Assembly: GCA_902500825.1 (NCBI GenBank)
Contig: CABVRX010000004.1
Span: forward strand, 62,001 to 126,000
DNA: 64,000 bases
Direction: 5' to 3'
Origin: an uncultured Nitrospira sp.
GTDB lineage: Bacteria > Nitrospirota > Nitrospiria > Nitrospirales > Nitrospiraceae
A program made the position numbers and the translations under genes. This document shows, in pieces, positions 1 to 64,000 of the stretch. The notes beneath the pieces were generated by a model that saw only the letters and a program-made list of their open reading frames with translations, was not told where the DNA came from and made no database searches. Each line of letters begins with the position of its first letter. The stretch's first letter is position 1.

Positions 1-1142
<1,142 letters not shown>

Positions 1143-1214
1143 CTAGCGGGGTCCCCACACCGGGCGGGGTGCGAGGATGAACGGGTACGGGTCGGCGACA
1201 GGACCCGCTCGCAT

Positions 1215-2093
1215 CTATTTCAACGCTTCGGCCCCGCCGACGATGTCCATCAGTTCTTTCGTAATCGCAGCCTGTCTGGTCTTGTTGTAGTACAGCGTCA
1301 CTTTCTTGATGAGCTGACCGGCGTTGCGCGTCGCCCCATCCATGGCGGCCATACGGGCACCGTGTTCGGCGGCCGCTGACTCCAATAAAATCCGGTAGGC
1401 CTGAACTTGGAAATGCTTCGGCACCAGAGCGTTCAACAGTTCCGACTCCTCCGGCTCGTACAGATAACTGCCGCTGGTCGCCCCTTCCATGTGCGCCGAG
1501 CCGAACTCGGTCTGAGCGTCGACCGGAAAGAGTTTTTCGACGATCACGCGCTGCTGAATGGCGGATTTGAACTCGTTATACACGACGTACAGCTCATCGA
1601 ACGTGCCCTTGACGAAGGTATCCGTGAGGTCGCCGCCAATGTCGATCGCGTGTTCGAAACTGAGTTTATCGAAGATACCGGTCCACTCCTGACGGATGGG
1701 CCAGTTGCGCCGCCTAAAATAGTCGCGCCCTTTTCGGCCGATGATGCTGAGATTCACTTGCAAGCCACGAGATTCGCACTGCCGGACGAATTCTGAACTC
1801 TTGCGAACGATATTGCCGTTGAAGCCGCCGCACAACCCGCGATCGCTCGTGACGACAAGCACCTCGACTTTCTTCCCTTCGCGTTTCTGCAGAAGCGGAT
1901 GAGAAGAGCGGTTCACACGCCGGCTCAGATTGCTCAGGACCCCGCGCATCTTATGAGCATACGGACGCGCGGAAAGAATGCGGTCCTGCGAGCGTTTGAG
2001 CTTCGCCGCCGCCACCATCTTCATGGCCTTGGTGATTTTCTGGGTATTCTTGAAAGCCGCGATCTTGCGGCGCAACGATTGAAGGCTAGGCAT
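1215..2093 (-). CDS. atpG: ATP synthase F1 subunit gamma
   Basis: Central-stalk gamma subunit (292 aa), which rotates inside the alpha3beta3 hexamer and couples the Fo ring to the catalytic sites. The N-terminal helix (MPSLQSLRRKIAAFKNTQKI, then TKAMKMVAAAKLKRSQ) and the C-terminal helix (MDGATRNAGQLIKKVTLYYN, then KTRQAAITKELMDIVGGAEAL) are typical and form the coiled-coil shaft; the central part contains the conserved SDRGLCGGFN. Length is normal for the family. It sits between atpA and atpD. The 102-base gap to atpA holds an unusual inverted repeat listed separately, so transcript stability or translation of the downstream half of the operon may be modulated there. Confidence 0.97.
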   Translation of the reverse strand: MPSLQSLRRKIAAFKNTQKITKAMKMVAAAKLKRSQDRILSARPYAHKMRGVLSNLSRRVNRSSHPLLQKREGKKVEVLVVTSDRGLCGGFNGNIVRKSSEFVRQCESRGLQVNLSIIGRKGRDYFRRRNWPIRQEWTGIFDKLSFEHAIDIGGDLTDTFVKGTFDELYVVYNEFKSAIQQRVIVEKLFPVDAQTEFGSAHMEGATSGSYLYEPEESELLNALVPKHFQVQAYRILLESAAAEHGARMAAMDGATRNAGQLIKKVTLYYNKTRQAAITKELMDIVGGAEALK

Positions 2094-2112
2094 GGTATTC
2101 CATCAAGGCTGT

Positions 2113-2190
2113 GGACTGAGTGCTGAGGACTGAGATTGCAAACCCGGCTCACTGCCGCCGTCTCAGTCCTGAGTCCTCGATGCTCAGTCC
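2113..2190. repeat. Imperfect inverted repeat in the atpA-atpG gap
   Basis: The gap between atpA and atpG carries several copies of the octamer GGACTGAG or its complement. The left arm is at 2113-2134 and the right arm at 2161-2190, and they pair over about 20 bases around a 26-base loop. The same CTCAGTCCT word followed by a similar stretch recurs at about 57757-57775, in the gap between surE and tRNA-Pro. It looks like a small dispersed intergenic repeat rather than a terminator, because no T-run follows and the operon continues. Confidence 0.6.
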
Positions 2191-2195
2191 TGTGC

Positions 2196-3716
2196 TTATG
2201 CTTTCGCTCCGTATCCCATCTTTTGCTTGAAGGTTGTGATGATCTCTTTCAAACGACCGCCGACCTTATCGTCGATCTTGCCGATCGTGGTGACTTCCTT
2301 CTTCAGCTCCGGATGGTTCTGCTGGATGTAGTGGAGCAGATCGGCCTCAAACTGCTGCACCTTGTCGACCGGCACATCGTCGAGGAATCCGTTGACGCCC
2401 GCATAGATCGAGAGAACCTGATCGGCTACCGGCATTGGCTTATACTGGCCTTGTTTGAGCAATTCCACCATGCGCACACCGCGCGCCAGCTGCATCTGGG
2501 TGGCCTTATCGAGCTCGCTTCCGAATTGAGAGAATGCCGCCATTTCGCGATACTGCGCGAGGTCCAATCGGAGCGTACCGGCCACCTGCTTCATGGTCTT
2601 GATCTGCGCGGATCCTCCGACCCGGGAGACCGACAGACCGACGTTAATCGCCGGGCGGATACCGGAGTAGAAGAGATCGCTGCCCAGATAAATCTGACCG
2701 TCCGTGATCGAAATGACGTTCGTCGGAATGTAGGCCGACACGTCGCCGGCCTGCGTTTCGATGATGGGAAGCGCCGTGAGACTGCCTCCACCCAGTTTGT
2801 CGCTCAGCTTGGCCGCGCGTTCGAGCAACCGGGAGTGCAGATAGAACACATCGCCCGGATAGGCTTCGCGTCCCGGCGGCCGACGGAGCAACAACGAAAG
2901 CTGGCGGTAAGCGACCGCGTGTTTCGACAAATCGTCATACACGATCAACGCGTGCTTGCCGTTGTCGCGGAAATATTCACCGATCGCGGCACCAGCGAAG
3001 GGCGCCAGGAATTGCATCGGAGCCGGGTCGCTGGCGCTGGCGGAGACCACCATGCTGTACTCCATGGCATGGTTTTCTTCGAGCGTCTTCACGACTCGCG
3101 CGACGGTCGAGCGCTTTTGGCCGACGGCGACGTAAATACAGAAGACATTCAGGCCTTTTTGATTGATGATCGTATCGACCGCAATCGCCGTTTTGCCGGT
3201 CTGGCGGTCGCCGATGATCAATTCGCGCTGGCCACGACCGATGGGGATCATGGCGTCGATGGCCTTAATGCCGGTCTGCAGCGGTTCGCGAACGGATTGG
3301 CGTGTATTCACGCCGGGCGCCACGACTTCGATGCGGGAGGAGTGCTGCGACTTGATCGGACCCTTGCCGTCGATCGGCTGACCGATGGCGTTCACAACAC
3401 GGCCGACAAGCGCTTCGCCGACCGGAATTTCCGCGATGCGGCCGGTACGTTTGACCGGATCGCCTTCTTTGATACCGACATCGTCGCCCATCAACACGGC
3501 ACCGACATTGTCTTCTTCGAGATTCAGCGCAATGCCGTAGAGACCGCCGGGGAATTCCAGCATCTCACCGGCCATGGCTCCATCGAGGCCGTACACCTTG
3601 GCGATGCCGTCGCCGACTTGAATGACGGACCCCGTCTCTTTGACATCGACCTGTTTGTCGAAGCCTTTGATTTTCTCTTTGATGATCGCACTGATTTCTT
3701 CTGCCCTGATCTGCAT
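2196..3716 (-). CDS. atpA: ATP synthase F1 subunit alpha
   Basis: Regulatory alpha subunit of F1 (506 aa, normal length), which forms the hexamer with beta and binds non-catalytic nucleotide. The P-loop GDRQTGKT is at residues 169-176, and the alpha signature [17 protein letters not shown] is present towards the C-terminal half. The ATG at 3716 has AAGGAG five bases upstream. It starts nine bases after the atpH stop, as expected for a tightly packed atp operon. A long open frame on the opposite strand is only a codon-bias shadow. Confidence 0.98.
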
Positions 3717-3725
3717 GGCTACTCC

Positions 3726-4265
3726 TTATTCTCGCGTCAACAGGACTTGCAAATCGCGCAAGCGACCTCGGACGGTGCTGTCGACCACTGTGCTGCCGAT
3801 ATGAATCTCCAAGCCGGCGAGATGACTGGCGTCGGTCTGAAATGTCACATCCACGTCGCGCTTCAGCGCTTCGCGCAGGCGCGTTCTGATTCGATCTTGT
3901 TCCGCCGGTGGAAGTGTCGCCGCAGAAGACACCGTGACCGGCTGCGTTTGCTTTGATTGATCGACCAACTTACTGAATGCCTCGGCGATTTCCGGCAGAA
4001 AGCCTACTCGGGTTTTCCTGACCAACTGTCCCAAGAACGCTTTTCCGACCGGAGGACATCCAAGCTTGTCGCCGAGTGCGGTCAACACCGCGATTTTATC
4101 TTCCGTTCCGAAAGCCGGCGAGGCCACCACGTGGCGGAGTTGATCGGATTCCTCGAGGGCCTGACTCAGGCCTACGAGCACTCCTCGCATGACTTCAATG
4201 GTTGATTGGTCGAGCAGCTCGAAGAGGGCTTGAGCGTAACGTCGCGCAACTGTTGTCTTAATCAC
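3726..4265 (-). CDS. atpH: ATP synthase F1 subunit delta
   Basis: Delta subunit (179 aa, normal for the family), the peripheral-stalk element that fixes the top of F1 to the b subunits. The N-terminal segment TTVARRYAQALFELL and the C-terminal segment HIGSTVVDSTVRGRLRDLQ, which matches the family pattern [IV]G[SD]xx[IV]DxS[VI]xx[KR]L, are clear. A GTG at 4265 is used as start. It is the first atp gene visible here; upstream (to the right) there is no atpF, atpE or atpB, so the Fo genes must be encoded elsewhere and the operon is split into F1 and Fo parts. Confidence 0.95.
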   Translation of the reverse strand: MIKTTVARRYAQALFELLDQSTIEVMRGVLVGLSQALEESDQLRHVVASPAFGTEDKIAVLTALGDKLGCPPVGKAFLGQLVRKTRVGFLPEIAEAFSKLVDQSKQTQPVTVSSAATLPPAEQDRIRTRLREALKRDVDVTFQTDASHLAGLEIHIGSTVVDSTVRGRLRDLQVLLTRE

Positions 4266-4410
4266 CGTTCCAGATCCACTTACATTATTTAGACAAACCT
4301 AAAGGGTTCGTGCGAGGCACGAAGCAGAGCGGGGAAACTAGCATTGGCGGCTATAAGCTGTCAATACGATTGCTCGTGGTCGGGCCATGTGCTCGTATGC
4401 GGTGACCAAG

Positions 4411-4709
4411 TTACAGGAAGCGCTCTGACGATGCGAGTTCCGCTCCTCCTAGCGACGGAATCAGATCAAGCGCGATGCTGGGCGAGGCAACCATCACGGG
4501 CGTGCCGGATTTGGGATTGTCAAAGATCAGCAACTGCGCCGGCCGCATGCGGAGGCCGACCTTGGCGGCGTCGCCGCTAAAGTCGATGTGCGCAAACACG
4601 GTGAGCCCTTTCGACTTCGCAAGACCGTCCAGTCGCAGAATGGTTCAGGCACCGAGTATTTGCTCGGCACATGAATGATGCCCTTTTCCGAATGCGCTTG
4701 GCATGCCAT
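4411..4709 (-). pseudogene. DUF302 protein remnant, frameshifted and C-terminally altered
   Basis: The sequence encodes a recognisable DUF302 domain in two frames. From an ATG at 4709, preceded by GGGAGGGG, the first frame reads KGIIHVPSKYSVPE. A one-base loss near 4647 then moves the match to a second frame that reads LDGLAKSKGLTVFAHIDFSG, then DAAKVGLRMRPAQLLIFDNP and KSGTPVMVASPSIALDL. After that point the family pattern (PLKVLVWED...) is lost and the frame stops about 20 residues later, so the C-terminal third is gone. Intact DUF302 proteins are small cytosolic or periplasmic proteins of unknown role. The gene lies just downstream of the sulfite dehydrogenase pair and is best seen as decayed. 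Confidence 0.8.
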
Positions 4710-4739
4710 CGTGCCCCTCCCGTGCACAGCATGTATCGG

Positions 4740-5288
4740 CTACCGCACATCGGGTCGTGGGTCCGGAATAAAGCCGTTCCGATTCGGCATTTGGACCTTC
4801 GGCAGTGTCTGCGCATCGATCACCGCATCTTCTGCGATGACCTGATTCTGGAACAGAAGCCAGGCAATGACGGAGTAGGTCTCGTCCGAGGTGAGCGACT
4901 GCGGCGCATTAAACGGCATCGCTCGGTGGATATAGTCATACAACGTCGTCGCATAGGGCCAGTAACTGCCGATCGTCCTGGCCGGCTTCGCGGTCGTCAG
5001 CGTGTTCTGCCCGCCGACCAACCGATCCTTCGGACCTTCCGTACCGGTCGCACCATGGCAAGCGGCGCATTTGGTAGCAAACACCTGAGCGCCCTGCTTC
5101 ACGGTCCCTTTGCCTGGAGGCAATCCTTCCCCGTTCGGAACGACATCGATATTCCAAGCACGGATCTCCTCATCGGTCGCCGGCCGGCCCAGCCCGTACT
5201 CAGTTCCATCTTCAGCCGATCTCCCGAACGAGACGACCCCGAGGGCCATGAGCAGCACTACTATTCCCGCTACCATAGGCTTATGCAT
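4740..5288 (-). CDS. Periplasmic c-type cytochrome, electron acceptor of the sulfite dehydrogenase (SoxD/SorB-like)
   Basis: A 182-residue monohaem class I cytochrome c. After an N-terminal hydrophobic signal (residues 4-20) comes a heme-binding CAACH at residues 74-78, and a likely axial methionine in RAMPFNAP (about residue 124). The start at 5288 was preferred over an upstream ATG at 5339 because it puts the signal peptide at the very N-terminus and because the ATGCATAA overlap with the stop codon of the upstream molybdoenzyme (5281-5283) indicates translational coupling. With that gene it forms a two-gene unit resembling SoxCD or SorAB: electrons from the molybdenum centre pass to this haem and then to the respiratory chain. 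It has a single haem, unlike the dihaem SoxD of Paracoccus. Confidence 0.85.
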   Translation of the reverse strand: MHKPMVAGIVVLLMALGVVSFGRSAEDGTEYGLGRPATDEEIRAWNIDVVPNGEGLPPGKGTVKQGAQVFATKCAACHGATGTEGPKDRLVGGQNTLTTAKPARTIGSYWPYATTLYDYIHRAMPFNAPQSLTSDETYSVIAWLLFQNQVIAEDAVIDAQTLPKVQMPNRNGFIPDPRPDVR

Positions 5289-6549
5289 ATAGGTTGCGTA
5301 CCCGTCCATCGCGTTCCACCTTCCAGCTTTGAATGGCATTGTAGTGATAGATTGAATTGGTTCCGCGCACCTTCACAAGGTCCTGGCGTGTCGGTTGGAC
5401 ATAGCCGGTTTCATCGATACAGCGGCTTTGCAGGACGGCTTCTTGACCATTCCATCGCCACGGCAGCCGGAATCGAGTGTGACACTTTGGAATTATTGGT
5501 TCTTGGAGTTGCGCGGCCTTCCACATTCGGCCTCCATCCATACTGACGTCGACTCTCGTCACTCGTCCTCGGCCGCTCCACGCCAATCCGCTGATCTCAT
5601 GAAAGCCCGGTTGTATCTGTTGCTGACCCGAAGGGTAGGTGATCACCGACTTGGCTTCCATCACGAGACTGAATTGATAGGCCTTCCCATCCGGCATCAG
5701 ATCGGTGTACTTGGCCGTTTCCCAACGGGTCATAAACGGAGCCGATCCAAGCTTGAGTCGCCGCAGCCATTTTACGTTGATATTGCCTTCGAAGCCCGGC
5801 AAGAACAGCCGCAGCGGATAGCCCTGCTCAGGGCGTAATGCCTCACCATTCTGACCGTAACAAATCATCGCCTCATTCAAGATATCGTCCGTAAGCGGCA
5901 CACTGCGATCCAATCCGGCCGCATCGCCGCCCTCCGCCAGCATCCACGTCGCCTCACGTCGAACACCGACTGCTTCCAGGAGCGTTGCGAGCTTGACTCC
6001 GGTCCACTCACTCGTGCTCATCAGTCCATACAGATCTTGGACCGTGACATCTTGCGCGTCACGCCAACCATCCCAAGTGTTGCCCGAACATTCCAGAAAC
6101 GCGATCCGCGAGGCAGCAGGCAAGCGCTGCAATTCCTTCACAGTAAAGATCAAGGACCGCTCGACGAGTCCATGAATCAGGAGGCGATGGCGGTCCGGAT
6201 CGATAGCGGGCACACCGTTATGGTGCCGTTCGAAGTGTAGGGCAGACGGCGTGATGATCCCGTGTAAGTCCTGAATCGGAGTACCTGAGTTGAAGTTATT
6301 CGGGGCATTGGTGCCCCAGCCATGCGGCGCCCCCGGCCCGGCTCCGCCCAAACGTTGTTGTTTCTCAAAGGGCGACCGTTCGCCATATGGGCGTGGTAAT
6401 GCCCCGGGGACACGCATAGGGTCATCCACAGGTTTGGGCTCTTCAGCTTTCGCAGCCTGCAGAACCAGAGCGGCTGTGCCAAACGCGATGGCAGAGGCGC
6501 TGCGCCTTAGAAATCGTCTTCGGCCTATTTCTTTTGGGGCATCTTGCAT
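5281..6549 (-). CDS. soxC: Sulfite dehydrogenase, molybdopterin subunit (SoxC/SorA-like)
   Basis: A 422-residue molybdenum-cofactor enzyme of the sulfite oxidase family, predicted to oxidise sulfite, or a protein-bound sulfur in the Sox sense, in the periplasm. It begins with a twin-arginine signal (RRRFLRR at residues 10-16) followed by a hydrophobic stretch ending AKA. The segment ITPSALHFERHHNGVPAIDP is SoxC-like, and the Mo-ligating cysteine is Cys154 in LECSGN. The C-terminal dimerisation domain is present. An RBS-like GGAGG sits just upstream of the ATG. Its stop overlaps the start of the cytochrome gene by eight bases. No soxA, B, X, Y or Z gene is nearby, so I favour a stand-alone sulfite detoxification or energy-yielding role over a full Sox pathway. 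Confidence 0.9.
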   Translation of the reverse strand: MQDAPKEIGRRRFLRRSASAIAFGTAALVLQAAKAEEPKPVDDPMRVPGALPRPYGERSPFEKQQRLGGAGPGAPHGWGTNAPNNFNSGTPIQDLHGIITPSALHFERHHNGVPAIDPDRHRLLIHGLVERSLIFTVKELQRLPAASRIAFLECSGNTWDGWRDAQDVTVQDLYGLMSTSEWTGVKLATLLEAVGVRREATWMLAEGGDAAGLDRSVPLTDDILNEAMICYGQNGEALRPEQGYPLRLFLPGFEGNINVKWLRRLKLGSAPFMTRWETAKYTDLMPDGKAYQFSLVMEAKSVITYPSGQQQIQPGFHEISGLAWSGRGRVTRVDVSMDGGRMWKAAQLQEPIIPKCHTRFRLPWRWNGQEAVLQSRCIDETGYVQPTRQDLVKVRGTNSIYHYNAIQSWKVERDGRVRNLYA

Positions 6550-6656
6550 GGAAGCCTCCTTGCGAGAGATCCTTCTTGAAGTCGACTGGTTTTCTGGATC
6601 AACCGGTCACAATCGCCGTCAGTATGCCTCGGCTCTTTCAGAGTTCAATGCTGAAC

Positions 6657-6862
6657 CTAGTGCCTTGTGGCTCGAACCTTGGGCGTGTGGATCCGGATTG
6701 CCTCGGACAACCCGCGCCGCACCCCCTCCGCGTCGAGGTCGGTACAGTACACCGGCATGTCGTGCTGCTGCCACCAGCTCTCGTCCAGACTCCCCCGCGC
6801 TCGATCAGGCGGCGCGCCAGGGTGCCGCCGATCTGTCCCGCACCTTTGATACCGATTTTCAC
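6657..6862 (-). pseudogene. NAD(P)-binding F420 reductase-like gene with a large internal deletion
   Basis: From a GTG at 6862 (GAGGAG upstream) the frame reads KIGIKGAGQIGGTLARRLIE, the Rossmann GxGxxG start of the NADPH-dependent F420 reductase-like family. Immediately after this, in another frame, come DESWWQQHDMPVYCTDLDAE and GVRRGLSEA, which match the C-terminus of the same family (pattern PVYGTDxDxxGLxxALAEA). The roughly 150 residues that normally lie between are missing. This is therefore a gene collapsed by internal deletion plus a frameshift, ending at the TAG at 6657. Only the two ends of the gene are left, so no function is expected. Confidence 0.75.
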
Positions 6863-7235
6863 GATGTCTCCTCTATATGGGAATAGGGTACTATTCATAT
6901 GGTGCATCCCGGTTCTTTGTATAGCTCCTCCCAGTTAACGCCTTCTTGTATGCTAGGGTCCCGCACATACCACTAGGCGAGTCCCTAACCGGAGGCCGAT
7001 CCCACGCGATCCTTCCCACCGTGGTCGTCGCGGCGTCGTGAGCGTGAATCCCAACCACTGTATGCTATCGACAAAAAACTCCAAACCATCCACGACCTCA
7101 ATAATGTGAGCCTCAAGAAATGCAAGGAAGCGGTCTTCTGGTAGATCAAGCAATACGACACGTGGGATTCAGCACAGTTGGACTTGTTTTACGGGTAGCG
7201 ATCTTCTGTTTTGCAACTTCTCTGCTTGTGGCCGT
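6863..7235. other. Intergenic stretch without a recognisable gene
   Basis: About 370 bases between the collapsed oxidoreductase gene and the CGNR regulator. One minus-strand frame of 66 codons (6953-7153) is open, but it has no good ribosome binding site and matches no family I know. I see no RNA gene or strong terminator. Given the neighbouring pseudogenes this is probably eroded sequence. Confidence 0.5.
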
Positions 7236-7850
7236 TCAGGGGCTTGCCTTCCGCCGACTTCGCCGGTAGTGCGCCGCCACTTTCATCCGATTGCCGCACA
7301 TCTGCATGCTGCACCAGTTTCGCGTGTGATTCTTGGTCGTATCTAAAAAATAAAGGATGCAAGCGGCATTGGCGCATTTCTTGATCAAACACACACGTCC
7401 GGAGCTGAGCAGGTCGCTCGCGGATTCCAAAAGGGGCGCCAAGAGTTCCACCTGTCGCGTCGCCAGAGAATGGAACCGCCGCGTGAAACCTTCCTTGCTC
7501 CGAACAAGCTCGGTGTAGCCGGTGCGTTGAGCCAGGAACTGATTGGTGGTATCAACGGCTGAATCAGGCACAGGTTTACCGGCTGCGACCCGTTCGGCGA
7601 TGACTCGGAGCGTGCTCCGGAAGGTCTTCGCCCGCTCAAGCAAGGACACGGCTTCTTCGTCGTTCAGGTGAACCTGAGCAATATTGGCCTGGGACGCCGT
7701 AAGAAGCTTTGCCTGCCTCAACCACGAAGAGAGGTCATCAAAGCTCTCAAGAAGATCTCTCGGCTCGCCCTTCACCATCAGCTGGGTATTGATCAAATCC
7801 AGACAAGGGTGATTGCCCACAAACAGAAACAGTTTTGCCTCCTTGCTCAT
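7236..7850 (-). CDS. CGNR zinc-finger / ABATE-domain transcriptional regulator
   Basis: A 204-residue protein with the two-part structure of the ABATE/CGNR family: an N-terminal ABATE domain beginning LFVGNHPCLDLINT, thought to sense a ligand or stress, and a C-terminal zinc finger with CANAAC followed by WCSMQMCGNR, which is proposed to bind DNA. The three cysteines before the CGNR cysteine give the four zinc ligands expected. It is divergent from the DsrE-like gene at 8003, with a well-formed promoter and a palindrome in the 152-base gap, so it is a natural candidate regulator of that gene run. The target and inducer are unknown. Confidence 0.85.
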   Translation of the reverse strand: MSKEAKLFLFVGNHPCLDLINTQLMVKGEPRDLLESFDDLSSWLRQAKLLTASQANIAQVHLNDEEAVSLLERAKTFRSTLRVIAERVAAGKPVPDSAVDTTNQFLAQRTGYTELVRSKEGFTRRFHSLATRQVELLAPLLESASDLLSSGRVCLIKKCANAACILYFLDTTKNHTRNWCSMQMCGNRMKVAAHYRRSRRKASP

Positions 7851-7893
7851 CGGTCCTCTTCCCTCTGTTTATAGATAACCTACAAAGAGCCTG

Positions 7894-7922
7894 TTGACAA
7901 GTTAGCCTCCTATTGATATAAC
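7894..7922 (+). promoter_or_regulatory. Sigma-70 type promoter for the DsrE-like gene run
   Basis: TTGACA at 7894-7899 and TATAAC at 7917-7922 are separated by exactly 17 bases, near consensus. Transcription would start around 7929 and read into the gene at 8003. The palindrome CTAAA-N5-TTTAG at 7926-7940 overlaps the expected start point and could be an operator, perhaps for the divergent CGNR-type regulator. Confidence 0.7.
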
Positions 7923-8002
7923 CTGCTAAACATTATTTAGACGGTTACTATATTCGATCATGCATTGCTCGTAAAACGGCAACCAATCTCAAAGGAGGAT
8001 TC

Positions 8003-8377
8003 ATGAAAACCGCCATTGTAATTATGTCCGATCCAAAGAACGCTTCAGAAGAAGCGCTTGGGAGAGTCTTCAACGCGCTCGCGTTTGCATCCGAGTGCAA
8101 GCAAAAGGGTGATGAAGTCGCCGTGGTGTTCAACGGGACGGGAACCCGTTGGCCGGCCGAACTCACAAAACTCTCGCACCCGGCCAACGCCCTCTACGAT
8201 TCGATTCGCGATGTGGTGCAAGGCATCTCATGTGGTTGTGCTGAGGTGTTCGGAGCAAAGGAATCAGTCCAATCCTGTGGTGTGCCCCTCAAGAAAGATC
8301 ATGCGCTAGCCGGAACAGCCGGACTGTTGAGCCTACGCCGGTACGTCGCGGATGGATGGAACATGGTGGTGTTTTGA
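8003..8377 (+). CDS. DsrE/DsrF-like family protein
   Basis: A 124-residue soluble protein of the DsrE-like fold. The N-terminal strand and loop KTAIVIMSDPKNASEEALGR and the segment EVAVVFNGTGTRWP are typical of small DsrE-like proteins found near sulfur or redox genes. It has cysteines in SCGCAEVFG and QSCGVPL, which could act in sulfur transfer or redox chemistry, but the canonical DsrE partner set (TusBCD, DsrEFH) is not here. An AAAGGAGG sits just upstream of the ATG. It is the first gene of a plus-strand run with a PNPOx-like and a DUF1348 protein. Confidence 0.85.
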   Translation: MKTAIVIMSDPKNASEEALGRVFNALAFASECKQKGDEVAVVFNGTGTRWPAELTKLSHPANALYDSIRDVVQGISCGCAEVFGAKESVQSCGVPLKKDHALAGTAGLLSLRRYVADGWNMVVF

Positions 8378-8445
8378 TATGGAGATCGTGGAACATCGCC
8401 GTGGAACCCAAAGAGTGCCACGGCGATGTGATGGAGGATGAGACG

Positions 8446-9066
8446 ATGGCGATGAAATATTTAGATCTGGCGATGACGGAGTCGGTACGATGCGCACAGA
8501 AACAGTACTATGGTCATGCGGTAAGAATTGCCGACGCGCCGGAACGCGATCCACTCGGCGAGGCGGAGGTCGAGTTCATCGCGGCACGAGAGAGTTTCTA
8601 CTTGGGGACGGTGAACGAAACCGGATGGCCCTACATTCAACATCGAGGTGGTTCTCGAGGATTCCTGCGCGTGGTTAACGAGACGACGCTGGCCTTCGCC
8701 GATTACAAGGGCAATCGCCAGCTGCTCACGACCGGCAATATTTCCGCGAACGACCGTGTGGCTCTATTCCTGATGGACTATAAGAATCGGGAGCGCCTCA
8801 AAATTTTCGGCCATGCCCGCGTCGAGGATGCACGTGCCCATCCGGAACTCGTTGCACAGCTCGCTGACCCAACGATGCAGTCAGCGGTGGAGCGGCTGGT
8901 CTTCATCGATGTCGTGTCGTTTGATTGGAACTGTCCAAAGTACATTACTCCACGATATTCGCTGAAAGAAGTAGAGAAACTGGCGGGGCCATTGCGAACA
9001 CGCATTGCCGAACTAGAGTCAGAGTTACATGCAGCAAGAGCCGGATCCTGGAGTTCATCTGCCTGA
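8446..9066 (+). CDS. Pyridoxamine 5'-phosphate oxidase-like FMN-binding protein
   Basis: A 206-residue split-barrel protein of the PNPOx-like group. The segments FIAARESFYLGTVNETGWPY and IQHRGGSRGFLRVVNETTLA and FADYKGNRQLLTTGNI are characteristic of the subfamily of general flavin-binding proteins rather than of PdxH itself. I moved the start from an upstream in-frame ATG at 8356 to 8446, which has GGAGG seven bases upstream and begins the conserved domain. The C-terminal helix (PLRTRIAELESELHAAR) looks like a short coiled coil. The substrate is unknown; the family includes FMN-dependent reductases and sensors. Confidence 0.85.
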   Translation: MAMKYLDLAMTESVRCAQKQYYGHAVRIADAPERDPLGEAEVEFIAARESFYLGTVNETGWPYIQHRGGSRGFLRVVNETTLAFADYKGNRQLLTTGNISANDRVALFLMDYKNRERLKIFGHARVEDARAHPELVAQLADPTMQSAVERLVFIDVVSFDWNCPKYITPRYSLKEVEKLAGPLRTRIAELESELHAARAGSWSSSA

Positions 9067-9120
9067 CACGAAGACACCGTTTTCGACTGTCGACTGCCCT
9101 GCATAGGCATGGAGGATCTA

Positions 9121-9600
9121 ATGTCGTCAGATCCGAACAAACGAGCACCTTTCCCACCCTTTACTCAGGAGACTGCCATCCAGAAAGTGCGCATGGCCGA
9201 GGACGCATGGAATACTCGTGATCCTCATAAAGTTTCACTCGCATACACACCTGACAGCCTGTGGCGAAACCGTTCGGAATTCCTGACTGGCCGAGAGGCA
9301 ATCGTTCGGTTCTTGACTCGCAAGTGGAATAAGGAGCTGAATTATCGCCTCATTAAAGAACTTTGGGCCTGGCAAGGTAACCGAATCGCAGTGCGTTTCG
9401 CATACGAGTGGCACGATGACTCGGGAAACTGGTTTCGGTCATACGGGAACGAGAATTGGGAATTCGACGACAAAGGCCTCATGCGTCGACGCATCGCCAG
9501 CATCAATGACCTGGCAATCTCCGAGAAGGATCGCAAGTATCTTTGGCCGATCGGTCGCCGGCCAGACGATCACCCTGTGCTGTCTGAGCTTGGTCTCTAG
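9121..9600 (+). CDS. DUF1348 family protein (NTF2-like fold)
   Basis: A 159-residue cone-shaped NTF2-like protein of the DUF1348 family, recognised by the stretches [40 protein letters not shown] and [19 protein letters not shown], and the closing [18 protein letters not shown]. Length is normal. The start at 9121 is preferred over 9109 because GGAGG lies five bases before it. The biochemical function of the family is not established. It is the last gene of the plus-strand run that begins with the DsrE-like gene. Confidence 0.88.
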
Positions 9601-9791
9601 GAGTCAACCTGGCTGCATCAGCCCGAGCAATGCTGGATCCAGGCACCCCCCACAGGATCGACTCCATTGGGGCTCAGTGTGAGTCAATTGCTAGGAAACC
9701 CGGAGGTAGGAAGTTATCGCTATGTCGATGAGCACAAAAGTGAGCGCGTCTGTAACGCGCCCCACTAGGTAAGCAGGAGCTCCTCCACGCG

Positions 9792-10049
9792 CTACTTGCT
9801 CGTAACCGCATCCTTGAGCTTTTTCCCTTCGTCCTTCATTTCTCCCACGTTCTTCATGGCATCCTTCGCTTTCATCTCCTTGGCGCTTTGTGTGGTCTCA
9901 CCGCCCTCCTTTTTCACATTTTCGGCTTGACCTTTCACGGTTTCGACCTTCTGTTTCATGGCACCCATATCGACGGACCATGCCGATGTGCTGAAACTGA
10001 TAATGAAAGCTGTCAAAGACGCGCTCACTAGGGCCGTTTTCGTTTTCAT
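9792..10049 (-). CDS. Small secreted lysine/glutamate-rich protein
   Basis: An 85-residue protein with a clear signal peptide (MKTKTALVSASLTAFIISFS, cleaved near AWS-VD) and a highly charged mature part rich in Lys, Glu, Met and Gly (EMKAKDAMKNVGEMKDEGKK). This composition resembles small periplasmic stress proteins with LEA-like or helical repeats, but I do not recognise a named family. The start at 10049 was chosen over 10121 because AAGGAG precedes it and it starts the signal peptide. It lies downstream of the OmpA-like gene, with a very stable hairpin between them. Confidence 0.7.
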   Translation of the reverse strand: MKTKTALVSASLTAFIISFSTSAWSVDMGAMKQKVETVKGQAENVKKEGGETTQSAKEMKAKDAMKNVGEMKDEGKKLKDAVTSK

Positions 10050-10086
10050 CACGAATCTCCTTGTAGTCGAGTCACACATGAGCTTA

Positions 10087-10119
10087 GGAGGAGGCGGCGA
10101 CGATGTCGCCGCCTCCTCC
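10087..10119 (-). terminator. Perfect 15-bp GC-rich hairpin
   Basis: Arms at 10087-10101 and 10105-10119 are perfectly complementary over 15 bases with a three-base loop. The hairpin lies 13 bases after the OmpA-like stop codon, in the direction of transcription, and before the small secreted protein gene. No T-run follows, so it may act as a processing or stabilising hairpin, or as a partial terminator giving different levels of the two genes, rather than as a classical intrinsic terminator. Confidence 0.6.
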
Positions 10120-10132
10120 ATACATCGAGCTA

Positions 10133-11125
10133 TTACTTCACGACCACTTCAACCCGTCGATTCTTCGCGCGACCCGCGGCCGTGTTATTGCCGGCGATCG
10201 GATCACTCTCACCATGACCGGCGGCCGTGAGGTTGGCCACACCGCCATCCCGCAGGGCCTGGGCTGCGCCATTCGCACGCGCATCGGAAAGTTCCTTATT
10301 CGATGGATACTTCTTCTGCAAGGCTCCCTTGACCGGCACGCTATCGGTATACCCTCCTACGTGCACTTGCTTTTCCGGAAAGTCTTTGAGAACGCCGCCC
10401 ACCCGTTGCAAGGCATCGACTCCGGCAGGCTTGAGTTGATCTTCGCCTGAGCCAAAGAGATAGCCGGAAGCCAAGTTGATGAGAAGACGCTCGCTGTTTA
10501 AATCGACCGTGATATCACCCTTGGCGATCTCAGGACGAAGGGCGCGGATCAACCCGCGCTGCGCCTCTTGCAGCTTGGCTGTCTCCGCGGACAAGTCTCC
10601 CCGAAGGCCGGCGAGTTGCGCCTCAAGATCCGCGTTGCGTTGCTTCGCCGCCGCTAATTGTGCCTCCAACTCTGCCGCCAACCGGTCATGATCCTCGATG
10701 TGTTGCTTCGCAGCAGTCAATTCGGAAGACAGGTTATCCGCTGCACCAGCCCCACTCTGCATGGCGGCTAGTTGTGATGCCAACTGGTCTCGATCAGCCT
10801 TGTTCTCCGATAGCTGCCGCTCTAGATCGCTCACGCGGCTGCTGAGGGCTCCATTCTGCCTCCGTGCCGCGTCCAATTCGTCGGCCAGCTCTTGCCGGTC
10901 CCGCTCCAGAGCCGCAAGTCGAGCCGCCATTTCTTTCGATGCATCGGGTACCACTGCTTTGACCGTGGATGGACACCCGCTCCCCAAGTGGTAGCCGTAC
11001 CATTTTTTATCAATACAAACCGTCGGCTGCTTGATATACGTATCAGGATGCTGCTTAAGCCATGATGAACAACCTGTCAGGGCGACCAGGCTTGTCATAA
11101 CTATCGCGGTCGTGAACGTTCGCAT
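10133..11125 (-). CDS. OmpA-family lipoprotein with long coiled coil
   Basis: A 330-residue outer-membrane-anchored peptidoglycan-binding protein. A lipoprotein signal ends in LTGC (Cys19). Residues about 65-190 form a long heptad-rich coiled coil (LAALERDRQELADELDAARR and similar segments). The C-terminal OmpA/MotB domain (about 210-330) has the peptidoglycan-binding segments VHVGGYTDSVPVKG, LSDARANGAAQAL and GHGESDPIAGNNTAAGRAKN. It may tether the outer membrane to the cell wall, with the coiled coil as a periplasmic spacer. It shares a strand with mscL and the DUF481 protein, so this is a block of envelope genes. Confidence 0.9.
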   Translation of the reverse strand: MRTFTTAIVMTSLVALTGCSSWLKQHPDTYIKQPTVCIDKKWYGYHLGSGCPSTVKAVVPDASKEMAARLAALERDRQELADELDAARRQNGALSSRVSDLERQLSENKADRDQLASQLAAMQSGAGAADNLSSELTAAKQHIEDHDRLAAELEAQLAAAKQRNADLEAQLAGLRGDLSAETAKLQEAQRGLIRALRPEIAKGDITVDLNSERLLINLASGYLFGSGEDQLKPAGVDALQRVGGVLKDFPEKQVHVGGYTDSVPVKGALQKKYPSNKELSDARANGAAQALRDGGVANLTAAGHGESDPIAGNNTAAGRAKNRRVEVVVK

Positions 11126-11190
11126 GGTGTCCTCCTCCTTAGAATGCGTGGCATCTATCCCAGCATCCTGCTCTGATTATCGCTGTCACG

Positions 11191-11613
11191 TTACTGACGG
11201 CCCTTGAGCAGATCCCGAATGTCCATCAACAATTTTTCCTCATTCGTCGGCCCCGGTGGAGCGGACGGCGGTGGCGGCGGTGTTTCTTTCTTAAACCGGT
11301 TCACCTGTTTGACCAACATGAAGATGACGAACGCGATGATGAGAAAGTCGAACACGCTTTGCAGAAAAACCCCGTAATTAAGCGTCGGAGCCCCTGCGGC
11401 TTTCGCCGCGGCTAATGATGGAGGTGCTGTTCGAGACAGATCGATGAAGAGACTGGAAAAATCCACTTTGCCCATCAGCAACCCAAGGGGAGGCATCAGG
11501 ACGTCGCTGACGAGTGACGACACGATTTTTCCGAACGCTCCACCAATGATGACGCCGATCGCCATATCCAGGACATTGCCCTTCATGGCGAACTCTTTGA
11601 ACTCTTTCAGCAT
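11191..11613 (-). CDS. mscL: Large-conductance mechanosensitive channel MscL
   Basis: A 140-residue inner-membrane channel that opens on strong membrane tension to release solutes on osmotic downshock. The N-terminal [20 protein letters not shown] and the glycine-rich TM1 ([19 protein letters not shown]) are diagnostic; TM2 is [20 protein letters not shown], followed by a proline-rich linker and the C-terminal helix [13 protein letters not shown]. The start at 11613, with AAAGGAGG upstream, is favoured over the longer frame to 11724. A second mechanosensitive channel gene (MscS type) lies 1.3 kb away. Confidence 0.97.
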
Positions 11614-11659
11614 GGTATTCCTCCTTTGAGAAAGCGGCTCAGCGCGATATCGCAAGCCA

Positions 11660-12763
11660 TTATCGCTTGCGGGTGGTGTCGAAGCTATAGCCCAGTGTAA
11701 GTAAATACAGATTATCGGTATCACCCGTGCCGGCAGGCGGCCGATTGTTATAACGGGTGGTTACCTGGAACCCACTCGCCAGACCGGCCAAAATCTTGAA
11801 GCGAACCCCGTTATCCATCGTGAAGAAGAAATCCGACGCGTTCTGGACCGAGGGGAATATCTCGTTGTAATGGTACAGCGTGACACGGCCATCGAACAGC
11901 GGCCAATCCCATTTCATCGCGACGCGTGCGCGAAAGCTCGCTCGATCACCGGTGAGACTATTATCGCGGTAGTCCTCATTGAAATACGTCGGACCGGCTT
12001 CGGCGTAAAAGGTCATATCTTTAAAAATACCGGTGAGGTCTCCGCGCTCAAGGAATTGGTACCCCGGTCCGCTGGCAATTGCCGTTCTCAGCTTGAGGTT
12101 TTGGAAAAAATCGTTTTCGACATAGGCCGACGCGAACCAGAATAGCCGTTTGGTGATAAAGAAGTCTAACTTGATGGTTCCTCGAGCATTCCGAACATTC
12201 AGGCTGCCGTTGTTGTCTCCATTGACATAGCGGCCCAGGAGGGTCAGCCGGAGCTGCTCACTGCGAGCCACAAAATCCCCGAGTATGCTGACGTTCCGCA
12301 GATGGCTGTTTCCCGCGGACTGTGAATAGCCGGCATTGAGACTCCCCGTGTAAATAACCGGCGACTGAATGATAGGGTTCACTTGGGTCACGGCGTTCAT
12401 TGGGACCATCATCTCGCTGCCGGTTGGCCCCGCCTTCAGTTTTATCGTTCCGGGGTCTCCCTCTTCGGCGGTCCCAACCAGAACCGTTCCTTCTTTTAAA
12501 TGAAATGGGATGGGATGGGAGACCGCCAATTTGCTCACCTCAGCCCATTTGACTTTAATGAGGTCACTGGCCATTGAATTCTTGATCAGCAACAACCCAC
12601 CGGACATCTCAATCACTTCGCCATAAATCACACTGCCGTCTTTCAAGGTCACGACATCCAAGGCCGGTGTCGGCGTTGTCATGGGCGGTCCATCGTCGGC
12701 AAAGGCCGAATTCCCCACAATGCCCAAGGCGAAAACTGCGACCAGCAGCATGAACCGCTTCAT
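11660..12763 (-). CDS. DUF481 outer-membrane beta-barrel protein
   Basis: A 367-residue exported protein. It has a signal peptide ending AFA, then an Sm-like N-terminal part with [20 protein letters not shown], seen in the N-terminal region of many DUF481 proteins, and then a C-terminal barrel made of alternating strands (for example [45 protein letters not shown]). DUF481 proteins (YdiY-like) are salt-induced outer-membrane proteins of unknown transport role. AGGAGG precedes the ATG. The neighbours MscL and MscS suggest, but do not prove, an osmotic context. Confidence 0.87.
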
Positions 12764-12904
12764 TTATCCTCCTTCGTAAAGCTAATGATTTCCCTACAGT
12801 TATTCCTAGGTATGTACTGTATTTGGGCAGGGCAGTGCAACACACTCATGTCATTCACTCCCTCGTTGGGTGTTTAGAGACAACAGCATCGGTGAATTCG
12901 ATGA

Positions 12905-13711
12905 CTAGTGATCGTTCACCATACGGACGGTAAGGCTTGCAGAGGGCAGCGCGATCCCGCGTTCTTGGAATCGTTGGAGAATGAATTTGTTCAACTCTCC
13001 CTGAGTCGAGTTGTAATCTGCTGCTGCCGTCCAAGGCTCTACGGCAATAACCACTGTCAGGGACGAGTCCCCGAGAGATGCCACTCCCACTGAAGGAACC
13101 GGGTCTTTCATGACCGATGGATGCCGATCGAGAACATCCCGAACTTGAACCAGTGCCTCATCGAGATTCGCATTCGGTGAGACGGGAATGGTCAAATGCA
13201 TCTGGCGGATGGTTCCAAAGTTGTGCAAGATTTCTCCGACAATTTTTCGATTGGGAATGATGACGCGAGACCGATCTGCGTGCATCAGCGTCGTCGTGAA
13301 GATGTCGATGACCACCACATCACCGTGAACCCCAAGCAGGGAAATATGTTCGCCGACCTTATAGGGCTTGCTGAAGATAATCGAGAGCCCGGCCATCACG
13401 TTGCTCAACACGCCCTGCAACGCCAAACCAATCCCCACGCCGGCAACTCCGACGCCGGCGATCAGCGGAGCGATGGGCACGCCGAGCGTCTGCAACGCGA
13501 TCATCACAGTAAAGAGCATCACCACGATTTTCACGACGCGAACCAAGAGCAGGCACACCGGCGGCTCAAGGGTCTGCCGTTCGAGCGCCTGCTGCGCGAA
13601 ATTCCCGGCCCCGCGAGACGCCATGACACCGGCGATGAAGATCCCAAGCGCAACTGCGGCCTGCAGCCCATACTGGACCGCATATTGAGTGAGCGTATCG
13701 ACGACATTCAT
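12905..13711 (-). CDS. mscS: Small-conductance mechanosensitive channel (MscS family)
   Basis: A 268-residue inner-membrane channel. The core TM3 and following beta domain carry the MscS signature GVGIGLALQGVLSNVMAG and IIFSKPYKVGEHISLLGVHG, then RVIIPNRKIVGEILHNFG. Three predicted membrane segments precede the cytosolic vestibule. Length is close to E. coli MscS (286). It sits between the AsmA-like gene and the DUF481 gene, same strand. Confidence 0.95.
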   Translation of the reverse strand: MNVVDTLTQYAVQYGLQAAVALGIFIAGVMASRGAGNFAQQALERQTLEPPVCLLLVRVVKIVVMLFTVMIALQTLGVPIAPLIAGVGVAGVGIGLALQGVLSNVMAGLSIIFSKPYKVGEHISLLGVHGDVVVIDIFTTTLMHADRSRVIIPNRKIVGEILHNFGTIRQMHLTIPVSPNANLDEALVQVRDVLDRHPSVMKDPVPSVGVASLGDSSLTVVIAVEPWTAAADYNSTQGELNKFILQRFQERGIALPSASLTVRMVNDH

Positions 13712-13766
13712 AGAGCCTGTCTCCTTAGCGAGAACGTAATCGAGGGGCTTCTCAACTTACCGTCTG

Positions 13767-15416
13767 CTATCGACCGAATAATCCTTTGAGCAGCTCTTTC
13801 CCCTCCTTCTGGAGGTCTTCCGGCTTTGTCGTACCTTTGAGTAGCCCGCCGACAGCTTCTTCCACCTTCTTCTTCACCTGCTCCTGTACTTTTCCGGTTA
13901 CGCCTTTGAGGTCAACTCCATACGATGGTGCCTGCGCAGTGCCGGTAATGGTGAGTGGAAGACTCAACCGGCCGTCTTTCATCGCGATTTTGACGACCGG
14001 TGACGCAGCCGCAAGCTTGTGACTTACGTCTTGAGACAGATTGAGATTCACAGCAAGATTCAGCCGTTGATCGAATCCGATCGTGCCACCGCCGGTGGCC
14101 TGGAAATCATGGCTATCCATTAACAGGCGCTGCACGTTGATGATGCCTTGCTTGATGGCGAGATCCGTTTCGATCGTCGAAAATGCGGTCGCTTTGGTAT
14201 TGTCAATGGAAATGCCGGCTATCTTGAGGGCAGAAATCACTTCCTGGAGCAGATTCACCCCTTCGATCTTTCCATCCTTCACCGCGATGTGCCCCGTTCC
14301 TTCCAATGCTTTTGTCAGGTCCGGCATGGAGAATCCCTTGCCTAGCAGTGAAAGATCGGAGCCGGCTGTGCCGCTGACGGAGATCGGCGTCTCGGCGACG
14401 GCATTAAGCGCCGGACCCAGCTGCACTCCCTGAACCGTGACGCCACCCTTGAAAGGCGGCGCATCGGACCCAGAGACCAGTTTGCCCTGCCCCTTCACCT
14501 GGCCGTCGAACAGTTGGAACGATAAGGTATTCAACTTGGCTTCTTGTCCTCTCACTTCCGCCGCGATCTGGAAATTCTTGATGTCGACCGGCTTTTTCAG
14601 TGGAAGCGCGACCGGAAGGTTCGCCGTATTGATCACCGGCGATGTGATGTTGATGTTGGCGTCATTCCCAGCGGCGTTACCTGTAATGGTAAAATCTGTC
14701 TTCCCCACACCTAAATCGAAATTGATTGCGTCGATGTCCATCGTTTCTCTCAGCGGGCCGAACGTGCCGTCGAGCTTCACCGGCATGTTGAAGGGCTGCA
14801 CGAGCGAGAGGAAATGCACGTTCGGAGTTTGCCCGAGCCGAACGTCGCGAAGGAGCAACTCCATATCTTGCAACACATACTCCGTCGGCTTGGCGGCCGA
14901 CAAATCGCGATACGTCAATTTTCCGCCGTCGATCGACACTCGGTCCACGGCCAGCAACGCCAGAATTTTGAGCGGTCCCTCTGTCGAAGGAATCGGGGCG
15001 CGCGACGGCTTCTCCGGCACCGCTACGCCTTTACGACCGATGGTGGAGGCGTTCAGGACTCCGTTTTTGTTTTTAATAACCGTAATGACTGGCTGGCTAA
15101 GCGTGATTTCTTCCACCTCGACCTTGCCGCTCAGCAACGGCATGAGCTTCACACCGACATCGAGCGAGGCAAGCGACGCAAACGGACCGGACCCAAAGGC
15201 CGGGTCGTCCAGCACCGTAAATCCCGCCACACGCGCGCCGATCCTGGGCCAGACCGTTAAGCCAATGTCCTGCAACTGAACCTTGCGATTGAGAGCATCT
15301 TCGATGAGCGGTTTGTACTGGTCTTGATACTTATTGAGATCGACGAGGAAGGGAAGCGCGAGCACCACTCCGACGAGCAGGACGACAACAACGAGCAGCC
15401 CTATCAGAATTTTCAT
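13767..15416 (-). CDS. AsmA family protein
   Basis: A 549-residue inner-membrane-anchored periplasmic protein. The N-terminal membrane anchor MKILIGLLVVVVLLVGVVLA is followed by the AsmA domain (LPFLVDLNKYQDQYKPLIED) and, near the C-terminus, the AsmA_2-like region (GHIAVKDGKIEGVNLLQEV ... LPLTITGTAQAPSYGVDLKG). AsmA-like proteins are bridge-like lipid transfer or outer-membrane biogenesis factors. The start at 15416 has GGAGG eight bases upstream and begins the anchor, so I rejected the longer frame from 15470. It shares a strand with the MscS gene 55 bases downstream. Confidence 0.9.
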   Translation of the reverse strand: MKILIGLLVVVVLLVGVVLALPFLVDLNKYQDQYKPLIEDALNRKVQLQDIGLTVWPRIGARVAGFTVLDDPAFGSGPFASLASLDVGVKLMPLLSGKVEVEEITLSQPVITVIKNKNGVLNASTIGRKGVAVPEKPSRAPIPSTEGPLKILALLAVDRVSIDGGKLTYRDLSAAKPTEYVLQDMELLLRDVRLGQTPNVHFLSLVQPFNMPVKLDGTFGPLRETMDIDAINFDLGVGKTDFTITGNAAGNDANINITSPVINTANLPVALPLKKPVDIKNFQIAAEVRGQEAKLNTLSFQLFDGQVKGQGKLVSGSDAPPFKGGVTVQGVQLGPALNAVAETPISVSGTAGSDLSLLGKGFSMPDLTKALEGTGHIAVKDGKIEGVNLLQEVISALKIAGISIDNTKATAFSTIETDLAIKQGIINVQRLLMDSHDFQATGGGTIGFDQRLNLAVNLNLSQDVSHKLAAASPVVKIAMKDGRLSLPLTITGTAQAPSYGVDLKGVTGKVQEQVKKKVEEAVGGLLKGTTKPEDLQKEGKELLKGLFGR

Positions 15417-15743
15417 CGTGATCGCCTCCAGTGAGTGGGTAAGTATATAAATGGAGTCCCGGTGAGTCAAACGAGCGAGGGTACGAACAGGTATTTGGCC
15501 GAGCTATCGAATTACTGGATTTAGCGATCGTGGGTAAACGGGGAAAGGCCGGCGGAAAGAATTGACCCGCACGCGAACTGCCCTGAGATGCCAGCTCGGC
15601 GGGAACACCTATCGGCAGCGATTGAGCCTCGCTTGACCGCTACTTTTCCAATTTCGCCGTGGCCGTTAAAGCTGGCCAGTGAGCGGCACATGTTGTGGCC
15701 CGGCGAATGTAAGACCAGGCCCGACTAGCAATGCAACCTGGGC
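15417..15743. other. Intergenic stretch without a recognisable gene
   Basis: About 330 bases between the AsmA-like gene and the lipase remnant. I see no open frame with coding character, no RNA gene and no clear terminator. The AsmA promoter must lie in the right-hand part, but no strong -35/-10 pair stands out. Confidence 0.5.
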
Positions 15744-16530
15744 TCATACGCCGGACTTGAGTGCGTTTCCAATATGCTCCACGTAGTGTCGCATCGAATG
15801 ATCTTTCAGCCCATCGGAGCCCGGCTTGAGGAAATCCTCCATGCGTCCTTTAACGCGATCGAGAAATCGATTCCAGAAACCGATGTCTGTCCGGATCTGG
15901 CCGTCGGCGTCAATGTACCGGACTTCTCCTGTGTGGGCATAGCCTAGCGTGCATGGTGCGACACGGGTGACCGTATCGTTGTTATTGACGAAACGGAAGT
16001 ATTGTCCGGCTAGACGACGAGCACATTCGGTCGTGAAGGTTTCGTCGCCGACACGGGGCTGACCAAACGTATACAAACCGTTCACCGTGTGCCCATCCAC
16101 CAGCAACTGAGCCGCCGCCACAACCGCTGACGCCCCACCAAGACTGTGGCCGGTACACCAGAGCGACTGCGGGTGGCTCTGTCGCGCAGTCGCTGGATTG
16201 TGCTGAACAGGTCGTCCTTCACCAGTTTAAACACGCCTAGAAAGCTTCGATGCACTTCGCCCAGCGGGCCTTGCACTTTGTGGAACTGAGCGTCCGCCAG
16301 CAAGTCCCGGAGATGCGTCGGCTCAGTGCCTCGGAATGCCACAATGATGATGCGCTCATTCGCAGCGATATAGCCTTCCGCATCCCTTCGGCTCAGAAAC
16401 TCGAAATTCTTCAAGCCAAGTGCAGCAACCGCTGGGTTGAATGGTGTGCTTATTCTGATAAGCGATCTGTGCAGCCTGCGCTAGCCAGTAGGCGTTGTTG
16501 AGACTGGAGGCCGTGGCGTGTGGTGGTCAT
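15744..16530 (-). pseudogene. Lipase class 3 gene with three frameshifts
   Basis: Read in three shifting frames, the minus strand spells a complete class 3 (alpha/beta-hydrolase) lipase. From an ATG at 16530 the first few codons are in one frame; NNAYWLAQAAQIAYQ follows in a second; LGLKNFEFLSRRDAEGYIA, VAFRGTEPTHLRDLLADAQF and VHRSFLGVFKLVKDD in a third; then, after a shift near 16175, the catalytic GHSLGGAS and AAAQLLVDGHTVNGLYTFGQ, PRVGDE and the conserved C-terminal His region return in another frame. The nucleophile Ser and the likely catalytic Asp and His survive, but the message cannot be translated whole. Family length and order are otherwise intact, so decay is recent, or the assembly contains indels. 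Confidence 0.8.
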
Positions 16531-17159
16531 AACTGAGACTCCCATGAGAGGCCATAGGTGATGGGCTTTCCTGTGCTTGATCGCGACAGGGGTTTGATGC
16601 ATGGCTCAGCAGATATTGTGCCGCTGATCAAGCTATGCGAAAGCTCTGATAGGGGATGGTTTTCTCTGAGCGGTCACTAGTGATCAAGACGAGTAAGAGT
16701 CGAAATAGGTACATAGGATGAATCGAAATAGATACATAGGACGAATCGAAATAGGGCATTCCGCCCCTGCTTTCTACTTGGATTTGTCGCATTCCGCAAT
16801 AGACCTACCCTCTCAGCATCTCAAATCTGATGCACCGGACGAGGCCCGGTAACCTTCATCCTTAGAACATACTTTACGTCCATGCTCGATCTACGCGGCG
16901 ATCAGTTGTCAGAGCATAAGTAACGCCCTCTAGCGAACGGTTCTCTTTAACGGTAGCGAATCACTGGAACACGGTTTGCTTAAGTTAATTGAAGCGGATC
17001 ACGACGTCAGGAAGCTCTCGATGAACATCCGCGGCACCAAGCAAGTGCTCACGCAGCACAATAGAGGTCACGCCCCATAAGGACTATGCGAGTCGCACCA
17101 TTTCCGCAAAGGTCGATTTGGACATGCCAACAGGTTCTCGACCAAAGGGAGGTGCTTCA
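16531..17159. other. Intergenic stretch with short tandem repeats, no gene seen
   Basis: About 630 bases between the lipase remnant and the dimethylformamidase-like gene. The only structure I can point to is a short tandem repeat at 16698-16757, listed separately. No open frame here has a ribosome binding site and coding character. It is the largest gene-free stretch of the window and borders a decayed gene. Confidence 0.55.
16698..16757. repeat. Three-copy 23-bp tandem repeat
   Basis: The unit TCGAAATAGGTACATAGGAT (plus three bases) occurs at 16700, 16723 and, cut short, at 16746, with a regular 23-base period and one or two changes per copy. There are no spacers between the units, so it is not a CRISPR array. 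The role is unknown. Confidence 0.75.
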
Positions 17160-18746
17160 ATGCCATTAGGACGACGCACATTTTTAAAAGTCCTCGGTTT
17201 TACTATTCCCGCACTCACACTTTTGAGATGCGGCTCTAATCCCTCCGACCCTTCCGACCTTACCAGCCTTTCCGACCCTGCCGACCCTGTCAACCCTCCC
17301 GACCCTGTTACCCATTCCGACCCTTTCAACCCTCCCGACCCTTTCAACCCTCCCGACCCTTCTAACCCTCCCGACCCTTCCGATACTACTAGTTTTCTTA
17401 GTTTGAGTAGCAATCCCATCATTGAAGAGAATAAGAAGCCCGGCACAGCTGGGTGGCGGATTGCCCAAGCCTCGAGGAATCGAGAAATCGAAGGCTATGC
17501 GGGACAGAGTAGTATCAATCGGGGAGGGTCGATCAAGATTTTCGTGAACACAGCTGAGTCTTCCTACAAATTGGAAGTGTTTCGTCTTGGTTGGTATGGA
17601 GGTGCCGGTGGGAGGCGTGTCTTTGGCCCCATCACCCTCAGTGGAATGCAGCAAGCAATGCCAGTACCAGACGAGGAGACAGGACTCATCGAGTGCGATT
17701 GGAAAAATCCGTTTATACTCCAGACGAGTGAGAACTGGACAACGGGCGTTTACCTAGTCCTCCTGACCGCCAACGGAAGCGGCAAGCAGCGGTATATCCC
17801 GTTCACGCTGCGTGATGATACTGGCGTCTCGCAACTCATGTTTCAGACGAGCGTGACCACCTATCAAGCCTATAACAGTTGGGGTGGCAAATCGTTATAT
17901 AGCGCTATCAGTACCAACAAAATCGCCGCGGTTAAAGTGTCTTTAAATCGACCGTACGTGAATGATCATGGGGCAGGACAACTGCTCCGGTGGGAGCTGA
18001 ACATGGTCCGTTTTCTCGAGCGCGAGGGATACGACGTGGCTTATTGCTGCAACATCGCGACGCACAACAACCCTAACCTGTTGCAGCATCGGAAAGCATT
18101 TCTGTCCGTCGGGCACGACGAGTACTGGTCTTTGGAAATGCGCAGAAATATTACCGATGCACGTGACCGAGGCGTCCATCTCGGGGTCTTTTCAGCCAAC
18201 ACATGTTATTGGCAGATTCGTCTAGCCCCGAGCACTGTGACTGCCGCGCCGAACCGCACGATCATCTGTTACAAGAACCGCGACAAAGATCCACTGTTCG
18301 AACGCGACAACTCCCGAGTCACCGTGCGGTGGCGCGACAATCCTGTGAATCAACCGGAAGAACGACTGATCGGCACGCAATACACTGCGCAAGGCAGTGG
18401 GGATATCGTGGTGTCTAATGCCGCACACTGGATTTTCAATGGCACTGGGCTTGGCAATGGCGATCGGCTCACAGGCCTGGCCGGCTACGAGATCGATCGC
18501 ACCTTTGGCAATGGTCCGGCTAACCTTATTCGGCTCTGTTCTTCGCCCATCACCACAAGCAACAATACGGTGAAAATTGCTGAGATGACCATCTATACAG
18601 CCGCCAGCGGCGCACTCGTGTTTGCCACTGGCAGCATACAATTCAGCTGGGGGTTGGACGGGTGGGGCGGCAATGCGTCGCACCCACAAGTCGTGAATAC
18701 GGACGCGCAGCGTATGGTGGTGAATCTACTCAGTCGGTTTAGCTAG
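17160..18746 (+). CDS. Tat-exported N,N-dimethylformamidase large-subunit-like protein
   Basis: A 528-residue protein. A twin-arginine signal (GRRTFLKVLGFTIPALTLL) is followed by a 45-residue low-complexity linker of repeated Pro-Asp units (NPPDPFNPPDPSNPPDP). The remainder matches the C-terminal domain of the N,N-dimethylformamidase beta subunit: YKLEVFRLGWYGGAGGRRV, TTYQAYNSWGGKSLY, VGHDEYWSLEMRRNI and FSANTCYWQIRL. In DMFase this domain holds a mononuclear iron bound by tyrosines and a glutamate; here it is exported and has no small-subunit gene beside it, so the substrate is open. The start at 17160 has GGAGG seven bases upstream; an in-frame ATG at 17118 was rejected. A Cys follows the signal (LLRCGS), but Arg before it is not a normal lipobox. 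Confidence 0.85.
   Translation: MPLGRRTFLKVLGFTIPALTLLRCGSNPSDPSDLTSLSDPADPVNPPDPVTHSDPFNPPDPFNPPDPSNPPDPSDTTSFLSLSSNPIIEENKKPGTAGWRIAQASRNREIEGYAGQSSINRGGSIKIFVNTAESSYKLEVFRLGWYGGAGGRRVFGPITLSGMQQAMPVPDEETGLIECDWKNPFILQTSENWTTGVYLVLLTANGSGKQRYIPFTLRDDTGVSQLMFQTSVTTYQAYNSWGGKSLYSAISTNKIAAVKVSLNRPYVNDHGAGQLLRWELNMVRFLEREGYDVAYCCNIATHNNPNLLQHRKAFLSVGHDEYWSLEMRRNITDARDRGVHLGVFSANTCYWQIRLAPSTVTAAPNRTIICYKNRDKDPLFERDNSRVTVRWRDNPVNQPEERLIGTQYTAQGSGDIVVSNAAHWIFNGTGLGNGDRLTGLAGYEIDRTFGNGPANLIRLCSSPITTSNNTVKIAEMTIYTAASGALVFATGSIQFSWGLDGWGGNASHPQVVNTDAQRMVVNLLSRFS
17241..17395 (+). repeat. Pyrimidine-rich degenerate tandem repeat encoding Pro-Asp linker
   Basis: Within the dimethylformamidase-like gene, about 155 bases consist of near-repeats of a CCCTCCCGACCCTTTCAA-type unit of 15-18 bases. 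The plus strand is almost purely pyrimidine with phased purines. It encodes the Pro-Asp/Asn-Pro linker between the signal peptide and the enzymatic domain and is prone to length change by slippage. Confidence 0.8.
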
Positions 18747-19032
18747 GGAAGGTCTGACCAACTCTAACTTTTAATCAGCCAGCTCTCTAAGCACCGGAGG
18801 TCTGAATGGTCTATGCTCAGAACTGTGAATTAATCAGACTTTTCTTAGGCTTACGGTGCTTCCGATTCACGAGTTATCGGTAGATATAGTGGCCGTATTT
18901 GAAAGGACTGGAAGGGAGGTGCAAGGCCATCCGAATGGTACCTGCTTCGTAGCCTATCTCTTCCGAAGGCTCAACGAGCAATCAAGCTGACAGAAATTGG
19001 AAACTTTCGAACGTTTCGCCTAGGGCTTGTCG

Positions 19033-19707
19033 TCATGTGAGCCATTTCATTGAGGCGGCCATATAGGCAGCGGAGAGAAATGTAGAAACGCGCTTATCGT
19101 ATCTAGTGGCGATGGTGCGGTATTGTTTGAGTTTGGCGAAGAAGTTTTCGATCAAGTGGCGGTCTTTATATAATACCTCATCATAATCGCGTTTGATTGT
19201 CCTGTTTAATTTTGGCGGGGTAACAACGGCTTTCTTTGCTTTCCTGAGTGGTTCGATCACCCGTTCATCCGCATCTCCGGCAGAAACACATCGGCCCCCT
19301 GTCGATCGTGCGCCTGTCCTGGCGTGAGATGAAAGCCCGTGGGATTGCCCAGAGCATCACAGACCGCGTGGATTTTGGTGGTTAGCCCACCTTTGCTGCG
19401 CTGATCGCTTCATCTGAATCCTTTTTTTGTCCCGCCTCGCTCCGGCGGAATGTTGATGGGCCCTGACGATTGTGGAATTGATCATCGCGTATTCGCTATC
19501 GGCATCCTTCCCCAAACGGTTGAAAACCATCTCCCAGACACCGCTTTCGGCCCAGCGCCGGTGGCGGCGGTCAATGTTCTTCCAGTCGCCAAACCGCTCC
19601 GGCAAATCCCGCCATGGAACACTCATCCGATACCGGTAAAGAAGCGCTTCGACAAACAGTCGGTTATCCTGGGCGGTTGTGCCCACCGTGTCTTTTCGGC
19701 CCGGCAA
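19033..19707 (-). pseudogene. IS5-family transposase remnant, frameshifted and internally deleted
   Basis: The N-terminal part (from a TTG at 19707) reads LFVEALLYRYRMSVPWRDLP and MINSTIVRAHQHSAGARR, typical of IS5-family (IS427-like) DDE transposases. After a frameshift near 19430 the match continues as GGLTTKIHAVCDALGNPTGF and HLTPGQAHDRQGADVFLPEM. Then a block including the IADKAFD-type catalytic Asp segment is lost, and the end resumes as DADERVIEPLRKAKK and HLIENFFAKLKQYRTIATRY. The gene cannot make an active enzyme. Its upstream terminal repeat appears to be removed, because the IS1595-type element begins eight bases before the start codon. Confidence 0.85.
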
Positions 19708-19714
19708 TAAATTT

Positions 19715-20436
19715 GGGGCTGACGTAGTTAAGGCCTAGTGTTTGGATGATTATACCAATATTTCAGCTGCCTGAGCAGCCTTTGGACGGGTACCGTCATT
19801 GGAGCGCCACTCGCACTCCTTCAAATACCAATAGAAACTTTCTTTGCGAATCCCGTTGAATCTGCGCAGGTGCCGCTTGGCTTGGTTCCAAAAGTTTTCG
19901 ATGCCGTTGATGTGATGGCCACGTGCGGAGACAAACGTTTTACTGTGGTTCACGCGTCGGTGACGGAACTCGGAGACATCCAGCGTGTCATACTCACGGA
20001 AGCTGTCAGTATACACGATGCTATCGGGCCGAACCCGCTCACGGATAATGGGCATCAACGTCTTGGATTTGGCATTGGGGATGACGGCGGCCACCACATG
20101 ACCGCCCCGTTTTAGCAGGCCAAACACCGGGACCTTCCCGGCCGCCGCACGGCCTCGTCTGCCTTTACGTACACCGCCGAAATAACACGCATCGGCTTCC
20201 ACTTCCCCCGACAACTCATAATTCGGCAACTTGCTGGCGATCAACTGGCGTACTCGCTGGTAAAAATAAATCGCCGTGTTGGCTTGGACGCCAACCAACA
20301 GTGCCGCTGCCCGGGCCGTCGTCCCGGCCACAAACTGCTCCAGCAGTTTCCCTTGCTGGCGTCCGGTCATCCGACTGCGGCGCTGATACATCTCGCTCAG
20401 CTACCCTCTTTGGGTCTGCTTAGCTACGTCAGCCCC
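19715..20436 (-). mobile_element. IS1595-family insertion sequence (IS1016-like), complete
   Basis: A 722-base element with terminal inverted repeats GGGGCTGACGTAGYTAAG at 19715-19732 and 20419-20436 (17 of 18 bases match). It encodes one transposase (19750-20391). The eight bases flanking each end (ATAAATTT on the left, TTCTGTTA on the right) do not match, so no target duplication survives. That suggests a deletion or recombination after insertion. On its left it abuts the IS5 remnant; on its right its terminal repeat supplies the stop codon of the guanidinase-like gene. Confidence 0.88.
19750..20391 (-). CDS. IS1595-family transposase (ISXO2-like DDE domain)
   Basis: A 213-residue transposase of the short IS1016-like kind. 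The ISXO2-like catalytic domain shows the first Asp in EADACYFGGVRKGRRGRAA, the second Asp in VYTDSFREYDTLD, and the HHINGIENFWNQAKRHLRRF motif, where Glu (in GIENFW) is the last catalytic residue. The reading frame is intact and normal in length, so the element may still be active. It is the only gene inside the terminal repeats. Confidence 0.92.
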   Translation of the reverse strand: MYQRRSRMTGRQQGKLLEQFVAGTTARAAALLVGVQANTAIYFYQRVRQLIASKLPNYELSGEVEADACYFGGVRKGRRGRAAAGKVPVFGLLKRGGHVVAAVIPNAKSKTLMPIIRERVRPDSIVYTDSFREYDTLDVSEFRHRRVNHSKTFVSARGHHINGIENFWNQAKRHLRRFNGIRKESFYWYLKECEWRSNDGTRPKAAQAAEILV

Positions 20437-21574
20437 TTCTGTTAAGCAGGTTTCCGGATCGTACCTGGCAGGCCAGGACGTCGCAGATGACGCGTGTGGC
20501 CATGAGGCTCGTAATCTCCGCTGCGTCGTAGGGCGGTGAGCATTCCACGATCTCCATCCCAGCCAGCGGCTTTGTATCCGCGATGATCTGGAGAAACTTC
20601 AGGACTTCACGCGGCAGGAATCCACCCGGTTCCGGCCAGCCGGTGCCCGGCACGAAGGCGGCGTCCAAGCAATCGACGTCGAAGCTCAACCACACGGCAT
20701 CCACCCCATCAAACGCCACTTCGAGTGCCTGCTTCGCGGCATTCTCGATGCCCATTTCCACGCAATCGGTCACGGTCATGATCGTGGTTTGGCGTTCACG
20801 GCCGACCTTCACGCCGGGTCTGGGCGCTTGCCAACCGCCGATGCCGATCTGGACAAGATTCTTAGCCGGCACGTTGGGGATATTCGTCGCGTGAAACCAG
20901 GGCGTGGTATGCATGCGTTCATCGAGATCGGTCTCCTGCGTGTCCACGTGCCGGTCGAAATGCAGGATGCCGAGTTTCTTGCCGTTCATATTCTGCGCGA
21001 CACCCCGCACGGTGGCAAAGCCCAGGGAATGGTCTCCGCCGAGTACCACGGGAAACGCGCCGCTGGCATAGACATGCCCCACGCCTTTACTGACTTGATC
21101 GAAGGTCTTTTCGATGTTGCCGGGAATCGTAAACACATCGCCGACATCGCAGATCGAAATGGATTCCCGCAAATCCACGCCGAGCTCAAAGCTGTAGGTG
21201 CCGTACAGGGCAGAGATCTTGCGGATGCCTTGGGGGCCGAAGCGGGTACCGGCTCGATACGTCGTCCCGCCATCGAATGGCGCGCCGAGAATAGCGACAT
21301 CATATTGGCCGCATTTACGGACATCTTCGACATACGGCGCCTTGATAAAGGTGTTGATGCCGGCAAAGTGCGGCAGTTCCCCACGGCTGAACGTGGGAAT
21401 CCGACGATCGACGATCGAATCGGCCCCAGGAAGGCCCACTTCAAGACCGTGGGCGATTTCTTCTTCAAACTTCGTGGTCGGCAGCAACGCCTCCGCTTCG
21501 ACCGCGAACTTCGCTTCCGGCCCGTATTTGTCATGCAGGGGGACCTTGCCTTGGTACTTCCCTTTTTTCGCCAT
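20429..21574 (-). CDS. gdmH: Ureohydrolase, probable guanidine hydrolase (guanidinase, GdmH-like)
   Basis: A 381-residue arginase/agmatinase-fold enzyme. Binuclear metal ligands are all present: His182 (GGDHS), Asp207, His209 and Asp211 (HFDRHVDTQ), Asp299 and Asp301 (SFDVDCLD). The Arg inside HFDRHVD, where agmatinases normally have Ala (HFDAHxD), and the ~85-residue N-terminal extension fit my memory of the Ni-dependent guanidinases of cyanobacteria and comammox Nitrospira. The reaction would be guanidine to urea plus ammonia. Context agrees: an APC permease 84 bases upstream on the same strand, under a guanidine-I riboswitch. AAGGAG precedes the ATG. The last codons (NLLNRRG and TGA) run into the terminal repeat of the IS1595 element, which provides the stop, so the native C-terminus has probably been altered by a few residues. 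Agmatinase remains a possible alternative. Confidence 0.85.
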   Translation of the reverse strand: MAKKGKYQGKVPLHDKYGPEAKFAVEAEALLPTTKFEEEIAHGLEVGLPGADSIVDRRIPTFSRGELPHFAGINTFIKAPYVEDVRKCGQYDVAILGAPFDGGTTYRAGTRFGPQGIRKISALYGTYSFELGVDLRESISICDVGDVFTIPGNIEKTFDQVSKGVGHVYASGAFPVVLGGDHSLGFATVRGVAQNMNGKKLGILHFDRHVDTQETDLDERMHTTPWFHATNIPNVPAKNLVQIGIGGWQAPRPGVKVGRERQTTIMTVTDCVEMGIENAAKQALEVAFDGVDAVWLSFDVDCLDAAFVPGTGWPEPGGFLPREVLKFLQIIADTKPLAGMEIVECSPPYDAAEITSLMATRVICDVLACQVRSGNLLNRRG

Positions 21575-21658
21575 GATGACTCCTTGGTTGAGAGATGGAT
21601 GAATTAATGACTGCTCGAACTCTGTTGCAACACGAAACTCGGCGAACTAATCTCCTTT

Positions 21659-23137
21659 TCATTCTTGAGTCGGTGTGGACTCCCTCGGACGCATCAATAC
21701 GTCGTCTCTTCTTGGTTTAACGGCGAGAAGATACAGCGTGGTCAGCCCTAAGATGCTTCCGAGAACCAACGGGACGGCCCAGAGTTGCCACCAGGGGGCG
21801 TCAGGCGAAATGGCGTAGGGGCGCGGCCACGCAATATTGACGAATTCAAACACCGACCACAGAAACGCCGCGGTATTGATCAGCAAGCCCCAAACGCCCA
21901 GCTTCAGGTGACCCAACGAAGGATCCCATCGACCTGTGAGACGGGTAAAGAGTCCAACACCAGTGGTCATCGCAAACATGGCGTACAGACCGCCCGTGCC
22001 GAACGCCAGCACCGTCGCGACTGCTTCATCATTGAGTCCGAAGAGCAGTCCGAGTGTTGCCAATAGGACCGTGAAGAGCACGCCATTGTGCGGAGCACCG
22101 GCAGAAGTGACCCGACTGAGCACGGCCGGCATACTGCCTTCGCGCGCCATGGAAAACACAATGCGGGATGTGTACTGCACCATGGAGGACCCGCAGGCCA
22201 GGAACGCGATCATGACAATCGCCAGAAACGGGGTTTCCGCCCAGGCGCCAAAGTTGTCGACGATCACAGGCGTAACGGGATCGGACGCGGCGCTCGTATG
22301 GACCAGGGTGTCGCGGTTAAAGCTCAGGGTGAGGGCGGCGGAGTTGAAGAGCACCACGCTGCCCACCATGCAGAGCGACAGGAAGATTGCGCGAGGCACC
22401 ATCCGTTTGGGCTCTTGAGTTTCCTCGGCGATGGTGGAGCACGCATCGAAGCCGATAAACGCCCACCCGGAAATGGCGAGCGCCGCCAGAAACGCAGCGG
22501 TCTGGCTGGGGGCGGTTCCCGTCCCGAGATGTGCAAACAGTTCGGAGAATTCGTGTTGCCGAAAAAACAAGAACAGCAGCAACGCGACCCCGAACGAGCC
22601 GACGATTTCCGCGTAGACTCCCAGGGAGATAAGGAACTTAAAGACGGCGACGTGGACCAGGTTGAGGACGGTGCAGATCAGCATAAACACCGCGCCCCAG
22701 AGCACGAGGGTGACGCCTGTGCCGCTGCCTGATCCGAAAAAAATCGCCAGCCAGACCCCGCCGGTGTAGGCCGTCGTGGTGAGCATGGCGATCGTGGAAC
22801 TGACGTAGATGGCCCCGGCATAGGTGCCGGCAGTAGCGCCTCCGAGCTGTCTCGCCCATTTATACGCGCCTCCCGCAATCGGAATCTGCGAGGACAGTTC
22901 CGCATAGACAGTCGCCACCAATAGCTGCATCACCAGACAGAGCGCCAGTGCGGAGAACCACCCGCCGCCGGCAACCACCGTCTGCACGCCGATAATGGCG
23001 TAGAGTCCCGCCACAGGCGAAACGGTGGCGAATCCGATGGTGAGGCTGTTCCAAAGACTGAGGCTACGGTTGAGTGTCTCGGGAGGACTTGTCGCGGAAG
23101 CAGGAAAAATCGTATCCGGACTTTCTTTCATTAGCAT
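21659..23137 (-). CDS. APC-superfamily permease, probable guanidine importer
   Basis: A 492-residue amino acid/polyamine/organocation permease with about 12 membrane segments. The family's first helix reads LTIGFATVSPVAGLYAIIGV and the region ELSSQIPIAGGAYKWARQLG is the conserved APC loop. FIGFDACSTIAEETQEPKRM is another family hallmark. The start at 23137 (AGAGAGG six bases upstream) is chosen; a longer open frame to 23416 would run through the riboswitch and is rejected. A 25-codon leader ORF overlaps this start by seven bases. Riboswitch control and the adjacent ureohydrolase point to guanidine as substrate, though the APC fold alone would equally suit amino acids or polyamines. Confidence 0.87.
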   Translation of the reverse strand: MLMKESPDTIFPASATSPPETLNRSLSLWNSLTIGFATVSPVAGLYAIIGVQTVVAGGGWFSALALCLVMQLLVATVYAELSSQIPIAGGAYKWARQLGGATAGTYAGAIYVSSTIAMLTTTAYTGGVWLAIFFGSGSGTGVTLVLWGAVFMLICTVLNLVHVAVFKFLISLGVYAEIVGSFGVALLLFLFFRQHEFSELFAHLGTGTAPSQTAAFLAALAISGWAFIGFDACSTIAEETQEPKRMVPRAIFLSLCMVGSVVLFNSAALTLSFNRDTLVHTSAASDPVTPVIVDNFGAWAETPFLAIVMIAFLACGSSMVQYTSRIVFSMAREGSMPAVLSRVTSAGAPHNGVLFTVLLATLGLLFGLNDEAVATVLAFGTGGLYAMFAMTTGVGLFTRLTGRWDPSLGHLKLGVWGLLINTAAFLWSVFEFVNIAWPRPYAISPDAPWWQLWAVPLVLGSILGLTTLYLLAVKPRRDDVLMRPRESTPTQE

Positions 23138-23208
23138 GACAGACCTCTCTGACGTGGCAGCAGGTCTGACTGATCCGGTACGGAGAGAACTATAGGGTGG
23201 AAATGCAT
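23131..23208 (-). CDS. 25-codon leader ORF overlapping the permease start
   Basis: An ATG at 23208 with AGGAGG seven bases upstream opens a 25-codon frame beginning MHFHPIVLSV and ending with TAA at 23131. Its last codons overlap the permease ATG (ATGCTAA), a typical translational-coupling junction. Its ribosome binding site and start codon are complementary to a segment inside the riboswitch. The peptide resembles no known protein, so if it is translated its role is probably in coupling, not as a product. Translation is an inference. Confidence 0.55.
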   Translation of the reverse strand: MHFHPIVLSVPDQSDLLPRQRGLSC

Positions 23209-23306
23209 AACGAAGCCTCCTGTTGGAAAGGCTAAATTCCCAAAAGGCCATGTACCTCAGTACATGATCTCCCGGGCTTTTATCCCTCCGTGGAGCCTCG
23301 TTATGC
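23205..23306 (-). promoter_or_regulatory. Putative riboswitch expression platform (SD-sequestering pair)
   Basis: The bases at 23205-23220, which encode the leader ORF Shine-Dalgarno and start codon, are inverted-repeat partners of 23292-23306 inside the aptamer's P3-type hairpin. Pairing gives 15 base pairs with one G-U wobble and one bulge. A small hairpin (CATGTAC, loop TGAG, GTACATG) lies between them at 23250-23267. There is no T-run, so a translational rather than a transcriptional switch is indicated. Confidence 0.65.
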
Positions 23307-23375
23307 GAGGCCGGAAACTCTTGGACCAGACACTGCCCACTAAGGGCAACCGGAACCCTAGTTTCCCTTTTGGAA
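23267..23375 (-). promoter_or_regulatory. Guanidine-I riboswitch (ykkC class)
   Basis: The minus strand contains the hallmark conserved blocks of the ykkC/guanidine-I aptamer in the right order: CTAGGGTTCCGG (about 23350-23361), TGTCTGGTCCAAGAG, and ACGGAGGGATAAAAGCCCGG followed by GAGA (about 23268-23290). This class binds guanidinium and turns on genes for guanidine export, import or breakdown. Here it lies about 130 bases upstream of the permease start, transcribed in the same direction. A -35/-10 pair just upstream fits a transcript that begins with the aptamer. Confidence 0.93.
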
Positions 23376-23387
23376 CGATTTACTGAG

Positions 23388-23416
23388 AGCCTATTACTTC
23401 GCCAGACCAAAGTCAA
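23388..23416 (-). promoter_or_regulatory. Promoter of the guanidine riboswitch transcript
   Basis: On the minus strand, TTGACT (23411-23416) and TAGGCT (23388-23393) are separated by 17 bases. Transcription would start near 23381, about six bases before the first conserved aptamer region. The -10 box is weak, so strength is uncertain. The remaining bases up to 23691 hold no gene or other structure that I can see. Confidence 0.5.
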
Positions 23417-23691
23417 GTCATGAGAGGGTGGCGAGGTCTCTCACTAGAGTATAACGGCTGCACGACCAGCAATCCTCTCCCAGTTGGAACCTCCCTGATG
23501 ATGCGAAATGTATTGCCAGTAATTTTTCATGCGACCATACTGTTTCTTAGTGCGGATCTCCGAGCCACACCCACACCCCGAGCACAGTTTTCGGAACCAC
23601 CTTTCTTGCCTCGTCCCCTTAGAGTATTTGTGCTAGGATGCGCGACTGTGCGCTTGCCTAATCATATTCCTATTGCCTTAGCCTGATCGCC

Positions 23692-24720
23692 ATGGCGTCC
23701 TCGGCTGCCTCACCACCTTCTGACTATCGCTTTTTGCTCCTCATTATCCCCTCGTTGTCCATCCTGCTTCTCGCGGTCGGCCTGTTTGAATTCGGCTCCA
23801 ACATTACGGTGGAGAATTTTCATACTCTCACGCACCGGCTGATGCACCCTGCCTCCGAAGCCTCAACCAAGCCGTTGGACCCTTCGCAGTTTCTGGTTGA
23901 GGTCAAGTCCCGGTATATTTGGCTGACGACCGTCGTGGTTGCGCTGGTGGCCGGGCTCTATGCTCTGATCTCCTGCGGAGCGATCATCTACCAGGCTCAT
24001 CCACGACCGCGCCTGATAATAGTTATCGCCCTTGGAATATTCCTCGCCTCGATTGGAATCGCATTCATTTGGGCACTCGATGAGACACATGCACTCTACC
24101 GAGCGGTCTTTAGCTTTAGCTACGACAACCTTCGTCAGGCCGGACGCCAACGCATCAGCGAGGATCTCTTACGCTATGCCATGGTAGTGGTGTCTATCGT
24201 CAATGTGGAATTCCTTGTGGTGCCAGTAGTGGCTCTGCTCGCTGCGTGCAGCACACTTGCCTCACCGATCACCGGCACTCAGCCCAATCCCGAGTTTTGG
24301 GCATTGCAGATGGGACGGTTGAAAGAAGTCTTGAGCGCAGCGTCGGCGATTCTCGTCAGCGGGGTCTTGCATATGGGAGCCTGGCTGCGCTGGCCGGCTG
24401 CGCTGGTTGCCGACACCAAGGCGCACGAAGCGTTACTGGGCGCCGCCTTAGCCATCACGCTTTTTTGGGGTGTCACATTTACCTTGATGTTGGTGTCCAC
24501 ATATTTGCCCGCCGCCCTACTTCTTGCCAGACGCGCGCAAGCACTGTTATTGGAAAGTCCCCCTCAACCATCCGCGCCTGACCCGCAGCAATGGCTCAAG
24601 GACCATGGTTTGTTCCTCTCGTTGCAAGATCATTTGCCCCAGTTCGGGCTCATGCTCGCGCCTCTGCTCGCCAGCCCTCTGAGCTCTCTGCTGCTCGCTC
24701 CGCTCACGCCGACGGGCTAA
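23692..24720 (+). CDS. Integral membrane protein of unknown family
   Basis: A 342-residue protein that I do not recognise. It has at least five hydrophobic segments: about residues 13-33 (FLLLIIPSLSILLLAVGLFE), 75-100 (IWLTTVVVALVAGLYALISC), 105-127 (RLIIVIALGIFLASIGIAFI), 165-185, and 250-270 (FWGVTFTLMLVSTYLPAALL). A soluble loop lies between the first two. The C-terminus ends in a leucine-rich hydrophobic stretch. The initiation site lacks a good ribosome binding sequence. It is divergent from the guanidine operon and convergent with the methyltransferase gene, so it appears to be transcribed alone. Confidence 0.65.
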   Translation: MASSAASPPSDYRFLLLIIPSLSILLLAVGLFEFGSNITVENFHTLTHRLMHPASEASTKPLDPSQFLVEVKSRYIWLTTVVVALVAGLYALISCGAIIYQAHPRPRLIIVIALGIFLASIGIAFIWALDETHALYRAVFSFSYDNLRQAGRQRISEDLLRYAMVVVSIVNVEFLVVPVVALLAACSTLASPITGTQPNPEFWALQMGRLKEVLSAASAILVSGVLHMGAWLRWPAALVADTKAHEALLGAALAITLFWGVTFTLMLVSTYLPAALLLARRAQALLLESPPQPSAPDPQQWLKDHGLFLSLQDHLPQFGLMLAPLLASPLSSLLLAPLTPTG

Positions 24721-24800
24721 GAGCAATCTCATCTAAGCAGCCCGTTCCGTTATTCAGGTGTCCAAGGGAAAGAATGATCCGTGTACTGGATACAATGACG

Positions 24801-26261
24801 TTACCGGCAGGCAAAGTGGCAGTATTCGACGGGGCTGGGAGGGGCGCTGAGTGCCATACTAATGGCATCATTCTCGTAGCCGATCTCTTCCAAGTCTTTT
24901 TGCGCCCGGGCAAGTTCTTCTTCGGTCAGGTAGGCCACGGTGTCCGGAATACCATTGTCTTTCAGCACACACAAAATGGCACCCAAGGTCTCACGCTCTT
25001 CCGCCGGCATATTGGCGCTTAACGGAAATTCGAGCCGACGCCGATAGGGACTTTCAAAGGTTTCGTTCAACGCTCTGATGGTCTTCAGGACAAGTCTGTC
25101 CTGCTTCCAAGTCTGGAGCGTTGGCCCTGCGGTCGGGTGGGTCGCCAACAGATCCATAAGCGTGATGACATTCGTATTCAACGACCGTCCGACGAATTCC
25201 CGCTGAGATTCGAGTGTCGTCTGCTTGATTCCCAAATGCTTGGCGACCGCCTCGACCAGTGCAAAATTGACCATGAAGCTGTATTGCCCGCCGAACTGGC
25301 CGTAACAGGGCTTTTCCGGATCGTTCAACACTTTCATGTCCCCGGTCCCCGCATCGAACACACTGAAGCCGATCGCATCCGGCGCCAGAAGCCGTTTGGC
25401 CTCTTTCAAGGTCGCGAAAGCTCCGGCGTTGACCGGCACCAAGACTTCTTGATCGATGGACTGCAGAAACTCAGCGATCGTTTTCCGGTAAGGTACGTCT
25501 TTCCATTCAACTTTGCGGTATTCTTTTTCCCAGACCAGCTCATCAAAGAAGGGAGGGAACGTCTTCAGCCCATCGAGATCATTGTTCTGAAAAGCCCGCA
25601 CGAACGCCGACCAATCCTGAATCTTGCCATGGAGAGACTCGCTGAGGTTGGGACGGAGATATTCTTCCTCGACTTCGCCGTCATGTTTCGCCAACAATTT
25701 CGTCGGCAGATCGTTCCATAGCTCATTACAGATGATCCGATCGACGCCGGCGTCGGCGATACCGGCCAAATGCTCGACAGATCCCCGATGGGTTTCGATG
25801 TGCGCTCGATGCAGTGCCAGATCAGGATGCGCCAGAGCCCCATCCAGCACCGTTTGCTGCCAATCGGCCATAACATACCGGACACGTGGATAAACCGTAT
25901 TTTCTTTGTCGAGGGTCTTGAGATGACTAAGGAAGCAGGCCGCAAGATTGCCGTTGCCGGGCCCCAACTCTAGAACCGTAAGAGGTGCGGGGTGAGACGT
26001 CACGCGGGAGGAATCGGCAGATTGGCGATTGATGGATGACGATTGACGGTTTCTGATCTTCTCACGTTCGATGACCCGTTCGTAATAATCGGCCGCCAGC
26101 GCGTGGGCGAGACGGAAGTCCGCTGAGGCGTAGGTCTGGTAATACGATCGGAGTTGGTCACCCCGCAGCCCATAGAAGAGCTGGTTAACATGAGTCTGCC
26201 ATTGATCGAGGGGTTTATATTCCCCGATCAGCTGTGGAAGGGCGTCAGCATCTTGCAACAT
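24801..26261 (-). CDS. SAM-dependent methyltransferase, MidA/DUF185-like
   Basis: A 486-residue protein with a Rossmann-fold methyltransferase core. Motif I is VLELGPGNGNLAACFLSHL, and downstream IICNELWNDLPTKLLAKHDG resembles the MidA/NDUFAF7 motif of SAM-dependent protein-arginine methyltransferases (NELLDALPV). The N-terminal helix region carries an in-frame serine-rich insertion of about 25 residues (IRNRQSSSINRQSADSSRVT and a few more) just before motif I, encoded by short repeats. The C-terminal half has no assigned domain. The substrate is unknown. It is transcribed alone, convergent with the membrane protein gene. Confidence 0.7.
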   Translation of the reverse strand: MLQDADALPQLIGEYKPLDQWQTHVNQLFYGLRGDQLRSYYQTYASADFRLAHALAADYYERVIEREKIRNRQSSSINRQSADSSRVTSHPAPLTVLELGPGNGNLAACFLSHLKTLDKENTVYPRVRYVMADWQQTVLDGALAHPDLALHRAHIETHRGSVEHLAGIADAGVDRIICNELWNDLPTKLLAKHDGEVEEEYLRPNLSESLHGKIQDWSAFVRAFQNNDLDGLKTFPPFFDELVWEKEYRKVEWKDVPYRKTIAEFLQSIDQEVLVPVNAGAFATLKEAKRLLAPDAIGFSVFDAGTGDMKVLNDPEKPCYGQFGGQYSFMVNFALVEAVAKHLGIKQTTLESQREFVGRSLNTNVITLMDLLATHPTAGPTLQTWKQDRLVLKTIRALNETFESPYRRRLEFPLSANMPAEERETLGAILCVLKDNGIPDTVAYLTEEELARAQKDLEEIGYENDAISMALSAPPSPVEYCHFACR

Positions 26262-26398
26262 ATCGCATGGTCCTGAATTAATTTGTTGAATAGGCCGTAC
26301 GGAGGCCGAAATCCTAACAGATGCCCGGAAAACGCCGCAATGGGGAACTTGCTGTCGGTTTATTGACAGCGCCGGCTCAAGAGGTGTAGCAGACAGTC

Positions 26399-26959
26399 AT
26401 GATGAACAAGGCCCTCCGTCTGGGAATTGTGATAGCCTGGTCCCTCCTGTGGTCCCAAGCGGCTCCAGCCGAAGACCTGCCTCTCACCGAAAACGTACCG
26501 ATCTCAAAGTTTCAGAATCGCACAGAGGACGCGAGGCCCTACGATTTCGATGCGCCACCGCAGGGTATGTTTCGTTCCATTGCTTTGGCAGAAGATTTTG
26601 AGGAACGTCTGGGATTTCAGCGCACTCACGAAATCGTGCCGGTCAAACCCACCGACCGGTTCGCTCCCGACGTCCCGGCTATTTTTATCGTGTTCTCGCT
26701 CCATCAACACTATCAGGGGTTCAAGGTCTTCGGCCGCTGCACGCCCGAACAGGTGGCCGGTGCCATATCAGGGACGATCGTCAGCGAAGACGCCATGCAC
26801 ATCGCCTTGGAGGATGACAGCGGCTATCTTAAACTGTCTCCCCCGAAAAGCGGTTGGAAGCCCGGTCAATATAAGATCGAAATCCATGTGGGCGAGCAGA
26901 TCAATGAGACGAGCTTAATGGGTACGATGCGTTTCACCATCGTGGCATTCGACAAGTAG
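26399..26959 (+). CDS. Secreted hypothetical protein
   Basis: A 186-residue protein with a signal peptide (IVIAWSLLWSQAAPAED, cleavage after APA). The mature part contains an all-beta region (IFIVFSLHQHYQGFKVFGRC and YKIEIHVGEQINETSLMGTM) that could form an immunoglobulin-like sandwich. I do not recognise a named family. It has one cysteine in the mature part and no lipobox. There is a second ATG directly after the first. It is upstream of the glycosyltransferase set on the same strand, with a 118-base gap, so it may be transcribed separately. Confidence 0.65.
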   Translation: MMNKALRLGIVIAWSLLWSQAAPAEDLPLTENVPISKFQNRTEDARPYDFDAPPQGMFRSIALAEDFEERLGFQRTHEIVPVKPTDRFAPDVPAIFIVFSLHQHYQGFKVFGRCTPEQVAGAISGTIVSEDAMHIALEDDSGYLKLSPPKSGWKPGQYKIEIHVGEQINETSLMGTMRFTIVAFDK

Positions 26960-27077
26960 CTTGTCGCCTATCAGAGATCCGGCCCATTTCCGTCGCGCGT
27001 TTGACCCTCACTTCACCTTCCGTTAGAATGCGCACCTTAAATAATTGATTCTCCGGCCGTTGCTGGAGTTTTTGTGA

Positions 27078-27815
27078 ATGATGACGCCGCCATCCCGCCC
27101 TTGGGCTTCAGTAATCATCCCGATCAAGGATGAACGAGAGAATCTCTCTCCTCTCGTCACTGGTCTCTTAAAAGTCATGGATTCACATGAACTGTCGCGC
27201 TCCCGACCGTACGAGATTCTCTTCGTTGACGATGGGAGCAGCGACGGCAGCAGTGACGAGCTGGACCGATTGGCACGCGAACATTCCAACGTGCGGGTGT
27301 TTCACTTCGACCGAAATTACGGAAAGACCTGCGCGCTTGAAGCCGGCTTTCATCAATCTTCCGGTGAGATCATTATCCAGATCGACGGCGATCTCCAGCA
27401 AGACAGCGAGGACATTTTGAAGTTGCTTCCTTATACCACCTCCCACGACCTAGTCTGCGGATGGAGGCAACAGCGACAAGACGGCTTCGTGAAGATGATC
27501 TCCTCCAGAATTGCGAACCGTGTACGAAACTTTTTCACTCATGATGGTGTCCATGATACGGGATGCCCGCTCAAGGTCTTTCGACGCCCCGTACTGGAAC
27601 GTATCCGGCTCTTTGAAGGGATGCACCGATTTTTCCCGGCACTCGCGCTCATGCACGGATTTTCCGTCACGGAAGTGCCCGTTCGCCATTATCCCCGCAT
27701 CCACGGCATCTCGAAATACGGCATGGGGAACCGCCTGTTTAAGTCGCTCTACGATCTGATTGGGGTGCGGTGGATGCAGGATCGTGTGTTGCTCTACAAA
27801 TTCCGTGACAAGTGA
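27078..27815 (+). CDS. Glycosyltransferase family 2 (polyprenyl-phosphate glycosyltransferase type)
   Basis: A 245-residue inverting GT-A enzyme. It has the nucleotide-binding start ASVIIPIKDERENLSPLV, the loop LFVDDGSSDGSSDELDRLA, and the metal-binding acidic motif in IQIDGDLQQDSEDILKLLP; HYPRIHGISKYGMGNRLFKS is typical of DPM1/ArnC-like enzymes. It lacks the two C-terminal membrane helices of ArnC, so it is a DPM1-like soluble form. It probably charges undecaprenyl phosphate with a sugar in the cytoplasm. The two genes downstream (LAB_N and GT39) complete the usual set for transferring such a sugar to lipid A or another envelope acceptor. GGAG lies nine bases before the start. Confidence 0.9.
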   Translation: MMTPPSRPWASVIIPIKDERENLSPLVTGLLKVMDSHELSRSRPYEILFVDDGSSDGSSDELDRLAREHSNVRVFHFDRNYGKTCALEAGFHQSSGEIIIQIDGDLQQDSEDILKLLPYTTSHDLVCGWRQQRQDGFVKMISSRIANRVRNFFTHDGVHDTGCPLKVFRRPVLERIRLFEGMHRFFPALALMHGFSVTEVPVRHYPRIHGISKYGMGNRLFKSLYDLIGVRWMQDRVLLYKFRDK

Positions 27816-27891
27816 CCTAATCACCGCGACCAAGACAGGAGCCTTCACGATTTGGAACAACCAATTTTTATAGCCTGCCTCTGAGTATCTC

Positions 27892-28179
27892 ATGACTGAG
27901 ACAATCTGGATCGGTATCGGTTTTCTCGGCCAAGGGCTTTTCTTCGGCCGTTGGTTGGTTCAATGGATTACCTCTGAGCGGAATGCGGAAAGCCGTGTGC
28001 CCATTTCCTTCTGGTACATGAGTCTGATCGGTGGGTTGATTACACTCACCTACGCCATCTACCGGATGGACCCTGTTTTTATTTCTGGACAAGGGCTGGG
28101 AACGGTCGTGTATGTGCGCAATCTGATCCTCATTTACCGAGCGGATCAAACGAAGAGCCAGTCTGGGCCTCAGGCATGA
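27892..28179 (+). CDS. Lipid A biosynthesis N-terminal domain (LAB_N) membrane protein
   Basis: A 95-residue inner-membrane protein of the LAB_N family (IWIGIGFLGQGLFFGRWLVQ, WITSERNAESRVPISFWYMS). It has three membrane segments. The domain was first seen at the N-terminus of some LpxB proteins, but as a stand-alone protein it usually sits between a DPM1-like GT2 and a GT39 glycosyltransferase, as here. A flippase-like or scaffold function for the lipid-linked sugar is a common guess. It starts 76 bases after the GT2 gene and stops just before the GT39 gene. Confidence 0.88.
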   Translation: MTETIWIGIGFLGQGLFFGRWLVQWITSERNAESRVPISFWYMSLIGGLITLTYAIYRMDPVFISGQGLGTVVYVRNLILIYRADQTKSQSGPQA

Positions 28180-28228
28180 GAGGTTGAGCAACCACCCGCG
28201 CGTCAGCGCCTTTCGTCGCCCACGAATA

Positions 28229-30004
28229 ATGACCACCTCCTCAATGGATCGCACCCCATCTCAACCCATTCAGCTGCTGCTTCTCCTGTTCCTGTCGGGT
28301 CTGCTCTTTTTCCTGAGTCTCGGCAGCATGGGCCTCACCGATCAAGACGAAGGTCGGAACGCAGAGGCGGGCCGAGAGATGTTCGCCTCAAGGGACCTGG
28401 TTACTCCGACCTTCAACGGCGAACTGCGCGTCGCCAAGCCGGTCTTCGTGTATTGGTTGATGACGCTGTCCTACCATCTCTTCGGCGTGAATGAATTTGC
28501 AGCACGGGCGCCATCCGCCTTGTTCGGAGTCGGGTTGATTCTCATGCAGTACCTGTTTCTCTGCCGGTTGCGGGGCCCGACCGTTGGCCTGTTTGGCGCA
28601 TTGATGTTGTTGTTGAACGTCGAGATGCTGGCGCTTGGGCGCATGGCCATCACCGATAGCGTCTTGATCTTTTTCACCACTTTCTCCCTGTACAGCTTTT
28701 GGCTGGGCCTCCACGAGCCCGACGCGGGACGTCGCTGGATCTGGGGGTTTTATGCCGGGATGGCCTTGGCGACCTTGACGAAAGGGCCTGTGGGCTTTGC
28801 GGTCCCCCTGATCACAGCCATTCTCTATCTGGCCGTCACGCGGCAATGGCTGGTCTTTTGGCAGAGAGGCGCTCCCATCGCCGGCACCCTACTATTCACC
28901 ATCCTGGCAGGTCCTTGGTATGCAGCCATGTTCCTCCTCCATGGAGATGCGTACTCGTCTCAAGCGAAAGTCCACACGGTGGGGCGATTCCTCGCTCCAA
29001 TGGAGGGACATGGAGTGGGGTGGTGGTTCTATTTCCCCGTCCTGCTACTGGGCTTTTATCCCTGGAGCGCATTCCTACCGGCAGGGTTTTATCGAGCCTA
29101 TCAAAGCTGGCGTGAATCCCGCACGATGGGGAACCACAAACAGGAATCGTCTGAAGCCAGCGAACTATTAGGTTCCGGTGCTGAGTTGGAATGGTTCGCA
29201 GGGCTGTGGATCGTCGGAGTCTTCATATTCTTCAGTCTGTCATCCACCCGCCTCCCTCACTATATTGGTCCTCTGTTTCCCGCCTGCTCCCTCCTCGCCG
29301 CTTCCTACTGGGCCCAAGGCCTGAAGAACCCTTTGACAAAAGGACTGCGCGGGTCGATCCACTTCATGATGGGAATCGGTTATCTCGTCGCGATCGGATT
29401 AGCAGGCTTGCCATCCCTGTTTCACAAATTCTCAGGGAAGATGCTCAAAGAATTTCCCCTCGCTGCTCAATTCGACCCGGGCATCGGTCCTTATGTCGGT
29501 GCAACCATCGTCATGGTGGCCATGGGGCTCATCGGGTATTACGGGTTAAACGACAACAGGCGCAATATTGCGTTTGGAGTAGCCGGGGGAGCGCTGGCCA
29601 GCGTCTTTCTTCTCGCGATTCTGGCGGTCGTTCCAGGACTCAATCGGTACGCCATTGCGCCGCCGCAAGAATTGGCCTATGCGGCCGGGTTGAACCTGAA
29701 TCAGACCGACCAACTCATCGCATTCGGTTCAACGAGAGCCTCCTTCACCTTCTACGCAAGGCGAACGGTGACATTTATCCCAACCGATGAAATCGATCGG
29801 CTACGTACGGCTCTGACCAAGGAAGGCCGGACCATGATCCTCCTACCGGAATACGCGCAGGATGCCTTGCCGAAGGAAGCGGCTGATTTTCATCCGATTC
29901 TCAAGCGCTACGGCTACGTCTTATTGGGCAATCAACAGATGGTCACCCTGCCTCAGAGTTCAGACGTTGGAGCCCCACCATTGCCGAAAACTCTTGGGCA
30001 CTGA
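28229..30004 (+). CDS. Glycosyltransferase family 39 (ArnT/PMT-like)
   Basis: A 591-residue inner-membrane enzyme with about 12 membrane segments. The first extracytoplasmic loop contains the catalytic DE pair in GLTDQDEGRNAEAGREM and the segment KPVFVYWLMTLSYHLFGVNE. Membership of the GT-C, ArnT-like group follows from these motifs and the long hydrophobic N-terminal two-thirds. It would transfer a sugar from a polyprenyl-phosphate donor to lipid A or a protein in the periplasm. The start is uncertain: I chose the ATG at 28229, but a TTG at 28184 and an ATG at 28244 are alternatives, and none has a good ribosome binding site, so translation may be coupled to the LAB_N gene. Confidence 0.87.
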   Translation: MTTSSMDRTPSQPIQLLLLLFLSGLLFFLSLGSMGLTDQDEGRNAEAGREMFASRDLVTPTFNGELRVAKPVFVYWLMTLSYHLFGVNEFAARAPSALFGVGLILMQYLFLCRLRGPTVGLFGALMLLLNVEMLALGRMAITDSVLIFFTTFSLYSFWLGLHEPDAGRRWIWGFYAGMALATLTKGPVGFAVPLITAILYLAVTRQWLVFWQRGAPIAGTLLFTILAGPWYAAMFLLHGDAYSSQAKVHTVGRFLAPMEGHGVGWWFYFPVLLLGFYPWSAFLPAGFYRAYQSWRESRTMGNHKQESSEASELLGSGAELEWFAGLWIVGVFIFFSLSSTRLPHYIGPLFPACSLLAASYWAQGLKNPLTKGLRGSIHFMMGIGYLVAIGLAGLPSLFHKFSGKMLKEFPLAAQFDPGIGPYVGATIVMVAMGLIGYYGLNDNRRNIAFGVAGGALASVFLLAILAVVPGLNRYAIAPPQELAYAAGLNLNQTDQLIAFGSTRASFTFYARRTVTFIPTDEIDRLRTALTKEGRTMILLPEYAQDALPKEAADFHPILKRYGYVLLGNQQMVTLPQSSDVGAPPLPKTLGH

Positions 30005-30013
30005 CTTCCTCCC

Positions 30014-30040
30014 GACTCCGTTTTTTGGAGTCCTCTTTCT
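30014..30040 (+). terminator. Probable terminator after the glycosyltransferase set
   Basis: A GACTCC/GGAGTC stem (30014-30019 and 30027-30032) with a T-rich loop is followed by CTCTTTCT. It lies ten bases after the GT39 stop, in the gap to a convergent gene. The stem is short, so it is likely a weak terminator. Confidence 0.45.
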
Positions 30041-30078
30041 GAATGGAATATCGAACGTAGCTCTTTTGCAATAATTAG

Positions 30079-31164
30079 CTACTGAAAGGGCAGAACCCCT
30101 CGAGCATCAACGAGAATCAGCACGACAATGGCTAAGCCTCCAATCAAGGCACTTTCCCGCATGACGGACCAGCCGGACGATTCCTCGGCGCGGTTGTTCC
30201 GACCTAGTGCGTTGAGCCAGGACGCCATGCAAAGGAATCCGACCGACGAAAGGACAAGGGGCGAGGTCGTCATGGCAGCCAGGCCGTACGCGATCAATAT
30301 CATTGAGAGATCCGATTGCCGGCTCCCTCCTGTTCTCGCCCCGCGAGCCCAACGAGTTCGTCGAATCCATACACCGCCCGCTATCGCAGCAACTCCTAGC
30401 GCTGAGAACAGGTTACCCACCATACCATCTTCCCTCTGATGGGAGAGAACCCAGAGCAAGGCAAACAGTGCCGCCGTTCCCATCGCCGCATATCGTAGCC
30501 CATCCTGTATTGAAGTGCGCCACTGCCTTAATGGGGCCGTCGCAATGAAGCCGCTGAGGATGCCGATCACCGCTCCTCCAAGAACATCCGTCGGGAAATG
30601 TGATCCTCGCAGGACACGACTGACTGCGACGAAAAGAGCGACCGTGATACAGAGCGGTCCGAAGAGGGGAAACTGTTTAGCCAGCACCGTTGCGACGGCA
30701 AAACTCGCCGTGCTATGTCCCGATGGAAAAGAGTCCAGACCCGATACCCAGGAAAGGGTCATCTGCCAGTCTCCCGAGTGGGTGAACTTCGGGCGGGGCC
30801 TGCCGATGAGGTGTTTCAGTCCGTTGGCGAGTACGGCGGCAATTCCGTGGGCAACCAACGACTGGATGGCAACTATCTTAACGGTCGGTTTTTCAAAAGC
30901 CCATGCGACGACGAGCAGGAGAAGGCTTAAGGCTGCCAGGCGCCATCCTTGGCCGATCCAATCTCCCGTATTACTGGTAAACGCCATCCATGGAACGGTG
31001 AGTTGGTCCCAGGGTAGATGAATCGTCACCGACCGCACATACTTGGTAATCGGCAGATCAAACTGAGCCACGCCGAAAAAGCTGACGGTCAACGCGGCGC
31101 AGGAACTACCGACTGCGGCAATCGACGAAATCTTGTGCCTGGATAACTGGGACAGGGCGTTCAT
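30079..31164 (-). CDS. PAP2-family membrane phosphatase
   Basis: A protein of about 361 residues with the three phosphatase motifs of the PAP2 superfamily: KHLIGRPRP, PSGHS and SRVLRGSHFPTDVLGG. They lie in the first two-thirds, within six membrane segments. A C-terminal membrane extension of about 150 residues (IAGGVWIRRTRWARGA ... LMILIAYGLAAMTTSPLVLS) is beyond the minimal domain. Likely substrates are undecaprenyl diphosphate or lipid A phosphate (BacA/LpxE-type functions), consistent with the glycan-lipid genes that converge on it. The start at 31164 is chosen; a TTG at 31215 gives a longer form. Confidence 0.88.
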   Translation of the reverse strand: MNALSQLSRHKISSIAAVGSSCAALTVSFFGVAQFDLPITKYVRSVTIHLPWDQLTVPWMAFTSNTGDWIGQGWRLAALSLLLLVVAWAFEKPTVKIVAIQSLVAHGIAAVLANGLKHLIGRPRPKFTHSGDWQMTLSWVSGLDSFPSGHSTASFAVATVLAKQFPLFGPLCITVALFVAVSRVLRGSHFPTDVLGGAVIGILSGFIATAPLRQWRTSIQDGLRYAAMGTAALFALLWVLSHQREDGMVGNLFSALGVAAIAGGVWIRRTRWARGARTGGSRQSDLSMILIAYGLAAMTTSPLVLSSVGFLCMASWLNALGRNNRAEESSGWSVMRESALIGGLAIVVLILVDARGVLPFQ

Positions 31165-31239
31165 CAAGCCACGACCTGTAACGAGGCTCGCTGGATTTCC
31201 TGAACTGATTACCAATCGCTCATCGTCGATTCCCGTGCC

Positions 31240-32370
31240 TTACGGCACCCAGTCGGCCAGGAACACGTTGAATTCTCCGGGTTCCTTGGCATTTCGATCC
31301 GAGACCCACACCAGATGTTTCCCGTCCGGGGAAAACATGGGAAAACTATTGAAGTGTCCTTCCATGGTGAGACGTTCTAATCCGGTTCCGTCGTCCCGCA
31401 CCAGATAGAGATGAAAACTGGGGCGCCCCCCTTCTCCTCTGGTTTCTATGTTGGAGGAAAAGATGATACGTGTGCCGTCAGGATGAAAATACGGAGAAAA
31501 ATTTGACGCCCCGGTCGTGGTGACCTGTTTCTTATTCGACCCATCGGCATGCATGACAAAAATTTCAAGCTGGCCCGGCTCGATCAATCGTTGCGCCAAC
31601 AGCTCCTTGTATTTGGCCACTTCAGATGGATCGGTTGGATGGGCCGCTCGATAGACGATTTTCTTGCTGTCCGATGAAAAGAAGGCTCCGCCGTCGTATC
31701 CGACATCGTCCGTCAGGCGACGAACGTTCGACCCGTCAAGATTCATCGTATACAAGTCAAGATCGCCATCCTTGACCGATGTCCACACAATAGTCTTTCC
31801 GTCAGGTGAGATCGTGGCCTCCGCATCATATCCTGGTGACGTTGTCAGTCTACGCATATCCTGTCCGTCGAGATTCGTAGAGTAGACATCGTAATCGTCG
31901 AGCGCCCATCGATAGGCGCCATCCCGTTTTGGTTTTGGCGGACAATCCGGCCCGGCGGCGTGTGTGGAGGAGTACAGCAATCGGTTGTCACCGGGGAAAA
32001 AATAGCCGCACGTTGTTGCGCCCTTCCCGGTACTCACCAAGCGGACGGTCCCGCGTTCCACTTCCATCACATACATTTGATAGCACTCAAGTCCCGACTC
32101 AGCTGGTTTTTGAGAAGAGGCGGACGAATCCTTCATCCAGTTGTTCGTTGATTGAAAAATCAGCTTGGTCCCGCTGAACGAAAAATAGGCCTCCGCGTTC
32201 TGACGGCCAGAAGTCAACTGGCGAATATTGGCCAGATGCCGTTCCGCAGTACGCGCCGACACCGCCATTGGCTCTTTCGGCTGATCAGCGGCCAAGACAA
32301 ACGGGGGAGCACTCATCAACGCACAGACCCCCCATAGCACAATTCTCCCCGTCTTAGGACGATGCATCAA
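31240..32370 (-). CDS. TolB-like beta-propeller exported protein
   Basis: A 376-residue periplasmic protein. The signal peptide ends VLAAD. The body contains five or more PD40/TolB-type propeller blades recognisable by repeated segments such as TISPDGKTIVWTSVKDGDLD, LYTMNLDGSNVRRLTDDVGY, DGTRIIFSSN and FSPDGKHLVWVSDRNA. It is not TolB of the Tol-Pal system, since no tolQRA or pal genes are near. The coding region overlaps the M1 peptidase gene by 17 bases (32354-32370), so the two are likely co-translated. It may act as a sensor or partner of the secreted metallopeptidase. Confidence 0.85.
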   Translation of the reverse strand: MMHRPKTGRIVLWGVCALMSAPPFVLAADQPKEPMAVSARTAERHLANIRQLTSGRQNAEAYFSFSGTKLIFQSTNNWMKDSSASSQKPAESGLECYQMYVMEVERGTVRLVSTGKGATTCGYFFPGDNRLLYSSTHAAGPDCPPKPKRDGAYRWALDDYDVYSTNLDGQDMRRLTTSPGYDAEATISPDGKTIVWTSVKDGDLDLYTMNLDGSNVRRLTDDVGYDGGAFFSSDSKKIVYRAAHPTDPSEVAKYKELLAQRLIEPGQLEIFVMHADGSNKKQVTTTGASNFSPYFHPDGTRIIFSSNIETRGEGGRPSFHLYLVRDDGTGLERLTMEGHFNSFPMFSPDGKHLVWVSDRNAKEPGEFNVFLADWVP

Positions 32371-34585
32371 TCCTTACCTCCTTCACATCAGGCGAATCTT
32401 GCCATATTGCGCGCTTCGTCACGGCTCCGTCTTGAAAAATGACGTAACTATGCCACCCATAATAAAACAGGAAGCGCGACATTTTCTCGACTGCACCGGA
32501 GGTCACACCGTACAGAACTGTGATGACGCTATCCGGCACATTTGCTCGATGGCAGGAGAAGAGCACTGCCAGCTTCAGCCCATCATAGGCTTGACCATCG
32601 ATCCGAACCCCCTTCTCCCCGAGAGCAATTCGATCACCGCAAGATTCCTGCACCGCTGATTGAACGGCCTGTCGCTCGTCTGGCCCTGCCAGTACCAGGA
32701 TCGATCCATCGGGGGGGAAGGAATGCTCTTTGAGAGAGACCACCGTGGTCCTATGCGATGCCGCTTGTTCGTGATCGGCGATGCGAGACACAATCTGCTG
32801 CAACGGCGAAGCTGGGTCGGAAAACGCCCGCACCACCGTCTTTTGTTGATCCGTCACATAGCCGTTCAGCATGGGCGGCAGTTGACGTCTCGTCAGCCGA
32901 CGAAACGCCATGAGGTTGGGATCAAGCTCCACCCGCAGCGGCTGACTGGGGAGGACAAATTCGGTAACGCTTGTTTGCGATTGGCTAAGCGCGATCGGTT
33001 TGATTTCCGTCGATTCCTTCATCTCGATGCGGATGGGGATCGTCATCCGAAACGGCTTTCCGGCCTGGTCAATCTGAACTGTCAGCCGCCAAGTTTCTCT
33101 GCCGCCATCTTCCTTCTTCATGCGACGAGCATGAACATCGCGTAAGGACACTCGTGGGGCACCGGGCTGTTCGACCCATTGCTCGAAAAACCACCGTAAG
33201 TCCTGGCCGCTTTCTCGAGAAAAGACTTCCTCGATCGATCTCCAGTCTGCCGGACGACTGCGATAGCTGCTGACAAAGATCTTCAAGCCGCGCCAGAATG
33301 GCTCGTCTCCGATTTCATGTCGAAGGAGATGAAACACAAAAGCCGATTTGTGGTAGCCGATGGCATTATCTTTCTCATCATGTTTCCGAATAAACTGTGA
33401 AACCGCATAGTCTGTTTCAGGCCTCACATAGAGATTGTATCCGCCCAGCATCATTCGCCTTTGTTCGAAGGCTTGCGGAATATCCTGAACCAACTCGTGC
33501 CAGTAGTAATTCGCCAAGTACGTTGTCATTCCTTCAACCCAATTGCCATGATCGTCGCGGTTGAACACCGAATTTCCGATCCATGAATGGACGATTTCAT
33601 GGCCCAAGGCATAGGGTTGGACATAGTGTCGCTTGATGCTGCCGCTGCCGAGTAGGGTGAACGACGGCAGGCCGAGACCACTCGCAAAAAAATTCTCGAC
33701 CACGGCAAATTTGTCGAACGGATAGTTCCCTAGGATTCGGACATACGCGTCGAGATACCTTGAGGTCGCATCAAGATACTCATCCGCCAAGCCGGCGTTG
33801 TCTGGCATGAAATGGGTCTGGAGTTCGACTCGCTGTCCTGTCGGACTTTTCCAGTCCCGCGATGCCGTCACAAACTTGTTGGCAACGAGTGTGAACGCCT
33901 CAGACTGGTCCTGAGCGATCCAGATTGAGGAGGTCTTTCCTGCGTTCGTCGACTCGCCTTCCTTGCGCCCGGATGCCACGACTGTCCAGCCCTGCGGAAT
34001 CTGAACAGTCACTCGATAGGTACTGAAGGAGCCGATGACATCGGGATACCATTGGCTTTCCCCGCTCAAGTACACACCTTCCGAACCGATATGTCCCGCT
34101 GTCTCACTGGGAGTCACGAATCTCAAGTGGCGCGGTTCCCTGGGAGGGTTGTTGATCCGGCCCTGATAACTCATGACCAAGGTCACCCTCCGGTCACGGT
34201 CCTTTGGAAGGGAGACCACAATACGCTGAACCGTTGTTTCAGAAGAATGCTCGCTCGTGAACGGGACGAATTCATCCGTGATGCTTTGCCCACCGGGAGT
34301 CGAGTGCGTTCGCAACCTGATGAACTCGACTTGCAGGGTAGGTGCAAGCGTGAATGTCAGCGACGTGACCTGTGGCTCAGCCTCCAACTCGATCTGATCG
34401 CTCGCCGCTAGCTCGTGTGTCGCGGGAGTCAACTCTGCAGAGAGGGTGTGATGAATGTTGGTGACATGCCCTTGTGCACGCAAGGCGGAGACGCCCCACA
34501 CGTGTACGAGAGAGGTCGAAAGCAGACCGATGAAGCATGAGCGAAGAAAACATTTCCTGATAGGCATCAGAAAGCGTTTTAGCAC
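32354..34585 (-). CDS. M1-family metallopeptidase, exported
   Basis: A 743-residue gluzincin. The zinc site is HEIVH (His329, Glu330, His333) and Glu351 (NWVEGMTTYLA), with the M1 spacing of 18 residues. Instead of the GxMEN substrate-anchoring motif of classical aminopeptidases it has GLGLPSFTLLG just upstream (about 303-313), as in a less-studied bacterial M1 subgroup. The N-terminus has a signal-like hydrophobic segment (SCFIGLLSTSLVHVWGVSAL). It is predicted to be periplasmic or envelope-associated. The GTG start (34585) overlaps the stop codon of the double-receiver gene by seven bases, and the 3' end overlaps the TolB-like gene, so these form one operon. Confidence 0.87.
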   Translation of the reverse strand: MLKRFLMPIRKCFLRSCFIGLLSTSLVHVWGVSALRAQGHVTNIHHTLSAELTPATHELAASDQIELEAEPQVTSLTFTLAPTLQVEFIRLRTHSTPGGQSITDEFVPFTSEHSSETTVQRIVVSLPKDRDRRVTLVMSYQGRINNPPREPRHLRFVTPSETAGHIGSEGVYLSGESQWYPDVIGSFSTYRVTVQIPQGWTVVASGRKEGESTNAGKTSSIWIAQDQSEAFTLVANKFVTASRDWKSPTGQRVELQTHFMPDNAGLADEYLDATSRYLDAYVRILGNYPFDKFAVVENFFASGLGLPSFTLLGSGSIKRHYVQPYALGHEIVHSWIGNSVFNRDDHGNWVEGMTTYLANYYWHELVQDIPQAFEQRRMMLGGYNLYVRPETDYAVSQFIRKHDEKDNAIGYHKSAFVFHLLRHEIGDEPFWRGLKIFVSSYRSRPADWRSIEEVFSRESGQDLRWFFEQWVEQPGAPRVSLRDVHARRMKKEDGGRETWRLTVQIDQAGKPFRMTIPIRIEMKESTEIKPIALSQSQTSVTEFVLPSQPLRVELDPNLMAFRRLTRRQLPPMLNGYVTDQQKTVVRAFSDPASPLQQIVSRIADHEQAASHRTTVVSLKEHSFPPDGSILVLAGPDERQAVQSAVQESCGDRIALGEKGVRIDGQAYDGLKLAVLFSCHRANVPDSVITVLYGVTSGAVEKMSRFLFYYGWHSYVIFQDGAVTKRAIWQDSPDVKEVRIDASS

Positions 34586-35364
34586 TCGCGGCAGACGAGT
34601 ACAAGCTGGATCGAGGTCAAGAGGAGTTCAAGATCGACCGGTTTTATGAGGATCTCCTGAGGGCCCAGGCTCCAAGCTTCTCGAAGCAACTCCTCATTGT
34701 GACTTCCTGTCATGATGATGATTCCACCTGGATAGCCTTTATCACGAAGGGTGCGAAGAACTTCGATCCCCGGCATTCCGGGCATGATCAGGTCGAGTAC
34801 GATCGCATCGGGCGGCATGTCTTCGACCATTTGCAGAGCCTCGTGGCCATCTTTGACGCCAAACGCCCGATACCCGCGCAAACTGAGAAACCTGACCAAG
34901 AGGTCGCACAGGAGAGGCTCATCATCGACCACCAAGACCGATTCATCAATCCGCTCAATGACATTCTCGTTGCCAAGCGGGATCTGGGTGGTCGTCGCCG
35001 ACACAGGTAGTTTTGAAAGTCGATTGACGGCTTCGACAAGAACATCCAGTGACAATCCTTTTCTGATAAAATCCGTGGCTCGTAAGGCTCGTGCTTGATT
35101 CTCCTGAATTTCGGTTGCTCCCCCACCCAAGATAATCACCGGCGCATGAGGATCGATAGCCCGGATTTCCTTTAAGACAGTCAACCCGTCCATCTCCGGC
35201 ATACGAAGATCCAACAGGGTAATTCGTGGGTTGTGTGCACGAAATAGATCAAGCCCTTCTCGTCCACTGGTTGTCGAAATGACGTGACACCCTTGCCTGC
35301 TAAACACACCCTGCAACAGATCGCAATTCATCTGATCGTCGTCCACGATCAAGACTTTGATCAT
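34579..35364 (-). CDS. Response regulator with two receiver domains (REC-REC)
   Basis: A 261-residue protein with two tandem CheY-like receivers and no output domain. Receiver 1 (about 1-120) has VLIVDDDQMN and the phosphoacceptor in LLDLRMPEMDG, with FIRKGLS giving the conserved Lys. Receiver 2 (about 138-255) has VLVVDDEPLL, the acceptor in VLDLIMPGMPG and the Lys in LIKPVD. No sensor kinase is adjacent. Such proteins often act by phospho-relay or protein contact. It is the first gene of an operon with the M1 peptidase and TolB-like genes. Confidence 0.9.
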   Translation of the reverse strand: MIKVLIVDDDQMNCDLLQGVFSRQGCHVISTTSGREGLDLFRAHNPRITLLDLRMPEMDGLTVLKEIRAIDPHAPVIILGGGATEIQENQARALRATDFIRKGLSLDVLVEAVNRLSKLPVSATTTQIPLGNENVIERIDESVLVVDDEPLLCDLLVRFLSLRGYRAFGVKDGHEALQMVEDMPPDAIVLDLIMPGMPGIEVLRTLRDKGYPGGIIIMTGSHNEELLREAWSLGPQEILIKPVDLELLLTSIQLVLVCREC

Positions 35365-35451
35365 CGCTTCCGGCCCTCCTCAATCTGGAAATCTGTCCCT
35401 GTGAAAAGAGAATAGCACGAGGCCGTGAACAACGAAAAGGCAATCCGTGGT

Positions 35452-36387
35452 TTATGAGGGAGAAGTCGGCTGTCCGAACAGAGCCGCGACAAACGCCTCG
35501 GCATTGAAGTCCTGCAGATCATCGGTCCCTTCACCCACACCGATGAGGCGCAGGGGAATCTTCAGTTCTTCAGCAATCGCGACGACGATACCTCCTCGTG
35601 CAGTCCCATCAAGCTTCGTCAGAGCAAGACCAGTGACCCCAACCGCCTCGTAAAATTGACGGGCCTGGGCCAACGCGTTCTGTCCGACCGTGGCATCCAG
35701 GACCAACAACACTTCATGTGGGGCACCGGGTAACTCCTGAGCGATTACGCGTTTTATTTTCCGCAGCTCGTCCATCAGATTGGATTTTGTGTGCAAGCGT
35801 CCTGCCGTATCAACGAGAACCATGTCCACCAGCCTGGACTTGGCTGCAACGATGCCGTCGAAGGCCACGGCAGCCGGATCTGCACCGTGTCGTTGGTGAA
35901 TCACTTCCACCCCGACCCGATCTCCCCAAACTTGAAGTTGATCAATGGCGGCTGCACGAAAGGTGTCTCCTGCGACAAGGAGCGGTCTCCGTCCTGCCTG
36001 TGTCATCCGCTGTGCTATTTTGGCGATGGTGGTTGTTTTTCCTACGCCGTTGACACCGACGACAAGGATGACAAACGGTTTTGCACTTTTACTCACCAAC
36101 TCATCGATTGTAGGAGCCGATACGGTTTTTAGAATGCTATAGAGTGACCGACTTAAGACATTCTGAAGCCCTTCAGAAGTTTTTGCGTCCACTCCTCGCG
36201 TCTCTTCCCTGACATGCCGCATCAAACGATCGACGACAGATGCGCCAAGGTCGGCAGCGAGCAACGCCGCCTCCAGATCTTCGAGAAGTTCTTCGTCCGG
36301 TGCATGTCCGAGGAATCGATCCAGGGACTGTTGCATGACATTGCGTGTTCTGCCCAACCCTTCGCTCAGACGTTGAAACCATCCCAT
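35452..36387 (-). CDS. ftsY: Signal recognition particle receptor FtsY
   Basis: A 311-residue SRP-family GTPase, the membrane receptor that docks ribosome-nascent-chain complexes at the Sec translocon. The NG domain is complete: G1 GVNGVGKTTTIAKIA, the G3 DTAGR region (VLVDTAGRLHTKSNLMDEL), and ALTKLDGTARGGIVVAIAEE. The acidic A domain of E. coli FtsY is missing, which is normal for many bacteria. The ATG at 36387 (GAGG nine bases upstream) is preferred over a TTG at 36393. It lies two bases after the ybeY stop, forming a phoH-ybeY-ftsY unit. Confidence 0.97.
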   Translation of the reverse strand: MGWFQRLSEGLGRTRNVMQQSLDRFLGHAPDEELLEDLEAALLAADLGASVVDRLMRHVREETRGVDAKTSEGLQNVLSRSLYSILKTVSAPTIDELVSKSAKPFVILVVGVNGVGKTTTIAKIAQRMTQAGRRPLLVAGDTFRAAAIDQLQVWGDRVGVEVIHQRHGADPAAVAFDGIVAAKSRLVDMVLVDTAGRLHTKSNLMDELRKIKRVIAQELPGAPHEVLLVLDATVGQNALAQARQFYEAVGVTGLALTKLDGTARGGIVVAIAEELKIPLRLIGVGEGTDDLQDFNAEAFVAALFGQPTSPS

Positions 36388-36389
36388 CG

Positions 36390-36884
36390 TCAACGACCTC
36401 TTGTTTGCCGTTCAGTATGAAACATTACTATGTGAGGCACGGGAGAGAGCAGGTGCAGCAGTGCCCGTTCACGACGTGACATTCGCGCCGCTTCTCGTTG
36501 ATTACGTTCATGATCGTATCCGCAGAGATGGAGTACCCCATGCACCAACAGCATGGCCAGCTCATCGTCGATCGACCGTCCTGCTTCCTTTGCCTGGCGA
36601 ACAGCAGTCGGGAACGAAATCACGACATCACCAAGCATCTCGGTTGCTGGACGCATGCCTCGAGGCATAACCGCCTCACGGATGGAAAAAGCCAGCACAT
36701 CAGTAGATCGATCTTTTTTGCGGTACTCACGGTTGAGCCGTCGCATACGTGTGTCTCCAATCAATTCTAGGCTCAGCTCCGATCGAGACTCTCCAACTGC
36801 CGATAAGACACGTTCGACCACATGAAGCAGTGTGGCGCGTCGGATGACAAGCCGCGTAAGACGCACGCGAAGATAGACGGCCAT
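36390..36884 (-). CDS. ybeY: Endoribonuclease YbeY (16S rRNA 3'-end maturation)
   Basis: A 164-residue zinc-dependent RNase for 16S rRNA maturation and ribosome quality control. The metal motif HGVLHLCGYDHE matches the H3xH5xH pattern of the family, and the region VLAFSIREA, then GDVVISFPTAVRQAKEAG, is typical. Its ATG immediately follows the phoH stop codon, with no gap, and its stop lies two bases before ftsY. Confidence 0.96.
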   Translation of the reverse strand: MAVYLRVRLTRLVIRRATLLHVVERVLSAVGESRSELSLELIGDTRMRRLNREYRKKDRSTDVLAFSIREAVMPRGMRPATEMLGDVVISFPTAVRQAKEAGRSIDDELAMLLVHGVLHLCGYDHERNQREAARMSRRERALLHLLSPVPHIVMFHTERQTRGR

Positions 36885-37952
36885 CTAATGAGAACTACTG
36901 GATAGATCGCGCGGCGACGAGCCGGCCATGGGAGACTTGCGAGGATTGGATGATGGACGCTGGCGAGATTCAACCTTCCGTCGAGTATGCCGAGACTCAC
37001 TGCTGTTTACCGGCTGATGACGATCATAGGCCTTGATAATGTCTTGAACCAATCGATGTCGGACCACATCCTTTTCATCGAAGTAAACAAACCCAATTCC
37101 CTCTACGTCCCGAAGAATTTCTTTCACCTGAATGAGACCGGACACTCGATCGCTCGGTAAATCGACTTGCGTGATGTCGCCTGTCACGACAACTTTTGAA
37201 TGGAACCCCAGCCGTGTAAGAAACATTTTCATCTGCTCTGCCGTAGCGTTTTGCGCTTCATCTAAAATGACAAAGGAGTCGTTGAGTGTTCTCCCGCGCA
37301 TGAATGCCAGGGGGGCAATTTCAATATCTCCTCGCTCGATCAAGCGATTCGCTCGTTCCATATCCATCATATCAAACAGTGCGTCGTACAGCGGTCGCAG
37401 ATAGGGATTCACTTTTTCGTAAATATCTCCTGGTAAAAATCCAAGTTTTTCCCCCGCCTCGACTGCGGGGCGTGCAAGAATAATCCGGCTTACTTCCTTA
37501 TTCAGCAAAGCGCTCACCGCCATGGCCATAGCTAAATAGGTTTTCCCCGTTCCAGCCGGTCCGATGGCGATTACAATGTCGTGCTGCTCGATCGCTTCGA
37601 TATAAGTCTTCTGCGTGGGCGACTTGGGGCCGACGAACCGTTTTTTTGTGACGATCATTGCCGACTCGCCGAGCACGTCCTTGAGCGAAGCCTCGGGAGT
37701 TCTGCGCAATGCGCTGAGTGCATGTATTACATCCTCAGCTTGGAGTGATATCCCTTCGTTAGTCAGAGAGGCAAGTTCGACGAGGATGCGTTCCGCTTGG
37801 CGAACGGCCTCGGGAAGGCCGTCCAGAGTGAGTTCTTCTCCGCGCGCCGAAAGCCGTACACCCAGCTCGTCTTCGATCAACTTGAGATGCTGGTCATGAT
37901 GACCGAACAGGACTGCGGTGTTAGTGCCTTCTCGTAATTTAAGTTTACGCAC
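36885..37952 (-). CDS. ybeZ: PhoH-like ATPase (YbeZ type)
   Basis: A 355-residue P-loop protein of the PhoH family, which works with YbeY in RNA handling. A KH-like N-terminal part (LFGHHDQHLKLIEDELGVRL) precedes the PhoH domain with Walker A GPAGTGKTYLAMAMAV and the segment FVILDEAQNATAEQMKMFLTRL (Walker B). The last ~45 residues are disordered and rich in Ser, Arg and Pro. The GTG at 37952 is used. No phosphate-regulon features are visible. Confidence 0.94.
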   Translation of the reverse strand: MRKLKLREGTNTAVLFGHHDQHLKLIEDELGVRLSARGEELTLDGLPEAVRQAERILVELASLTNEGISLQAEDVIHALSALRRTPEASLKDVLGESAMIVTKKRFVGPKSPTQKTYIEAIEQHDIVIAIGPAGTGKTYLAMAMAVSALLNKEVSRIILARPAVEAGEKLGFLPGDIYEKVNPYLRPLYDALFDMMDMERANRLIERGDIEIAPLAFMRGRTLNDSFVILDEAQNATAEQMKMFLTRLGFHSKVVVTGDITQVDLPSDRVSGLIQVKEILRDVEGIGFVYFDEKDVVRHRLVQDIIKAYDRHQPVNSSESRHTRRKVESRQRPSSNPRKSPMAGSSPRDLSSSSH

Positions 37953-38031
37953 GAGTTAGGGGTATGCTCCCTCCTAGAATGTGAGGGTATTGTACCAGAC
38001 TAGAAAAAGTGGAGACAAGGTGCTTAAACGA

Positions 38032-39039
38032 TCAAGTGCGGGGCTTCGCGATCGGAGTCTCATGAGACAGCGTAAGATCCCACTCCTGATACGCGATTGA
38101 CCCCGGCCCATCTTTCGCAAGAACTTTGACACGGAAGGCACCGACATGGCCAGCAGGGATCGTCCAATGGATATGGCCTGTGGCCTCGCCTATAGTCATT
38201 CCAGGCGGACCGTGCTCCAACCAGAAAGTGATCGGATCCCCATCTTCATCGACGGCCTTGACGACATAGTCATAGACATCGCCCCCTGAGGAAACCGGCG
38301 GTAAGGAGGTAATGCGCGGGGCACGATTATCCAGTCCGAAGGGTGCGGAGCGCAGCGGCTTCCCTATGGACTCACTGTCATGGACCGACACTTCCACCGC
38401 AATCGGCAGACGAGTGTCCAATCCTGTGGCAACCAAAGAAGAGTCCTCGCCTTCCTGAATGACTTTCTCACCCTGTAACCACCGATACATCACATCGATA
38501 CGATCATGATCCGGATCGTTCGCCTCAACGATCGCCTCCACGCGAGAATGGTCATCGGCTGACCGGAGTTCCACTTTCGATATGGACGGTGGCGTGTTCC
38601 CAACGACAACCGCCTCTGTTCTGTGCGGGTTCCCCTTCTGTACTGAGTCGGATGGAATAACCACCACACTAACCCGTTGACCTCGCCGAAAGTACTCCGG
38701 CAGGAGTGTCGGATTCGTCTGACCCTGCAGGGGAGCATCGTTCACATGCCACTGGTACTGATAGGTGACCGGCTCCCGCTCCGGATCTTCCGACTGAATC
38801 TGCACTGCAGCGGGAGCTGCTTGGGAAAGGGGGGTATTCAGTATGACTGCTGAGAGTACGACCGGCGGCCGGTTACCTGTAAATTGAGTGGCCGGATTTG
38901 CTGTTTCGGTTACCCCACCGCCGGTACAGGCCGTGACAAGCACGGTAACGCCTGACAGAAACAGACCCTCTAGTCCATTGTGACTAAAATCGAATACACT
39001 CCATCGACTCACAGGAAGCCCTCCTGTGGATCTGGCCAT
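38032..39039 (-). CDS. Lipoprotein with Ig/cadherin-like repeats, end of the pilus operon
   Basis: A 335-residue protein. The start at 39039 (AGGAG seven bases upstream) places a lipoprotein-type signal ending VTAC at about residue 37. The mature part consists of several Ig-like beta domains of about 90 residues each, rich in DxD-type calcium-site sequences (EANDPDHDRIDVMYRW, AVDEDGDPITFWLEHGPPGM). It begins 11 bases after the PilY1 stop, so it probably belongs to the same transcript. A role as an outer-membrane anchor or adhesin partner of PilY1 is inference. Confidence 0.75.
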   Translation of the reverse strand: MARSTGGLPVSRWSVFDFSHNGLEGLFLSGVTVLVTACTGGGVTETANPATQFTGNRPPVVLSAVILNTPLSQAAPAAVQIQSEDPEREPVTYQYQWHVNDAPLQGQTNPTLLPEYFRRGQRVSVVVIPSDSVQKGNPHRTEAVVVGNTPPSISKVELRSADDHSRVEAIVEANDPDHDRIDVMYRWLQGEKVIQEGEDSSLVATGLDTRLPIAVEVSVHDSESIGKPLRSAPFGLDNRAPRITSLPPVSSGGDVYDYVVKAVDEDGDPITFWLEHGPPGMTIGEATGHIHWTIPAGHVGAFRVKVLAKDGPGSIAYQEWDLTLSHETPIAKPRT

Positions 39040-39049
39040 ACCTAATCTC

Positions 39050-42000
39050 CTAGTCCCGCTGATGCACCCAGTTGACGTAGCGGCTATAATTGCCTTCGAG
39101 ACTTGCATCCCCTTGTGTGAACGCACCGGTAGACATTTGGATGTTATAGCTGCAACCTTGCCCACAATGGACCGTTCCGCTTGACGCAAGACCAACACCT
39201 AAGGACGTCTTGGCATTCACATTGGTATTGCTGCCGGAGGTCGCCGTACCAATAACAGGGGCTGTCGACGCAGTTCCGGTCCTGTAGAACAGTGCGTACA
39301 GATAACTCGATCCATCCGATGCACAAAAGTCGTTCGCCGGGGCAAAGGTTGGGAAGAAAATCGTTCCCGCCACCAAGGTTGGATTGACCACGGAACGTTC
39401 GGCTGAATAGTTCGTTGTCACGAAGGTCGTTGGATTTACGATGCTGATCGGCCCAGGCAAAGTAACACGCCAGCCATCTTTCGAGGCAACCAAGCCGATC
39501 ATCGATGTCGTTCCGGTTCCGTTAAAGCTGGTGACCCCGGGATTCGTTGGATCTGTCACCTCATTAGTGCTACCGCTACAGACAATGCAAATCACGGCAT
39601 TAGTGACATCCACAAGATCGTTATCGTGACAACTTGTTGTAGACGTCTCGGAACACGTTGCACTCAACACGGAATCCTTGATCCCGAACAGGCGCTGAAT
39701 GGTGTTATCCACCTTGTCCGCGTTGCTGAAGTACCGACCCGTTCCAAAAAATACCCACATCTTATCGGTATCGTCCAGAGTCACGGCCGGAGCCGATGCA
39801 GATGGTCCAACTTCCACATTCGTTCCAAGTGTCGCGTCATAGAATGTGTCGATCACTTCCGTCGTCGTTCGGTTGGCTCCGCTAGCGATGCCCCATGTCA
39901 TGGGATCACACGGATTCGAAGGGCACCCCATCGTGAGGCGATTGAACTTGCCTCGCCATGGGAGAGCGCCATCGTGGACGGTCCGCATCATATACGCCAC
40001 ATCTGTTCTCCAATCGGAATCTTTATCTACTGCGACTATATGACCCATGAACGATTGCCAGCTACCTATCGGCATGGTCGTCAAGCTGCCGCCAGCCGCT
40101 ACCTTCGGTCCATTTTTTAAATCTACGGTGTACAGCTTGGCAGTCTGCGACGAAGCGGCGGTGAGATCCGCCTGATACCCGTTCGGCCCCGATCCAAAGA
40201 GGACATACCACTTCTCATTGGTCGGATCGATGGGACTATCGGTCTTTGGGTTCATGCGAGCGACAGCTGGATAACTCGTGGTCAGCCCAAGTCCACTGTC
40301 GGTAAATACCCAGAGTACCTTCGGGTCGACTTCGGGATTTGTCACATCCAAAGCGAAGTACGCACTGTAGAATGTGCGCGGTACTCCTCCGATCGTGACC
40401 GTCATCGGCGGCGCTCCAGAGCCTGCCGCACAGTTCCCACAACTGCCACCCATCCGGAATCCTCCGATCAACACGGTTCCCCAACCACCCGGGTGATCAG
40501 CATCCGGCGTAAAGACCCTCGCTTCAGTGATCGTCGGTTTGAGATCGACGTAGTACACATGCGTGTAATCCGCCCGAGCTAGCCATTGGAGTTGAGGCAA
40601 TAATTCTTGAGGAATGTAGGCCCAGAGCTCTGATCCAAGACTAAGGCCGCTGGAATTATCCGTTGGATTCTTGGTGTACCAGCCATGTTCCGTAACGGCC
40701 GCTGTCGTGGGATCATCGCCCTTATGATAGTAGCCTCCGTTGAATGCGTGGAGCATCCCGTCATTCGCGCCAACATAGACGACCTGACGTCTGGTTCGAT
40801 ATTTGGCGTAAAAGGCTGTGTAAGTGGGATCCCCAAAGGCCAAATCGTAGCGTGCCTTGGGAGCACTCACGACCGTCGGAGTCGAGTGAATCGGATCACC
40901 AAGCTTCCAAACCTTAAAGTTCCCACTTCCGACCGGCACCTCCAGCATTCTGGTGCGAAGCCCCGCAATTTCATCACCGCGAATAAAATTGATCAAATTC
41001 GTCGCGTTGGTGCTGCCAACGCAGGTGTCTAATGCATACCGCAAATAGTCCCGAAGTAGGAGACAATTAGCCGTACTGAATTTGATCTGTTCCGTGGGAT
41101 CAACAATCCCGTCGTTATCGACATCGATCCAGGTAAGCACCTTACGCGAGGCTGAAGTCGCGTTCGCGAGCTCCTTACCTGCTTCCCAGATGGGTGTGAT
41201 CGACTTGAGATCACCGCTGACCGTGGGTGTCGCACTGTCGGCCACTCCGTCAACCGGACTAGTGTCGGCGAACTTGTCGACGAGAACTTTCTGGTACGTC
41301 GGACTTGCGGGATTATTGTCGTAGCGCGTCGTCACAATCAGATCAGTATCGTAAGTCAACACCCCGTCTTGATTCGTATCCTCTCGGAAATTGCCGAAAC
41401 CGTCCACAAAGAGCGCGTGTGCATACCCGGTCCACTTGACGTTCGCACCTCCCTGACCGACGTCGCTCGTATAAAAATAGGCTTGGTAGATCGATCCTTC
41501 ACCGGTGGCAGAGGTCGCAAGCACCGAAATGGATGTACCTGACGCACTTTTCCTCAAAATTGCGGTAATGGTCGCCATCAGTCGGTCCTGCAAATCATCG
41601 ACATTGGATGACTCAAAATAGTTGTCCGGAATGCCATCTGTTCCAGGCGCGCCGGTTGCATTAATGACCTTATCCCATTCAGAAACTTGGTCAGGGAGGT
41701 TATTGCCGTTGGTGTCCTCGAAACCCCCGAGTTTTGCCGTGTGCATGAGAATTTCTCGACCTGAAATGTTGCCGAAGGCAAAAAATGTATAGACCGTGAT
41801 ATTCTGCAAACCTGGCAGACAGTGGCCGGTCACGTTCAAGACGGAAATGAGGCCATCGGCTGACCCATTGCAAGGCCGAAGGTCGTTCGTATGGGCCCAG
41901 AACGCCACATCATCTAAGTAATGGTTTCCATTGTCAGCATAGTCTGTTTTATGCTCGCCAAGAAGGGTTGCAGGTGGAGTCGAATTGTTGGTATTGCAAG

Positions 42001-43384
42001 TCCCGTTCGGCGCATGAATCGTCGCATTCCCTCCTATACAATGGAGACCGTGTTGTCCGTGAGCATAGTCCCGCAATCCAGCTGGGACATTAGTATCCTG
42101 CGTTGGCGCTCCATCCGTGACCAGGATAACGAAAGTTTTACAACATGCGACTTGTGTCGAAGTTGTCGCCCAGGCTGGCGTGTGGTTGCTGCCGAAAAAA
42201 TACGGGTCCCGGCCGCACCCATTCGTAATGTAGCCGGCGGGGCATGCTTCTGTGCCAGTCAGAACCGAGATTTCTGAACCCCCAATGGAACCCACTCCTG
42301 TCCCCTGGAACGCCACGCCGTTCGAATTGCCTCCCGCATAGGCAATGGGATATACGTATGATGTGGTGAGATATGTCGAATTGATTTGAGCAATGTAGCG
42401 AGTCGTTTCATAGAGCGATTCTGACAAAGGTGTCCAGGTCGAGGGGAACGATTCCTGAACCGCGTCAATCATGGCAGCTGTATTCGTATTAAAAGTCTCC
42501 ACGCTTGATCCCGAAAAGTCGATCGATTGGCGGGACCCGACACCGACCAACATGCGGGCACCGTCCCCAGTCGGTTTGAACTCAAACAGGCCGAATCGTG
42601 CCGAGGCTCCGATCTGTTGAATAACGCCGGTGGGCTCGGTGCTGTAGCCGATTTTCAGCCAATATTTTCTTTGACTGTAACCATCCCCGCAGTTGGAATC
42701 GAACGTGCTGTCATTATCAACACAAAAATAGGCGTCATCTGTACCTATATAGAGAGTTCCTGGTGTACCACTCGTATCCGCTGTCGGAATTCTTCCTACA
42801 TAGGTATTGGCCCCCGCACCACCGCCATAGTTCACTGCGGCCAGCTCTGTGTTCACACCAGAAGCCTGGGCTCTAACCGTCTTCAGCGCGGGAGTGCCGC
42901 TCGTGGGACAGGTTCCATCGGCAAGACGAGCTACGAAACAATCTCCTCCGATCATCGCTTTCTTCAGCGCATCGAATCGGCGAAACGTTGCCCAATTCAA
43001 GAAGTTTCCGTCCCATGCAGTACCGCTACATGCTGTAGCCAATGTCGCCTTGACAGTTGCTGGTTCAAAGCGTGCATCAGCACCGGAGTCGTAGGTATAG
43101 CATCGAAGGCTATCGAAGTACCCAGACCAGCTTGTTGTATTCGTGAATGCAAGATCGGCGGCATCTCGGCAATCTCCATCATCGTTACGATCACACCCGA
43201 GACCACTCATACTGCCGGAGTTGTCCAGCACCAAAATGATGTTGGGCGCGACTTGGTCACTCACAAAAGGAGGAACGGCGTAGTACTGGTCCATCGTTTG
43301 AGCCTGAGCCACGCCAGCCCCAGTAAGACAAAACACCAACGCGAACATGATGGTTCCACGAAGTGCAACATCCCCGCGTTTCAT
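39050..43384 (-). CDS. pilY1: PilY1-like type IV pilus tip adhesin / assembly protein
   Basis: A 1444-residue secreted protein. A signal peptide (ending AQAQ) is followed by a von Willebrand A-like domain with the MIDAS motif DNSGSM near the N-terminus. The C-terminal half has the PilY1 beta-propeller with RQVVYVGANDGMLHAFNGG. Several aspartate-rich EF-hand-like loops occur (DVDNDGIVDPTEQ, DTNQDGVLTYDTD), which suggest calcium binding as in Pseudomonas PilY1. In that system PilY1 sits at the pilus tip and in surface sensing. GGAGG lies five bases before the ATG at 43384. It is the large gene in a minor-pilin operon that runs from 46.8 to 38 kb. Confidence 0.92.
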   Translation of the reverse strand: MKRGDVALRGTIMFALVFCLTGAGVAQAQTMDQYYAVPPFVSDQVAPNIILVLDNSGSMSGLGCDRNDDGDCRDAADLAFTNTTSWSGYFDSLRCYTYDSGADARFEPATVKATLATACSGTAWDGNFLNWATFRRFDALKKAMIGGDCFVARLADGTCPTSGTPALKTVRAQASGVNTELAAVNYGGGAGANTYVGRIPTADTSGTPGTLYIGTDDAYFCVDNDSTFDSNCGDGYSQRKYWLKIGYSTEPTGVIQQIGASARFGLFEFKPTGDGARMLVGVGSRQSIDFSGSSVETFNTNTAAMIDAVQESFPSTWTPLSESLYETTRYIAQINSTYLTTSYVYPIAYAGGNSNGVAFQGTGVGSIGGSEISVLTGTEACPAGYITNGCGRDPYFFGSNHTPAWATTSTQVACCKTFVILVTDGAPTQDTNVPAGLRDYAHGQHGLHCIGGNATIHAPNGTCNTNNSTPPATLLGEHKTDYADNGNHYLDDVAFWAHTNDLRPCNGSADGLISVLNVTGHCLPGLQNITVYTFFAFGNISGREILMHTAKLGGFEDTNGNNLPDQVSEWDKVINATGAPGTDGIPDNYFESSNVDDLQDRLMATITAILRKSASGTSISVLATSATGEGSIYQAYFYTSDVGQGGANVKWTGYAHALFVDGFGNFREDTNQDGVLTYDTDLIVTTRYDNNPASPTYQKVLVDKFADTSPVDGVADSATPTVSGDLKSITPIWEAGKELANATSASRKVLTWIDVDNDGIVDPTEQIKFSTANCLLLRDYLRYALDTCVGSTNATNLINFIRGDEIAGLRTRMLEVPVGSGNFKVWKLGDPIHSTPTVVSAPKARYDLAFGDPTYTAFYAKYRTRRQVVYVGANDGMLHAFNGGYYHKGDDPTTAAVTEHGWYTKNPTDNSSGLSLGSELWAYIPQELLPQLQWLARADYTHVYYVDLKPTITEARVFTPDADHPGGWGTVLIGGFRMGGSCGNCAAGSGAPPMTVTIGGVPRTFYSAYFALDVTNPEVDPKVLWVFTDSGLGLTTSYPAVARMNPKTDSPIDPTNEKWYVLFGSGPNGYQADLTAASSQTAKLYTVDLKNGPKVAAGGSLTTMPIGSWQSFMGHIVAVDKDSDWRTDVAYMMRTVHDGALPWRGKFNRLTMGCPSNPCDPMTWGIASGANRTTTEVIDTFYDATLGTNVEVGPSASAPAVTLDDTDKMWVFFGTGRYFSNADKVDNTIQRLFGIKDSVLSATCSETSTTSCHDNDLVDVTNAVICIVCSGSTNEVTDPTNPGVTSFNGTGTTSMIGLVASKDGWRVTLPGPISIVNPTTFVTTNYSAERSVVNPTLVAGTIFFPTFAPANDFCASDGSSYLYALFYRTGTASTAPVIGTATSGSNTNVNAKTSLGVGLASSGTVHCGQGCSYNIQMSTGAFTQGDASLEGNYSRYVNWVHQRD

Positions 43385-43439
43385 GGCACCCTCCATTTGT
43401 CTCCTGTTTTGTGGCACGCTGTCTCAGATTGGTTGCTGT

Positions 43440-43790
43440 TCACCACGGCAAAAACAGCATTATCCAGTCGATCTTGTCGGTGGTCCCTTTTTGAATACGG
43501 TATGTCACATCGATATCCACTCGAATGGTGGTTGGCACCAATGGATCACCATGACGGTCGACGAGCACAGCTTCCGGTGCGAGACTGAATGTTCGCCCGT
43601 CAATTTGAAACGTCGTCTCATGAACAGAGGTGATTGTTCCTTTGGGATAACTGGCCATAGCGGCAGGAAGCGGCTCATCGGCACGACTTTCTTGAGGTGC
43701 TCCCGTGCCGGCGAAAACAATGAGCGAGCAAAAGATTATCAGCTTCAGCAAAAAGCGCGCTGACTGACTACTCTGACCTTTGGATTTCAT
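43440..43790 (-). CDS. Small secreted protein of the pilus operon (PilY2-like by position)
   Basis: A 116-residue exported protein with a signal peptide (FLLKLIIFCSLIVFAGTGAP) and a compact beta-rich mature part (KGTITSVHETTFQIDGRTFS). Its size, its place between the PilX-like and PilY1-like genes, and the strand pattern are like PilY2 of Pseudomonas, but I did not see diagnostic identity. The start at 43790 is set by the signal peptide; AGGAGG is eleven bases or so upstream. Confidence 0.6.
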   Translation of the reverse strand: MKSKGQSSQSARFLLKLIIFCSLIVFAGTGAPQESRADEPLPAAMASYPKGTITSVHETTFQIDGRTFSLAPEAVLVDRHGDPLVPTTIRVDIDVTYRIQKGTTDKIDWIMLFLPW

Positions 43791-43820
43791 AGTGTTGCAC
43801 ACCCTCCTACCCATCTTTTC

Positions 43821-44438
43821 TTAACCGTTGTTCGCTCGTTTCACACACCCTTCTCCTGTGGTGTTGAGACAATCAAAGGTCACAATTACTCGGCTGGTAG
43901 CACCCGTCGCTGCATTCGCCGCCACACAGTCCACTCGATAGAACTGATCGAAGGTTGGTTTGTCTGGATCAGCAAAATCACTGCCGGTTCGTCGCTTGGA
44001 ATAGAGAAAGTCAATGTCCCCATCAACCGTATACCCATTGACGTTCATGGTTAGATTGGGTGCTTTTCCCGTTCCAACGGCAATGTCGGAGTAGTTCCGC
44101 AGCGTACCGTTGATCTCCTGGGTAAACACCCCCTGATTCCCAGCCGGAACCGGCCCCTGAGGTGCAATTAGAGCAGCCGCCGGGCCGGTCATCTGAGGAT
44201 CGTCAATCGTCAAGCGAATGGCGCGGACCGCCGTTCCCACACATGCCTCTGCCGCATCCGTCCCTTCCTCAACCATACGGACTGCTCCCGCCATTGAGTT
44301 TTCCATACCAGTCATGGTGAGTGCAGCGACCCCGAGGGCGCCGATGATTAACATCAGCAGCATCACCGTCATAAATGACGTGCCCCGTTCATTGTCGAGC
44401 AACCAGACGTTCGTTGGAACTGCACGGGAGATCCTCAT
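43821..44438 (-). CDS. pilX: PilX-like minor pilin
   Basis: A 205-residue minor pilin. The N-terminal segment NERGTSFMTVMLLMLIIGAL is the PilX_N membrane helix of a pilin-like protein, with Gly before the mature N-terminus, and the middle region VEEGTDAAEACVGTAVRAIR is the extended alpha1 helix. Minor pilins of this type prime pilus assembly at the tip. It lies between a PilW-like and the PilY2-like gene, with only two bases to the former. Confidence 0.85.
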   Translation of the reverse strand: MRISRAVPTNVWLLDNERGTSFMTVMLLMLIIGALGVAALTMTGMENSMAGAVRMVEEGTDAAEACVGTAVRAIRLTIDDPQMTGPAAALIAPQGPVPAGNQGVFTQEINGTLRNYSDIAVGTGKAPNLTMNVNGYTVDGDIDFLYSKRRTGSDFADPDKPTFDQFYRVDCVAANAATGATSRVIVTFDCLNTTGEGCVKRANNG

Positions 44439-44440
44439 AG

Positions 44441-45679
44441 TTAGAGCCTTTGGTTACGGAGTTCGATCGTCCGAGTCAAAATCCGTCGACGAAACTGAAA
44501 ATAGGCGGCTTGCTGTGCTGCAGATGAGTTGTCTCCCAGTGCAAACAGCCCATTCGCATGGTTATGATCACTGATAACCGGGAAGGTTGTGCTATGCATG
44601 GGGGTTGATTGCCCTTCCCCCATACCCTGATCGGCTCTGGTCTGACGGGCGACGATAGTGACCTGTACGAGCCGAACTGTTCTGGGTGTCATAAAGGTGC
44701 CGTATGGCCCGGCGGTGCCGAACCAATTTCGATTCGTGATAAAATCGGCCTGGTCGAACTGATTTGACTGATTGAGATCGTCCGGCTGCAGATCGGGCCT
44801 ACCGCTATTGACACGGGGGTCACAACCATCACAAGCATAGGCCAGTTGGAGATCTTCGACTCCGTCCATGATAGGGATACAGCCTGAATTAACCTGATTG
44901 CAGTTAGGAGGCCCACCCGGTCCGACCAGTAGGGCCGGAACAGCGCCACGAACCAAACAGGGCGCGGTTCCTTGACAGAGGTTGAGATTGTCTGGAGGGG
45001 GAATCACCTGGTAGGTGATGCATTGTAGCAAGTACACTTGCGTTCCTGTTCCAAAGGCCGCGGGGTCAGGAATCGCGGGATTCAGGGTCAAACCTCCCGC
45101 ATTGACGGCCTGAATCGTCGAACCGGCCACTCCACCGATCGAAACAGACATACCCACCAATGCCGCCCCACCACCCCCACCACCCGGAATAGCATTGCCC
45201 ATCGCGGTGGTCGCATTGGCCGGCATAGGAATACTGGCGATCGGTGTTTTGAGCCCTCCAATAGTACCAGGGGCCACAGGGACGAAGACCTGCCATAACG
45301 GTCCGACTAGGGCGACGGAATTTGTCATGGGAACCACCATCGAGATGGTATCCGGTCCGATATCGGCTCCAAGCGGATTGTTGTCGCCTGGAACCAAAGC
45401 TGAAGGCGTCCCGTTGATGTGACACCCTCCCACCGACGTGGCGAGGCCACGCATCCCGAATCCGGCCAACTTGAGATCAGCCGTGATCATATCTAGAGCA
45501 TTCCGCGCCGTAGCCTGTGTACTTCCGACCTGTCCGGTTATACGCGTTGTCTTCTGACTGACGACCAGAGCTCCAAACCCTGCCGCAATAATAGCTGTCG
45601 TCATCATCGTCGCGACCATGATTTCCGTCAGTGTAAAGCCTTTCTGGTTGTGGTCCCACGAATCCAACGATTGTCTCAT
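44441..45679 (-). CDS. pilW: PilW-like minor pilin
   Basis: A 412-residue prepilin with the cleavage site QKGFTLTEIMVATMMTTAII (Gly-Phe junction, Glu5 present). The body includes MITADLKLAGFGMRG, a typical PilW stretch. Four or more cysteines occur in the C-terminal half (CITYQVIPPPDNLNLCQGTA, ACDGCDP), probably as disulfides. Among minor pilins it is the largest in this operon. Its product should be cleaved by the PilD peptidase encoded at 52.8-53.6 kb. Confidence 0.88.
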   Translation of the reverse strand: MRQSLDSWDHNQKGFTLTEIMVATMMTTAIIAAGFGALVVSQKTTRITGQVGSTQATARNALDMITADLKLAGFGMRGLATSVGGCHINGTPSALVPGDNNPLGADIGPDTISMVVPMTNSVALVGPLWQVFVPVAPGTIGGLKTPIASIPMPANATTAMGNAIPGGGGGGAALVGMSVSIGGVAGSTIQAVNAGGLTLNPAIPDPAAFGTGTQVYLLQCITYQVIPPPDNLNLCQGTAPCLVRGAVPALLVGPGGPPNCNQVNSGCIPIMDGVEDLQLAYACDGCDPRVNSGRPDLQPDDLNQSNQFDQADFITNRNWFGTAGPYGTFMTPRTVRLVQVTIVARQTRADQGMGEGQSTPMHSTTFPVISDHNHANGLFALGDNSSAAQQAAYFQFRRRILTRTIELRNQRL

Positions 45680-45720
45680 TGGGCCTCTCCTACGTATCCC
45701 TTTACTGTATCCATCGATCC

Positions 45721-46245
45721 CTATTCCGGCTCAATTAGTGTTTGGAAGGCCACCGCTCTTGTCCGTTGTGACACGGCACGCTCATTCCACTGAAGCCGTA
45801 CTGTGACCTGCACGGCGCTTGAATCATCTCGTAGTGGGATCACAGGAGCGACTTGAACCGTACCTTGTGCATTTAATAAGTTTGTGGCCAAGACCAAGGT
45901 TCGCCACTGTGTACAATCGCCTTGGATTGCTCTCGTCGCTGCTGTTGACGGTGCGACCCAGAAAAATGGCATGGACGGCGGTGGAGCGGGAATCCCGCCT
46001 GCCAAACAGTTCCCCGGCCCAGTGGTGTCCAAGTTGTTGTAGGCCCAAGCGAAGCGCCGATTGCTTTGGATTCTCTCCATCATGTCGGCTGCAACATTTG
46101 TGACGATGGATAAGTCGTTGGCATCGACGTTCTTCGTGAAGGACACACCTTGCATGGCGGCCATGCCCATTACGCCAACCCCAAGTATGGCAGCAGAGAT
46201 CATCACTTCTGCCAACGTGAACCCTTTTTCATTGCGCACCTTCAT
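45721..46245 (-). CDS. pilV: PilV-like minor pilin
   Basis: A minor pilin of about 174 residues whose N-terminus NEKGFTLAEVMISAAILGVG is a standard type IV prepilin cleavage region; LSIVTNVAADMMERIQSNRR is typical for PilV. The start is ambiguous: I use the ATG at 46245, which gives an eight-residue leader. An ATG at 46269 overlaps the upstream stop codon (ATGA) and gives a 16-residue leader. It lies between the FimT-like and PilW-like genes. Confidence 0.82.
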   Translation of the reverse strand: MKVRNEKGFTLAEVMISAAILGVGVMGMAAMQGVSFTKNVDANDLSIVTNVAADMMERIQSNRRFAWAYNNLDTTGPGNCLAGGIPAPPPSMPFFWVAPSTAATRAIQGDCTQWRTLVLATNLLNAQGTVQVAPVIPLRDDSSAVQVTVRLQWNERAVSQRTRAVAFQTLIEPE

Positions 46246-46265
46246 AGGTCGCCTGCCCTTCCTAT

Positions 46266-46778
46266 TCATGACCTCTCATTGATAACGCATGGATTGATGG
46301 CTTGACGGCACCACGTCACTTTTCCAGAAGGCATCAATGAAATCGTATAGGTCAGATTTGGGTCTCGAGTGCTCTGTAGCTGAACCGTTTGTGTGGCGAG
46401 CGGTGTCGTACTTAAACCTCGAGGGGTAAAGCCGAGCGGATTCACGGGAAGAGGCGTTATGAATCGTACGTTTTGAGGGAGGGTTTCGGTGCCCAGAGGA
46501 GCGGTAAATGCCACCGTGTCATGTCCCATTGGGACACTGGTTGGTGTAGCCGCGATCATGGCATTGCGACTGATCGCTGACGAACGAGCAAGGATCAAGC
46601 GGTTATAGAGACTAGTTGTTGCTTGATACAGCTCATGCTTTGCGTACATCTGAAGAAAATTTGGGACAGACAGTGCAGCCGCGATGCTCAGAATGGCTCC
46701 TACAATGGCTATTTCTACGAGTGTGAAACCTTTTTCGTTTGAGCAGGACTTGCTTATGATGTTTGCTGTTTCCTTCAT
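46266..46778 (-). CDS. fimT: FimT/GspH-like minor pilin
   Basis: A 170-residue minor pilin with SNEKGFTLVEIAIVGAILSI at the N-terminus and the GspH/FimT-like body (YNRLILARSSAISRNAMIAA; ending GKVTWCRQAINPC). In other species FimT binds DNA or primes pilus assembly. It starts the operon fimT-pilV-pilW-pilX-(pilY2-like)-pilY1-lipoprotein. AGGAG is five bases upstream of the ATG at 46778. The 292-base gap to the divergent PilZ gene must hold the operon promoter, but I cannot pick a convincing one. Confidence 0.83.
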   Translation of the reverse strand: MKETANIISKSCSNEKGFTLVEIAIVGAILSIAAALSVPNFLQMYAKHELYQATTSLYNRLILARSSAISRNAMIAATPTSVPMGHDTVAFTAPLGTETLPQNVRFITPLPVNPLGFTPRGLSTTPLATQTVQLQSTRDPNLTYTISLMPSGKVTWCRQAINPCVINERS

Positions 46779-47070
46779 GGCATCTCCTGTTCGAGCAAGG
46801 GGCATGCCGTTCTAGGCAAAGCGTTCCTATCAGCTAACTTCTTGATTTGATGACATTTGTGCTTTGTCGAGATCAATCGAATTCGGCCATTTTTCGCCCG
46901 AATGCACGACAATTTTCGGCGGGTAGACGGTACGGTTTCGTGCAGCAGAGTGGTTATCTTTTATTGACAGAATGCGCAATCGTCACTAGGGTACCACCAG
47001 TGCTCACACTGCAAGTGGGACGTATGAAGACGCCTGCAGATTTCAACCGGCCAAGGTTCAGAGAGGTCTG

Positions 47071-47391
47071 ATGACCAGAGAATCTCGCAAGTCACTGCGG
47101 TTTGCCGTCCAACTTCCCTGCCAATTTGTGAGCAATACAAGGAAGTCGGACGGGACCGTCTTAAACCTGTCGGTACAGGGGTGTGCCATGACAGCTGAGC
47201 AGCCTCCACCGATCTCGACCTACGTTTCGGTGGATATCGATTTTTTAAATGGCGAGGCGCCGGCTAACATTGAATTAGCTGGAGTACGTTGGGTGTCTGA
47301 GCACCGATGTGGGCTGGAATTCATCCGCGTTCGGCCCGATATGTTACTGCGGCTGAGAGCTTTTACTTTGTTGTTGCAACAAAACCCCTAA
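47071..47391 (+). CDS. PilZ-domain protein (c-di-GMP binding)
   Basis: A 106-residue single-domain protein. The RxxxR motif lies in RESRKSLRFAVQLP, and the second motif [DN]xSxxG is NLSVQGCAM, so the c-di-GMP binding residues are present. Divergent from the minor-pilin operon and convergent with the PilB-like ATPase, it is well placed to connect c-di-GMP with pilus activity. GAGAGG lies four bases before the ATG. Confidence 0.87.
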   Translation: MTRESRKSLRFAVQLPCQFVSNTRKSDGTVLNLSVQGCAMTAEQPPPISTYVSVDIDFLNGEAPANIELAGVRWVSEHRCGLEFIRVRPDMLLRLRAFTLLLQQNP

Positions 47392-47425
47392 GCATATTCA
47401 ACGAGTTGCTTACCTTCCCACGATG

Positions 47426-49252
47426 TTACTTCACCGCAACTGCTCGGACTTGCCGATAGGTCGTCAGGCCTTTCAGGACTTTCTGGATACCGTTCTGCAG
47501 TAAGGTGACCATTCCGTCCCGCATCGCTACGCTGAGGATTTCGGCTGTCCGCGCTCTGGCTTGGATCAGATTCTTAATCTCTTCTGATCCAACCAGGAGC
47601 TCGTGCAGTGCCACCCGTCCTTTAAACCCACTGTGATTGCAAATCTCACAACCATGTCCACGATAGAGGGTCAAGTCTTCCGTATAGGTCACTCCTAGCT
47701 TTTCCCAGTATCGCGCTCCATAGCCTTGCACGAGTTCGTCATACTCTTGCTGAGTCGGGTGGTACGCTTCTTTGCAGTGAGAGCAGATGAGCTTGCAGAG
47801 ACGCATTGCCAGTACACCCAACATTGCATCGGCAAAGTTGAAGGAGTCGCAACCCATGTCAAGCAATCGAGTGACTGTTTCTACTGCGCTATTGGTATGG
47901 AGCGTACTCATCACCAGATGGCCGGTGAGCGAAGCTTCTATGGCGATATCGGCCGTTTCTTTGTCTCGCATCTCCCCGATCATAATCACATCAGGGTCGG
48001 CCCGAAGAAACGCGCGCATCGCCGCAGCAAAGGTAAACCCGATTTTGGGATGCACCTGAACCTGCCTCAAACCCTCCTGCGTGATTTCGATGGGGTCCTC
48101 CGCAGTCCAAATCTTTCGTTCATCGGTATTGATGTGTTTCATGATGGCGTGCAACGTCGTGGTTTTCCCTGATCCAGTCGGCCCCACACAAAGGAGAATT
48201 CCATGTGGGCGCTCGGATAATTCTTTCACGGTCTGGATAACGCCTTGGGAAAAGTCCATGGCCTCTAAGGGCATGGTACCCTTTGCCGTTAGAAGGCGCA
48301 GCACCACATCCTCATTGTTTCCGGCGGTAGGCAATGTCGCGACACGCAATTCGATTTCACGGTCCTTCGTCAATTTGTAACGGATTTTCCCATCCTGTGG
48401 TTTCCGTCGCTCGGCTATGTCGAGGTTAGCCATGATCTTCAGCCTAGAAACAATGGCGCGTCGATAGACGGCAGGAATGCGCATATAGGTAAAACAGGTC
48501 CCGTCGACCCGGAACCGCACGGCGGTCTCCTTGCGATCCGAATAGGGTTCAATATGGACGTCTGAGGCCCCTAATCGATAGGCCTCAGCGATCACCTGAT
48601 TCGCGAGCCGCACGATGGCCGAATCGTTTTCATCGATCTCTCCGGGCTCACCCTCGCCGTTTCGTTCAATGCCCGCTTCATCGACCAGTTCACCGAGAAT
48701 TTCGGTTATTGATCCCCCGTTGGCCTGCCCTGTTGCGACAAGGAGATATTGTTCGATATCCCGTCGAAGGCCGACGGAGAACCGTATCGTCGTACCAGGA
48801 AACGCGCGTCGTATATCGAGACCTTTCTCTAGATCATGCGGATCATTGATGACAATGTCGAGGACATTCCCTTGTCGTTTCAACGGAATCCAGGCGCTCC
48901 TTCTGAGATAATCGAAACTGAGATTCTTCAATAGCTCCGGGTCAATGACGGTTCGTTCATCATAGGACACGTAGGAGCATTGGTAAAATTCGCTGAGCGC
49001 CGAGCCGAGTGCAGACTTCGGGACGCGATACTTGTCGAGCAAGATGGTTTCTAGGTCAGTTTCCCTCGATAAAGATTCTTCTATTGCAGCATCAAGATCC
49101 GTCTGTTTGATAAGCCCACGATAGACAATGCAGTCTAAGAGACTGCGTCCCATCGTCATCTTGCGAGGTTGTTTGGCCATCGTTGACTTTTTCAGGCTGG
49201 CAACCGAAAGGATCTGCCGTTTGTGATGCGTTTCAACGCCTTGCGTGATCAT
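47426..49252 (-). CDS. pilB: Type IV pilus/type II secretion assembly ATPase (PilB/GspE family)
   Basis: A 608-residue hexameric ATPase. An N-terminal MshEN-type domain (LLDCIVYRGLIKQTDLDAAI ... LGSALSEFYQCSYVSY) is followed by the ATPase core with Walker A GPTGSGKTTTLHAI, the Asp box IWTAEDPIEITQEG, Walker B DVIMIGEMRDKETA and the His box TGHLVMSTLHTNSA. A tetracysteine zinc site (CSHC ... CEIC) is present. The MshEN domain suggests c-di-GMP control, which fits the adjacent PilZ protein. No pilC or pilT gene accompanies it in the window. It may serve either minor-pilin set. Confidence 0.92.
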   Translation of the reverse strand: MITQGVETHHKRQILSVASLKKSTMAKQPRKMTMGRSLLDCIVYRGLIKQTDLDAAIEESLSRETDLETILLDKYRVPKSALGSALSEFYQCSYVSYDERTVIDPELLKNLSFDYLRRSAWIPLKRQGNVLDIVINDPHDLEKGLDIRRAFPGTTIRFSVGLRRDIEQYLLVATGQANGGSITEILGELVDEAGIERNGEGEPGEIDENDSAIVRLANQVIAEAYRLGASDVHIEPYSDRKETAVRFRVDGTCFTYMRIPAVYRRAIVSRLKIMANLDIAERRKPQDGKIRYKLTKDREIELRVATLPTAGNNEDVVLRLLTAKGTMPLEAMDFSQGVIQTVKELSERPHGILLCVGPTGSGKTTTLHAIMKHINTDERKIWTAEDPIEITQEGLRQVQVHPKIGFTFAAAMRAFLRADPDVIMIGEMRDKETADIAIEASLTGHLVMSTLHTNSAVETVTRLLDMGCDSFNFADAMLGVLAMRLCKLICSHCKEAYHPTQQEYDELVQGYGARYWEKLGVTYTEDLTLYRGHGCEICNHSGFKGRVALHELLVGSEEIKNLIQARARTAEILSVAMRDGMVTLLQNGIQKVLKGLTTYRQVRAVAVK

Positions 49253-49341
49253 TCTATCTCATCCTTTCTCATCGGCAATAAGAAGTTATTTTTAGGTGAC
49301 AATCCGTTTCGCGCTGATATCGTTCGATCTCCGTCTATGGC

Positions 49342-50811
49342 TCAATATCGAGCCATCCAGGTCCCGGGGGCACGATAGACCACGGGCAATCCACGATAGA
49401 GCCCTCGACTGAGATCGTGGTCATACCACACCTCCAAGCTGCTTTCCGAACCAGCCGAGGTGATTGTCCCACCTGCTGCTACTGCTCCGTAGAGTCTGAC
49501 TCTTCCGGCAATCGTGATATCTCCACTTACGTGGAGTACTCCATTGAAATGCATATTGGCGAGTTGAACAGGTATCCGAACACTCTCCTTACTCTGATCG
49601 ATTTGTGGTGGACTTAGTACCCGGATAGGCTGTCCTGATCCACCGGGAGCAAATACAACGTGGCCTTGCACTACCGCCAAGCCTTCAAAGTATGGAGCCT
49701 GTAATCTAACAACCCCGAGATTGTCCGAACGGGGAGGCGTTTGATCGAGCGTGTCGATGAATATCAGACCACGCTGATCGCCGCTTCCCTGTGACCGGAA
49801 TATCTCGTCCGGAGAAATGCCGCGTCCCGGCTCTACAATGCCTTGCGGGTAGAGAAGACCTTCTCGATCAATCGCGAAGTAACGTCCGAATCTTTTTGCC
49901 ACTCGCTTGATGTGTTCGTAGGGCCACTGATCGAATGGGACTCCAGGAATCGGGTTCTGACCCATGTGAAGGTTGCTGGGGAAACCGGGAATCTGTTCGG
50001 ATGATACGTGTGTCACCTGAACCGTCCCACCTATCCATCCTTCCATCCATTGATCTTCTCGTTGCGTCATTTCGTCATATGCCTGCCCTGTTATTGGAGT
50101 AAGTGCACTCTTCAGTGGAATCTCATCAGCTTGTGTGAGAACAAGATCACCTCCGACCTTTAAATCACCCCAATGCACAGAGACCGGCGATTCAGTTCCT
50201 GGCTGGAACCGGCCGAGATGCTGACCCACTTGTACGGCGGCTTGTAAGGGCGGTAAGTCCAACGCGCCTAACTGCATCAGTATTGATTGCCTAACCGGTG
50301 GATTGGTATTGGTTACAACCGTGGTGTCGACAGTGCACAGGAGACCCGGCTTGGAGGGCGCGTAGACTGTGATGTCTTCTACCTGCCCTAGGTGTGTCAT
50401 TGCGCGAAACATCCCTGTCTCAATGTCATTCAATAGTCGGTGATCTGAGAGATTGCCAGTCTGCAACCTCATATCCGGGTGATCCGCTGTACCGACGAAT
50501 TGCGAGCGGCCGGATGCATCAAAAAAAGATGGCGCTCCCTTTGTATCGCGATTTCTTTTCTCTAGAAGAGATGTGAGTTGGGGCACACCAGCAATTTTCT
50601 GAGGACTGTGAAACCACGCCACCACCACTTCACCGGCTGCATCGGCCAGTTGCTGCGCAACCACGGCCTGGCTTGCCAGCCCAGCGCTGACGGTTTCTTG
50701 TCCTGCGAGATTAAGAAGCGTCGCACCCAACAGCGATAGAATGAGTGCGACAACCATAGCTCCCAGAAGTGCAATTCCCTGCTGACGGTCTCTGACATTT
50801 ACATACGACAT
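49342..50811 (-). CDS. PilX-like pilus assembly protein with long C-terminal region
   Basis: A 489-residue protein. The N-terminus (QQGIALLGAMVVALILSLLG) is a pilin-like membrane helix of the PilX_N kind, with alpha1 continuing as LNLAGQETVSAGLASQAVVA. The remaining 400 residues are much longer than in usual PilX proteins and include a right-handed beta-like stretch near the C-terminus (NMHFNGVLHVSGDITIAGRV, RLYGAVAAGGTITSAGS), as in some polymer-forming or bactofilin-like folds. AGGAG precedes the ATG. It is the last gene in the second minor-pilin set. Confidence 0.72.
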   Translation of the reverse strand: MSYVNVRDRQQGIALLGAMVVALILSLLGATLLNLAGQETVSAGLASQAVVAQQLADAAGEVVVAWFHSPQKIAGVPQLTSLLEKRNRDTKGAPSFFDASGRSQFVGTADHPDMRLQTGNLSDHRLLNDIETGMFRAMTHLGQVEDITVYAPSKPGLLCTVDTTVVTNTNPPVRQSILMQLGALDLPPLQAAVQVGQHLGRFQPGTESPVSVHWGDLKVGGDLVLTQADEIPLKSALTPITGQAYDEMTQREDQWMEGWIGGTVQVTHVSSEQIPGFPSNLHMGQNPIPGVPFDQWPYEHIKRVAKRFGRYFAIDREGLLYPQGIVEPGRGISPDEIFRSQGSGDQRGLIFIDTLDQTPPRSDNLGVVRLQAPYFEGLAVVQGHVVFAPGGSGQPIRVLSPPQIDQSKESVRIPVQLANMHFNGVLHVSGDITIAGRVRLYGAVAAGGTITSAGSESSLEVWYDHDLSRGLYRGLPVVYRAPGTWMARY

Positions 50812-50821
50812 GGTTTCACTC

Positions 50822-51580
50822 CTATGATCGAAGCGTCACTTCCCGCATCACTCTATGCAGCGAGTGATGTGACTCGATTTCGAGCACGACTCGCTTCACA
50901 AGCGAGGGCTGCTGCGCAACATGGCCATGCTCGTCCCAATATGAAAAATGTAGATCTTCCAGGTCACCGATGAGAATATTTGCTCCTCCGTCGACCATCC
51001 GCATCAGCTTCACCGTTCCGTTTTCATGTCGCTTGGTGTAATAGACTACCCGATTGCTCACTTCCACAGAGGCACCCGATGGAAACGACAAGGTTACCGG
51101 GTCGGTCAAGGTCAACTGATATTGCTGCCCTGAACGGGAGAGTCGATGCGCTTCGCAGGTCTGATGGCCACAAATGATGACGGTCTTCCCCTCGCTCCAT
51201 CCACTGCCATCCAGCACCGCAATAACTGATTGACCGGGTACGACCGCACTAGTCGTCACCGTTCGATGGGCGCTGATATTGGCATGAAACCTAAATTCAT
51301 CCGGAGTCGCTGAGGCAATCGAATCGGCTACCGCCAATCGGGCCTCCTGTTCGAATACTTCCAGCCCCAGTCGGAGATCTTGCTGATGTCTCAGGTCATT
51401 GTGCTGTTTGCCCGCATGGGCCTGGGCGAAATGCAACGCATTCAACGCTGCAGCTAACACGATCACTCCGACCGTCAAACTGACCATCAATTCGGTCAGA
51501 CAGATGCCGCGGGTATCGCGGACAATGCTGTTGAAGCGCCTGCGCTGCTGATCAGATCTGATGTCGCCCTCTTGGTTCAT
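50822..51580 (-). CDS. PilW-like prepilin, second set
   Basis: A 252-residue prepilin with TRGICLTELMVSLTVGVIVL at the N-terminus; Ile-Cys replaces the usual Phe-Thr after the Gly cleavage point, while Glu5 is kept. The body (LEVFEQEARLAVADSIASAT ... LYFS-type strand pattern, ending HRVMREVTLRS) matches minor pilins of the PilW/GspJ type. Its ATG overlaps the stop of the upstream PilV-like gene by four bases (ATGA), so translation is coupled. The leader is unusually long (about 24 residues). Confidence 0.8.
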   Translation of the reverse strand: MNQEGDIRSDQQRRRFNSIVRDTRGICLTELMVSLTVGVIVLAAALNALHFAQAHAGKQHNDLRHQQDLRLGLEVFEQEARLAVADSIASATPDEFRFHANISAHRTVTTSAVVPGQSVIAVLDGSGWSEGKTVIICGHQTCEAHRLSRSGQQYQLTLTDPVTLSFPSGASVEVSNRVVYYTKRHENGTVKLMRMVDGGANILIGDLEDLHFSYWDEHGHVAQQPSLVKRVVLEIESHHSLHRVMREVTLRS

Positions 51581-52062
51581 CGTTGCCCCACAAAGTTTGG
51601 ATTGGCTCGAATCGTTGCCACCCGCACTTCTCTCTTGTGTCCGTTGAGCCCAGGATAGGATGCGACCGCTTGGATTATCACCATGGCGGCCGAAGCTAAC
51701 GGCCCTGGCCGCTCTGCTTCAATCATCCACACGACCGTGACTCCGTCGCGCTCATACATGGCGGTGTAGCTCCCATCACTGGCAGTGATGTCCGGACCTT
51801 GGCCGTCATCAGTCATGAATGTTTCTGGGACACCATCTCGATCGAGATCATCTTCCAGAAGGGACTGCCAACGAATGGACCGCTTCGCTTCCAACCTTGC
51901 CTGGACCATCTCGATCGCCTTACTGTTCAGACCGCCCTGATTTACGTGTCTGGAAGAAATCTCGACTGCGCCCAGGGTACCCATCAGGGCAATGCCTGAA
52001 ATCACCATTGCCACCATCACTTCGATCAGACTGAAACCATCATTCTTCATTGTTCGACTCAT
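51577..52062 (-). CDS. PilV/GspI-like prepilin, second set
   Basis: A 161-residue prepilin, with KNDGFSLIEVMVAMVISGIA at the N-terminus (leader of eight residues, Glu5 present) and the PilV-like stretch LNSKAIEMVQARLEAKRSIR. It overlaps the upstream FimT/GspH-like gene by four bases and the downstream PilW-like gene by four bases, so the set is very tightly packed. The first few codons offer two possible ATGs. Confidence 0.83.
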   Translation of the reverse strand: MSRTMKNDGFSLIEVMVAMVISGIALMGTLGAVEISSRHVNQGGLNSKAIEMVQARLEAKRSIRWQSLLEDDLDRDGVPETFMTDDGQGPDITASDGSYTAMYERDGVTVVWMIEAERPGPLASAAMVIIQAVASYPGLNGHKREVRVATIRANPNFVGQR

Positions 52063-52490
52063 AAGATCGATATTCGACCCGTGATGCTCACGGTCAGCCG
52101 CTCGGTCTGTCCTTCTCTGCTATGAAGTTGAATCGTCGTCGCACTGGCGGAGCGTCCGCTTGGATGGAAGAGGATCTCCGGCCCTGCGCTGGGTTCTCCG
52201 ATGACAATACCTTTTGCCCCATAGTGATACGCGTGATGGGTGGTCGCGGTATTGATAAACTGAGTGGTAAGGGTCTGTTGGTCGAGATCGACGACGATTC
52301 GAACGCGATCCTGATAGGTCATCGCGAGCTGTCGTGCGAGGCGCAGCTCTGATGCGATTTCCTCGGTCGCACAACGAATTTGATTGCGCGAGATGAAGAC
52401 GAAGTAATTGGGAACTGCCATCGCGACAACCATCCCTATGATTGCGATGACGACTGTAAGTTCCGCCAATGTTTTACCTTCCTGCTTCAT
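52059..52490 (-). CDS. GspH/FimT-like prepilin, second set
   Basis: A 143-residue prepilin with EGKTLAELTVVIAIIGMVVA at the N-terminus and the GspH/FimT body (CATEEIASELRLARQLAMTY). The start at 52490 has AGGAGG four bases upstream; a longer frame from 52571 would add a non-pilin leader. It begins the second minor-pilin set, which lies between PilB and the prepilin peptidase genes. The 288 bases between this gene and the peptidase gene contain nothing I recognise. Confidence 0.82.
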   Translation of the reverse strand: MKQEGKTLAELTVVIAIIGMVVAMAVPNYFVFISRNQIRCATEEIASELRLARQLAMTYQDRVRIVVDLDQQTLTTQFINTATTHHAYHYGAKGIVIGEPSAGPEILFHPSGRSASATTIQLHSREGQTERLTVSITGRISIL

Positions 52491-52778
52491 ATTCCTCCTC
52501 GCTATCTGTCCGCTCACCAGATAGTCCGACGCTATGTCAAGACTTGTGCCACATATAGACGAGCTCCTCATGGATTATCTGCTTACCGAACAAAGGCAAG
52601 CTGATAATCCCTAAGCCATTGAATCGATGGAACCAACATACGAACGATCTAGACGAGCCAGGAAGGTGTGACGTCTATAGGGTAGGAAAGGAACGTAGAT
52701 AGCAGTCGTACCTCAAGAGATACAGTTTCAGACAGAAGAGATACAGTACGAAAGGGTGTGAATCGGCCAGGGGAGCTG

Positions 52779-53561
52779 TTATCCGGCCAAGAGCCCTTGA
52801 TACCAGGCAAGTATAGATTGCCCAAAGAATAGTGTCGCCAGCGCACCACAAACCAGAAACGGCCCGAAGGGAATGTACTCCTCTCGTTTAATAACCTGTG
52901 CGGCAATAAGGGTAATCCCCACAAATGATCCCAAAAGCGACCCTATCATGATCGTCATCAGCGCGGACTTCCATCCCAGAAAGGCCCCTATCATCGCCAT
53001 CAGCTTGATATCCCCTCCCCCCATCCCCTCCTTCCCAAAAAGATAGGGACTGGCCCACGCCAGAAGCCACAGAATTCCTCCACCGACAAGAACTCCCAGC
53101 ACACTATCCACGACTCCGAGGGGTAAGACGGTGACGGCACAGATAAGGCCTACAATGATCCCGGGAAACGTCACGGCATTGGGGATGATCTTATGAGAAA
53201 GATCCGTCCCAGCTACCACCAGGAGGGCGGAATAGAGCACTCCATATGCTCCAGCAGCCCAGCTAGGACCGAAAAACCAGAGTAATCCCACATAACCTGC
53301 GGCATTCAGGATTTCCACCAGGGGATAGCGGAAGGGGATATGCACCGCGCAATGGCGGCAGCGTCCGGCCAGAACTATATAACTAAGAATGGGAATGTTA
53401 TCGTACCAGGCAATGGGGGAAGAGCATGTTGGACAATGCGACCCAGGCCACGCAATGGATTCCTGCCGCGGCAAGCGATAGATACAGACGTTGAGGAAGC
53501 TACCGATGAGTGCGCCAAAAAGACCGGCAATCAGTAGCGGCAACAGTGCCCCAGCATGCAT
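52779..53561 (-). CDS. pilD: Prepilin peptidase / N-methyltransferase PilD
   Basis: A 260-residue bifunctional inner-membrane aspartyl protease that cleaves prepilin leaders and methylates the new N-terminus. The cytoplasmic loop has two CxxC pairs (CPTCSSPIAW and CRHCAVH), and the protease Asp residues lie in GTDLSHKIIPN and in the GxGD motif (GGGDIKLMAMIGAFLGW). Six to eight membrane helices are predicted. It is the enzyme needed for the pilins encoded here and is divergent from the LuxR-type regulator, with an 18-bp palindrome in the gap. Confidence 0.95.
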   Translation of the reverse strand: MHAGALLPLLIAGLFGALIGSFLNVCIYRLPRQESIAWPGSHCPTCSSPIAWYDNIPILSYIVLAGRCRHCAVHIPFRYPLVEILNAAGYVGLLWFFGPSWAAGAYGVLYSALLVVAGTDLSHKIIPNAVTFPGIIVGLICAVTVLPLGVVDSVLGVLVGGGILWLLAWASPYLFGKEGMGGGDIKLMAMIGAFLGWKSALMTIMIGSLLGSFVGITLIAAQVIKREEYIPFGPFLVCGALATLFFGQSILAWYQGLLAG

Positions 53562-53584
53562 AATTGCTCAGAGTTCTTTCCCTA

Positions 53585-53602
53585 CCTAGTACCCCTACTA
53601 GG
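53585..53602. promoter_or_regulatory. Palindrome between pilD and the LuxR-type gene (possible operator)
   Basis: CCTAGTA-CCCC-TACTAGG is a perfect 7+7 inverted repeat, 24 bases upstream of pilD and 123 bases upstream of the LuxR-type gene. Its size and spacing are of the kind bound by LuxR/NarL-type dimers, and the half-site TACCCCT inside resembles a NarL heptamer. The adjacent LuxR-type protein is the obvious candidate binder. Confidence 0.5.
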
Positions 53603-53724
53603 GCCGAAGTACCTTTATTTACATTCTTGAATAATCATCCCATAATACCTACATGTCATCATACTCGTTTGAGTATCTAAGTATACCTGATGTACTGACC
53701 TGCTAATATGGAGAACTACCTGCT

Positions 53725-54003
53725 ATGGCGAAGATAACTGGAAAGTCACGGCCTCGAAAATCGCTTGCCGATCTTGAACCTCCTCCTCGCGCAAAACGGC
53801 CTGAGTCGCTGACGTCACGCGAGCAGGAAATTTTGGAATTGATCTGGGCGGGATTTAAGAACAAGGAAATCGGTCAACGGTTGAAAATCAGCGTCAAAAC
53901 CGTCGAAGCCCATCGCGCGAACATGATGAAGAAAATGCGGGTGTCGAATACCGCACAACTGCTGAAAAACGCCATCCAGGGCGGCGTACTCAGGATCCGA
54001 TAA
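53725..54003 (+). CDS. Small LuxR-type HTH regulator
   Basis: A 92-residue protein made of a charged N-terminal tail and a single GerE/LuxR helix-turn-helix (LTSREQEILELIWAGFKNKE, IGQRLKISVKTVEAHRANMM). It has no receiver or sensor domain, so activity may depend on partner proteins or expression level. GGAG is about ten bases before the ATG. It is divergent from pilD, and its stop lies six bases from the end of the convergent rRNA methyltransferase gene. Confidence 0.88.
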   Translation: MAKITGKSRPRKSLADLEPPPRAKRPESLTSREQEILELIWAGFKNKEIGQRLKISVKTVEAHRANMMKKMRVSNTAQLLKNAIQGGVLRIR

Positions 54004-54009
54004 AGAGAG

Positions 54010-54777
54010 TCAGCCCTGGGTCGGCCGTCGCTGGCGAACGGCCTCAAACAGGACTATGGCGGCGGCGGCAGACACATTCAGCGATTGGACTTGGCCTCTC
54101 AGAGGAATGCGGACAGAGTCATCACAATGTTGCAGGACACCGGGTCTGATTCCTGTTCCCTCCCCTCCGAGAACTAGCCCAACAGGTTCACGTAGGTTAA
54201 TGTCGGTAAAGACTTTGTTCGCCGCCGGCGTCACGCCGTAGATCCAAACTCCGGCTGCTTTCAACGACTCGATCGACCTACTCATGTTCGTCACGCGTGC
54301 AACGGGAATGTGATCGATCGCTCCGGCCGAGGCTTTGGCCACGACCGACGTCAGGCCGGCGGCCCGTCGTTCTGGGATCAATACTCCGTGAGCGCCAGCG
54401 CCTTCCGCCGTCCGAAGCACGGCACCGAGGTTGTGTGGATCTTCGACTCCGTCCAGAATAACGACCAGCGGTGGCTCCTGCCGTTGGGTTGCGCGAGCCA
54501 GAATTGATTCCTCCGTCTGATAGGCCTTTGCTGCTGTAAAAGCCACAACGCCTTGGTGTTTTCCATTGGGAACCAGACGGTCGAAAGAGGTCAGAGGCTG
54601 AACATGGACTGGAACACGGTGTGATCGAGCCAGTTGCACCAGATCGGTAAACTGTTTGTCCGTCCGAATAACGAGCACACGTTGCAATGGTCGGCTTCCG
54701 GCTTTCAGCGCTTCGCGGACGGCATGGAGACCATAGAGAATCTCCTGTGCGTCAGCGCTTCCAGCGGGTCGTACCAT
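54010..54777 (-). CDS. rlmB: RNA 2'-O-ribose methyltransferase (TrmH/RlmB family)
   Basis: A 255-residue SPOUT methyltransferase, probably making Gm2251 in 23S rRNA. The N-terminal substrate-binding domain (ILYGLHAVREALKAGSRPLQ) precedes the SPOUT core with motif 1 LDGVEDPHNLGAVLRTAEGA, motif 2 GLVLGGEGTGIRPGVLQHCD and motif 3 SVRIPLRGQVQSLNVSAAAA. The ATG at 54777 (GAGG nine bases upstream) is preferred over a distant one at 54900. It overlaps the cysS 3' end by 26 bases in another frame. Confidence 0.93.
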   Translation of the reverse strand: MVRPAGSADAQEILYGLHAVREALKAGSRPLQRVLVIRTDKQFTDLVQLARSHRVPVHVQPLTSFDRLVPNGKHQGVVAFTAAKAYQTEESILARATQRQEPPLVVILDGVEDPHNLGAVLRTAEGAGAHGVLIPERRAAGLTSVVAKASAGAIDHIPVARVTNMSRSIESLKAAGVWIYGVTPAANKVFTDINLREPVGLVLGGEGTGIRPGVLQHCDDSVRIPLRGQVQSLNVSAAAAIVLFEAVRQRRPTQG

Positions 54778-56236
54778 CGGGCTTGTCCTCAATGAGGATT
54801 CCTTGATTTGCGAGCAATGTTCGAATTTCATCTGCCCGCTTGAAATCTTTTCTACGGCGGGATTGATTGCGTTCCCGTAACAGCTCTTCGATCTCTGCAT
54901 CCGCCAGTCCTGATCGCGTCACACCAATTGGAAGGGCCGCGCCGGTTTCTCCGACTTGTCCAATAGGTACAACGACTGGTCGAAACTGCCATGTATCCAA
55001 CTGAAATAGGCCAAGGGTTTCTCCAAGACTTCTGAACTCTTTTCTGACTGTTTTGCGCGCAGATGTGGATACACCTTGACCAAGCAGCTTATTAACGTCG
55101 TTCTTCATTCCTTGAAATGCAGCGAGGGCCTCGGGTGTATTGAGGTCATCATCCATGCGCGAGTGAAACGTCCCCCTGCACCGTTCGATCACTCCACTGA
55201 GCTCCTTATCAACTGTGGCTCCTGCTTCCGACTCGTCCAATCGTTGAAAGAGATCATAAAAGCCGTTTAGCGCATTCTTGGCTTCTCGCAAACCCTGATC
55301 AGAAAAATCGAGAGGGCCATGGTAATGCGTCGAAAGGAGAAAGTATCGAAGGATTTCACCTGTAACCTCTTCCGACCATTCCGACTTCTCAAAGATCTCA
55401 CGGATCGTGAAGAAATTCCCCAGTGACTTGGACATCTTTTCTTTGTTGATCTGAACAAAGCCGTTGTGGACCCAATAGCGCGCGAATTCTTTTCCCGTTG
55501 CGCCGCAGGACTGCGCGATCTCGTTCTCATGGTGCGGGAAGATCAGATCCATTCCGCCGCCATGGATATCGAAGGTTTCCCCGAGGTGCCGGATCGACAT
55601 GGCGGAACACTCGATATGCCAGCCTGGTCGCCCTAACCCCCAGGGGCTCTCCCACGCCGGCTCGCCCGGCTTACTGTTCTTCCACAGGGCAAAATCCATC
55701 GGACGATGTTTTCGTTCATTGACATCCACACGCGCACCGACTTGCAGGTCCTCAAGTCGTCGCTTTGACAGCCTTCCGTATTCCGGATATTTCGCGACCT
55801 CAAAATACACATCTCCATCCACCACGTACGCCAACCCTTTGTTGATCAATCGTTCCGTCAACTGAACGATGACGGCTATATGCTCTGTGGCCTTGGGCTC
55901 TTCCGTGGCGGCACGGATTCCCAGCTTGGTCATATCCTCATGATAGGCCTGGATGAACTTCTTGGTGATGACATCGCAATTCACACCCTGCTCATTGGCC
56001 CGTTTGATGATCTTGTCGTCCACATCCGTGAAGTTCTTGATGAAGGTTACGGCATAGCCGCTGTGTTCCAGATAACGCCGGAGCACGTCAAAGACCAGGG
56101 CGCTGCGCGCATGACCGATGTGGCAATAGTCATAGACCGTCACCCCGCAGACGTACATGCGTACATGCTTCGGTTCAATCGGCTCGAACACTTCTTGCCG
56201 ACCGGTCAGTGTATTGAACAATGTGAGCCTGCTCAT
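54752..56236 (-). CDS. cysS: Cysteinyl-tRNA synthetase
   Basis: A 494-residue class I aminoacyl-tRNA synthetase. It has VYVCGVTVYDYCHIGHARSA (HIGH motif, zinc-ligand Cys), WHIECSAMSIRHLGETFDIH, the zinc-site HHENEIAQSCG, and KMSKSLGNF. Length is normal. It overlaps the dedA-like gene (ATGA) upstream and the rlmB-like gene downstream, in a minus-strand unit surE-dedA-cysS-rlmB. Confidence 0.97.
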   Translation of the reverse strand: MSRLTLFNTLTGRQEVFEPIEPKHVRMYVCGVTVYDYCHIGHARSALVFDVLRRYLEHSGYAVTFIKNFTDVDDKIIKRANEQGVNCDVITKKFIQAYHEDMTKLGIRAATEEPKATEHIAVIVQLTERLINKGLAYVVDGDVYFEVAKYPEYGRLSKRRLEDLQVGARVDVNERKHRPMDFALWKNSKPGEPAWESPWGLGRPGWHIECSAMSIRHLGETFDIHGGGMDLIFPHHENEIAQSCGATGKEFARYWVHNGFVQINKEKMSKSLGNFFTIREIFEKSEWSEEVTGEILRYFLLSTHYHGPLDFSDQGLREAKNALNGFYDLFQRLDESEAGATVDKELSGVIERCRGTFHSRMDDDLNTPEALAAFQGMKNDVNKLLGQGVSTSARKTVRKEFRSLGETLGLFQLDTWQFRPVVVPIGQVGETGAALPIGVTRSGLADAEIEELLRERNQSRRRKDFKRADEIRTLLANQGILIEDKPDGTTRWKR

Positions 56237-56877
56237 GAAGCCCCTGGGCTCGTTCGTCGTTTTGGCCAGTGAGACCAGAGGAAGTAGCCGATGGCTGCAG
56301 CCAGGAGAAGTCCGATGACGATGTCAAATTGATGAAAGTAATCCCGAAGATGTTCCCACTGTTCGCCCATACGAAGGCCGATATAGGCCAGCAGATAGCA
56401 CCAGGGCAACGCTCCGACAAAGGTGAAGACGACAAATCGCGGGAAATTCATCTTCGCAATGCCGGCCGGGAGCGAAATGAACGTGCGCACCACCGGGAGC
56501 ATTCTGCTGAAAAAGACGGCCGCCTCCCCATATTTTGCGAACCAACGATCGGCGATATCCAGATCACGGTGCGAAACCAAAAAATACGGTCCATACCGTT
56601 CCGCAAATGGTCGTCCACCCCAGACGCCCGCGTAATACGCCACGATCGAACCGAGCACATTGCCGACCGCGCCGGCCAGCGTGACCCCAAGCATCGTAAA
56701 CTGTCCGGTCATGACCAGATAACCGGAAAACGGCATGATAATTTCACTCGGAAGCGGAATACAGGCGCTTTCGACGGCCATCGTGAAAAGGATGCCTCCG
56801 TAGCCGAACCTTGAAATACACGCAATGACGAATCGGCTCAACTCGCTGATGACGGCTTCGATCAGTCCTCCTATCAC
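56233..56877 (-). CDS. DedA-family membrane protein
   Basis: A 214-residue inner-membrane protein of the DedA/VTT family, with the characteristic start of the domain ESACIPLPSEIIMPFSGYLV and the reentrant-loop stretch SIVAYYAGVWGGRPFAERYG, then FFSRMLPVVRTFISLPAGIA. Members act in lipid (undecaprenyl-phosphate) translocation or proton-coupled homeostasis. The gene ends in an ATGA overlap with cysS and begins four bases after surE. Confidence 0.94.
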   Translation of the reverse strand: MIGGLIEAVISELSRFVIACISRFGYGGILFTMAVESACIPLPSEIIMPFSGYLVMTGQFTMLGVTLAGAVGNVLGSIVAYYAGVWGGRPFAERYGPYFLVSHRDLDIADRWFAKYGEAAVFFSRMLPVVRTFISLPAGIAKMNFPRFVVFTFVGALPWCYLLAYIGLRMGEQWEHLRDYFHQFDIVIGLLLAAAIGYFLWSHWPKRRTSPGAS

Positions 56878-56881
56878 GCTC

Positions 56882-57685
56882 TTACCTCCCTGTACGGCCG
56901 ATCGATGGCCGAGCGGTTGAGGACTTCTTGATGCGCCGGTTCATGATCGGCTCCCACGACCGGAATTGGTCCAGCACTCCATAATGCGTCGTATCCAGAT
57001 GGATCGGCGTGATGGAGACGAACCCTTCTTCAATCGCCTCGTGATCGGCGTCCTTACTGCGACTCCACGAGACCCGCTCGCCGGCAATCCAATAATATTT
57101 TCGCCCATGCGGATCGAGCTTTTCGACGATGGGATTATGAAACCGCCTCCGGCTGAGACAGGTGACACGCACGCCCCTGATGTCACGGCGCGGCCGATTC
57201 GGGATATTCACGTTCACGAGCGTTTCCTCGGGCAGACCACGAGCAAGGACAAGCCGGACCACGCGTGCCGCATAACTTGCACCAACGTCAAAGCGAAAGG
57301 CGTCCCGTCCTTCTTGGGAGACCGCCACGGACGGCACGCCAAGAATGGTCCCTTCCATCGCCGCTGATACAGTGCCTGAGTACATCACATCATCGCCGAG
57401 ATTGACCCCTTTGTTGATACCGGACACGACGATGGCCGGTGGTTTCGGCATGACTTTGAGCAGCGCAAGATTCACGCAGTCCACCGGCGTGCCGTTCACG
57501 GCATACGTGCGTGGCCGCAGTTGCTGAAGCCGCAACGGCTTGTGCAATGTCACAGCGTGAGCAACGGCCGTGCGCTCCCGATCTGGGGCGACAACCCAGA
57601 CTTCCCCGATTGCCGTAAGCGCCTTCGCCAAAGCTTCGATTCCCGGGGAGTGGACACCATCGTCGTTGGTCACGAGAATACGCAT
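56882..57685 (-). CDS. surE: 5'-nucleotidase / survival protein SurE
   Basis: A 267-residue metallophosphatase that dephosphorylates nucleotides. The metal-binding start RILVTNDDGVHSPGIEALAK and the segment VVSGINKGVNLGDDVMYSGT are diagnostic. Length is normal. A Rho-independent terminator for the tRNA-Pro gene lies directly upstream, so surE probably has its own promoter very close to its start or is read through. Confidence 0.97.
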   Translation of the reverse strand: MRILVTNDDGVHSPGIEALAKALTAIGEVWVVAPDRERTAVAHAVTLHKPLRLQQLRPRTYAVNGTPVDCVNLALLKVMPKPPAIVVSGINKGVNLGDDVMYSGTVSAAMEGTILGVPSVAVSQEGRDAFRFDVGASYAARVVRLVLARGLPEETLVNVNIPNRPRRDIRGVRVTCLSRRRFHNPIVEKLDPHGRKYYWIAGERVSWSRSKDADHEAIEEGFVSITPIHLDTTHYGVLDQFRSWEPIMNRRIKKSSTARPSIGRTGR

Positions 57686-57699
57686 GGTCCGCCTTCAAC

Positions 57700-57723
57700 A
57701 AAAAGAGCTGCGCGAGGCAGCTC
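57700..57723 (-). terminator. Rho-independent terminator after tRNA-Pro
   Basis: On the minus strand, GAGCTGC and GCAGCTC pair around a five-base loop and are followed by five T residues. It lies 73 bases after the tRNA 3' end and only 15 bases before the surE start codon, so it separates the tRNA transcript from the surE operon. Confidence 0.85.
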
Positions 57724-57795
57724 CCTGGATCAAGACTGAGCCGGTGGATACAGCCGCTCAGTCCTCAGCCCTCATCATTCGGCACTCTGAAGAAT

Positions 57796-57872
57796 TGGTC
57801 GGGGCGGCGGGATTTGAACCCACGACCACTCGCACCCCAAGCGAGTGCGCTACCGGGCTGCGCTACGCCCCG
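57796..57872 (-). tRNA. tRNA-Pro (anticodon GGG)
   Basis: A 77-base tRNA on the minus strand. The seven-base acceptor stem CGGGGCG/CGCCCCG, the D-arm region AGCGCAGCCCGGTAGCGC, the anticodon arm CTCGC-TTGGGGT-GCGAG with GGG at the anticodon, and the T-arm GGGTTCAAATCCC are all present. Discriminator A and an encoded CCA end follow. It reads CCC (and CCU by wobble) proline codons. The order ihfA-merR-tRNA-Pro resembles arrangements in other bacteria. Confidence 0.96.
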
Positions 57873-57941
57873 ACATGTACAGAACTTTCTCGAGATCCTT
57901 CGTTGTTCATACACCATTGGCTGTCTTTGATGAAACAGCCT

Positions 57942-58304
57942 TCATCCTGAGTGCGAGTCGATAATCTTCAAAATGATGCGAAGATCCCCCTTCAACTTCC
58001 TCACGATGTCCTTCGGACGAACCTTTCGCGACCCTGCCCTCCCACGGCGGGCCCAATATCGTTTCACGCCTTCGATTGTATGCCCTTCTTCATACAACAT
58101 GCGCTTAATTTCTAACACGGTTTCCACGTCCCGTTGAACATAGAGACGTTGATTTCCTCGACTTTTTTTAGGCTTTAAAAAGGTGAATTGCGATTCCCAA
58201 AAGCGGAGTACATACGCGGGAAGCTTCGTCAGTTGACTCACTTCTCCGATTTTATAGAAGACCTTGCTCCCCAGCCTGGGTTCAGTTCCCATGACCGGCC
58301 TCAC
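57942..58304 (-). CDS. MerR-family transcriptional regulator
   Basis: A 120-residue protein with the winged-helix domain of the MerR family: KIGEVSQLTKLPAYVLRFWE, then LKPKKSRGNQRLYVQRDVET and IKRMLYEEGHTIEGVKRYW. After the winged helix only a short basic tail follows, with no effector domain. This small MerR protein is normally found just downstream of ihfA in many bacteria, as here (31-base gap). Its regulon is not known. Confidence 0.93.
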   Translation of the reverse strand: MRPVMGTEPRLGSKVFYKIGEVSQLTKLPAYVLRFWESQFTFLKPKKSRGNQRLYVQRDVETVLEIKRMLYEEGHTIEGVKRYWARRGRAGSRKVRPKDIVRKLKGDLRIILKIIDSHSG

Positions 58305-58334
58305 GTTGCGGTCGATGATGTGGGTGAAGCAGAT

Positions 58335-58610
58335 TTACGAGTTGACGTACTTCTTGAACACCTGACTCGGCCGAAACGTAACGACTCGACGGGGAGTAAT
58401 CCCAATTTCTTCTCCAGTTCGAGGATTTCGCCCCTTACGGGCTCCCTTGCTGCGGACAACAAAATTTCCAAACCCCGCGATCTTGACCGATTCTCCCTTC
58501 TGTAACACCGACTTGAGTAGATTCAACACAAATTCAACGATATCCGCCGCTTCATTTTTCGAGATGCCGACCTGCTTGAAAATTTCGTCAGCGATATCCG
58601 CCTTTCTCAT
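58335..58610 (-). CDS. ihfA: Integration host factor subunit alpha (HU/IHF family)
   Basis: A 91-residue DNA-bending protein. The N-terminal helices KADIADEIFKQVGISKNEAA and the arm region FGNFVVRSKGARKGRNPRTG, with the conserved GRNPRTGEE and Pro, are typical of the IHF-alpha/HU family. It lies upstream of the MerR-like gene, the usual ihfA-merR order. The promoter is 80 bases or so upstream (see that entry). Confidence 0.93.
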   Translation of the reverse strand: MRKADIADEIFKQVGISKNEAADIVEFVLNLLKSVLQKGESVKIAGFGNFVVRSKGARKGRNPRTGEEIGITPRRVVTFRPSQVFKKYVNS

Positions 58611-58689
58611 GCCACCCCCCTACGTGACCACTGCAACTCGCCGCGCGTCAGTCCTGTCGACTATTTCCGCAATGCGATGAGTTTTGCTT

Positions 58690-58718
58690 AAGTTACGTGA
58701 GGTTATGAAACCTGTCAA
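58690..58718 (-). promoter_or_regulatory. Sigma-70 promoter of ihfA
   Basis: TTGACA (58713-58718) and TAACTT (58690-58695) are 17 bases apart on the minus strand. The spacer contains the inverted repeat GGTT-TCAT-AACC, which could be a regulator site. The start of transcription would be near 58683, about 75 bases before the ihfA ATG. Confidence 0.65.
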
Positions 58719-58750
58719 GAATTAATTTGGTGACTGCTTACGAAAATACG

Positions 58751-60400
58751 CTAATCCTTGGCGAGCAATTTGTACTCGATACTATCAACCAGCGCCTGCC
58801 AGGTCGCCTCGATGATGTTTTCCGAGACTCCCACCGTTCCCCATTTATCCTTATGGTCTCCGGATTCGATCAACACGCGCACTTTCGACTCAGTCCCCCG
58901 ATTGGCCGCCAGCACGCGCACCTTGTAGTCGAGCAGTTTCACCTCTTGAAGCTGGGGATAGAATTTTTCCAAAGCCTTTCGTAGGGCATGGTCAAGGGCA
59001 TTGACCGGCCCAGCACCGATGGCCGCCGTATGTTCGACCGCGTCACCGACCTTGACCATCACGGTCGCTTCAGACACGAGCGTGCCATCTTCCTGCTTCT
59101 TCTCGACAATGACGCGAAACCCGAGCAATTGAAACGAGGGTCGGTGGCCCCCCATCGCCTTCCGCATCAGCAGTTCAAACGATCCTTCGGCGCCTTCAAA
59201 TTGATAGCCCTGGTTCTCACGGTCTTTCAGCGTATGGATCAGCTCGTCGACCTTGGAATGGTTCTTGGGAAGCTTGATGCCGTAGGCTCCTAGCTTGTCG
59301 AGAAGCCCGCTCCGCCCTCCATAATCGGAGATCAGCATCCGCTGTTGATTACCGACTTTGGTCGGATCGACATGTTCGTAGGTAGACGAATTCTTCAGCA
59401 CGGCATGAATATGCACTCCCCCCTTGTGCGCAAACGCGGCATCGCCGACATAGGGTTGGTGTTTGTTCGGCATCAGATTCGCGATTTCGGTGACAAAACC
59501 TGACACATCCTTCAGGTGGCTCAACCGATCGGTCAAAGCCGGACGCTTCATCTTCAACTCTAAATTGGGAATAATCGAACAAAGATTCGCGTTTCCACAT
59601 CGCTCGCCAATTCCGTTGATTGTCCCTTGCACCTGAACGATGCCGGTCTCGATCGCCACCAATGAATTGGCCACTGCCATTTCGCAGTCATTATGCGCAT
59701 GAATACCGAGCAGAACTCGACACTCGCGTTGAACCACCTGGCAGATCTCACGGATTTCCCACGGCATGGTCCCACCGTTGGTATCACACAGAATCACCCG
59801 CTCAGCACCGGCCTCCACGGCTTTTCTGATCGTAGTCAGCGCATACTCTGGGTTGGTCTTGTATCCATCGAAGAAGTGTTCCGCATCATAGAACACTCGG
59901 CGCCCCTTCGCCCGCAAGTACGCGATCGAATCTGCGATCAACTCTAAGTTCTTGGCCAGCGAGATCCCAAGGGCATCGGTCACATGCAGCGACCAGGTTT
60001 TCCCGAAGAGCGTGATCGTCTTCGTTTCTGCAGCGAGCAAGGCCTGGAGATTGGGGTCCTTGCGAACCGTATTGCTGGCTTTCCTGGTAGCACCGAACGC
60101 AATAACGTCGGCATGCTCCAGCGGAATGGTTTTGATCATCCGGAAAAATTCGATATCTTTCGGGTTCGCCCCAGGCCAGCCGCCTTCAATAAAATGGACG
60201 CCCAGGCTATCCAACTTTTGCGCAATGAGGACCTTGTCCTCGGCTGAAAAACTGACGTCCTCCGCCTGAGCGCCGTCGCGCAAGGTGGTGTCATAGATTT
60301 CTAATGATGCTGTTTGATCAGCAGACAGCTTTCGTTCAAGAATCGGCTGTGGCTCACGAACAGCGCGAGAAGAAATGGATTGCGAGGGTTTTCGGGCCAT
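58751..60400 (-). CDS. cimA: Citramalate synthase
   Basis: A 549-residue enzyme of the isopropylmalate synthase/homocitrate synthase family. The catalytic domain starts LEIYDTTLRDGAQAEDVSFS, then HIEGGWPGANPKDIEFF-type and HAHNDCEMAVANSLVAIETG, and FAHKGGVHIHAVLKNSSTYE. A C-terminal LeuA dimer-regulatory domain is present (PVNALDHALRKALEKFYPQL and following). DGAQ and the length match CimA, which condenses pyruvate with acetyl-CoA in the threonine-independent route to isoleucine. The start at 60400 is a best guess; a GTG at 60457 is possible, and no ribosome binding site decides. Confidence 0.93.
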   Translation of the reverse strand: MARKPSQSISSRAVREPQPILERKLSADQTASLEIYDTTLRDGAQAEDVSFSAEDKVLIAQKLDSLGVHFIEGGWPGANPKDIEFFRMIKTIPLEHADVIAFGATRKASNTVRKDPNLQALLAAETKTITLFGKTWSLHVTDALGISLAKNLELIADSIAYLRAKGRRVFYDAEHFFDGYKTNPEYALTTIRKAVEAGAERVILCDTNGGTMPWEIREICQVVQRECRVLLGIHAHNDCEMAVANSLVAIETGIVQVQGTINGIGERCGNANLCSIIPNLELKMKRPALTDRLSHLKDVSGFVTEIANLMPNKHQPYVGDAAFAHKGGVHIHAVLKNSSTYEHVDPTKVGNQQRMLISDYGGRSGLLDKLGAYGIKLPKNHSKVDELIHTLKDRENQGYQFEGAEGSFELLMRKAMGGHRPSFQLLGFRVIVEKKQEDGTLVSEATVMVKVGDAVEHTAAIGAGPVNALDHALRKALEKFYPQLQEVKLLDYKVRVLAANRGTESKVRVLIESGDHKDKWGTVGVSENIIEATWQALVDSIEYKLLAKD

Positions 60401-60625
60401 GGGAAGAGAGGGTATCAGGAGCAGGGCTCCCCTGTCGAGACGTCCAGGGACCGACACCGTTCGTCGACGTCAGGCGGTGTGTCCCTCATGGCCGACTTCC
60501 GATAGGGTGAGCCATGGCTTAATCGATCGGCCCACTGATCCAGATACGAGAGATCAAGCTCCCGCACCGAGCTGAACCGGATTAATTGGTGATGAAGTGA
60601 AAAATGTTTGCGAGCTGTGGGCCTT

Positions 60626-60644
60626 GTCCTGACTCTTTCAGGAC
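60626..60644 (-). terminator. Hairpin overlapping the lysC stop codon
   Basis: GTCCTGA and TCAGGAC pair over seven bases around a five-base loop, and the TGA inside the first arm is the lysC stop codon. No T-run follows, so this may be an attenuating or stabilising hairpin between lysC and cimA rather than an intrinsic terminator. Confidence 0.45.
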
Positions 60645-61861
60645 TGCGCCTGATCGAGATCAAACGCCGAATGGAGAGAGCGCATGGCGAGTTCGAGATA
60701 TTTCTCGTCGATGACGCAGGAGATTTTGATCTCTGAGGTGCTGATCATCATGATATTGATCCCCTCGCGGGACAACACCTGAAACATCTTCGCCGCCACG
60801 CCTGAGTGCGACCGCATGCCCACGCCGATCAGCGAGACTTTGGCAATGGCCTCCGTCACCGAGACGGATTTGGCTTCGATGTCCTTCGCCACGGCTTGAA
60901 TGATCGAGACCGCCTGCTTGAGGTCGGCGCGGGGCACGGTAAAGGAGAGATCCGTCAGGGTGGCCTGGCTCATGTTCTGAATAATCATGTCCACGTTGAT
61001 ATGGGCTTCCGCAACAGATCCAAAAATCCTGGCAGCGATTCCCGGCTTGTCCGGTACCCCGATGACTGTAATCTTGGCTTGATTACGATCTCCGGTCACC
61101 CCGGCGATGGCCGCCGCTTCCATACCTGCATCTTCCTTTGTCACGAGCGTGCCCTTTCCTTCTTTGAAGCTCGAATTGACCTCGACCGGAACGTTGAACT
61201 TGGCCGCGAACTCCACCGATCTCGTCTGAAGGACTTTCGCCCCAAGACTGGCCATCTCAAGCATCTCTTCATACGCAATCTTGTCGATCCGCCTCGCCGC
61301 CGGCACGATATTGGGGTCTGCCGTATAGACCCCATCGACGTCGGTGAAGATAACGCACCGGTCCGCCTTCAAGGCCGCCGCCAGGGCAACGGCTGAAAGA
61401 TCGGACCCTCCACGGCCAAGGGTGGTCACGTCCGATTGTTCATTGATCCCCTGGAACCCGGCCACCACCGGGATGATGCCCTGCTTCAAGGCCTCCTTGA
61501 TACGATCCGCCGTGACTCGCGCGATCCGCGCTTTGGTGTGCGCACTATCGGTGATGATGCCGACCTGGCGTCCCGTAAAGGACCGGGCGTTGATCCCTCG
61601 TCCCCGCAATTCCATCGACAGCAGCGCGATGGTAATCCGCTCTCCCGTCGAGAGCAGCATGTCCAATTCGCGTTCGTCCGGAACAGTGGTCACTTCATGT
61701 GCGAGCTTGAGCAGCCGATCGGTCTCGCCACTCATCGCCGAGAGGACGACGACGACTTGATTCCCCTCCTGCTGCGTCTGAGCCACCCGGTCGGCAACAC
61801 GATGGATGCGCTCAATCGTTCCAACGGAAGTCCCGCCGTATTTTTGAACGATCAGCGCCAT
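60638..61861 (-). CDS. lysC: Aspartate kinase
   Basis: A 407-residue aspartokinase, first step of the lysine/threonine/methionine pathway. The catalytic signature [10 protein letters not shown] is at the N-terminus and the AAK domain continues with [20 protein letters not shown]. Two ACT domains ([40 protein letters not shown]) are at the C-terminus and allow feedback inhibition. It follows the ApgM-like gene by five bases, on the order thrC, apgM-like, lysC, so this is an aspartate-family operon. Confidence 0.97.
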
Positions 61862-61866
61862 GGGGC

Positions 61867-63075
61867 TTAGCTCTTGGAGAAGAACTTGATCACGAATTTG
61901 GTCGCATCACGGGCCGGCATGTTCACGGCAAGCGCATCGGCTTCGGTGAATCGGCGACCGCCCGTCTCAGAGCTTTGTCTTCCTCCCTCACCAAACGCAT
62001 AGATGGCCTGACCTTGTTCATCTGCAGCATGATCACAGACCACGAGGAACCGATAGGGACCTTGCTTGGCCAGGCCTTCAACGAGCGGCCCAACCAAGTC
62101 CCGATCGAACTCCTCAATACCGCGAACCTTAGCCTTGATATCGGTCCCGTGGATCACCTCGTCCGTCAATTCGGCATGCACATACACAAAATCCTTCTTG
62201 GCCAATTCTTCCAGCGCCACCGCCGCCTTGGTGCGAAGATCGCCGTCGGCCAGCCTCTCGGGATCCGCCGCTTCGAGCCCCGCACTGAGCCCGACGCCAC
62301 GATAGACGTCGCTGGTCGCCACAACCGCCCCTCCGATGTCATATTTTTCCACCAAGCTGGGCCACATGACTGCTCGTCCTTCACCCCACAACCAGATACA
62401 GTTTGCCGGCTTCTTTCCCTCTGCGACCCGGTCGTCGTTCACAGGATGGTCGCGCAGGGTCAGGTGTGCGGCATCCATCAACTTCCGGAGGATATCCGCC
62501 CCGTCTCCCGTGGGGAGGGCATCGGCAATGGATTGGCCCAGGATCGTTTGTGGGTCGGTGCACCGGGCTCGTGGTTTTCCGTTCACCCAGACCATCAGGT
62601 GGCGATGACCGGCTCCCGGATAAAACTGGATGGTCTCCGAGCCGAGCTGTTCATTGATCGCTTCTATCAATTCGCGCGCGTCTTCGGTTTCGATCAACCC
62701 GGCCGTCGCATCCTCCAGGATCACATGCGGCCCTAATTTCTTGATTTCGTTCCCTTTGCCGCCTTCCGCCCCCAAGGTCACCATCGTACAGCGATACACC
62801 ACGTCGTGTTCCGTCACCGAGACACCCAAACTCGCCGCTTCCAGCGGACCTGGGCCTTGATAGAATTTTTTGGGGTCGTAGCCAAGAATCGCGGCCCCGA
62901 TCAATCCGCTCCCGTGGCGAACTCCGTCCACGGGCATCACCAACTGACCGAGTTCTCCGATCTGCGCGAGTCGATCGAGATGGGGAATCGATGCCGCTTG
63001 CAGCGCGGTGCGTCCCTCCAGTTCCGGCCTCGGACGGTCCGCCATCCCGCCGGCATGCACCATCACATATTTCAT
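61867..63075 (-). CDS. ApgM-like alkaline-phosphatase-superfamily protein, possible homoserine kinase
   Basis: A 402-residue protein of the archaeal-type cofactor-independent phosphoglycerate mutase family, whose members next to thr genes have been proposed as homoserine kinases (TIGR02535-type). Typical segments are [40 protein letters not shown] and [20 protein letters not shown]. Its place between thrC and lysC fits that proposal, as no thrB is visible. However, the first metal-ligand Asp (GDGMAD pattern) is replaced by Gly (AGGMAD), the nucleophile motif GSD reads GSG, and the last His-bearing motif near the C-terminus is absent. Serine, TDEVIH and CDH remain. It may be an altered kinase, a binding protein, or inactive. 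The ATG at 63075 is used; a GTG at 63084 is an alternative. Confidence 0.8.
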
Positions 63076-63091
63076 GAGGTCCACACGTCTG

Positions 63092-64000
63092 TCACACGTT
63101 CAAGAGACGAGCCACGTCTTCGCGCGTTGCCTTGACGGTGACCGGTTGCTTGGACACACTGATCGCCGTATCGGCGTCCTTCAAACCATGCCCTGTAAGC
63201 GTGCATACAACTGTCTCTCCCTCCCGTAGAATCTTGGTTCGATGCAGCTTGGCGACGCCGGCAACGGACGCAGCGGAAGCCGGCTCACAAAAGACGCCTT
63301 CCGTCGCGGCGACCGTCGCATAAGCCTGGAGAATTTCTTCATCCGTCACCATATCGATCGCACCCGCGGATTCCTCCACGGCCTTCAAGGCCGCGGACCA
63401 GCTGGCGGGATTGCCGATTCGAATGGCCGTCGCAATCGTCTGCGGTTGATCGACAACCCTCCCCAACACGATCGGAGCGGCGCCGGCGGCTTGAAAACCC
63501 ATCATGCGAGGCACTCTTGTGGTCTGATTCGCCGCGCGATATTCTTTATACCCTTTCCAATAGGCCGTGATATTCCCCGCATTACCGACCGGCAGGACGT
63601 GAAGCGCCGGGGCCTCACCGAGTTGATCACAGACCTCAAAGGCGGCGGTTTTTTGCCCCTCGATCCTGAACGGATTCACCGAATTCACCAACTCGATGGG
63701 CAGCGTGGCCGAAAATTCCTTGACGAGCGCGAGAGCCTGATCAAAGTTGCCTTCGAGTTGAATGACGGTTGCCTGGTGCATCATGGCTTGGGACAACTTC
63801 CCCATGGCGATCTTGCCCGCCGGGATCAATACAAAAACCGATAGTCCGGCACGGGCTCCGTAGGCGGCAGCCGATGCAGAAGTATTGCCGGTCGATGCGC
63901 ACATCACAGCGCGTGCTCCACTCTCCACGGCTTTTGAGATGGCCAACGTCATTCCGCGGTCTTTGAACGAACCGGTCGGGTTGACTCCCTCGAACTTCAG
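63092..64000 (-). CDS. thrC: Threonine synthase (partial, N-terminus outside window)
   Basis: About 303 C-terminal residues of a PLP-dependent threonine synthase, which converts O-phosphohomoserine to threonine. The PLP lysine motif [10 protein letters not shown] lies at the edge (about 63950-63980), followed by [20 protein letters not shown] and the phosphate loop. The frame is open to the right window edge, so this is not a truncated gene. It leads an operon with the ApgM-like gene and lysC. Confidence 0.96.

Follow-up and report, generated by a model that had tools for sequence, protein, structure and literature searches.

Within the window, by which we mean the whole 64,000-nucleotide stretch analysed, a guanidine-I riboswitch is followed by an APC-family permease gene and then by an arginase-family enzyme gene (Table 1), in the same order as in the comammox guanidine operons (PMC11410670), which enable growth of comammox bacteria on guanidine (PMC11410670). 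The genome is Nitrospira-like, and since it carries amoA, the organism is a comammox bacterium. The riboswitch aptamer matched RF00442 over its full length (model positions 1-107) with 95.2 bits against a gathering score of 63, and a genome-wide search returned this copy only. By its sequence and its place 5' of predicted guanidine transport and degradation genes, it is a member of the guanidine-I class, predicted to bind guanidinium. An IS1595-type transposase gene (19750-20391, minus strand) lies immediately 3' of the guanidinase-like gene.

Table 1. Features of the guanidine-I locus, in window coordinates
Feature	Position	Strand	Basis or remark
Guanidine-I riboswitch aptamer (P1, P2, P3)	23267..23372	-	RF00442, 95.2 bits
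Helix P0, 5' strand, CCAAAAGG	23366..23373	-	RNAalifold; linked changes
Anti-start arm: P2 loop and 3' strand, GCATAACGAGGCTCC (RNA GCAUAACGAGGCUCC)	23292..23306	-	Folding, comparative tests
Hairpin H1, CATGTAC-TGAG-GTACATG	23249..23266	-	Present in ON and OFF folds
Helix P0, 3' strand, CCTTTTGG	23240..23247	-	Extended by one G (to 23239), invades P3 in the OFF fold
Sequestered arm: SD, spacer and AUG of leader ORF, GGAGGCTTCGTTATGC (RNA GGAGGCUUCGUUAUGC)	23205..23220	-	Folding, comparative tests
25-codon leader ORF, MHFHPIVLSVPDQSDLLPRQRGLSC	23131..23208	-	Stop TAA 23133-23131
Second hairpin, CAGACCT...AGGTCTG, around permease SD (GAGAGG)	23140..23168	-	37 haplotypes
APC-family permease, putative guanidine importer	21659..23137	-	PF13520, 3.5e-36; start 23137 or 23131
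Arginase-family enzyme; putative guanidinase, from its position and a homologous operon in the literature	20429..21574	-	PF00491, 3.6e-76; PMC11410670

The first-pass annotation of this DNA had described an inverted repeat of 15 pairs, with one wobble and one bulge, between the aptamer and the start of a leader ORF. Folding reproduced it exactly: positions 23306-23292 paired with 23220-23205 in a helix of 15 pairs, including one G-U, plus one bulged G, thus covering the SD (GGAGG, 23220-23216) and the ATG (23208-23206). The proposal that SD and AUG pair with the aptamer in the ligand-free RNA was likewise supported: the unconstrained minimum free energy structures of 23131-23381 (z = -3.7) and 23190-23375 (z = -4.6) were long rods with this anti-start helix at their base, and none of the shuffles folded as well. 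The alternative fold expected of a translational riboswitch, in which an aptamer strand pairs with SD and AUG, is therefore available to this RNA. The structure is less compact than had been suggested, as P3 is invaded as well and a rod of about 100 nt forms. As to chance, pairing with the GC-rich aptamer was equally good for 4 of 3000 sequences obtained by dinucleotide shuffling of the start region and for 30 of 2990 21-mers drawn at random from the window. Support from the single genome is strong, not conclusive, and because luck remains possible at the 0.001 to 0.01 level, relatives had to decide.

The riboswitch was found in 49 of the 175 genomes of the family and, in a phylum-wide sample of 396 genomes, in two genera only, that of the window and a second one in the same family. 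Across an alignment of 48 Nitrospira leaders, start-site pairing reached the AUG in all 48 (z < -2 in each), and 94.6% of the cells were paired in the true register versus 21 to 48% in slid registers. Six cells were altered on both sides, compared with 0.9 expected from shuffling, and compensatory changes are exemplified by CAUGGC/GCCAUG in leader L026, CAUAGC/GCUAUG in L030, and GGUUCC/GGAACC in L035. In partner-swap tests, which here and below are not corrected for phylogeny, the mean pairing with the own partner beat 2000 of 2000 swaps and, in a later set, 3000 of 3000. A tree-aware null, in which changes were reassigned to branches with clades of similar size in a permease tree, gave an excess of double changes with p = 0.003 when counted by cells; counted by pairs (two pairs), p was 0.02 to 0.03, which is modest within Nitrospira alone. 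The AUG-1 pair was broken in L009, L011, L019, and L032, one loop base was missing in six relatives, and the rod spacer outside the helix displayed a weak selection trend only (mean z of -1.1). On the basis of this comparative evidence from 48 of 48 Nitrospira leaders, we regard the pairing as real.

In L040 (genome G068), P2 is remodelled: its 5' arm (GGCTTCGTT...GTTATG) has come to resemble the strand that carries SD and AUG, and an A-U pair takes the place of the G-U in the anti-start helix. In L033 (G058), the segment with the SD and leader start is absent between H1 and the permease; the same genome holds a second riboswitch, truncated at a contig end (L052).

A pattern survey brought up the same layout in Nitrosospira and Nitrosomonas metagenome-assembled genomes (L096 and L127). 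The riboswitch was present in 101 of the 125 genomes of the family of L096, the Nitrosomonadaceae, from which 70 leaders could be scored. When P2 was matched with the start region, the own partner beat 3000 of 3000 swaps in the Nitrosomonadaceae alone and also when these were joined with Nitrospira. Among 118 sequences from both groups, the base before the AUG was paired as A-U in 80, G-C in 22, and G-U in 7, while the AUG-3 pair was C-G in 97 and U-A in 4. Alignment of related leaders, the check that had been proposed for the pairing, thus revealed compensatory changes in Nitrospira and Nitrosomonadaceae; conservation and covariation, whose lack was to count against it, were both found. Judged from these alignments, ammonia oxidizers of two phyla have kept the anti-start pairing, and its two strands co-evolve. 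The Nitrosomonadaceae also contain divergent, back-to-back pairs of guanidine-I riboswitches a few hundred bases apart (G477:C70:31955-32378, G495:C15, G478:C17, G479:C9, and G480:C139).

The AUG covered by this helix is not always that of a leader. A separate leader ORF follows the riboswitch in 37 Nitrospira sequences, among them the window, and in all 37 its stop lies -8 to +2 nt from a permease-frame start, so that a short riboswitch-controlled ORF ends on the start of its target; in the window, the leader stop sits between the permease-frame ATGs at 23137 and 23131. In the direct form, found in L005, L015, L023, L024, L028, L031, and L035, the gated AUG is the permease's own, and in L004 (G119) an insertion fuses the leader in frame to the permease, making the gated AUG the permease start. 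Among the Nitrosomonadaceae, 31 leaders are of the direct form and 31 have a leader ORF, and in 22 of the latter 31 no more than 15 nt separate stop and start. The leader ORF named as the target by the first-pass annotation is thus the gated gene in the window and 36 other Nitrospira sequences, yet it is dispensable to the design, as relatives use the AUG of the permease.

Occurrence in 37 Nitrospira sequences with a shared MHxHPI...SDLLP theme would suit an ordinary small gene encoding a functional peptide, with its overlap of the permease being secondary. The codons argue otherwise: changes at the three positions (73, 41, and 62) showed no third-position excess in the leader, compared with 277, 173, and 830 in the permease, and non-synonymous differences outnumbered synonymous ones. 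In addition, L004 and the seven direct-form sequences have no separate ORF, the same AUG starting the permease there. A small gene of this kind is the least probable of the readings that we weighed, and a peptide function was set aside on the grounds of the codon positions. Since the third-position excess is lacking, the leader likely acts by being translated and not through its peptide; its translation is a prediction, one that the codon positions do not themselves bear out. A second hairpin encloses the permease SD, and its arms (CAGACCU/AGGUCUG) are kept across 37 haplotypes, with swaps as good in 3 of 2000 cases. Together with the overlap of stop and start, this hairpin makes translational coupling of the leader to the permease probable.

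Guanidine-I riboswitches are commonly described as transcriptional ON switches (PMC12186494), and the comammox guanidine riboswitch has been described as transcriptional as well (PMC11410670). If this applied here, guanidine would prevent formation of an intrinsic terminator and the start-site pairing would be incidental. Such is the mode of most studied members of the class (PMC12186494) and the one stated for it in the comammox paper (PMC11410670), and a U-tract platform occurred in 40 of 122 surveyed members. An intrinsic terminator is, however, the usual and not an obligatory platform, and we found no terminator-like site in 22900-23700; among the Nitrosomonadaceae, a run of six T between aptamer and start was present in only 1 of 70 leaders. 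Moreover, covariation in two phyla would not arise if the pairing were incidental. We therefore consider a transcriptional switch improbable at this locus and conclude that guanidine probably acts by switching on translation, not transcription. The terminator-bearing RF00442 riboswitches share with the present one the aptamer sequence and fold, the ON logic, and the guanidine genes located 3', and differ in their terminator, in place of which the P2 loop and 3' strand here sequester the start site.

A further reading would keep the sequestration and add Rho, which would act on unprotected leader and permease mRNA, so that both translation and transcript level would fall without guanidine. This is compatible with all of the structural evidence, and a passage of PMC12508155 cites a tight link of riboswitch translation control to Rho termination in other systems. 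As it would add to start-site sequestration without replacing it, we look on a contribution of Rho as possible, if rather unlikely, and retain sequestration of the start site as the basis of control.

We also scored 122 guanidine-I loci of other bacteria, using ORFs of at least 80 codons, a threshold at which short leaders could be missed. At Proteobacterial loci that lack a U-tract and have a large ORF 45 to 80 nt downstream (e.g., L095, L128, L122, and L156 of L060-L179), the P2 5' strand paired with the SD: for 34 such haplotypes, pairing amounted to -14.2 kcal/mol with the own partner versus -11.0 kcal/mol after swapping, and 0 of 3000 swaps were as good. No such pairing was detected in the U-tract members of the survey. 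An exact match of at least 7 bases extending over the scored gene's start codon occurred at 1 of the 122 loci, that of Nitrosospira L096. The Proteobacterial riboswitches, which precede transporter genes, thus also employ P2 as an anti-SD element, with P2 and SD changing together, but there the 5' strand and loop lie on the SD and leave the AUG outside, whereas here the loop and 3' strand cover SD, spacer, and AUG. The first-pass annotation had noted that platform and aptamer share a strand and knew of no such arrangement in this class; the sharing holds, while its uniqueness does not, given that Proteobacteria use the other P2 strand. These data suggest that, where guanidine-I riboswitches lack a terminator, P2 serves generally as an anti-SD element, and the ammonia oxidizers seem to use the other P2 strand plus the loop, covering SD and AUG together. 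Occlusion of the SD in guanidine-I riboswitches may already be on record, and we claim no priority for translational platforms.

Folding of the Nitrospira alignment with RNAalifold yielded, unsupervised, an additional helix, P0, formed by CCAAAAGG upstream of the aptamer and CCUUUUGG. Linked changes in P0 occurred in separate lineages, namely, GAAGG/CCUUC in L016-L017 and L026-L032 and AAAGGG/CCCUUU in L003 and L009. P0 was also sought in the Nitrosomonadaceae, where it was not detected (not significant). PRPP riboswitches (ykkC subtype 2b) likewise have a P0 that joins the ends of a ykkC aptamer and is part of the platform (PMC6031431), and P0 was reported absent in guanidine-I (PMC6031431); the Nitrospira P0 differs from that of the PRPP class in being split from the aptamer by H1, and we claim no role in ligand recognition for it.

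We then considered how the two folds could be exchanged. In growing-transcript folding, completed for three sequences, P2 of the window sequence remained intact (probability of 1.0) until the last bases, and P3 was invaded by CCUUUUGGG (23247-23239) as soon as this segment was transcribed. The anti-start helix reached probabilities of 0.10, 0.95, and 1.00 as the AUG and the next bases emerged, and P2 yielded only then. The full-length OFF rod lay about 13 kcal/mol below the modelled ON aptamer fold, by nearest-neighbour energies that omit the tertiary fold and the ligand. In the model, this difference excludes switching at equilibrium, so guanidine must act during transcription; the simple ligand-driven shift originally envisaged is thus replaced by kinetic switching. 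Constraining the ON fold raised the unpaired probability of the AUG from 0.00 to 0.77 in leader L001, while the SD mostly stayed within a weak local hairpin (unpaired probability of 0.05 in L001, with a median of 0.09). The expectation that a ligand-locked aptamer would free both SD and AUG is consequently met by the AUG and not by the SD, whose retention in the modelled ON fold may reflect either a shortcoming of the model or a genuine second layer.

The same 13 kcal/mol could be taken to mean that strong SD-AUG pairing imposes constant low translation with no response to ligand, the aptamer being a relic. Apart from what the energies omit, the aptamer core is almost invariant in the 48 leaders, the P2 and P0 pairs are maintained as well, and the guanidinase protein of N. 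inopinata rises in abundance on guanidine (PMC11410670), which fits an ON switch. A relic aptamer is thus very unlikely, and a responsive switch remains our preferred reading.

The aptamer, the pairing with its conservation and covariation, the stop/start overlap, the second hairpin, and the lack of a terminator are computational results, from which we infer a ligand response, kinetic timing, leader translation, and coupling; these would combine as follows. Without guanidine, CCUUUUGGG would invade the ligand-binding helix P3 during transcription, and the emerging SD, spacer, and AUG would take over the P2 loop and 3' strand from the P2 5' strand, burying the leader start site in a long rod. 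If guanidine bound before the AUG emerged, P1, P2, and P3 would be locked, CCUUUUGG would be held by CCAAAAGG in P0, keeping the invader off P3, and the AUG would stay open for ribosome entry. Ribosomes translating the leader would then unfold the second hairpin, exposing the permease SD, and reinitiate at the permease AUG that overlaps the leader stop, leading to expression of the permease and, with it, of the operon. The translational ON logic proposed at the outset is supported, and to the modelled whole, a guanidine-I switch that sequesters the start site and turns translation on, with kinetic timing and leader coupling, we assign a probability of roughly 0.7.

The nearest counterpart of the coupling step is the B12 riboswitch of M. 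tuberculosis ppe2, which likewise acts on a short ORF with a stop overlapping the start of the target (PMC11260477) and for which termination-reinitiation has been demonstrated (PMC11260477). It is an OFF switch of the B12 class (PMC11260477), in contrast to the guanidine-I switch described here, which is predicted to be ON and in which a further hairpin encloses the SD of the target. A more specific formulation, to which we give even odds, is a two-stage relay in which the P2 loop and 3' strand would mask the leader SD and AUG and leader translation would open the hairpin over the transporter SD, with the same helix, through compensatory changes, gating either the leader or the transporter AUG in two phyla and with P0 as an extra element in Nitrospira.

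For the comammox guanidine operon, our analysis predicts translational control without a terminator, exerted through a helix whose pairing includes the start codon. The variants with and without a leader ORF, together with the compensatory pairs, provide natural controls for testing how one strand is shared between the aptamer and the masking of the start site.
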